This document shows positions 1 to 32,715 of a stretch of 32,715 nucleotides of DNA, one piece after another. Source of the stretch: Thermosipho sp. (in: thermotogales). GTDB lineage: Bacteria; Thermotogota; Thermotogae; Thermotogales; Fervidobacteriaceae. Positions within the stretch are counted from its first letter, which is position 1; the number at the start of each line of letters is the position of its first letter. Below the pieces are notes generated by a model. It had not been told where the DNA came from. It was given only the letters and a program-made list of their open reading frames with translations, and did not search any database. Where the stretch lies: positions 1-32,715 of the forward strand of contig JACDNZ010000020.1 in NCBI GenBank assembly GCA_017656345.1, given 5' to 3'. A program made the translations under genes and the position numbers.

Positions 1-1
1 G

Positions 2-1186
2 TTAAGAGAGATGGATTTGAAACCTAACTTTTCTGAACTAGCCAGAATATATGGGATTGATAGAAGAACAGTAAAGAAATATTGGAACGGTTATCAGGGG
101 AAGCCTAAAACCAGGAACAAACCCAGTAAATTGGATAAATATTTTGAAAAAATAGCAATGTTAATGTCAATCAAAGGAATCACAATTAGAGCAGCATATG
201 AAAGATTAAAAGACGAAGAAGGGGGTGTGATTGGAACATATTCGAACTTTAGAAAATATATAAAAAGGAAGGGGTTGAGACCAGAGAAAGCTTCTAAAGG
301 GCACCCGAGATTTGAAACTTTACCTGGTATTCAAGCTCAAGTGGATTGGAAAGAAAATATGAAATTACATTCAAAAAGTGGTGAAGAATTTGTAGTAAAT
401 GTATTTAACTACAAATTGGGATATTCAAGATACTGTTACTTTGAATACAAACAAAGCAAAACGCAACACGATGTTTTTGAATGTTTAATCAATGCATTTA
501 AAGCTACAGGTGGTGTTCCACAAGAAATATTATTTGACAATATGAAATCTGTTGTTGATATTACTGAAAACGGTAGAAAAATAAACAACAAGATGAAAGC
601 TTTTGCAGAAGATTTTGGGTTTAAAGTTAAATTGTGTAAGCCAAAACACTCATTTACCAAGGGAAAAGTAGAATCAGCAAATAAATTTTTAAATTGGTTA
701 TTAGCATATAATTACGCTTTTGAGAATGAGGAAGAATTAAAGGATATAATAAGAAGAATAAATAAAAAAGTCAACACACAAATAAATCAAGCAACTAATG
801 TTCCGCCATTACTGTTATTCCAAAAAGAAAGGGAGTATTTATCCCCTCTACCAAGAAGACATATCATTGAATCATATGTAGACCACTCTATCAAAGTTAA
901 AGTCCAAAAAGATTCATTGATATACTACAAGGGGAATAAATACTCCGCTCCACCAGAATACATAGGAAAAATAGTTAATTTAAAAATTAATGAAAACTAC
1001 CTGTACATATATTATACCACAGAGTTAATAGCAGTTCATGAAATAACAGGTAAAAAAGTTAACTATCTTAGTAATCATTATATGGCATTAATGAGAAAAC
1101 ATGTAAAAGATGGCGATGAATTAAAAGAAGTATGTGAGAATAATCTAAAAAATCTGGATAAATTCTTGCAGGAGGAGAATGTATGA
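2..1186 (+). CDS. istA: IS21-family transposase IstA (5' end off window)
   Basis: IstA is the DDE transposase of IS21 elements and works with the IstB ATPase to cut and join element ends. Counting from the Met at 11, an N-terminal helix-turn-helix (ELARIYGIDRRTVKKYW) is followed by an integrase-type core with D112 (QVDWKE), D176 (LFDNMK) and E221 (GKVESANK), and a C-terminal Mu-type beta domain. The frame stays open to the window edge. The decayed copy downstream shows a TTG-AAA-AAA-AAT start about 14 codons before the equivalent of this Met, so the true start is probably just outside the window. The gene overlaps istB by four bases. No frameshift or internal stop is seen. Confidence 0.92.
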   Translation, partial: LREMDLKPNFSELARIYGIDRRTVKKYWNGYQGKPKTRNKPSKLDKYFEKIAMLMSIKGITIRAAYERLKDEEGGVIGTYSNFRKYIKRKGLRPEKASKGHPRFETLPGIQAQVDWKENMKLHSKSGEEFVVNVFNYKLGYSRYCYFEYKQSKTQHDVFECLINAFKATGGVPQEILFDNMKSVVDITENGRKINNKMKAFAEDFGFKVKLCKPKHSFTKGKVESANKFLNWLLAYNYAFENEEELKDIIRRINKKVNTQINQATNVPPLLLFQKEREYLSPLPRRHIIESYVDHSIKVKVQKDSLIYYKGNKYSAPPEYIGKIVNLKINENYLYIYYTTELIAVHEITGKKVNYLSNHYMALMRKHVKDGDELKEVCENNLKNLDKFLQEENV

Positions 1187-1944
1187 ATGTATATATAAAA
1201 TTACAAAACAACCTGGAGAAATTGAATCTAGTAAATATGAAAAATAATCTGGATAAATATATAAACTTGATAAACAATGGAGAAAAAAGCATAGTAGAAG
1301 CATTATATGAGTTAAGTGAATTAGAACTAAAAGCAAAGGAAAAAAGAGCTATTGCTTCGGTAGTAAAAGTAGCTAATTTTCCTTTCTTAAAAGGATTGGA
1401 AGATTTTGATTTCGATTTTCAACCAGGAATAAATAAACAACAAATTTTAGATTTGAAAAGCTTAAGATTTGTGGAAAATAATGAAAATATATTATTCGTA
1501 GGTACTCCAGGAGTTGGTAAAACGCATCTTGCAGTTTCATTGGGAATAGAATGTGCAAAACATAGATATTCAACTTATTTTATACATTTTCAAGAATTAA
1601 TAGCTCAATTGAAAAAGGCTCTAAAAGAAAATAGATTAGAAGTAAGACTAAAACACTTTGCAAAATACAAAGTATTAATAATAGATGAAATAGGATATTT
1701 ACCAATAGATAGAGATGACGCAAATATTTTTTTCCAATTAATCTCAAAAAGATATGAAAAACATTCAACAATAATAACAACCAATACACCGTTTTCAGAG
1801 TGGGGAGAAATATTCGGAACACCAATACTAGCACAAGCTATTTTAGATAGACTATTACATCATTCACACGTAATATCAATTAAAGGAGAATCATATAGAT
1901 TAAAAGAAAAACTCGATTTCTTTTCTAATTCATCTAAGCAATAG
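1183..1944 (+). CDS. istB: IS21-family helper ATPase IstB
   Basis: IstB is a DnaC/DnaA-like AAA+ ATPase that helps the IstA transposase select and remodel target DNA. The 253-residue length is usual for the family. Walker A is GTPGVGKTHL starting at residue 107, Walker B is VLIIDEIGYLP with D168-E169, and a sensor-like TTNTPFSEW follows. The start is well supported: AGGAGGAG at 1170-1177 sits at the right spacing, and the ATG overlaps the istA stop in an ATGA, so translation is probably coupled. The C-terminal part (RLLHHSHVISIKGESYRLKEK) is typical of the family. The coding frame appears intact. Confidence 0.93.
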   Translation: MNVYIKLQNNLEKLNLVNMKNNLDKYINLINNGEKSIVEALYELSELELKAKEKRAIASVVKVANFPFLKGLEDFDFDFQPGINKQQILDLKSLRFVENNENILFVGTPGVGKTHLAVSLGIECAKHRYSTYFIHFQELIAQLKKALKENRLEVRLKHFAKYKVLIIDEIGYLPIDRDDANIFFQLISKRYEKHSTIITTNTPFSEWGEIFGTPILAQAILDRLLHHSHVISIKGESYRLKEKLDFFSNSSKQ

Positions 1945-1959
1945 TACTTTTTTTGTACA

Positions 1960-2309
1960 TTATTATTTTCCCTTTTTTATGCTTTTTTATCTTGACTTTT
2001 ACATAACTAAAGATTCTCAAATGCTAAATTCTTATTACTTATATTATATGCTTCAAATCATTTGTTAATTTTTTTAGTTTTTTATCAAATATACTTCATT
2101 TTATTTCTCAATCGTCTGATAATTCATTTTTGAACAACTGTTTTTGGATATTAATTGTTTTTCGGTTAAATCATGATAAACCACTTATTAAAATTGGAAC
2201 TATAAATTATCTTTTATCGCCTTGTTTTCTTTAATTTTAAATTCTCTCAACAAAAATTTTAATGATTTGATATCATCAACATACTTTATATTTATTTAAT
2301 TCATCAATT
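1960..2309. other. Noncoding AT-rich spacer between two IS21 copies
   Basis: This 350-base stretch is very AT-rich, with long T tracts and no open frame of useful length on either strand. I see no convincing promoter, hairpin terminator or gene remnant. It separates the apparent right end of the intact IS21 element from the apparent left end of its decayed relative. Confidence 0.5.
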
Positions 2310-2351
2310 TGTACATTAATGGTATCCTTCTTTGGTAGGAAGGAACTCAAA

Positions 2352-2955
2352 ATTGAAAAAAAATCAAACAACATTGGCAAGAATCAAAGAAAATGAATCA
2401 TAAACCCCAACTTTTCTGAATTAGCTAGAATATGCAAAATTGATGGAAAAATCGTAGAAGAAATATTAATATGGTTATCATGGAACACCTAAAACCAGAA
2501 ACATTCTCTGCAAACTGGATAAATGCTATAAAATATAACACTGCTAACATCTATTTAAAGGAAACATAATTAGAATGGAATATGAAAGATTGAAAGAGAA
2601 AAAGAAGAAGATGTATTTGGGACAATTCAAACTTGAAAATTATGCAAAAAGAAAAGGGATTAGACTAGAAAAAAACTTTAAAAGATACACAAAATTTGAA
2701 AATTTACTTAATATTCAACTTCAAACGTTGTAAATATTGAAAATTATAGAAGATTAAACAGCTAAATGAAAGCTTTTATAGAAGATTTTGTGTTTAAAAT
2801 CAAATTATGGAAGCCTAAAAACCTTTCATAACATGAAAAAATTAACAATAGATAAAATAAGTTATTTAACTACAGATGAAGATGTTGCAAATATATCTTT
2901 CAATTAATCATAAAAAACATTTAACAATAATAACTAATACATTATTTTCATAACT
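2352..2955 (+). pseudogene. Decayed, internally deleted IS21 istA-istB remnant
   Basis: The DNA aligns by eye to the intact element at its left, with many substitutions, indels and stops. 2393-2700 matches the start of istA, including the CTTTTCTGAATTAGC block. About 2745-2830 matches the istA stretch encoding KMKAFAEDFGFKVKLCKPK. From about 2848 it jumps to the istB Walker B region and runs through the ITTNTPFSE segment to about 2955. Most of the istA core and the first half of istB are gone. The left end of the element may be the TGTACA at 2310. This is an old insertion of a related but not identical element, now non-functional. Confidence 0.85.
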
Positions 2956-3452
2956 TCTGATTTTTAAAACGGAAATAAATGGTTAAAAATTGGGCATAGC
3001 TTTCATTTCTAATAGTTTTTTTCTTTCTAAAATTGATACCTCTGATCTAAGACTATGTCCTGCAAACTACTTTGAAGTATTCCCATTCCTTATAGATAAC
3101 TTCCAACCCCTTATAAAACATTGTACAAAAGCTTCAATATTTTAATATTTTCATTTTGTTTACATTAAAAGTTTTTATTAAGCAAAAATCATTTATTTAC
3201 GTGTATTCTCTACAAAATTTTATTCAGAATCTCCTCTTTATTTTCATGTATCCTTATATGTTAACATTAATTTTTGTTCGCTATCTTTATATCCACAGGC
3301 TTTCAAAAGTTTTATAAACATCCAACCAGAAAATTCGTTACAAGGAAATTAGTAACCATATAATACACAAAAATACTTCCATAATTTTGTTGTTTGAATG
3401 TACAATCAATATTTATCAATTTTTTATTATCAAATCTTTAATAACATGGATT
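2956..3452. other. Noncoding region holding one orphan CRISPR-like repeat
   Basis: No open frame of useful length is visible. The stretch lies between the decayed IS21 remnant and the 3' end of the large lipoprotein gene. Its one recognisable item is the repeat-like sequence at 3079-3108, annotated separately. TGTACA hexamers at 3122 and 3400 may be chance or further IS end debris. No clear terminator for the lipoprotein gene was found here. Confidence 0.5.
3079..3108 (-). repeat. Orphan degenerate CRISPR repeat
   Basis: The 30 bases match the array consensus at 25 of 30 positions without gaps. The core CCATTCCTTATAG is identical, and one of the five differences (TAAC for TAAT) also occurs in the oldest array repeats at 22706 and 22778. 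It stands alone about 19.5 kb from the array, with no second copy within one spacer length on either side that I can see. It is in the same orientation as the array repeats. It may be a relic of an older array or a diverged single repeat. Confidence 0.7.
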
Positions 3453-6400
3453 TTAATTTTCCCAATAAACTTTAAAATTATCTATCAACATATAATCAAC
3501 AAAATATTCTTCAGCAGTGAAAAAAATGCAGTGATCAAAAACTATTGATGAATCTAATGGATATTTTCCTAATGAATTATTATCAATAAATATTTCAAAA
3601 TTTTCCTTGTATATTTTTATTTTTATGTTATACCATTTATCATAATTCAACTCTTTTAATTTCGATACCTTTTCTGTTACACAATCCATTGTACATAACT
3701 CAGCTTTTTTTTCATCAGCATAAATTATTACGTTCGGAAGCTGTGGTAATTCGCCACCTTTTACTTTATAATCTGAACCATCTAGCATTAATGAAAAAAA
3801 TGTTTTCCCAGTAATTAATAAATTAAACTCCAAAACTAAATTATTAAAATTTTGTGAAAATGTTTTAAGCATTGTAAAACAAGAGCCGGTAGAACTATCA
3901 GTTAGTTTTAACACTTGATTATCTCCATCTATTTTAACTAATTCTATATAAGAATTTTTATCAGAAGAAACTATTAACCAATTTTTTTCAAAATCATCTA
4001 GATTTTCATATTCATCAAAAGTATCTTCAAATATCAAATTACGATAATCTTGTTGAGGTTCAAAAAGTTTATTATTTTCATAACTTTCTATTTTTACAAT
4101 TTTAAAATTGTCCAAATAAAAACTTTTTGAATTTTTGTTGATAATATTAGAAAGTGAAATTAAAAATGCCGAAAAGTTTTTTACATCCATTTTATAACTA
4201 CCATAAAGTTTTTCATTTATATAAAAATGATAGTTATAATCTTTGAAATAAATTTTAAAATGATGCCATTTATTGAACTCGAGTGATGTTAAAAAATTTT
4301 CTTCTAAACAATCATCCTTATATACATTCAGACTATCTTCAAAAATATCAAAAACCAATCCAGGACCTCTCGCAAAGTCTCCATTGCCTAATTTCTTTAC
4401 AAGGATAATATCGATTAAATTGTTACCTGGTTCAAATTTCGCATCAAACTCTATATAACCTTCTGAAATTTCTTCTATTTCAGAAATTTCATTAAAAGCT
4501 GAAATAAAAAAAACTACATTGTCGTCTTTTTCTATATTAACTTTAAGTACTTTTCCCATAATTTCATCATTCGTTATTTCAAGAATCTCTTTCCTTGGAT
4601 AGCGAAATTTAATCCAAGGTATTTGGACAACAATCCCTAAAGGATAATTTTCAAAATTTTCATCAACAATTCTATTTTCTTTTATTCTTTCAACAATTTT
4701 AAAAGAAAAAGTATTACTTTCACTAATTCCACCTAAAACATTTTTTGCAACAACTTTCCAATAATATGTTTTACCGGGTTTTAGATTTGTTAAAGTGAAA
4801 TTAGTATCACGTAAATTAACTCTAACTAATTTTAAATTCTCACCTTCCCCAAAATAAATATCAAAGTAAATTTTATCTTTGTCAAGATCCTCTGAATACC
4901 ATTTAAGGGTAACAGTAGTGCTAGATATTAATGCTTTATCTGTTGGAAAAATATTAATAGGTTTACATGGAGGATTGCTTAGCATTTTGTCATCTTTTTT
5001 CACTATTTTTATGTTATCAATATAAGAAAAATTTGAAACGTAGGATAAAGCGGAACTAATAACAAAATAATTAAGATAATCTACTTTAACTATTCCAACT
5101 CCAACTTCTTTGTCATTAATATATACATGATATTTTTTGCTTTTTTGAAGTGAAAAATCAATTTTTATCTTATACCACTTATTAATTTGTATTTTATAAA
5201 CTTTTTCCAAAATATTTTTTTCAGAATTATACACACACAAATAACTTTCATTATTAAAACTTAATACTTCAATAAGTGGCCCTACACCTTCGTATTTACT
5301 GTCTTTACTTAACTTTTCAAAAGTTCCAACATAAAAGCTACTTTCTTTATTGTCAATCATAAAATCAAATTCAATATATCCATTACTTAAGTTTATTGAT
5401 CGACTTAAATTTACAAAATCATCTTCTTCAATCGCTTTAATTCTTAAAAATTTATTTTCCTTTTCACATGAAACTACTATATTTCCATTCCCAATTGATT
5501 TATATTCCCCTTCCCACTTCGTATTCTTAGTTGGTGGTAATCCTAATGGATAATTTTCAAAATCTTCAAAAAATAAAATATTTTCAGTTTTAAATTTCCA
5601 GATTGAACTTTCTAAACTCCCACTATTTCTATCTTTTACCACTACTTTCCAATAATAAACTTTACCCGGTTCTAGATAACCAATGTTATAACTTGGTACT
5701 TTCAGCTTAGAAGCTATAAGATTCATTTTATTTGCTTCGCCAAAGTAAACATCATAAACTAATTCATCATTTTCAGGATCAAAAGCATTCCAAGACAAAT
5801 TAACGTTGTTTACCAAAACATTTACCTGACCATTTATCGGATAGATAGGTTCTACCAAAATAGGTAAACTATTTGTTTCAAATTCATTAATTAAAGTTTT
5901 TGCAATACCACCTTTTCTATCTTTTGCAATTATTTTCCAATAATACCTCATTCCAGGTTTCAATGAAGGCTTATAAGTATTTGCTTGATAATTTTCTTCA
6001 ATTAACTCCAATTTGTCACCATAACCTATGTAAATATCGTACATAAGTGGATCTCCATCAGGATCATAAAATTCCCATTTCAAAGAATCATTCAAAGAAA
6101 TTTTTACCCCATTTTTAGGATAAATGTCTTTTAAAATTGGAGAATTTGTAGTTTCAAAAGAAAACACCTGTGATTCAACTGTGCCGCTTTTGTTGTCTTT
6201 TGCTATTACTTTCCAATAATATTTGGACCCTACTTTTAAATTTGTTAAAGTAAAACTATCTTCAAGATAATCTTCCACAATTAATTCCATTTTATTTGGT
6301 TCCAATCCATAATAAATATCAAAATATAACACATCATTATCATCATCTCTAGCATTCCATCTAATCGAAACTGACGTTGAAACATTCTTTTCACCATTTT

Positions 6401-7937
6401 TTGGATAAAATTGTTCATCAAACTTTGGAAGAGAATTGGTCTTAAAAGAATAAATATCACTACTAATTTCTCCACTTTTTTTGTCATAAGCAACCACTTT
6501 CCAATAATAAACACAACCTGGTTTGAGATTTTGGATTTCATATTTTGTACTTGTAGATTCGTTTAATACCATTGTCAAAAGGTTGGGAGAATTCCCCAGA
6601 TACAAATCATAATAAATTGTGTCATTATCCAAATCACTTGATTTCCATTCTAAAAGTATTTTTTTAGCTAACACACCAGTCAGACCATTTTTCGGATTTA
6701 AAATTACTGGTTTTAAGGGAAGATAAGAAGTGGTAAATGACCAAACAGGACTTTCTGCTCGCAATCCCATTTCATCTTTTGCTATTATCTTCCAGTAATA
6801 TGTAGTTCCTGGTTCAAGATTATCTAAAAAATATGTTGTTTTCTTGTAATTTTCAACAATTAGTTCTAGATTGTCTTTTTCACCAAAATACAAATCGTAA
6901 TATATAATCTCACTATCTTCATCCCTACATTCCCACGAAAGCGAAACATTTAAAGGAAGATTTTGTTCTCCATCTTTTATACCTGTATTTACTGGAGCAC
7001 TTGGTTTGAAACACGTTGTAAAAGAAAATATTTCACTTTCAGAAACTGCACCTTTTTCATCTTCCACAATAACTTTCCAATAATATTTGGTATCGGATTT
7101 TAACTTAACTTCTAATTCTTCATTTTTAGTTCTACCAACTAAGTTTAAGTTTGAAAAATTCTCGCCTAAATATACAAAATAAATCAAATTATCATTGTCT
7201 TTATCAAATCCCTCCCATTTCAATTTAGTTCTTAAAGAAACCTTAATTTGATTGTTTTCAGGAAAAATTAACTTTTTAATTTTCGGTACTGAATTAGTGG
7301 TAAAACTCCATATTGGCCCTTCTTTTACTCCGCCCTTTCCATCCTTGACAATAACTTTCCAATAATAGGTCATGCTTTCATTTAAATTTGGCAATTCATA
7401 TTCAGTATTTTCATATTCCTTTGCTAAAAGTTTTAAGTCAGTTATCTTTGTTCCAAAATATATATCAAACTTTAACTTATCATTATCCAAGTCTGTTGCT
7501 TTCCATTTTAATCTAATTTTATATTCATTTAAAATACTATTATTTTCAGGAAAAACAAGTTTGGGCTCATTGGGTATATGAGTTGTAGTAAATTTCCATA
7601 TAGGGCTCTCAGCTATTCCACCATTTGAGTCTTTTACTACAACTTTCCAATAATATGTTGTACCAGGTTCGAGTTCAATTAATTCATATTTAAATACTTC
7701 TAAATCTTTTTCAACTAATACAGGTGAAGAACTTTTGCCAAAATACAAGTAAGAAAGTATTTCATCATTTTCCTCATCAAAAGTATACCAGGTTAAAATA
7801 GGATTTAATATTACACTTGTTGCTCCATTTGCAGGGACAGGATTTGAAGGTATAGAAGGCGGGATATTTGTTTCACCACAAGAACTCAAAACAAAAAAAA
7901 TAATTATTATCACCAAAAAATAAGATGTTTTTTTCAC
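3453..7937 (-). CDS. Giant lipoprotein with nine FnIII-like repeats and jelly-roll modules
   Basis: This is a surface or periplasmic lipoprotein of about 1,495 residues, of unknown role, perhaps adhesion or glycan binding. A hydrophobic signal ends in the lipobox LSSC, so the Cys is probably lipidated. Eight tandem modules of 90-97 residues span roughly residues 27-786. Each has a strand ending in W, a (D/E)N/DND turn, Y(D)xYFG, a PGxxYYWKV strand and a closing FxT strand, as in fibronectin type III repeats. A ninth lies near 993-1085. Three beta-rich modules of about 190 residues (starting FEDFENYPLG, DENFENYPLG and FEDTFDEYEN) surround it and resemble LamG/concanavalin jelly rolls. I chose the GTG at 7937 over the ATG two codons upstream because GAGGGGG lies seven bases before it. 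Two proteins at 28854-31411 share its repeat style. Confidence 0.85.
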   Translation of the reverse strand: MKKTSYFLVIIIIFFVLSSCGETNIPPSIPSNPVPANGATSVILNPILTWYTFDEENDEILSYLYFGKSSSPVLVEKDLEVFKYELIELEPGTTYYWKVVVKDSNGGIAESPIWKFTTTHIPNEPKLVFPENNSILNEYKIRLKWKATDLDNDKLKFDIYFGTKITDLKLLAKEYENTEYELPNLNESMTYYWKVIVKDGKGGVKEGPIWSFTTNSVPKIKKLIFPENNQIKVSLRTKLKWEGFDKDNDNLIYFVYLGENFSNLNLVGRTKNEELEVKLKSDTKYYWKVIVEDEKGAVSESEIFSFTTCFKPSAPVNTGIKDGEQNLPLNVSLSWECRDEDSEIIYYDLYFGEKDNLELIVENYKKTTYFLDNLEPGTTYYWKIIAKDEMGLRAESPVWSFTTSYLPLKPVILNPKNGLTGVLAKKILLEWKSSDLDNDTIYYDLYLGNSPNLLTMVLNESTSTKYEIQNLKPGCVYYWKVVAYDKKSGEISSDIYSFKTNSLPKFDEQFYPKNGEKNVSTSVSIRWNARDDDNDVLYFDIYYGLEPNKMELIVEDYLEDSFTLTNLKVGSKYYWKVIAKDNKSGTVESQVFSFETTNSPILKDIYPKNGVKISLNDSLKWEFYDPDGDPLMYDIYIGYGDKLELIEENYQANTYKPSLKPGMRYYWKIIAKDRKGGIAKTLINEFETNSLPILVEPIYPINGQVNVLVNNVNLSWNAFDPENDELVYDVYFGEANKMNLIASKLKVPSYNIGYLEPGKVYYWKVVVKDRNSGSLESSIWKFKTENILFFEDFENYPLGLPPTKNTKWEGEYKSIGNGNIVVSCEKENKFLRIKAIEEDDFVNLSRSINLSNGYIEFDFMIDNKESSFYVGTFEKLSKDSKYEGVGPLIEVLSFNNESYLCVYNSEKNILEKVYKIQINKWYKIKIDFSLQKSKKYHVYINDKEVGVGIVKVDYLNYFVISSALSYVSNFSYIDNIKIVKKDDKMLSNPPCKPINIFPTDKALISSTTVTLKWYSEDLDKDKIYFDIYFGEGENLKLVRVNLRDTNFTLTNLKPGKTYYWKVVAKNVLGGISESNTFSFKIVERIKENRIVDENFENYPLGIVVQIPWIKFRYPRKEILEITNDEIMGKVLKVNIEKDDNVVFFISAFNEISEIEEISEGYIEFDAKFEPGNNLIDIILVKKLGNGDFARGPGLVFDIFEDSLNVYKDDCLEENFLTSLEFNKWHHFKIYFKDYNYHFYINEKLYGSYKMDVKNFSAFLISLSNIINKNSKSFYLDNFKIVKIESYENNKLFEPQQDYRNLIFEDTFDEYENLDDFEKNWLIVSSDKNSYIELVKIDGDNQVLKLTDSSTGSCFTMLKTFSQNFNNLVLEFNLLITGKTFFSLMLDGSDYKVKGGELPQLPNVIIYADEKKAELCTMDCVTEKVSKLKELNYDKWYNIKIKIYKENFEIFIDNNSLGKYPLDSSIVFDHCIFFTAEEYFVDYMLIDNFKVYWEN

Positions 7938-7993
7938 AATCATTCCCCCTCAAGTTAAAAAATAACTGTTTATAAAATTATTATTAGCTATCT

Positions 7994-8025
7994 ATTATAA
8001 ATTTTAATTTGGTCAAAATTGTCCA
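7994..8025 (-). promoter_or_regulatory. Possible promoter of the large lipoprotein gene
   Basis: On the minus strand a perfect TATAAT (7994-7999) lies about 55 bases before the chosen start. The best -35-like hexamer is TGGACA (8020-8025), but the 20-base spacing is long. A TTGACC lies closer, at a spacing that is too short. The -10 is therefore better supported than the -35. Confidence 0.35.
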
Positions 8026-8169
8026 CACACTAATGTTTAAACAAAAAAAATTCAACAAATTTCTTATCATCATTTATATAATCAAAAACTCCAAATTATG
8101 TAATGTAACATATTCAAATACTTTCAAAAATTCTTTTTTAGGCTTACAGGAACACATAAATAATTAGTC

Positions 8170-8910
8170 CTATTTAATACCAATTCTCTCAACTAATCCA
8201 AAACCTTGAGAATTTTTGGCGCCTAAACCAGTTTCATATGCAATTTTCAACAGTTCACTATCTCCACATAAATCAAAAGCTGTCATCCATGCAGTAATTT
8301 TAAAACCTTTATACGTCAAAACAACCTTTTTTGGATTAGTTCCTACATGTTTTATTTCAATTCTACCTTTTGGTTCCTTTTTATGAATTGCCTTATATTT
8401 TTTGACAATGTTTTTTTCCAAAATTTCCTTAAATTTATAATCATCCGGATGATAAAAAAATGTTTTTTTACTACCGCTTTCGGTTATAATTGTTGAGTAA
8501 GTAGTAACCGGAGATTTAGTTACAACTTTCAAAATGCCGTCTGGTTCAAAATTTATTGTTTCAATACCTTTTACATATAATTTATTTCTTCCCAAACTTA
8601 CTTCCTCAAATTTCAATAATTTTTCCATCAAATAATAGCAAAAACTATCATCATATGAAGAAATAATTAATTTAACTTCATCTTCAAAACTTATCGTATT
8701 ATTAGTTTTATTAATCCTAAATTTACCTAAAAGTCTCGAAAACGTATAAAGTTTAAATCTTCTTTTTTCATAGATAAAACCCTGATCATGAATAAATTTC
8801 CTATATTCTTCATCATTAATTAAATTTAAAATCGTTGCTTGCAATATATGATTATAATTTGTTGGTAATTCTAAATTGTCAAAACCAAAATTAACTACTA
8901 ACCTCATCAT
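8170..8910 (-). CDS. cas6: CRISPR RNA endoribonuclease Cas6
   Basis: Cas6 cuts the long pre-crRNA inside each repeat to release units with an eight-base repeat-derived 5' tag. The 246-residue length suits the family. The N-terminal ferredoxin-like fold includes PTNYNHILQATI, then FIHDQGF with H41, the likely catalytic histidine in this conserved position. The C-terminal glycine-rich loop GLGAKNSQGFGLVE (residues 228-241) is diagnostic. The start at 8910 has GGAG six bases upstream. It overlaps the 3' end of the Cas6-like paralogue by 20 bases and is the last gene of the Csm run. Given the array orientation, the cleaved repeat would leave the tag AUGGAAAU. Confidence 0.93.
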   Translation of the reverse strand: MMRLVVNFGFDNLELPTNYNHILQATILNLINDEEYRKFIHDQGFIYEKRRFKLYTFSRLLGKFRINKTNNTISFEDEVKLIISSYDDSFCYYLMEKLLKFEEVSLGRNKLYVKGIETINFEPDGILKVVTKSPVTTYSTIITESGSKKTFFYHPDDYKFKEILEKNIVKKYKAIHKKEPKGRIEIKHVGTNPKKVVLTYKGFKITAWMTAFDLCGDSELLKIAYETGLGAKNSQGFGLVERIGIK

Positions 8911-9520
8911 GCAACACTCCTATATATTTTTTATCTTCCAATAAATAATTCCTGAAACCACTTTCCCCATATAGTCCCAAAACATTCGATAACATTATTA
9001 ACTCGTCAGAACCGTATAGATATGTTTTTTTCAAACCATTATCTTCAATAATAATTACTATTAATGAATCTTTTTTTGGATAAGTATTGAATAATTCTTT
9101 ATAATTTTTTACAAGTTGTTTTCTAACAAATTCACTGAAATATTCTGCTGATAAATTTTCTTCAAAAATTCCATTAACCAAATATGCTTCTCTAAAATAC
9201 TTAATTTTTCTCATATAAACTGCTTGAGGTTTTACACCAAAAAAATCCACTGAAATGATTTTCCCAATTATTTTAGGGAGTTCACTACTATAAAATGTTT
9301 TCAAAATTAGAACAGCATTCTCTTTAAGATACACACCATCTTTAGTCTTTAATTTTTTTCTTGATAGAAAACCTGAAAAATTGTAATTTACTAAACCAAT
9401 ACTTTTAAAAATATTGTCCAGAATAATCAAATAATTTTTTGGCAACAATAATGGATAATTAAAAGTAAATTTTATATATATTTTTACTCCCACTTTTTCT
9501 CTAATGTCACTATTACCCAT
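8891..9520 (-). CDS. Cas6-like paralogue lacking the catalytic His and G-rich loop
   Basis: Product function is unknown, but it aligns by eye along its length to the neighbouring Cas6. LLPKNYLIILDNIFKSI matches LPTNYNHILQATILNLI. VRKQLVKNYKELFNTYP matches LEKNIVKKYKAIHKKEP. GSDELIMLSNVLGL matches GDSELLKIAYETGL. The segment holding Cas6 H41 (IHDQGF) has no counterpart, and the glycine-rich loop is reduced to YGESGFRNYLL, so nuclease activity is unlikely. It may be a structural RAMP subunit, a repeat-binding protein or a decaying duplicate. The ATG at 9520 overlaps csm5 by 37 bases and has a poor ribosome site. A GTG at 9493 would begin where Cas6 begins and may be the true start. Confidence 0.65.
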   Translation of the reverse strand: MGNSDIREKVGVKIYIKFTFNYPLLLPKNYLIILDNIFKSIGLVNYNFSGFLSRKKLKTKDGVYLKENAVLILKTFYSSELPKIIGKIISVDFFGVKPQAVYMRKIKYFREAYLVNGIFEENLSAEYFSEFVRKQLVKNYKELFNTYPKKDSLIVIIIEDNGLKKTYLYGSDELIMLSNVLGLYGESGFRNYLLEDKKYIGVLHDEVSS

Positions 9521-10563
9521 CCTAATGGCTTTAACACCCCATTCTCATTAATAATTCTTCTAGTTTTCGGAAAAAAGTTTGGATCATATTTTGAGCCTCT
9601 ATTACGCACTAAACGCTTTAATAGCAATACTTGTTGAGAATTAAGTTTATTAACAAGTGTTTTTGAATAATACCCTGTTGAAAAACCTAATTGAAGTAAA
9701 AATTGATTCTCATTAAGTTTAATATTAAGCAAAGAATTGTAAAATTTTTCAAGCTGCTGTATCTTTCTTTCTCTCATAATTTTCATTTCCATATTTATAT
9801 ATTTTCTAACACCATCTTTAACTTTCTGAACAAATTCGTGTAAAATAGCTAAATTCTTGAAATAATTACTAAAATCGGAATTTTCAAAATATTCATAATT
9901 TCCAAAACTTAACTCTCCGGATAACTTTGTCCCTTTATCAAGCACCTCTGAATACAAATTCATTACTTTTCTTTTTTTTGAAAGATTATATATCTCAATT
10001 GGCTTAATTTTCAAAATATGAGGATTTAAAGGTGAAGTATCTGAAATTCTCAAAAATTTAAATGGAGACTCATAAGAATTACCAAATAATTTCCCTTCAA
10101 CTTGTTTGTCAAATGTTTTAGGGTTGACTTTCCCTTTGCTTGGTTTTAATGATTCTAGTTGCTGGGTATATCTATCTTCCAAATTATTACCCCGAATTAA
10201 AAAAGTCCTAATCGCACCTTTTATTGAAGAACCTGGAATTAAAGGTTTACCACATGTTTTGATAAACTCTTTAATCCTAACTCTACGATCAATATAACCA
10301 TTTATTTCATTTTTAATGTAATTTCTATAGTTTATATTTAAACGCCTAAAAGCCTCTTTCAATTTATACTCATTTTCTAAAATTCGTGGGTCCAAAATAA
10401 CCAAATCCACAAATTTTTGTTCATTTTTAAATAATTTTTCAAAATCAATAATATATGCTTTATTCCCTTCTCTTAAAATTTCAAAATTCATTATTTCTTT
10501 GCCTGAGGTTATTGAAACAGGTGTTAAAATTTCAATTTCATACTTATAATTTTTAAATTTCAT
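9484..10563 (-). CDS. csm5: Type III-A RAMP subunit Csm5
   Basis: Csm5 caps the Csm backbone at the 3' end of the crRNA and recruits nucleases for crRNA trimming in studied type III-A systems. The N-terminal RAMP fold begins YEIEILTPVSITSGKEI, and the hallmark KPLIPGSSIKGAIRT follows near residue 120. The 359-residue length is normal for Csm5. One base separates it from the csm4 stop, and GGAGG lies about 12 bases before the ATG, so it is co-translated. The central part is rich in Lys and Asn and diverged, as is usual for this subunit. Confidence 0.92.
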   Translation of the reverse strand: MKFKNYKYEIEILTPVSITSGKEIMNFEILREGNKAYIIDFEKLFKNEQKFVDLVILDPRILENEYKLKEAFRRLNINYRNYIKNEINGYIDRRVRIKEFIKTCGKPLIPGSSIKGAIRTFLIRGNNLEDRYTQQLESLKPSKGKVNPKTFDKQVEGKLFGNSYESPFKFLRISDTSPLNPHILKIKPIEIYNLSKKRKVMNLYSEVLDKGTKLSGELSFGNYEYFENSDFSNYFKNLAILHEFVQKVKDGVRKYINMEMKIMRERKIQQLEKFYNSLLNIKLNENQFLLQLGFSTGYYSKTLVNKLNSQQVLLLKRLVRNRGSKYDPNFFPKTRRIINENGVLKPLGWVIVTLEKKWE

Positions 10564-10564
10564 T

Positions 10565-11500
10565 TTATTCTTGTGCCTCCTTTTTTATTGGTATTAAATA
10601 GGCACGTCCATATTTGTATATTCTATGATGTTCGAAACCAATTGGTGTAACATCTACTATAGTCCCTTTCACATGCTTTTTGAAAATAGTTCCCTCACTT
10701 AAAAACCTAACTAAAGGATGTTTTAAAGTTGTGTTGTAAGGTGAAAAAATATACCCAGTTCGTTCAGAGATTTTATACGCTAAAACACTTTTCAACTCTT
10801 CATTATTTTTCGGATAATAGGTAGATAACAGTAAGTATATACCAGTTTCGGTATTACCAAACGCTATTTCATCAATTTCAAAATCAAATGCACCATATCC
10901 ATAAGTTCTTTCACCACCAATTCCTTCATCACTTAATAAGTGTAAAGCCGCAAATATCTCTTTTTTTATACTCTCATCAAGTGACAGATAAAACCAAAGT
11001 CCACTTTCATCAACAAATCTTGTAGCAGCCATATAATAAATAGTGGTTTCTTGAGTAATTCTATCCAAAGCTATTCTTGGCCTTTCTTCTACAAACACAA
11101 AATCTTTAATTGATTTACCTGAAAACGCAAAATTACCTTCTATCACAGGATTTTCAACTTCTTTTTCTAAATATTCTTTAGTAACATATTCTAACTTTTT
11201 GATCTTTTTAAAATCATAGTAATTATCTAATCCAAATTTGTAGCCCAAAGGTTTTGGATAAAAAAACTTATTTTTGTAGTAAAAAAATGCTGAAGAAATT
11301 ATGAATGAATTACTATCATTTATTATGAAATCAAGTAATTTTTTCGTTTGTTTTTCCCCAAATAATAAATTGTAAGCATTTATTATTCCTGAAAACAAAG
11401 TATCAGAATGGATAATTGATGAAACTAAATTATACTCTCCATCTTTATATCCAATATGAATTGGCATTTTAAATTTCAACCTTATTCTATAATCTTTCAT
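10565..11500 (-). CDS. csm4: Type III-A RAMP subunit Csm4
   Basis: Csm4 binds the 5' tag of the crRNA and anchors Cas10 to the Csm backbone. The protein opens with the RAMP strand YRIRLKFKMPIHIGYKDGEY, followed by IIHSDTLFSGIINAY, a typical Csm4 signature. The glycine-rich loop GGERTYGYGAFDF occurs near residue 200. I place the start at the ATG at 11500. It lies four bases after the csm3 stop and has GGGGAT seven bases upstream. The ATG at 11515 would add only MGIDI inside csm3. The length is 311 residues. Confidence 0.93.
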   Translation of the reverse strand: MKDYRIRLKFKMPIHIGYKDGEYNLVSSIIHSDTLFSGIINAYNLLFGEKQTKKLLDFIINDSNSFIISSAFFYYKNKFFYPKPLGYKFGLDNYYDFKKIKKLEYVTKEYLEKEVENPVIEGNFAFSGKSIKDFVFVEERPRIALDRITQETTIYYMAATRFVDESGLWFYLSLDESIKKEIFAALHLLSDEGIGGERTYGYGAFDFEIDEIAFGNTETGIYLLLSTYYPKNNEELKSVLAYKISERTGYIFSPYNTTLKHPLVRFLSEGTIFKKHVKGTIVDVTPIGFEHHRIYKYGRAYLIPIKKEAQE

Positions 11501-11504
11501 AATA

Positions 11505-12320
11505 TCAATCCCCATTCTCTATTAGCTTATTTTCAATTTCCTCCCAATTAATTTTTTCAGTTAAATTCTCTAAACTTAAAAGGATTTTTTCTCCAGATTC
11601 GCCAAGATAGAATTTTTTATCCCTATAAACAACTTTCAAATTTTCAAATTTTATTTTTCCATATCCTCTCGAACCTGCACCACCCAAATAATCATCCTCC
11701 AATAACTTCAAAGCAACAAATAATTCTTTTAAATATTTCGTATTATCATCATTGAATGTATTTATAACAAATTCTACTTTAAATTTTGTACCCGCAGGGA
11801 CTCTTTCATTAAACCTTGGATTAGCAAATGATGTAATTCTATCAAGTGAGTTCTCAGGTTTAACTTCAGTATAATTTGTATCCAAATATTGCAGCATTTC
11901 ATTAGTAATACTTGTTTCGTCCAACATAGCATCTCTTACGATTAATCTAGTAGGCATTAAATTTTCAAAATCCTTTTTTATATTATTTACAAACTTATGT
12001 TCACCATGATTCCTTCCAAATAAATTACAAACAGGACAGTCTTCATCATCACACATATGCATTCTTATTTGATTCTTCCCACCCTTAGTAATTACAAGTT
12101 CATTTGCATTTATCTTTTCATGATAATATTCCATTAAACTTCTTAATTTTCCCTTCAAGCTTGAACCTGGAATGTAAGGTTTACCAAACGCATCTTTTAT
12201 TACTGGATTATCAATCCCACCAATTTCCATTGTATTTTCTTCGGTACCTATATGTAATCCCGTTATAAGTACTATATCAGCTTTAATATAAAATTTTCCT
12301 TCAAATTTAATTTCTTTCAT
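11505..12320 (-). CDS. csm3: Type III-A backbone subunit and target RNase Csm3
   Basis: Csm3 forms the repeated backbone on the crRNA and cuts bound target RNA every six bases. The catalytic aspartate of the family is present as D37 in GGIDNPVIKD. The RAMP hallmark KPYIPGSSLKGKLRSLMEYY follows, then a zinc-binding-like HMCDDEDCPVCNLFG. The C-terminal glycine-rich loop GGAGSRGYGKIKF is intact. The 271-residue length is somewhat above the shortest family members but normal for thermophile versions. GGGGG lies just before the ATG, 20 bases after csm2. Target RNA cleavage is expected to work. Confidence 0.95.
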   Translation of the reverse strand: MKEIKFEGKFYIKADIVLITGLHIGTEENTMEIGGIDNPVIKDAFGKPYIPGSSLKGKLRSLMEYYHEKINANELVITKGGKNQIRMHMCDDEDCPVCNLFGRNHGEHKFVNNIKKDFENLMPTRLIVRDAMLDETSITNEMLQYLDTNYTEVKPENSLDRITSFANPRFNERVPAGTKFKVEFVINTFNDDNTKYLKELFVALKLLEDDYLGGAGSRGYGKIKFENLKVVYRDKKFYLGESGEKILLSLENLTEKINWEEIENKLIENGD

Positions 12321-12340
12321 CTTAATACCCCCTTTTTAAA

Positions 12341-12727
12341 TCAAGAATTATAAAATTTATGATAAGCCACTAAAGCTTCGAAAAAATCCTTAAATCTCTT
12401 TAAAGCATCTTTATTACTCTCAGATATCACTAAAACCATGTTCTTAATTGATTCAGAGAAATCTTTTAAAACCTTTTCATTGTATCGATTAAGTGATCTA
12501 TAAATACTATAAAGAAAAACAGCCAAAAATTTCTTTGTTTCATATTTGAATTTATCATCGTCTAATGGTATTTTCTTGACCTCATTAAAAAATTTTCTTA
12601 ATTGATTTGAATTTACACTCTCAGATATATATTTTGCCAACTCTTCCGAATAACTAAACAGCAGCTTTCCTTCTTCATCTAACTTAGGATCCAGTATTTG
12701 TTCTGCTGTTTTCTTATCTATCAACAT
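12341..12727 (-). CDS. csm2: Type III-A small subunit Csm2
   Basis: Csm2 is the small helical subunit that lines the target-binding channel next to Csm3. The 128-residue, largely helical protein (LLFSYSEELAKYISESVNSNQLRKFF, then FLAVFLYSIYRS) matches the family's size and its usual place between cas10 and csm3. Small subunits diverge fast, so the call rests on position, length and the SNQLRKFF segment. It overlaps the cas10 3' end by 14 bases, with GGAGGGGG upstream of its ATG. Confidence 0.88.
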   Translation of the reverse strand: MLIDKKTAEQILDPKLDEEGKLLFSYSEELAKYISESVNSNQLRKFFNEVKKIPLDDDKFKYETKKFLAVFLYSIYRSLNRYNEKVLKDFSESIKNMVLVISESNKDALKRFKDFFEALVAYHKFYNS

Positions 12728-15038
12728 ATTCCCCCTCCTTCACCTCATACTCAACCCAATATGTAACTGAATAGAGATTATCATATAATTTGTTCTCATT
12801 TTTAAGAATTTTCTCCAAAAATTCCATAATTTTTCTTTTAGCATTTTTATATGATTCACCAAGCTTTGTAAAATAATAAAACAGTCTCCATACCCTGAAA
12901 AATTCACCTTGTTTTGATTGTTTATAATTCTCAAACATCATTCTCAGAATCCGAATAATATTCTTTGTGACTTTCATTTCAATTATTTCCTTCAAAGATT
13001 CTTTTATGTCGCAATACTTGTCAAATTCTTCCCAACCAATTATGTCGCCAAAAAAGTATAATGCATTTTTTGAAACACCATTTCTTTCATACTCCTTTGC
13101 CATATCAAGCTTTCTACCTGATTCATTTGCTACCCTATAAACAGGATATTTTCTTGCTGGAGCAACTTCAATTGCCATTGAAATTGAAATTGCTGGATTA
13201 TCTCCACAAAATTTTTTGAATTCATTTTCTAGCTTCCATGCTAAATATGGTAAATCACTCCAAGGCCCCAATATAAAGAAATCATCGCCACCAGAATAAA
13301 TAACACTACAATTTGGAAATTCATTCCTTATGATATCTTCTAAAAACTTTCCAAAAAATACCTCAATCTCCTGAGATAAAGTAGCTTTTTTAGAAAGTGG
13401 TACATTATTTCCTAAACCTATTCCAAAAATCTTTCCTAAATTATCAACATCCCCTCGTAACACCCCCCATTTTTTTATACCATTTGATTTGTAAGCAATT
13501 GTTTCCAAATCAGCTACTTTACCATCCTCAGTTTTCAAAACATAATTTGCTGATTTTATGTAAAATACATTATTTTTCAAGTCAATATTTTCAGCTTTTC
13601 TAATCAAAAATGCACCTTCTTTATCGCTACTGTAAAACTCTAATTTATAACCAAATGCTTTAAAAATATCGTTAATATTTTTAATCTTTTCTACTACATT
13701 TTCATATCTAACAAACTTAAAAGACTTCATTTTTACTAACTTATCTCCTAACTCTGCAAAAGAATCACAGAATTCACAAATTTCCTCTTTTAGTTTTCTA
13801 CGACAATAGGGGCATGAATCTTGTGAAATTGGCTTTAACTCAAAAATTTTCTCAGGCTTCGACAATATCAAAGATTCAAGTTTTCTATTTTTCTTTTCCT
13901 CCATTTTTCTTGAAATTTTTCCGTAAATATCCTCATTAAGTTCTTTAAAAGTAATTTTTTCACCAATTAAATTAACAACTAATTCCAAACCATGCGCATT
14001 AAACATAATCTCGTCAATCCTTCTTTGATACTCATCAAGTCTATCAATAGTTTTTGCTGGCACTAATAAGTAAAAATGGCCTCCACCATTATATAGAATA
14101 TTACTAATTGAAAGTCCTTCATTTTCAATGATGAACTTTGCTACAATTTCAAGCAAATAAGTTACGTAAAACGATCTTCCTCGTAATTTTTTAATAGCAT
14201 GCTCTTGTGAAACATTATAGATAAAACTTTGTATCCCTGAAACATCACCTTTAATGATTCCAAGAACTTGCAAATTTGTTGCTGAATCAACACTTTCCAA
14301 TTCGCTGAGTATAGCTTCATTATCATTGATTAATTCTTTCTCATATTGTTTAAAAATTGATACAGCAATAGCCGCTGTTGTGCTAAGATGTGAAAATAGC
14401 GAAATATCTGGTTCAGAATAATAAAATGCTGATGGAATATTCGAAGTAAACTCTTTAAGAACATAATACAAATGCTCAAATAATGGGGAAGAGATTTTTA
14501 TTTGTTCTTCATTATAATTTAAATATTTTTTCGATATGAAATTTATGGTTTCATTAAATTCCTCCCAAAGACTTCTATACGAAACCTCAACATTATTTTC
14601 TTCACTATTTAACAGTTCACCAAAAGTAGACAACTTTGTAATAGGTTTGTATTTACCTGTTTTTTTCTCACCAAATGAGACTAAAGATAACATTGATTTC
14701 ATATTTTTTATCTTCTCATCATACGAAGATGTTTCTGTTCTTTCTTCTGCAGATAAATGATCGGCTATCTTTACAATCCTTGATAAAATATTTCTAGGAT
14801 TATGATGATTTAAAATTGCTCCGCCAACCTCATCCTTAAAAGGAAGCCCAGAATTTTCATAAAAAAATGCTCCCCATTCCTGATGCCTTGGACCGTAAAC
14901 ACCTGCTTCATCTATAAAATACTTGTATCTTTCACTAACTTCTTTTTTCAACGAAGTAATATTTGCTCTCTGAAAAAATTTACCAATATCGTGAAAAATA
15001 CTCGCCAAAAAAACCTTCTCGGTAGATATTTTCCCCAT
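12714..15038 (-). CDS. csm1: Cas10/Csm1, HD nuclease and cyclic oligoadenylate synthase
   Basis: This is the large subunit and signal generator of the Csm complex. The N-terminal HD domain has H16-D17 in FHDIGKF, with further histidines in LNHHNPRN and ADHLSAEER, so target-activated DNase activity is plausible. A first cyclase-like domain contains NGGGHFYLLVP. A zinc ribbon CPYCRRKLKEEICEFC follows. The second palm domain has an intact GGDD at residues 583-586 (YSGGDDFFILG), the active site for making cyclic oligoadenylates from ATP. The 774-residue length is normal. GGGGTGA precedes the ATG. Intact GGDD agrees with two apparent cOA-responsive effectors directly upstream. Confidence 0.96.
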   Translation of the reverse strand: MGKISTEKVFLASIFHDIGKFFQRANITSLKKEVSERYKYFIDEAGVYGPRHQEWGAFFYENSGLPFKDEVGGAILNHHNPRNILSRIVKIADHLSAEERTETSSYDEKIKNMKSMLSLVSFGEKKTGKYKPITKLSTFGELLNSEENNVEVSYRSLWEEFNETINFISKKYLNYNEEQIKISSPLFEHLYYVLKEFTSNIPSAFYYSEPDISLFSHLSTTAAIAVSIFKQYEKELINDNEAILSELESVDSATNLQVLGIIKGDVSGIQSFIYNVSQEHAIKKLRGRSFYVTYLLEIVAKFIIENEGLSISNILYNGGGHFYLLVPAKTIDRLDEYQRRIDEIMFNAHGLELVVNLIGEKITFKELNEDIYGKISRKMEEKKNRKLESLILSKPEKIFELKPISQDSCPYCRRKLKEEICEFCDSFAELGDKLVKMKSFKFVRYENVVEKIKNINDIFKAFGYKLEFYSSDKEGAFLIRKAENIDLKNNVFYIKSANYVLKTEDGKVADLETIAYKSNGIKKWGVLRGDVDNLGKIFGIGLGNNVPLSKKATLSQEIEVFFGKFLEDIIRNEFPNCSVIYSGGDDFFILGPWSDLPYLAWKLENEFKKFCGDNPAISISMAIEVAPARKYPVYRVANESGRKLDMAKEYERNGVSKNALYFFGDIIGWEEFDKYCDIKESLKEIIEMKVTKNIIRILRMMFENYKQSKQGEFFRVWRLFYYFTKLGESYKNAKRKIMEFLEKILKNENKLYDNLYSVTYWVEYEVKEGEYVDR

Positions 15039-15052
15039 ACTTTCACCCCTTA

Positions 15053-16429
15053 TTAAATCCGTCTTGATATACTAATAATTTTGCCAACATCTGGAATTAT
15101 GTACACATTATTATCTGTTTTATGAATTTTAAAAGTTTTATTTGACATACCAGCATGAGCCAAAAAGTTTCTTTTCTCATCATATGTCGGATCAAACTTA
15201 TTTGTTGAAAAATCCTTTAAAACTAATGCATTAAAATTTTTCAAATCAAAATCAAATATACCTTTCTCTAATTTCGAAATGTAAAACTCCAGTTTCTTTA
15301 TTTCTTTGTTTAAGAAAATTGAAACCTGGGTATTATTACTACTGTTTTTCTCAACCTTCCAAATGCTTTCCGTTATTTCTTTTAATTTCTCAAATGTAAT
15401 GTTATCCAGCTTTACTTCCCCAAAAATTCTTTCAAAATATTGTCTAAACAAATCAGCGAAAATTATATTCTTTACTCCTTCTAAAATCTTTAATTTGCGG
15501 ACAATTCTATATTTGTTATCTTCAAATTTCACAGTAGCTATACCTGTTTTATACGTATTAAAAATCTCTTCCATCAATTCAGCATAATTAACTTTTTTTA
15601 CCATCAAAATAAGCAAAAGCGGTAATCCATAATAAATAGATTTCAACATTAAAAATGAATTCTCAAATATACTTTCAATTTTTCCCTTAACTAAATTTCT
15701 TACCCTTTTTTCAAAAATTCCTAAAACCTTTTTACCAAACTCTTGCTTTTCATTCTTAGTAACTTCATCAATAAACTCAAAAAACTTATTTTTAGACTCA
15801 ACATTAAAATTAATGTTGGGAGAAATTTCACTGTTTTCAATAACATGAACATTTAAATAATTAATTTGTTTTTCATTTTTTAAATATATTGGTTCAGAAT
15901 TAGTAACAATCAATTTCACATGCTTGAAATAAGCTAAAAGTTGTAAAACATCAATTAAAGCCCGATATAAAATATTTGATTGAAAATTTATACCAAAAGT
16001 AATATCAAACACAACCTCCAATTTTTCAGAATTAAGCACATCTTCGCTGGAAAATATCTTATACAAGTAATACAAAGTCATAAAATACGAATCTGTTATA
16101 GCCCCACGATATTCATATTTTCCATCATTAAATGTACCAACCCCAGGAATAACAAACATATCAAAATTGCTAATTTGAGCATGAGTCCTGAAATACTCAG
16201 AATAATCCTCTTTAAGTAGGTTAATTAACTGTTCGTAATCAAAACCATTTATATCAAAAGAAACTAAAGTATCTAAAATAAACACTGATGTTTTTTCGAT
16301 ACCAAAAAAATCAATTAACGTTTTTGGAAGAAAATTCCCATGAGCTTCCATTTCATCAAATTTCATATAATACTTGACATTATCCTGATAAATTTTTTTC
16401 AACCCTAACATTGTAATCAAAAGCTTCAT
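15053..16429 (-). CDS. csx1: Csx1/Csm6-like CARF-HEPN ribonuclease
   Basis: This ancillary type III effector should bind cyclic oligoadenylate with its N-terminal CARF domain and degrade RNA with its C-terminal HEPN domain. The CARF part opens with MKLLITMLGL and contains FDITFGINFQSN (residues about 138-150), typical of the Csx1 group. Near the C-terminus the HEPN motif RNFLAH provides R420 and H425 (R-x4-H). At 458 residues it is in the usual size range. Its ATG directly follows the calpL stop, with GGGGGAG upstream, and cas10 begins 14 bases after it. The name could equally be given as Csm6-like, since the families intergrade. Confidence 0.9.
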   Translation of the reverse strand: MKLLITMLGLKKIYQDNVKYYMKFDEMEAHGNFLPKTLIDFFGIEKTSVFILDTLVSFDINGFDYEQLINLLKEDYSEYFRTHAQISNFDMFVIPGVGTFNDGKYEYRGAITDSYFMTLYYLYKIFSSEDVLNSEKLEVVFDITFGINFQSNILYRALIDVLQLLAYFKHVKLIVTNSEPIYLKNEKQINYLNVHVIENSEISPNINFNVESKNKFFEFIDEVTKNEKQEFGKKVLGIFEKRVRNLVKGKIESIFENSFLMLKSIYYGLPLLLILMVKKVNYAELMEEIFNTYKTGIATVKFEDNKYRIVRKLKILEGVKNIIFADLFRQYFERIFGEVKLDNITFEKLKEITESIWKVEKNSSNNTQVSIFLNKEIKKLEFYISKLEKGIFDFDLKNFNALVLKDFSTNKFDPTYDEKRNFLAHAGMSNKTFKIHKTDNNVYIIPDVGKIISISRRI

Positions 16430-17869
16430 TTAACTCCCCCTTATTTCTTCAATCTTATATACTTCTATATAAGTTCCTGTAGTTTTATCAAAATGAAAAA
16501 TTGAACCTTTTGAAAAATCACCATAGGCCATGCCTATCCCTAAAGCTAATGGTACAGGACAGCTAAGGAAAAAATACACTTTATTACACTTTGTTTCAAA
16601 ATGAATATTCTGGGTTATTGACATAATCTCCGAAACAAATTCATCCCATCTTACTGGTGGAAGAGATCCACCACCGGCCTTAGGCTCAATAAGCACAACT
16701 TTGGAATTTAAGTTATTAGTTCTAATATAATCTAAGACACTGTCATATAAATTATGCGAAGCAAGATAAACAACAAAAGCACAATTTTCACCATTACCTG
16801 TTATGGAATATTTTAAATGCTTATATTTTTTGACTATAGTCTTTATTTTTCTTACATTATCAGTCAAATCAATAACGGGAAAATATTTCCCCTGTTTGTG
16901 ATATACAACCAAAGGATTCTGTGCCCCTATTGCAATTCCTAGTCCCATTGCCAAAGCCGCAGGCCCAATGATAGCAATGTGTGGAATTCCTTTATTGGAA
17001 ATCACTTGATATACAACTCTATATAATTCATTCAATATTTTTCCCCATTCATTCTTATTAATTTCTTTTCTTACATAAACTCTTTTAGTATCGTATATTC
17101 TTTCAAATAAATTAATAAACTTCATTGGAAAATTCCTTGAAACTTCTTCCTTTAAATCCATATAGGCTGCTTCTATATAATCATCATTAAATTCTTTAAG
17201 AACCAAAAGAATTGGTATATGATATTCTTTTGCTTCAAAAAACTCTTTTAGTTCAAAAATATTATCAACATCAAATGCAGTAATTAATTTCAAGTTATTC
17301 TGTTGAGAAATCTCTTCTTTAAAACTTAAAAATTCTAAATTTTTCTTTACAGTACCATCTAAAGCAACTTCGCCAGAAAAAGCTAAATTACTTGGTATTC
17401 TTTTTGTTAAAGCAGCTATTGAAACTGCCATTTCGAATGAATTACCACTAAAATTACTATCAAAAATAACACCTAATTTTTTCCCAACTATCTCCTCTAT
17501 TTTTTTTATTTCATTCTCTACGTCTGAAATATTCGTAAATGTATCACTTGTCTCAAACACCATTACTTTAACAACCTTCCCTCTGCCAGAACCATTCACA
17601 ATAGGGAATTTTGCTTCTACATAATCATTCCTGTAAAAATCAAAAATAATTTCTTCATTATTTTCAAAAAACTGCTTCAGCAAACTTTCCGGAATAGTTT
17701 TTTCTTTTTTCTCATGCATTTTTTTCATAATTTCATAAAAAACTTTATTCTTTTCGGAGATATTTTTTAACTTCAAATACGCCTCAATTGCTTCTCGAAT
17801 GGTAAGTTGATCAATTTTCAAAAAATATAAAAAATCTTCCAAACTATTTTTTAAAACATTTGAGTACAT
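16430..17869 (-). CDS. calpL: CalpL, SAVED-Lon protease effector of type III CRISPR
   Basis: CalpL is a CRISPR-associated Lon protease. In Sulfurihydrogenibium it binds cA4 through a SAVED domain, oligomerises and cuts CalpT, freeing the sigma factor CalpS. Here residues about 100-240 resemble the Lon proteolytic domain: SGNSFEMAVSIAALTKRIPS supplies the likely nucleophile S144, followed by FSGEVALDGTV and K184 in LSFKEE as the dyad lysine. The 40-residue separation fits Lon. Residues about 295-470 form a SAVED domain (HIAIIGPAALAMGLGIAIGA, then FFLSCPVPLALGIGMAYGDF). There is no AAA+ module. TGATG joins it to calpT, with GAGGTGAT as ribosome site, so the two are coupled. Both catalytic residues are present, so activity is expected. 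Confidence 0.9.
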   Translation of the reverse strand: MYSNVLKNSLEDFLYFLKIDQLTIREAIEAYLKLKNISEKNKVFYEIMKKMHEKKEKTIPESLLKQFFENNEEIIFDFYRNDYVEAKFPIVNGSGRGKVVKVMVFETSDTFTNISDVENEIKKIEEIVGKKLGVIFDSNFSGNSFEMAVSIAALTKRIPSNLAFSGEVALDGTVKKNLEFLSFKEEISQQNNLKLITAFDVDNIFELKEFFEAKEYHIPILLVLKEFNDDYIEAAYMDLKEEVSRNFPMKFINLFERIYDTKRVYVRKEINKNEWGKILNELYRVVYQVISNKGIPHIAIIGPAALAMGLGIAIGAQNPLVVYHKQGKYFPVIDLTDNVRKIKTIVKKYKHLKYSITGNGENCAFVVYLASHNLYDSVLDYIRTNNLNSKVVLIEPKAGGGSLPPVRWDEFVSEIMSITQNIHFETKCNKVYFFLSCPVPLALGIGMAYGDFSKGSIFHFDKTTGTYIEVYKIEEIRGS

Positions 17870-18648
17870 CAGTGTATCACCTCTATTTTTAGATATCTTA
17901 ATATATCAGATTTTGACAATCCTTTAATATTTTCCACTATGAAAACCTCTGGAATAACTCCTTCAAAAATTTTTTCATTTCTAAAATAAATTTTTCCTTT
18001 TTTTCCAGCTAACTCATCTTCTGGATATAACCTCAAAATTTCTCCATCAATAATCCCGAGGAAATTTTCACCTCTTATTCCCTGTGTAGCTGCTACTAAC
18101 AATTCTTCATTATAATTTTCAATCAAATGTCTGGGAAAGCTGATTCTTATTATCTTCTCTTCTTCTGATATCTTCTCTTCCATTTTTGTGAAAAACAAAT
18201 CATAAAGTGGTAAAAGCTTTTCAGTTTCTAAGTTAAAAAACTCTTCACGTGGACCTGTATAGATTTCTTCACTTAAAAATTCTAAATTATCTCTAATTTT
18301 TTTGATATCTTTATAATCACTTACTTTTTCACAATATAAGCTACTAAAATCTTCAAACATATAAAAAACAATGTGAGTTAATGCAACTTCTTCAGCCAAA
18401 TGCCCAATTTTTATCCTTAAAGCTCCCGGACTTGCTAAAAAGAGTTCTGGAGTTAGATATACACATTCATTTAAATCTTCGTTTTTATCAATCACAATTC
18501 CATATATTGGAAAATAATTAGTGTATATGACAAAAATATCACCAATATTTAATGGTAAACCATCTGTTGGTTTAAATGTAATAGTATTCAAATCGATATT
18601 TCCAGTAAATTTTTTGTACATTTCCAGTTCCTTTTTTAGAAATTCCAT
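17869..18648 (-). CDS. calpT: CalpT-like MazF-fold anti-sigma and protease substrate
   Basis: In the described system CalpT is a MazF homologue that holds the sigma factor CalpS and is the substrate of CalpL. The identification here rests on position between calpS and calpL, a fitting size (259 residues) and a MazF-like barrel segment (LPLNIGDIFVIYTNYFPIYGIVID, then CVYLTPELF). A helical middle with many acidic residues leads to a second small beta domain (NFLGIIDGEILRLYP, GKKGKIYFRNEKIFEG). No RNase residues of MazF are obvious, so it is probably not a toxin. I chose the ATG at 18648, with GGGAGG five bases upstream and 16 bases after the calpS stop. A longer frame from 18702 would overlap calpS. 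The cleavage site cannot be read from sequence. Confidence 0.75.
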   Translation of the reverse strand: MEFLKKELEMYKKFTGNIDLNTITFKPTDGLPLNIGDIFVIYTNYFPIYGIVIDKNEDLNECVYLTPELFLASPGALRIKIGHLAEEVALTHIVFYMFEDFSSLYCEKVSDYKDIKKIRDNLEFLSEEIYTGPREEFFNLETEKLLPLYDLFFTKMEEKISEEEKIIRISFPRHLIENYNEELLVAATQGIRGENFLGIIDGEILRLYPEDELAGKKGKIYFRNEKIFEGVIPEVFIVENIKGLSKSDILRYLKIEVIH

Positions 18649-18664
18649 ACTAACCTCCCAAAAA

Positions 18665-19318
18665 TCAGCTTGACTTTCTACTTCTAGTACGTATTTTTTC
18701 ACATATTTCTGACATATATATTCTTATCGCTAATGCAAATTCTTTATCGTTTATACCATTTTCTTTTATAAGCTCTCGTAAACTCTCTTTTACCCTTTGT
18801 ACAATTTTGTATTTTGCATTTCGTGTTTTTTCCTCGAATAAAATTTCTTCTGAATACATGACTTTATACAGATAATAACAAAGATGCTCCTCATTTAATT
18901 TTTTTAATTCCTCCACAAATGCTTCTGCAACAATTTCCCATTCAGGTTTATAATGTTCTTCAGTTTGCTTGAAATACTCAATCTGTTCAACGTCATCTTT
19001 ATTTTCTCTATTTAAAGATTCATTAATGGGATTCTTTCTCATGACATCAATAATATGATTTTTCATCAAAATATATAAATACCCTTCCAGATTATTGCCT
19101 ATTTTGTCCCGTAAAATTTCTTTTTTTAACTTTAATTTTATAAATATTTCGTTTAGTAGTTCATTCAGAGCAGAATCAATATTACCAAAAATACCAATTA
19201 AAATTTCCTTATATCCTGGATTGGTACTCACAACAGTCAATATCATATTCTTTATTTCTAACAATAAACTTTCCGTAATAACATTGTTCTCAAGATAATC
19301 ATTTAAAAGTCTTTTCAC
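18665..19318 (-). CDS. calpS: CalpS-like ECF-type sigma factor
   Basis: This predicted sigma factor is the output of the Calp relay: once CalpT is cut, it should bind RNA polymerase and switch on a set of promoters. Sigma region 2 is visible as ALNELLNEIFIKLKLKK followed by GYLYILMKNHIIDVMRK, which matches the classic LVQEVFLKL / WLYRIARNxAIDxxR pattern. An acidic linker (NKDDVEQIEYF) and a helical C-terminal part ending in a basic tail (KIRTRSRKSS) follow. Region 4 is weak. I place the start at the GTG at 19318, five bases after the stop of the upstream gene. A Met at 19372 would give a 49-base overlap. A degenerate GGGGTGG is the only ribosome site. Confidence 0.8.
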   Translation of the reverse strand: MKRLLNDYLENNVITESLLLEIKNMILTVVSTNPGYKEILIGIFGNIDSALNELLNEIFIKLKLKKEILRDKIGNNLEGYLYILMKNHIIDVMRKNPINESLNRENKDDVEQIEYFKQTEEHYKPEWEIVAEAFVEELKKLNEEHLCYYLYKVMYSEEILFEEKTRNAKYKIVQRVKESLRELIKENGINDKEFALAIRIYMSEICEKIRTRSRKSS

Positions 19319-19323
19319 CTCAG

Positions 19324-19749
19324 TTACCACCCCATTAGAAATTCTTGTATGCTTTTCTTGCAAGTTCCACAAACAACAAAATATCTTTTCAAAACATACT
19401 TTGGTAATTTAAACTTTTTTCTTACACCATATTGAAAAAGAAATGATTCCATTTTCTGAAATCTACAAAATTCATCTTCGTTTATTACACAAAATATACT
19501 AATATTAATCGGCTTTTTAGAGTAATTCTTTGTTGATAAAAATATAAATCTATAATAATTATTTTTATAAGGCTCAACAATAATAGGTCTTCTCTTTCTT
19601 ATCATAACTTTTGATTTCCAAATTGCATCTAAGTTATCCAATAACTTAGATAATTCCTTTAAATGATCTACATAACCTATTAAAGTTTTGTATTCCAATT
19701 TAGTAAATTTATCTGTTTCTTCAAACAATTCTTTTATTAATTTAACCAT
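19324..19749 (-). CDS. Unknown 141-residue protein leading the Calp cluster
   Basis: I do not recognise this protein. The first half is helical and charged. The second half is beta-rich and begins MIRKRRPIIVEPYKNNYYRF, in which RKRRPIIVEP loosely recalls the (K/R)RRPVLV strand of MazF/PemK-type proteins. It ends with a CGTCKKSIQEFL segment whose CxxC could bind metal or form a disulfide. It is the first gene after an extended -10 promoter, AAAGGTG precedes its ATG, and it lies five bases upstream of calpS, so it is very probably co-expressed with the Calp genes. The published Calp operon was described with three proteins, so this could be a fourth component, an additional regulator or an unrelated passenger. 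Confidence 0.75.
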   Translation of the reverse strand: MVKLIKELFEETDKFTKLEYKTLIGYVDHLKELSKLLDNLDAIWKSKVMIRKRRPIIVEPYKNNYYRFIFLSTKNYSKKPINISIFCVINEDEFCRFQKMESFLFQYGVRKKFKLPKYVLKRYFVVCGTCKKSIQEFLMGW

Positions 19750-19780
19750 ATTAACACACCTTTAAAATATTTCCTTATAT

Positions 19781-19798
19781 ATTATAACATAATTTTAC
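19781..19798 (-). promoter_or_regulatory. Extended -10 promoter before the Calp/Csm gene run
   Basis: On the minus strand TGTTATAAT (19789-19781) is a perfect -10 hexamer with the TG of an extended -10. It lies in the 52-base gap between cas2 and the 141-residue gene, about 32 bases before that gene's ATG. No strong -35 is present at 16-18 bases, which is tolerated at extended -10 sites. It would let the signalling and interference genes be transcribed separately from cas1-cas2. Confidence 0.6.
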
Positions 19799-19801
19799 AA
19801 T

Positions 19802-20080
19802 TCAAATAAAATTACTTGAAATTTTCCACTTTATCTTACCATCTATTTCTTTTTTGAATACCTCTTTTGAATTAAAAAAATAAATAATTACACTATCTTC
19901 CTCTGGAACAATTCTTTTATTTAATTCGCGCATCATTCTTTTTATACTTGCTTGCGTTAAGTTCCCTTCAAAAGTAGAATTTTGCTGCCAAATAGTGTAT
20001 TTTTTTAATAATTTATGTACTTTGTTTACTCTTTTTTCATTTACATCATATACCACTAAAACATACCTTATAAATATCAC
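19802..20080 (-). CDS. cas2: Cas2 spacer-acquisition protein (downstream copy)
   Basis: Cas2 dimers bridge two Cas1 dimers in the spacer-integration complex. The 92-residue protein has the ferredoxin-like opening YVLVVYDVNEKRVNKVHKLLKKYT, then QNSTFEGNLTQASIKRM and the EEDSVIIYFF strand, all typical. It starts at a GTG overlapping the cas1 stop in a GTGA, so translation is coupled. The five residues before YVLVVYD are unusual, and the real start could be later. It is one of two cas2 genes, one on each side of cas1. Confidence 0.93.
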   Translation of the reverse strand: MIFIRYVLVVYDVNEKRVNKVHKLLKKYTIWQQNSTFEGNLTQASIKRMMRELNKRIVPEEDSVIIYFFNSKEVFKKEIDGKIKWKISSNFI

Positions 20081-21063
20081 CCTTTCATTCTAAAACCTTT
20101 ATAATTTTCCTCACTTTTCAAATGTCTGATTAGCTTATAGCATTCATGTAAAATAACAGTCTTAAATGACACTTTCTGATCTTTATATAAATAAATTTTT
20201 GTTTCCAATCTTTTCTCAAGTTCTTCAATAAATTTCTTTTTTCCATCTTTTGTCAAATACACCCCGTCAGTTACTTTTTCAAAATCATCTTTTTTAATTA
20301 TATTTTTGTTAATCAGTTTCAGTATTACTTTATCAACAATTATGGGCTTAAATACTTCTGATATATCCAATTGCAATGAAAATTTCCGCTTATTCGGTTC
20401 ATGCAAAAAACTTATTCTCGGTTCCAGAGATGTTTTATATATTTCAGTTAACACTATATTGTACAAAACAACATTCCCAAAACTTATTAACGCATTAATT
20501 TCGTCTTTTGGAGGTCTTCTAATTCTTTCTACAAATACAAAATTTTTCCTACCAACTATTTTACCTATAGCTGTGTAATACATTCTTCTTATATTACCCT
20601 CAATAGCCATTAATGCTGGAATATTGTCTTGTTTATCAAATGTCAACTTTAATTTTTTGATATACTCAATTTCATTCATAACTGTTTCTTTATAATTATT
20701 AAGTAAATATAACATGTTATCAGTAGCAGCATTTAAAATTTCTCTTGCAATATATAGACGTTTTTCAGCATCGTTATAATGTTTAAATTGTTGAACTAAC
20801 ATTTCACCCGTTTTGTTATTTTCTGGAGGATAGAACGAACCTACAAAATTCCCATAATACCCATAGAAAAAGGCCGGAATTCCTTCTTTAGACAATAAAT
20901 CTAAAAACCTTTTATTTATTGTAACTTCAGAAAAAATCATTAAGGAAGATACACTCTTTAAAGGTACATACAATGATTTTGTCCCATCTTTTTTTGGCTT
21001 TAAATACAAAGCACCGTTTTTCCTCCTAATATCTCCATCTGTGAAAATATAAATTGTTTCCAA
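20077..21063 (-). CDS. cas1: Cas1 spacer integrase
   Basis: Cas1 is the metal-dependent integrase that inserts new spacers at the leader end of the array. The N-terminal beta domain (YIFTDGDIRRKNGALYLK) and helical catalytic domain are complete at 328 residues. Metal ligands are E155 in MAIEGNIRRMYY, H221 in FLHEPNKRKF, and the LQLDISEVFKP motif (D233/E236). The start is a TTG at 21063, five bases after a strong AGGAGGTG, and no Met in frame is better placed. It sits between two cas2 genes. No reverse transcriptase domain is fused to it and no cas4 is in the window. Confidence 0.95.
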   Translation of the reverse strand: METIYIFTDGDIRRKNGALYLKPKKDGTKSLYVPLKSVSSLMIFSEVTINKRFLDLLSKEGIPAFFYGYYGNFVGSFYPPENNKTGEMLVQQFKHYNDAEKRLYIAREILNAATDNMLYLLNNYKETVMNEIEYIKKLKLTFDKQDNIPALMAIEGNIRRMYYTAIGKIVGRKNFVFVERIRRPPKDEINALISFGNVVLYNIVLTEIYKTSLEPRISFLHEPNKRKFSLQLDISEVFKPIIVDKVILKLINKNIIKKDDFEKVTDGVYLTKDGKKKFIEELEKRLETKIYLYKDQKVSFKTVILHECYKLIRHLKSEENYKGFRMKG

Positions 21064-21074
21064 TATTACACCTC

Positions 21075-21338
21075 CTAAATTAATTTTGAAATAGTTACAT
21101 CAGGTTTCCCTATAATTTTTCTATACGGAACAAATTCAGGATTTAATATATACCAATATACTGAATCCTCATCTTCAACAATTAAATTTTTTATTTTTGA
21201 ACGTAATATTCTAAAGTTCTTTTCAGTAATTCTCCCTTCAAAAACTGATCTTTGAACCCATTTTAAATATTTTCTTGCTACTTTTAAAACCTTTTGAACT
21301 CTTTTTTTATTCACATCATAGATCATAATTACATACAT
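21075..21338 (-). CDS. cas2: Cas2 spacer-acquisition protein (upstream copy)
   Basis: This 87-residue Cas2 opens with YVIMIYDVNKKRVQKVLKVARKY and continues with VQRSVFEGRITEKNF and DEDSVYWYIL, matching the family closely. GAGGTGG lies four bases before the ATG. It is the first gene of the cas run, 11 bases upstream of cas1, and differs clearly in sequence from the other cas2 (for example WVQRSVFEG against WQQNSTFEG). The two copies are therefore not a recent duplication and may form homodimers or a heterodimer. Confidence 0.93.
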   Translation of the reverse strand: MYVIMIYDVNKKRVQKVLKVARKYLKWVQRSVFEGRITEKNFRILRSKIKNLIVEDEDSVYWYILNPEFVPYRKIIGKPDVTISKLI

Positions 21339-21405
21339 TTTTCCACCTCATTGTTGATTAATTATTAAAATTAAAATATTAAAATTTTAACTATTAATAA
21401 ACCTT

Positions 21406-21431
21406 AAAAAGCCCCAGCAGCAATGCTGGGG
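21406..21431 (-). terminator. Rho-independent terminator of the 126-residue gene
   Basis: A perfect 8-bp stem, CCCCAGCA with TGCTGGGG (21412-21419 / 21424-21431), closes a four-base loop and is followed on the minus strand by CTTTTTAAGG. It ends the transcript of the small envelope gene about 65 bases before the first cas2 start, so the cas genes need their own promoter or read-through. I saw no strong promoter in that AT-rich gap. Confidence 0.85.
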
Positions 21432-21450
21432 AATAATCTAACAAATAACA

Positions 21451-21831
21451 TCAATACGGAAATAGAACAAAAGCTAAAAATATCCATGAAGCCCAACCAA
21501 ACCAACCCATATTTGCCTTAATTCTTTTTACTTCAGCCCTATAAGTTTGAATGTATACATCTAATAAATAACCTTGGCCTTCAGGCAACATTTCTTTGAT
21601 TTCTAAAATTCTGTTAGCTGGAACTTCAGGATCGACTGCATAATTATAAAGAGGCGCTAATGGGCCAAAAAGAACTCCACCTAAAAATGGCATGATTTTG
21701 TTAACATCTTCATTAGCATGTTTCTTAGCTAAGCTTTGTACTTCAAGCGAAGTAGTAACACTATTTGCATGAACCGTTACTGAACCAAAAACAACTAAAA
21801 CAATTAGAATCAATAAAAAAACTCTTCTCAC
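21451..21831 (-). CDS. Small secreted/membrane protein between cas genes and array
   Basis: I do not recognise this family. The 126-residue protein starts with a clear signal peptide (RRVFLLILIVLVVFGSVTVHA, cleavage likely after HA), has a polar middle with FLGGVLFGPLAPLYNYA and PANRILEIKEMLPEGQGYLLDVYIQTYRAEVKR, and ends with a hydrophobic segment (WFGWASWIFLAFVLFPY) that should anchor it to the membrane. It begins at a GTG with GAGGAGGTGG upstream and is followed by a strong terminator. It lies between the array and the cas genes in the same direction, but it looks like an independent envelope gene of the host and not a CRISPR component. Confidence 0.8.
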   Translation of the reverse strand: MRRVFLLILIVLVVFGSVTVHANSVTTSLEVQSLAKKHANEDVNKIMPFLGGVLFGPLAPLYNYAVDPEVPANRILEIKEMLPEGQGYLLDVYIQTYRAEVKRIKANMGWFGWASWIFLAFVLFPY

Positions 21832-21978
21832 CTTACCACCTCCTCTTTTTCATCATATTTTTTCACTGTCAAATAAAGTTTCATCTACTATTTTTTTATT
21901 TTCACCCCCTTTCGAAATTAATTCCTATCTGTGGCATCTATCATCCTTGATTTTTGTTTCCATTAATATATACGAAGA

Positions 21979-22002
21979 AAAGATGTCATCTCTGACATTT
22001 TA
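21979..22002. promoter_or_regulatory. Inverted repeat upstream of the small envelope gene
   Basis: ATGTCA (21983-21988) and TGACAT (21993-21998) form a perfect inverted repeat around TCTC. The flanking A and T tracts allow a longer stem with one G-T pair. It lies about 150 bases before the GTG at 21831. It could be an operator for that gene or a weak plus-strand terminator, because a T-rich run follows. Confidence 0.4.
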
Positions 22003-22041
22003 ATTTTGTTTTTTCAATCAATAAATTTTGGAACCTAATAT

Positions 22042-22079
22042 AAAAAAATGAAAAGGTGGTAATTATAACCACCTTTTCA
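22042..22079 (-). terminator. Terminator downstream of the CRISPR array
   Basis: TGAAAAGGTGGT (22049-22060) and ACCACCTTTTCA (22068-22079) form a perfect 12-bp stem around a seven-base loop. On the minus strand it is followed by TTTTTTTATATT. It is the first strong terminator met by leftward transcription leaving the array, about 550 bases past the last repeat, so it probably ends the pre-crRNA. On the plus strand there is no T run. Confidence 0.8.
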
Positions 22080-22626
22080 CTTGAAACAAAATTATTAATT
22101 TTTATCACCAACAAATCGATTATTTATCAAACATACTTCAACATCACATTTCATTTTGTTAATTTAATCATGAAATTTTTACAATTTAGTCCTTTAATTT
22201 AATTTTGAGCATTTTCCAGGATTAAATCAAAATTTATGAACCTTTTCCATCTCACATTACACTTTGGTATATTTGCAAAATTTAATTTCAATTCCCAACT
22301 GTTTCATTAAATTTAGCTATATTTCTCTTTAGTTCATACCAAACCACTTTTATCATTTCACCACTACTCCATATTTATTGTCATAAAAAATTCTCAAAAA
22401 TCATTATTTTTACAAAAGATATCTATATTATTATCTATATTATTCTACAAATTTTTGCACATCCTGCTGATTTGATAGATAAAAAATATTTGTATGTTTA
22501 TACAGCTCTTTAACAAATCTACTACCTAAAATTTATTTATTCTACTAAACTACTCTAAATTTTATAAATAACTTAAAAAGAAAAAATAAATTTTCCAAAC
22601 TATTTCTTCAAAATCGCATTGGCAAA
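22080..22626. other. Noncoding region beyond the leader-distal array end
   Basis: No open frame, promoter or gene remnant is recognisable in these AT-rich bases. Leftward transcription from the array would cross it to reach the terminator at 22042-22079. No further repeat copies are visible beyond the degenerate one at 22627. Confidence 0.5.
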
Positions 22627-25600
22627 ATTTACATCCTCATAGGTAATTTCTAAACAGGAGAGTGGAGGTAGACAGATCCCCAATCCTTCTGAAGCCTAGG
22701 GATTGATTTCCATTCCTTATAGGTAACTTCTAAACAAAATCTTTGCGTTTTCAAGGGACACACTGTCACATAAGCCAATTTCCATTCCTTATAGGTAACT
22801 TCTAAACTTTAATTAGTTTTGCTGGTAAAGTTGTTTCAAATTACATTTCCATACCTTATAGGTAATTTCTAAACGAAAATTTAAAGTAGTAAAGATTTTT
22901 CAAAGATGGTTAATCGAATTTCCATTCCTTATAGGTAATTTCTAAACCTGGACCGCGTGGAGAAAAGAATACAAAACCATACGAGAGGATTTCCATTCCT
23001 TATAGGTAATTTCTAAACAAAATTATTACAAAAGGAGGGGATTTTATGGTGAAGTTTAAAATTTCCATTCCTTATAGGTAATTTCTAAACTTTAAGAGAA
23101 ATCGATAATCTTGCACCTGTTAGAACTGCATTTCCATTCCTTATAGGTAATTTCTAAACGATGACTAGATCCGGCGGGTTTATCCCGCTGGGTTTTTAAT
23201 TTCCATTCCTTATAGGTAATTTCTAAACTTAGAAATTATGAATAAAACAATATAAACTCTGCAAGGGGGTAAATTTCCATTCCTTATAGGTAATTTCTAA
23301 ACCTTTGTAGTTGTTTGTGGTGAACTTTTTTCATATAAAATGTTTATTTCCATTCCTTATAGGTAATTTCTAAACTTGTTAATTCATATCATAATGAAGA
23401 ATTTAAACAATTAAAAGAAATCATTTCCATTCCTTATAGGTAATTTCTAAACCAGAAAGAATCTCTACAGGTTCTTTAGCCGCGTTGGGTACAGATTTCC
23501 ATTCCTTATAGGTAATTTCTAAACATTTCCAATAAACAAAAACAACATGCAACAATTTATTATTATGAATTTCCATTCCTTATAGGTAATTTCTAAACTT
23601 TCTTTGATGAAGAAGGTTATTTGGGTATTATATTATTTCCATTCCTTATAGGTAATTTCTAAACTGGTGTCATAGTCAAGGATTTTCCTGAATTTTTTGA
23701 ATTACATATTTCCATTCCTTATAGGTAATTTCTAAACGTGAGAGATTTTCCACCATTTCGTATTTGGAAAGTTGAAATTTCCATTCCTTATAGGTAATTT
23801 CTAAACTATATTCAACAATTTCATTTGAATTTGCTGCAAAAGTTTTATTTCCATTCCTTATAGGTAATTTCTAAACGAGACATTTAAAAGAATGGCTTCA
23901 AGAGACTAATCAAGAATTTCCATTCCTTATAGGTAATTTCTAAACCAAATGAAGTGAAAAAAAATAAAATAAGCGGGGTTAAAATTTCCATTCCTTATAG
24001 GTAATTTCTAAACTAAACAAAAGAGAAGTTTTAAATCAAATGATTGAGGAGTTAAATTTCCATTCCTTATAGGTAATTTCTAAACACTCTCTACTAAACT
24101 CACATAAACGCGCATGAATACTTAAACATTTCCATTCCTTATAGGTAATTTCTAAACGGAGTGAAAAAATGCGGTTTTATATTAGAAACATTAAAAACGA
24201 ATTTCCATTCCTTATAGGTAATTTCTAAACTAGTTTGGTTAAAATTAACAAATCAAAATTGTATACTCAAGACAATTTCCATTCCTTATAGGTAATTTCT
24301 AAACGAGATACCTTACTATATAGAGATATTCTACAAAAATTTAAAATTTCCATTCCTTATAGGTAATTTCTAAACTTAAAATTTATGGTCAAAATGATTA
24401 TATAGTCACAACTAAAATTTCCATTCCTTATAGGTAATTTCTAAACAACATTGAAAATGGAGCAGCTGCTTGAAGTTAAAAAACATTTTAAATTTCCATT
24501 CCTTATAGGTAATTTCTAAACGTTAATAAAAAAAGATTTATGGTTTGACGAAAGTGAAAGCGATTTCCATTCCTTATAGGTAATTTCTAAACGTTATCAA
24601 TAACAAAAAGTATTATTATGCAGATGAGGTCGATATTTCCATTCCTTATAGGTAATTTCTAAACCTATTATCGGTGCTCAATAAGCTAGACATCATACAT
24701 TTCCATTCCTTATAGGTAATTTCTAAACACTGCATATTTTGGACCAATTGCGGATATTGTAGAAACTAAAGATTTCCATTCCTTATAGGTAATTTCTAAA
24801 CATAACAGAGTCTGATATTACAGCACAAGGTGTATCTGGTGACTTATTTCCATTCCTTATAGGTAATTTCTAAACAGTTTATTGGATTTAGATCTAGATT
24901 CTGACGATCTTGAAAATTTCCATTCCTTATAGGTAATTTCTAAACAGATTTTAGATGGTTGGAGTGAGCAAGATGAAGAACGTCAAAATTTCCATTCCTT
25001 ATAGGTAATTTCTAAACTTAGACGAAATCTTTGCATAGATTTCAAGGGAGCCTTCCATTTCCATTCCTTATAGGTAATTTCTAAACTTTAATCTTAGTGC
25101 AGAAGAAGCCGCAAGTTTCATTATTTCCATTCCTTATAGGTAATTTCTAAACTTTAGAGTAAGATATTATGTAGGATTATCAGACAAAACAGGGAATTTC
25201 CATTCCTTATAGGTAATTTCTAAACTTATAAACGCACAAGGTAGGTGGGATGGTATTACAGAAAATATTTCCATTCCTTATAGGTAATTTCTAAACAGAT
25301 ATTAGATATTATTCGGGCAGAATTACCTAAACCATTTCCATTCCTTATAGGTAATTTCTAAACAAAACGAACTGGATGAAGCGCAATATATGACATATGC
25401 GCAATATATTTCCATTCCTTATAGGTAATTTCTAAACGATATTTTTTTGATGAAGAAGGATATTTGGGGGTTACTTTAAATTTCCATTCCTTATAGGTAA
25501 TTTCTAAACCTTTTTATCACATTATATAGGAGGTGGTATTAATGAGAATTTCCATTCCTTATAGGTAATTTCTAAACCAAAAGTGTCGCAAAACCGCATG

Positions 25601-26931
25601 AATAGCGGGTTGGAATATTTCCATTCCTTATAGGTAATTTCTAAACTAAGATTTTTAATAAATATTGCATAATATGCAAATTTTAAGAAATTTCCATTCC
25701 TTATAGGTAATTTCTAAACAATTATAAAAGGAGGGGTTTAAAATGAGCAAAAAAGAAATTTCCATTCCTTATAGGTAATTTCTAAACTGAAAAGGTTCCT
25801 CTCAGTTTAGTTGAATTTCTCGCGGGGAAATTTCCATTCCTTATAGGTAATTTCTAAACCAAACTTTTCCATCTTATAAGTATGAAGAAGTAGTAAAAGA
25901 ATTTCCATTCCTTATAGGTAATTTCTAAACCAAAACATACGCATGGTTTTACAGGTTAAGTGATGATAAGTGGATTTCCATTCCTTATAGGTAATTTCTA
26001 AACGTAAAAAACATAATCGAAGAAGCAAAAAATTATCAAAAAATTTTAATTTCCATTCCTTATAGGTAATTTCTAAACTATTATGGTAGTGATGATTACG
26101 ATATACTTTACGTGAAAATTTCCATTCCTTATAGGTAATTTCTAAACTTAGAGAATGGGCTGCACAAAGTTATTCATGGGATGTTTTATTTCCATTCCTT
26201 ATAGGTAATTTCTAAACAACAGTGAAGATTCATTAATAGTTGAAATCATAACTAATGATTTCCATTCCTTATAGGTAATTTCTAAACATAGAACAATTCA
26301 ATCAGGAAACTGAACAAATTCTCGAAAATTTCCATTCCTTATAGGTAATTTCTAAACTTAATTACTATGATTTTAAACATAAAACTGAATTTAGAAGTAA
26401 TTTCCATTCCTTATAGGTAATTTCTAAACTTTAAAAGGAGGGGATATTATGGTAAGGAAAGAAGTTTTAAATTTCCATTCCTTATAGGTAATTTCTAAAC
26501 TTTACTTGATAGTCATAACAATTTTGTCGAAAAAAATAAGCTGATTTCCATTCCTTATAGGTAATTTCTAAACTAAAATTCGTTTAAAACCTTCAAAATC
26601 TTCTGGTAATTATTTCCATTCCTTATAGGTAATTTCTAAACTAATCAAGAGTGCATTTTAAAAACAGTTACCAATATTAAAATTTCCATTCCTTATAGGT
26701 AATTTCTAAACAAAGTGATTAAAAAATTCAAAATAATTAAAATATTCGGAAAATGGGTCATTTCCATTCCTTATAGGTAATTTCTAAACTTATTTCTTAC
26801 CGAAAGATGATTGCTATAAAAAATTTGATTTCCATTCCTTATAGGTAATTTCTAAACGAATTTGTTTTGTTTAATCGTGATATCGATCCAGTTGATAAAT
26901 AATTTCCATTCCTTATAGGTAATTTCTAAAC
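22627..26931 (-). CRISPR. CRISPR array, 61 repeats and 60 spacers, transcribed leftward
   Basis: The 30-base repeat begins ATTTCCATTCC and ends TTTCTAAAC on the plus strand; its complement begins GTTTAGAAATT and ends GGAATGGAAAT. I counted 61 repeats and 60 spacers. Spacers are mostly 34-48 bases, with one of 50 at the left end. All repeats right of 22918 look identical. The left four differ: 22627 is degenerate and one base short, 22706 and 22778 have TAAC for TAAT, and 22845 has ATACC for ATTCC. This places the old end at the left and the leader at the right. Cas6 cleavage would leave the 5' tag AUGGAAAU, comparable to the usual AUUGAAAC. It matches the direction of the Csm genes. Confidence 0.98.
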
Positions 26932-27130
26932 CTACACTTTTATTTATAAATAGTATAATCTCCAAATATTTACATTACAGTTACAAGGAAGTTTCGATAG
27001 TGTAAACACAGCATATTTTCATAGCTTTTGAAGATTCAGTTTAACATAAACTCTAACAAAATTCTTACTTTTCATTGCATTAACAAATTTGTTACAATTT
27101 CTGATTTCAACTCCCCCCATATTAACATGA
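26932..27130 (-). promoter_or_regulatory. CRISPR leader with candidate promoter
   Basis: The AT-rich stretch right of the conserved end of the array should be the leader, where new spacers enter and pre-crRNA transcription starts. On the minus strand TATACT (26952-26957) lies 17 bases after CTGTAA (26975-26980), a plausible but imperfect promoter whose start would fall close to the first repeat. The outer limit of the leader is not definable from sequence alone; 27130 is nominal. Confidence 0.55.
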
Positions 27131-27400
27131 TAAACAAACTATCTGTTACAAAATCTTTAATTTAATTTTTGTTTATTAATTTATTCTATTTTAATAATTA
27201 GATTACTGATGAGCTATATGATTGTTAATTGTATATGAAAACTATGCGCTTACTCTAAATAGGTAAACATAAAAAGTTTAGCAAAATTATTTTGTGAATT
27301 TATGTTTTTTAACTCTTTCTCTCAATATTCCATCATCTCCATAATCACTCTTTGAAAGATTTAGAAAGAAAATAAGAAAATGATATTATTTTATTAAAGA
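27131..27400. other. Noncoding AT-rich region between leader and IS3 remnant
   Basis: No gene, repeat or clear regulatory signal is visible. It may hold the left end of the decayed IS3 element, whose terminal repeat I could not define. Confidence 0.4.
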
Positions 27401-28658
27401 ATGAAAGAAGTGTTTTATATAAAAAAGAATAGATACTCTCCCGATTTTAAGCTTGAAGCTTTTAAAGACTATTTTAATTCTGACAAATCTTTAAAAGATA
27501 TTACTAATGAATATGCTATTCTTTCTCCCATATTCTTCGTATTTGGGTTAAACAATATATAGAAACTTGGTTATATTGATAAATACCTTTAGCTCCAAAA
27601 AAGGTAACCCTCATTCAATTATTTTCGATAATTCTAAAGTTTCAACTGTTACTCATAAGTCTCCCAGTATTATCAAAAACGATTCTGACAATTCCAATGA
27701 TTCTATTATATTAAAACAAAGGTTTCAACACTACGAGCGTCTTCTTTTTTAGAAAGCTTTAATTATCAAAATGCAAGAAGATGAAATTAACTTTAAAAAA
27801 ACGTCAACAGAAAAAGTAACTTCTGCCACCAATTTTTCAATTATTCTCAAATATAGAAAATTCGGTATTTCTACTCTTGGCTTACTTAATCGTTACAATA
27901 TTAACTCCAGTAGTTTCTACTATTACACCAAGCTATTTTTTTGTTGTTAATATACACAGTAAAGAATTTCATTCCAAAATTTTTTGTTAATTATACTAAA
28001 CAATTATTCTTTGATTTATTCTCTATTGATGATCCATTTGTTCCTGAACTCTTTTATAAAACTTTAGGTTCTAAAAGATTATCTGTTATTTAAAAAAATA
28101 CAACATCAATCACAAAAAATCCTACAGATTAAAAAAAGAATAGGGTTTACCAGAAAATATCATCGTTATCCTAATTTTAATAGAAAAAGATCTAAAAATC
28201 GCAATATTACAGAATTTAACCATTATTGGAAATATGGTATAAAATTTATTTGGTACATATGTTAGTTACTCAATTAAAACAAAAAATATTATTGCCATTT
28301 TTAGAAAGTTATCGAATTTAAAGATACTACATCTAACAACCTTATTATTAAGCAAGTGTTCCTACTACTTTTATGAATAAATTAAAATGTTATACATAAA
28401 CTTGCTTATAAGAATAATCATAATTCTCAAACATATATTGAATCTTTTCATTTAAGCATTCAACATAAATTTGTGAAATATATTCAATTTAATTGCATAA
28501 AAGATGTTTATAATTACTATATTTCATATTTGTATTTCTACAACAATTTAAGGCCTCATGGCACTTTGAATTACCGTACTTCAAATTTCGTTTTTGAACA
28601 TTTTAATCTGCACAATTGTGTAACATTTCAAACAAACAATGTAGTGCTTAAAAATTGA
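27401..28658 (+). pseudogene. Decayed IS3-family transposase (orfA-orfB remnant)
   Basis: Fragments in successive frames match an IS3 transposase. OrfA opens with RYSPDFKLEAFKDYFNSDKSL and continues after a frameshift as ILRIWVKQYIETW. The start of orfB shows KYRKFGISTLGLLNRYNINS followed by SFYYY. The C-terminus reads TYIESFHLSIQHKFV and YFYNNLRPHGTLNYRT, the classic region around the catalytic Glu and the RPHGxLNY motif. Multiple stops and indels lie between, and the first catalytic aspartates are not recognisable. It is a dead insertion next to the CRISPR leader. The short open frames at 27567 and 28473 belong to this remnant and are not separate genes. Confidence 0.85.
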
Positions 28659-28747
28659 ATGTTGTCAGTGTTAAATAATGAGTTTCTCTTATTTTTCCTC
28701 CAATATGTATTATTCTCAATTATTATTCTACAAATTATATTAAAATC

Positions 28748-28777
28748 TTGCAAAACTTTATTATTTTTTGCTATAAT
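28748..28777 (+). promoter_or_regulatory. Promoter of the two-gene FnIII-like operon
   Basis: TTGCAA (28748-28753) and a perfect TATAAT (28772-28777) are 18 bases apart, and TG at 28769-28770 adds an extended -10. The first gene starts about 75 bases downstream, and no other gene intervenes. Confidence 0.7.
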
Positions 28778-28853
28778 AATTAATAGTTCACATTAATATA
28801 TGGTCAACATATTCACCAAAATTTTAAAATAATAGGCAAGATAGGTGAAAATA

Positions 28854-29789
28854 ATGAAGAATAAAACATTTAATAAAAGACATTTTAAGTTTCTATTTTC
28901 TGCCATTTTATTATTTTCAATTTTCATCTTTGTTTTTCATTATCTTACATATGAAAATAATCCCACGAGTAATATCAAAATAACTGCTATTTTTCCTCAA
29001 AACAACTCTTCAGTATATTCTAAAAATGTACATATTTCATGGGAAATAACTAATGAGAAATCACAAAATTTGCGTTACCATTTCTATATTTCAAACCAAG
29101 CTTCTTTTGAAAATTATTATACTCTTTATTACCCCGAATTTTACTTCAACGGAAAACCTGGTGAAACCTATTTTTGGAAATTAGAAATCTTTGATGATGC
29201 ATCTAACAAAAAAATATTTGAAAGCGATATTTATAAATTTAAAATTTTACCAACACTTGAATTAAATATTCAAAAAAATTATATTCCAATAAAAGATGGT
29301 AAGGTTAAATTGGAATGGACTGATTACAATCATAACTCTAACTTTGAAATTTTAATAGGAAACAATGAAAACGATTTAAAAACTTATGCTAAAAACACTA
29401 AAAATCATTATATAGAAATACCTATTAAAATATTAAAAAATAATTCTTTAATAATTATTAGATCGAACGATAACAAAAAAATTGAAAAAAAAGTAAGATA
29501 TCAGTTTTCTGATGCAGTTATTCTTATTATGAAAGATGATAAAAAGATAAATAAATTAAATGTTTATACTACCGGTAAACAAAAAACTGATTTATACATA
29601 AATAAAGAAGAAATCATCAGTGAACTCATAAACTTATTAAAAGACTATTATATTGAACCAATATGGGCTATGAATTTTAAAGATAATATACTTACTTTGA
29701 ATGATAACAAAAAAATAAAATTTTATTTTACTGAAACTGAAGATGGCTTGAAAATAAATGGTTATGAAATATTGGAGGAGAAAAAATGA
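28854..29789 (+). CDS. Membrane-anchored FnIII-like protein
   Basis: Function is unknown. A basic N-terminus (NKTFNKRHFKF) precedes a hydrophobic segment (LFSAILLFSIFIFVFHYL), which is a signal anchor or uncleaved signal, so the rest should face outward. Residues about 40-135 form a fibronectin-III-like module (ITAIFPQNNSSVYSKNVHISW, then KPGETYFWKLEIFDD and SDIYKFKI), the same style as the large lipoprotein at 3453-7937. A second beta module and a mixed C-terminal domain follow. I chose the ATG at 28854 because AGGTGA lies five bases upstream. The GTG at 28845 would overlap that site. It overlaps the next gene by four bases. Confidence 0.8.
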   Translation: MKNKTFNKRHFKFLFSAILLFSIFIFVFHYLTYENNPTSNIKITAIFPQNNSSVYSKNVHISWEITNEKSQNLRYHFYISNQASFENYYTLYYPEFYFNGKPGETYFWKLEIFDDASNKKIFESDIYKFKILPTLELNIQKNYIPIKDGKVKLEWTDYNHNSNFEILIGNNENDLKTYAKNTKNHYIEIPIKILKNNSLIIIRSNDNKKIEKKVRYQFSDAVILIMKDDKKINKLNVYTTGKQKTDLYINKEEIISELINLLKDYYIEPIWAMNFKDNILTLNDNKKIKFYFTETEDGLKINGYEILEEKK

Positions 29790-31411
29790 AAAAAATAGTT
29801 ACATTTTTATTAATATTAATTACCATATTATCATTTTCAAACAAAACTATATTTATTTTCTCAGCATTTCCAAGCAATGGAATGTCTTTAGACTTTAATA
29901 TGTTTTGGTGGTATGGCAACTTTTTCGAATTTATTGAAAATGAATCAGATTTTAAAGAATTAAAATATACAGGGCAAAAATATTCAAAAATTTATATTCC
30001 AAAAGTTAGTTATAACATATATTTTGGGAATAGTCCTAATTCTTTAAAATTGGTCAAAAAAGATTACACACAAAATACTTTAGAACCAGACTGGAATATA
30101 GAAAACAACAAAGATTATTACTGGAAAATTGAAATTTTCTTTGACGGTACTCCAATATATTCTTCTGATATTCTTCATTTTAAAACTTCTTCAGATTTCA
30201 CAAAATTAAAAAATAAATATTCTTTATTTTTTAATACAAAAAACTATTTTTCAAAAACTGATTTCAATTTCATTTTACCAATTGCTTCCGAATTAGATAT
30301 TAAACCACTAAATCTAATAGAAAAAATCCTTCAGTTTTATTCTTACACTTTATTAACTCCAGAAAAGTATATTTGGGCTTTTAAAATTAATTCAGATTAT
30401 CTAGGTACCGAGAAAATAGTATCTTTAGATAACTTTAATATTGAAATCTTTGACATTAGTAAATGCTTCTTAAACGAAAAAACTTTTTATTCTAAAAAAT
30501 ACCAATTAGACAAATATGTCGATTTATTGGAAATAATTATTAGAAATGTTGAAAATGGGGTTTTTGGTTATTTATACTTATTCAATTCTCTCAATAATGA
30601 ATTAATCGACCTACTTTGGGATGAAGATTATGACATGAGAAATATATGTGTTTGTGAATATTTTGCTAAAGATATCAATAACGATAACAAGAATGACTAT
30701 ATTGTAATTGTTAATAGAGGAAACAATTATTTTGGAACTGCTCACTATTATCAGCTTAATATTATCTATTCATCTAATACGAGCTACAAAGTTCAAAAAT
30801 TCTATTATGGAAGATTATTTCATGACCAAAATTATTTCAAAGTTGTCGATATTGATAATGATAATATATACGAAATAGCCAAACCAAATTGTTACTTTAA
30901 TTCAAGTATGGCAGCATATGATGAACTATATTATGACATATATAAATTGATTGATGGAAAATACAAAAAATACAAATCAATTATTGTAGATAAAAAGTCA
31001 ATAATAAGATTCTTATATTGGTACATTAATAAACCAAATGAGATGTTCAAAATTTTTGGAAAAAACATAGAATATTTATTCGATTTTAATAACTTTAAAA
31101 CAAAAAAAACAAGCTATAAATTGTTATTAGAGTGGGAAAATGTCAATGTATCAGGTTATGATCTCTACATAGGTTATTCAAAAGAAAGTTTGAAATTAAT
31201 TGCAAGCAATCTTAAAAACAATAGATACAACCTAATTATAAAAGATAACAAACCATTCTATTGGAAAGTTTTTGGAAAAGATAGCGAAGGAAATTATATA
31301 TACGCAAGTGATCTTCATAAAGTTATTCCAGTTCCAACATTAAAAGAGGAAGATATTTACAATAAAAATAAAAATAGTTTTTTAGATTACTTTACTAAAC
31401 CTAAATATTGA
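29786..31411 (+). CDS. Secreted protein with FnIII-like ends and FG-GAP-like middle
   Basis: Function is unknown. A signal peptide (KKIVTFLLILITILSFS) starts the 541-residue protein. An FnIII-like module covers about residues 60-130 (SYNIYFGNSPNSLKLVKKDY, NKDYYWKIEIFFDG). The middle contains two calcium-loop-like motifs, DINNDNKNDY near residue 297 and DIDNDNIYE near 354, as in FG-GAP/VCBS repeats. A second FnIII-like module lies near 450-515 (YDLYIGYSKESLKLIASNL, then PFYWKVFGKD). The ATGA overlap with the upstream gene and GGAGGAG before the ATG indicate coupled translation. The YFG/YIG and YYWK signatures link it to the lipoprotein at 3453-7937. Confidence 0.8.
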   Translation: MKKIVTFLLILITILSFSNKTIFIFSAFPSNGMSLDFNMFWWYGNFFEFIENESDFKELKYTGQKYSKIYIPKVSYNIYFGNSPNSLKLVKKDYTQNTLEPDWNIENNKDYYWKIEIFFDGTPIYSSDILHFKTSSDFTKLKNKYSLFFNTKNYFSKTDFNFILPIASELDIKPLNLIEKILQFYSYTLLTPEKYIWAFKINSDYLGTEKIVSLDNFNIEIFDISKCFLNEKTFYSKKYQLDKYVDLLEIIIRNVENGVFGYLYLFNSLNNELIDLLWDEDYDMRNICVCEYFAKDINNDNKNDYIVIVNRGNNYFGTAHYYQLNIIYSSNTSYKVQKFYYGRLFHDQNYFKVVDIDNDNIYEIAKPNCYFNSSMAAYDELYYDIYKLIDGKYKKYKSIIVDKKSIIRFLYWYINKPNEMFKIFGKNIEYLFDFNNFKTKKTSYKLLLEWENVNVSGYDLYIGYSKESLKLIASNLKNNRYNLIIKDNKPFYWKVFGKDSEGNYIYASDLHKVIPVPTLKEEDIYNKNKNSFLDYFTKPKY

Positions 31412-31429
31412 AAAATATAGTTTCAAAAA

Positions 31430-32341
31430 TTAAGCTTCATCCTGTTCTTTTCCTCCTGTTAAAAATTTTTTCTTCATCTCGTCTAAATCACAAATAAATT
31501 CTTCTTTAAAAAGGATTTTTATTATATCATCACCAAACTGATGTAAAAATATAAAATCTACTATACTTTCTAAAACTTCTATTTTAAATTCTGTTCCATA
31601 AAAGACTAGAAATTTCTTAAAATAATCAATATTCATATTTAAACCACTCAAATAAAGTACAACCCATTCATATTCAACCGGTGCTACTTTTGAATCTGCA
31701 AAATCTATAACCCCTTTAAATCTATCATCTTCAATTAATATATGATCATCAGTTAAATCAGCATGAACAAGTTTAAAATTATGATATTTTTCACAACTTA
31801 GATTCTCAAATCTACTTTTTAGTTGTCTTTTTAATTTGTCAGAAAAAATTGGATAGTTAAATCCCTTTTCAAGCAAATATTTTCTTTTTAAATCAAAGTA
31901 TTTCTTCCATTTTTTCACACTTACCGTTGTCAACTTTGAAAAATCTATACTATGATATTCCTTTACAAAGCTCGCTAAATCAAAAATAATTCTTTCGTTT
32001 AATTCATAACCCTTATTGTACAACTCTCTTACTGGAATTCCATCAATATAATCTATTATTAATATTTTGAAATCATCAATTATTCCAGAAAAGTATTTCT
32101 TCACTCTTTTTTGGTAATTCAGTATCTCATCTTCAACATAATAATCATCTTCAAATTCATCCCAAAATATTTTAATTATATATTTTTCATTCACTCTAAA
32201 AACTGCATGAGTGCCCGGATAAGTATTTTCCACTTTATTAACCTCTATTCCAGCTTTTGAAAACGCTTTTTCTATCAATTTTTTCCAATAAAATTTATCT
32301 TGAAAAATATGTACCCACCTATTTCTATCTATCTTGGGCAT
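31430..32341 (-). CDS. APH-family phosphotransferase (aminoglycoside/choline kinase-like)
   Basis: This 303-residue protein has the protein-kinase-like fold of the APH family, which phosphorylates small molecules such as aminoglycosides, choline or homoserine. The N-lobe contains TYPGTHAVFRVNEKYIIKIFW with a likely ATP-binding lysine. The catalytic loop is LVHADLTDDHIL, with H193 and D195, where the usual Asn is replaced by His. The metal-binding aspartate is D213 in GVIDFADS. LILDYIDG-type text (ILIIDYIDGIPV) and the position of the hinge also fit. GAGGTG lies five bases before the ATG. The natural substrate cannot be told from sequence, and resistance should not be assumed. It runs convergently with the secreted-protein operon. 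Confidence 0.82.
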   Translation of the reverse strand: MPKIDRNRWVHIFQDKFYWKKLIEKAFSKAGIEVNKVENTYPGTHAVFRVNEKYIIKIFWDEFEDDYYVEDEILNYQKRVKKYFSGIIDDFKILIIDYIDGIPVRELYNKGYELNERIIFDLASFVKEYHSIDFSKLTTVSVKKWKKYFDLKRKYLLEKGFNYPIFSDKLKRQLKSRFENLSCEKYHNFKLVHADLTDDHILIEDDRFKGVIDFADSKVAPVEYEWVVLYLSGLNMNIDYFKKFLVFYGTEFKIEVLESIVDFIFLHQFGDDIIKILFKEEFICDLDEMKKKFLTGGKEQDEA

Positions 32342-32429
32342 TCCAGCACCTCACTTGAAAAGATAAATTGAATATCTTAACAACTTAAAATAACAAAAAC
32401 AATAAATAGTTATGTGTTAGTACACCCTA

Positions 32430-32455
32430 TTCTATCACCATAGGCTTTGATAGAA
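32430..32455. other. Short hairpin between the peptidase and kinase genes
   Basis: TTCTATCA (32430-32437) and TGATAGAA (32448-32455) form a perfect 8-bp stem around a ten-base loop. It lies between the upstream peptidase gene and the kinase start on the minus strand. No T run follows on the minus strand, so termination is uncertain. Confidence 0.35.
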
Positions 32456-32523
32456 AAATCCAAACCACTCAAATAAATACAATCATTATATTTCTGTTTG
32501 AGTAAATTGTCTGGTAAAAATAT

Positions 32524-32715
32524 TTAATACTCAACATTTTGTTTTTCATTTATAATTTCCACAAGTTTTTCTATCTGTGGATCTCTTTTGTTTAATATAT
32601 CATCAATAGTGGTATAAACTTCAATATCAGGGTATAAAGAATCTTCTGGATCATTGTTAACGTTTGGTCTTACCCATTTTTTATGCGATACATAAAATTT
32701 GAACCCCGAAACTGG
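32524..32715 (-). CDS. C-terminal end of an S41-family peptidase (partial)
   Basis: Only the last 63 codons are present; the gene continues past the right edge. The frame reads PVSGFKFYVSHKKWVRPN, then YPDIEVYTTIDDIL and KRDPQIEKLVEII before the stop. The order of a strand containing a VRPN-like segment, a PDIEV strand, an (I/L)DDIL helix and a DPxxEK helix recalls the C-terminus of S41 (tail-specific/CtpA-like) peptidases, in which pages of the active site lie further upstream. No catalytic residue is in the window, so the family call rests on this tail only. Confidence 0.5.
   Translation of the reverse strand, partial: PVSGFKFYVSHKKWVRPNVNNDPEDSLYPDIEVYTTIDDILNKRDPQIEKLVEIINEKQNVEY

Follow-up and report, generated by a model that had tools for sequence, protein, structure and literature searches.

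Calp is a model system for the communication between type III CRISPR immunity and transcription. The first account of its protease, CalpL, was reportedly titled "SAVED by a toxin," a reference to the resemblance of CalpT to MazF. CalpT23 is structurally similar to MazF (PMC9704534). Calp is described as a tripartite complex of CalpL, CalpT, and CalpS in the available portions of PMC11417357, PMC12751052, and PMC11229360, which do not name the protein considered here, ORF141, as a component; the original 2023 Nature paper may mention it. Since the complex is described without ORF141 in the accessible part of PMC11417357, this protein appears not to be needed for the Calp core.

ORF141 is encoded by a contig of Thermosipho sp. 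(GCA_017656345.1, contig JACDNZ010000020.1), of which positions 1 to 32,715 were analyzed. This whole stretch of 32,715 nucleotides is referred to as the window. ORF141 comprises 141 codons with an ATG start (19324..19749), and it lies on the minus strand, as do the following genes. The ECF-type sigma factor gene calpS, with a GTG start (18665..19318), gave a weak Pfam match to Sigma70_r2, and its product is homologous to CalpS of the founding operon according to profile matches. The gene for the MazF-like anti-sigma factor, calpT (17869..18702), probably has its conserved Met start at 18648; its product matched the CalpT10 chain of PDB 8b0u (E 0.004) and the PADLOC family CRISPR-T (E 1.5e-38). 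The gene for the Lon-SAVED protease and cA4 sensor, calpL (16430..17869), was assigned by a phmmer match to CalpL of PDB 7qda (E 6e-39) and by Pfam SAVED (E 8e-13). It is followed by csx1 (15053..16429), encoding a CARF-HEPN ribonuclease co-effector (Pfam Csx1_CARF, E 1.6e-20; Csx1_HEPN, E 1.8e-6), and by cas10/csm1 of the type III-A locus (12714..15038; Pfam Csm1_B and Cas10 palm), the source of cyclic oligoadenylate. Judged by these matches, the neighbors of ORF141 are a real Calp set, consisting of CalpL, CalpT with its CalpT10 domain, and CalpS, whose gene adjoins calpT. The window also contains two clearly different cas2 genes, one on either side of cas1 (19802-20080 and 21075-21338); they are approximately 43% identical over 77 residues, and the same arrangement was seen in several relatives (L035-L038). 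At the contig edge (11-1944), a transposase/ATPase pair resembles istA/istB of IS21 by eye.

The founding operon of Sulfurihydrogenibium sp. YO3AOP1 was recovered as locus L114 (genome G203). Its CalpL does not differ from the crystallized protein (7qda) at any of the 461 residues compared, and its CalpT aligns with the complete CalpT10 chain of 8b0u (76 residues; E 2.8e-43). The window resembles this operon in its CalpL, CalpT, and CalpS families, in their order, and in their location beside type III cas genes. It also shares ORF141, a homologue of which is located directly upstream of calpS in the founding operon, whereas Calp of this organism is described, in the portions of the papers mentioned above, with three proteins. 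The sequence of the junction, GGATAATGTCA, suggests that the TAA stop of the ORF141 homologue overlaps the ATG of calpS. Because ORF141 precedes calpS nearly everywhere, the founding operon included, reconstituted Calp may lack a component.

The sequence-only reading had proposed ORF141 as a possible fourth component of Calp with faint MazF-like features, and both parts of this proposal gained support, from the linkage to calpS and the founding operon and from the fold and motif described below. Among 103 genomes of Thermotogota, 12 contained matches to the ORF141 profile, and all 12 copies were directly upstream of calpS-calpT. Full-length CalpT was present in 14 Thermotogota genomes, and 12 of these 14 carried the ORF141 homologue directly before calpS. 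A six-frame reading of the upstream regions did not reveal it in the other two, G022 and G008; calpL of G022 is split over two frames, and the locus of G008 is divergent. In Aquificota, the CalpL profile was found in 65 of 136 genomes. We fetched 40 loci, 37 of which include calpS, and every one of these 37 showed a same-strand ORF of 127 to 234 aa immediately before calpS, typically overlapping it by a few bases. The Thermotogota profile matched 33 of the 37 upstream ORFs at E < 0.05. The remaining four (L130, L133, L134, and L141) were kept out of a rebuilt profile, which then recovered them with E values of 3e-27 to 3e-9. ORF141 adjoined calpS in 49 of 51 loci that had been selected by CalpL or CalpT and not by ORF141 itself. 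Two further loci were chosen by a CalpL-like Lon protein, one with ORF141 (L202) and one without (L203). Three loci (L063, L064, and L203) keep calpS, calpT, and calpL-like genes while ORF141 is missing.

The reverse search, starting from ORF141, gave the same picture: essentially all homologues adjoin calpS, and the outcome named in advance by the sequence-only reading as refuting its proposal, homologues mostly remote from calp genes, did not occur. The fetched copies with visible flanks were all at calpS (L187 and L193 end at contig edges), except for an 80-aa N-terminal remnant in G132 (L185:5604-5846); the 12 kb retrieved for this locus contain no calp gene, and the remnant probably survives from a Calp operon that has been lost. 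Matches lacking calpS in the first search for relatives (L012-L016, L018, L020, and L021) were due to chance and disappeared in the profile search. Neither the Thermotogota profile in IMG/VR nor the window protein in PLSDB yielded phage or plasmid copies, respectively. The survey covers Thermotogota and Aquificota; a single genome-wide scan with CalpL patterns gave only 4 loci. Pairwise distances of ORF141 correlate with those of CalpS, CalpT, and CalpL (r 0.72-0.73), which shows, at the level of sequence distances, co-inheritance that singles out no one partner. With a member immediately before calpS in 37/37 loci of Aquificota and 12/14 of Thermotogota, the ORF141 family is a conserved, co-inherited fourth cistron of Calp.

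This cistron immediately precedes calpS across the two phyla, in III-A as well as in other type III contexts, and in almost every locus its distance to calpS is between approximately -60 and +8 nt. In one Thermotogota clade (clade B; L039-L043), calpS-calpT-ORF141 occupies one end of the type III locus and calpL the other, approximately 10 to 12 kb away, and in L039, L040, and L042 a CARF-type effector gene takes the place of calpL downstream of calpT. Four related Aquificota genomes (L136:3903-4840, L186, L195, and L196) carry tandem copies of ORF141, of 148 and 155 aa, before calpS. Two genes for dynamin-like GTPases are located between the cas1-cas2 block and ORF141 in L036 (11754-15366; G007).

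In the window, the TAA stop of ORF141 (19326-19324) is followed by CTGAG and then by GTG (19318-19316), the probable start of calpS; the spacing of five bases reported from sequence inspection is thus right. The gap between cas2 and ORF141 is only 52 nt. It had also been claimed that the cluster has its own promoter before ORF141. An extended -10 element, TGTTATAAT (19781..19789, minus strand), is located in this gap to cas2, directly upstream of ORF141 at the promoter-proximal start of the calp operon, although it escaped a generic scan for sigma-70 promoters. TGnTATAAT occurred within 120 bases upstream of ORF141 genes in 15 of 57 non-redundant loci, the window included, compared to a mean of 0.3 and a maximum of 3 in 200 shuffles. 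The promoter claim holds given this enrichment, and ORF141 is therefore often the promoter-proximal cistron. By its sequence, the promoter looks like a housekeeping promoter.

The ORF141 frame is more than a chance ORF, as judged by its retention in more than 60 loci of two phyla at a mean identity of approximately 21%. Searches of Pfam and NCBIfam with single members and with 43 members, as well as PDB sequence searches with both family profiles, returned only chance matches. A 43-sequence AlphaFold2 prediction gave a barrel with a pLDDT of 89.2 and a pTM of 0.80, and all five models reached at least 86.8. Foldseek found no significant match in the PDB for this model or for a separate, earlier one built from 10 sequences. 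With VIA-align, the best 50 of 701 candidate chains all had the MazF, CcdB, or ToxN/CptN fold, with Z scores of 3.5 to 6.2, values that are moderate and that a shared small barrel alone could explain. The best match among those listed was E. coli MazF (5ckd_A; Z 6.2, rmsd 3.4, 89 residues aligned), in an alignment that spans model residues 21 to 141. The 10-sequence model gave the same fold picture. Since the Z scores are moderate, our assignment of ORF141 to a predicted MazF/CcdB-class barrel relies on the match list being uniform and on the active-site motif. The CxxC of the Sulfurihydrogenibium member also gave a weak thioredoxin-like match (E 0.14 and above); as the modeled family fold is a barrel and not that of thioredoxin, we took this match to be due to chance.

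The catalytic residues of MazF are Arg25 and Thr48, and Ser replaces Thr in one homologue (PMC7354611). Aligning the 61-member ORF141 family with 19 MazF proteins from the surveyed genomes by hhalign gave P 5e-4, compared to 0.02 or worse for CRISPR-family controls; in this alignment, R54-P55 of ORF141 falls on the RP of MazF and S72-T73 on its T-T/S. R54 and P55 are each present in 61/61 members, and residue 72 is always Ser or Thr (61/61). The faint MazF likeness that had been seen in the C-terminal half is thus backed by fold, profile alignment, and motif invariance. The RKRRPIIVEP strand on which it was based is present and contains R54-P55. A terminal CxxC had been noted as well; it exists as C127-GT-C130, although it is 11 residues before the C terminus and not at the very end. 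C87 and C95 complete a Cys4 set with C127/C130. C87 is conserved in 61/61 members, C130 in 60/61, and the complete Cys4 in 53/61. All 46 members tested are basic, with a pI of 8.8 to 10.2 (mean, 9.4).

ORF141 thus resembles MazF/PemK (PF02452) in its barrel fold (VIA-align), in the RP and Thr/Ser catalytic positions, and in its small size. It differs in the C-terminal Cys4 with CGxC, which is absent from the aligned MazF proteins, and in its gene, which precedes a sigma factor gene with no MazE partner in view. In the loci read for gene content, no MazE-type antitoxin gene was located upstream; the neighbors there are cas2 or unrelated genes, with calpS downstream. The PF02452 HMM gave no match above the cutoff in 43 members. 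For these two reasons, we did not file ORF141 as a MazF; judged by sequence and model, it may well work like one. CcdB and the ToxN/CptN toxins belong to the same barrel class in the VIA-align fold list, but they have other targets and lower Z scores, and the dyad pattern of ORF141 fits MazF better.

CalpT is likewise called or predicted to be MazF-like and keeps the Thr/Ser, at T/S84 in 49/49 sequences. In contrast to ORF141, it is acidic (mean pI, 5.4), has Arg before the conserved P65 in 0/49 (positions are those of our own alignment), and carries the cleaved C-terminal CalpT10 domain. Going by these alignments, ORF141 keeps the Arg and Thr/Ser pair of MazF and CalpT keeps the Thr/Ser and has lost the Arg. 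The two families have no detectable sequence relation, and direct descent of ORF141 from CalpT was not supported by hhalign (E 0.13 and 0.034). The presence in ORF141 of the catalytic Arg that CalpT is missing makes a direct bench test possible.

Part of the family has been cataloged. PADLOC C3a162 (PDLC01080, "Unknown function") matches 15 of 43 members, best the Sulfurihydrogenibium member (E 2.3e-60) and the window ORF141 only with E 0.0095. Because C3a162 covers part of the family, its sequences are not new. The PADLOC entry differs from the present account in carrying no fold, function, or link to CalpS. Relative to it and to the available portions of the cited papers, what is new is the constant association of the family with CalpS, its occurrence in the founding operon, its fold, and its dyad.

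The conserved Arg and Thr/Ser dyad together with the high pI favor a nucleic-acid-acting, toxin-like role. From sequence and model, we assign a probability of about 0.5 to the reading that ORF141 is a fourth part of Calp and most likely a nucleic-acid-acting, RNase-type arm controlled by the Calp complex. In resting cells, ORF141 would be kept inactive in or by the coexpressed complex, most plausibly through the acidic CalpT. Once Cas10 makes cA4, CalpL cleaves CalpT. ORF141 would then be released or activated together with CalpS, and transcriptional reprogramming would be accompanied by the cleavage of RNA or an arrest of translation. The RNase activity, the partner, and the release upon CalpT cleavage are what we infer here. 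A more specific version is tentative: the CalpL cut would release two proteins, the sigma factor and ORF141, the latter an active MazF-type RNase braced by zinc that catalytically dead, MazF-like CalpT would have held as a heterodimer-like partner. If this were true, such a two-armed Calp would join cyclic oligoadenylate signaling, transcriptional reprogramming, and toxin release, and it would explain why CalpT itself is a relative of MazF. The presence in ORF141 of the Arg that CalpT lacks bears on the question of whether Calp protects by regulation alone or by toxicity as well.

R54-P55 and Ser/Thr72, known here from sequence, could have a structural rather than a catalytic role, and several explanations that call for no catalysis were weighed. 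It is possible, though rather unlikely, that ORF141 is a noncatalytic cofactor of CalpS, a basic MazF-fold protein with a zinc site that binds DNA or RNA and either assists the freed sigma factor in locating promoters or acts as a regulator of the operon. The very high pI in 46/46 tested members and the Cys4 in 53/61 suit such a protein. So does the tight coupling to calpS and not to calpL, with gaps of about -60 to +8 nt and with ORF141 still beside calpS in the Thermotogota clade in which calpL is approximately 10 kb away. However, simple binding does not require that precisely the two catalytic positions of MazF be invariant in 61/61 members.

Proteins with the MazF fold commonly form dimers. 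Together with the similarity of CalpT23 to MazF, the opposite charges of CalpT and ORF141, and translational coupling, this would suit a stoichiometric partner that forms a pair with CalpS or with the MazF-like domain in CalpT, acting as a decoy or co-anti-sigma factor that sets the threshold of sigma release. We regard such a structural partner or second regulator as improbable. The complex is described as tripartite in the accessible part of PMC11417357, L063, L064, and L203 lack ORF141 alone among the Calp genes, and tandem copies would be odd for a fixed-ratio subunit. Because it is absent from a few loci and duplicated in others, an RNase-type effector suits ORF141 better than a fixed structural subunit. 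Finally, ORF141 could be an accessory gene of type III loci that travels along with Calp but is functionally unconnected to it, consistent with the listing of part of its family as C3a162. This is strongly disfavored, to the point of being very improbable, by the fixed position before calpS in two phyla and in III-A as well as other type III contexts, and by the fact that the sole full-context copy without calpS is the 80-aa remnant.

Variants of the other Calp proteins were also observed. In Aquificota, L192 (2293-3975), L202 (3885-5600), and L203 (5752-7461) encode CalpL-like Lon/SAVED-like proteins of approximately 560 to 570 aa with a C-terminal STIV_B116/Csx16-like domain (PF08960, E 2e-19 to 2e-22; PADLOC Csx16), which belongs to the AcrIII-1/Crn2-type ring-nuclease family. 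The protein of L188 (6952-8643) looks the same. From the domain content, a self-limiting CalpL variant is possible. In one Thermotogota clade, small, separate ORFs similar to the CalpT10 part of CalpT alone are located near cas2/cas6 (L042:13868-14197, plus strand; L041:4911-5213, minus strand; and G016:C1:1083048-1083233), with profile E values of 2e-5 to 0.004; going by sequence, they are possible decoys or inhibitors of CalpL.
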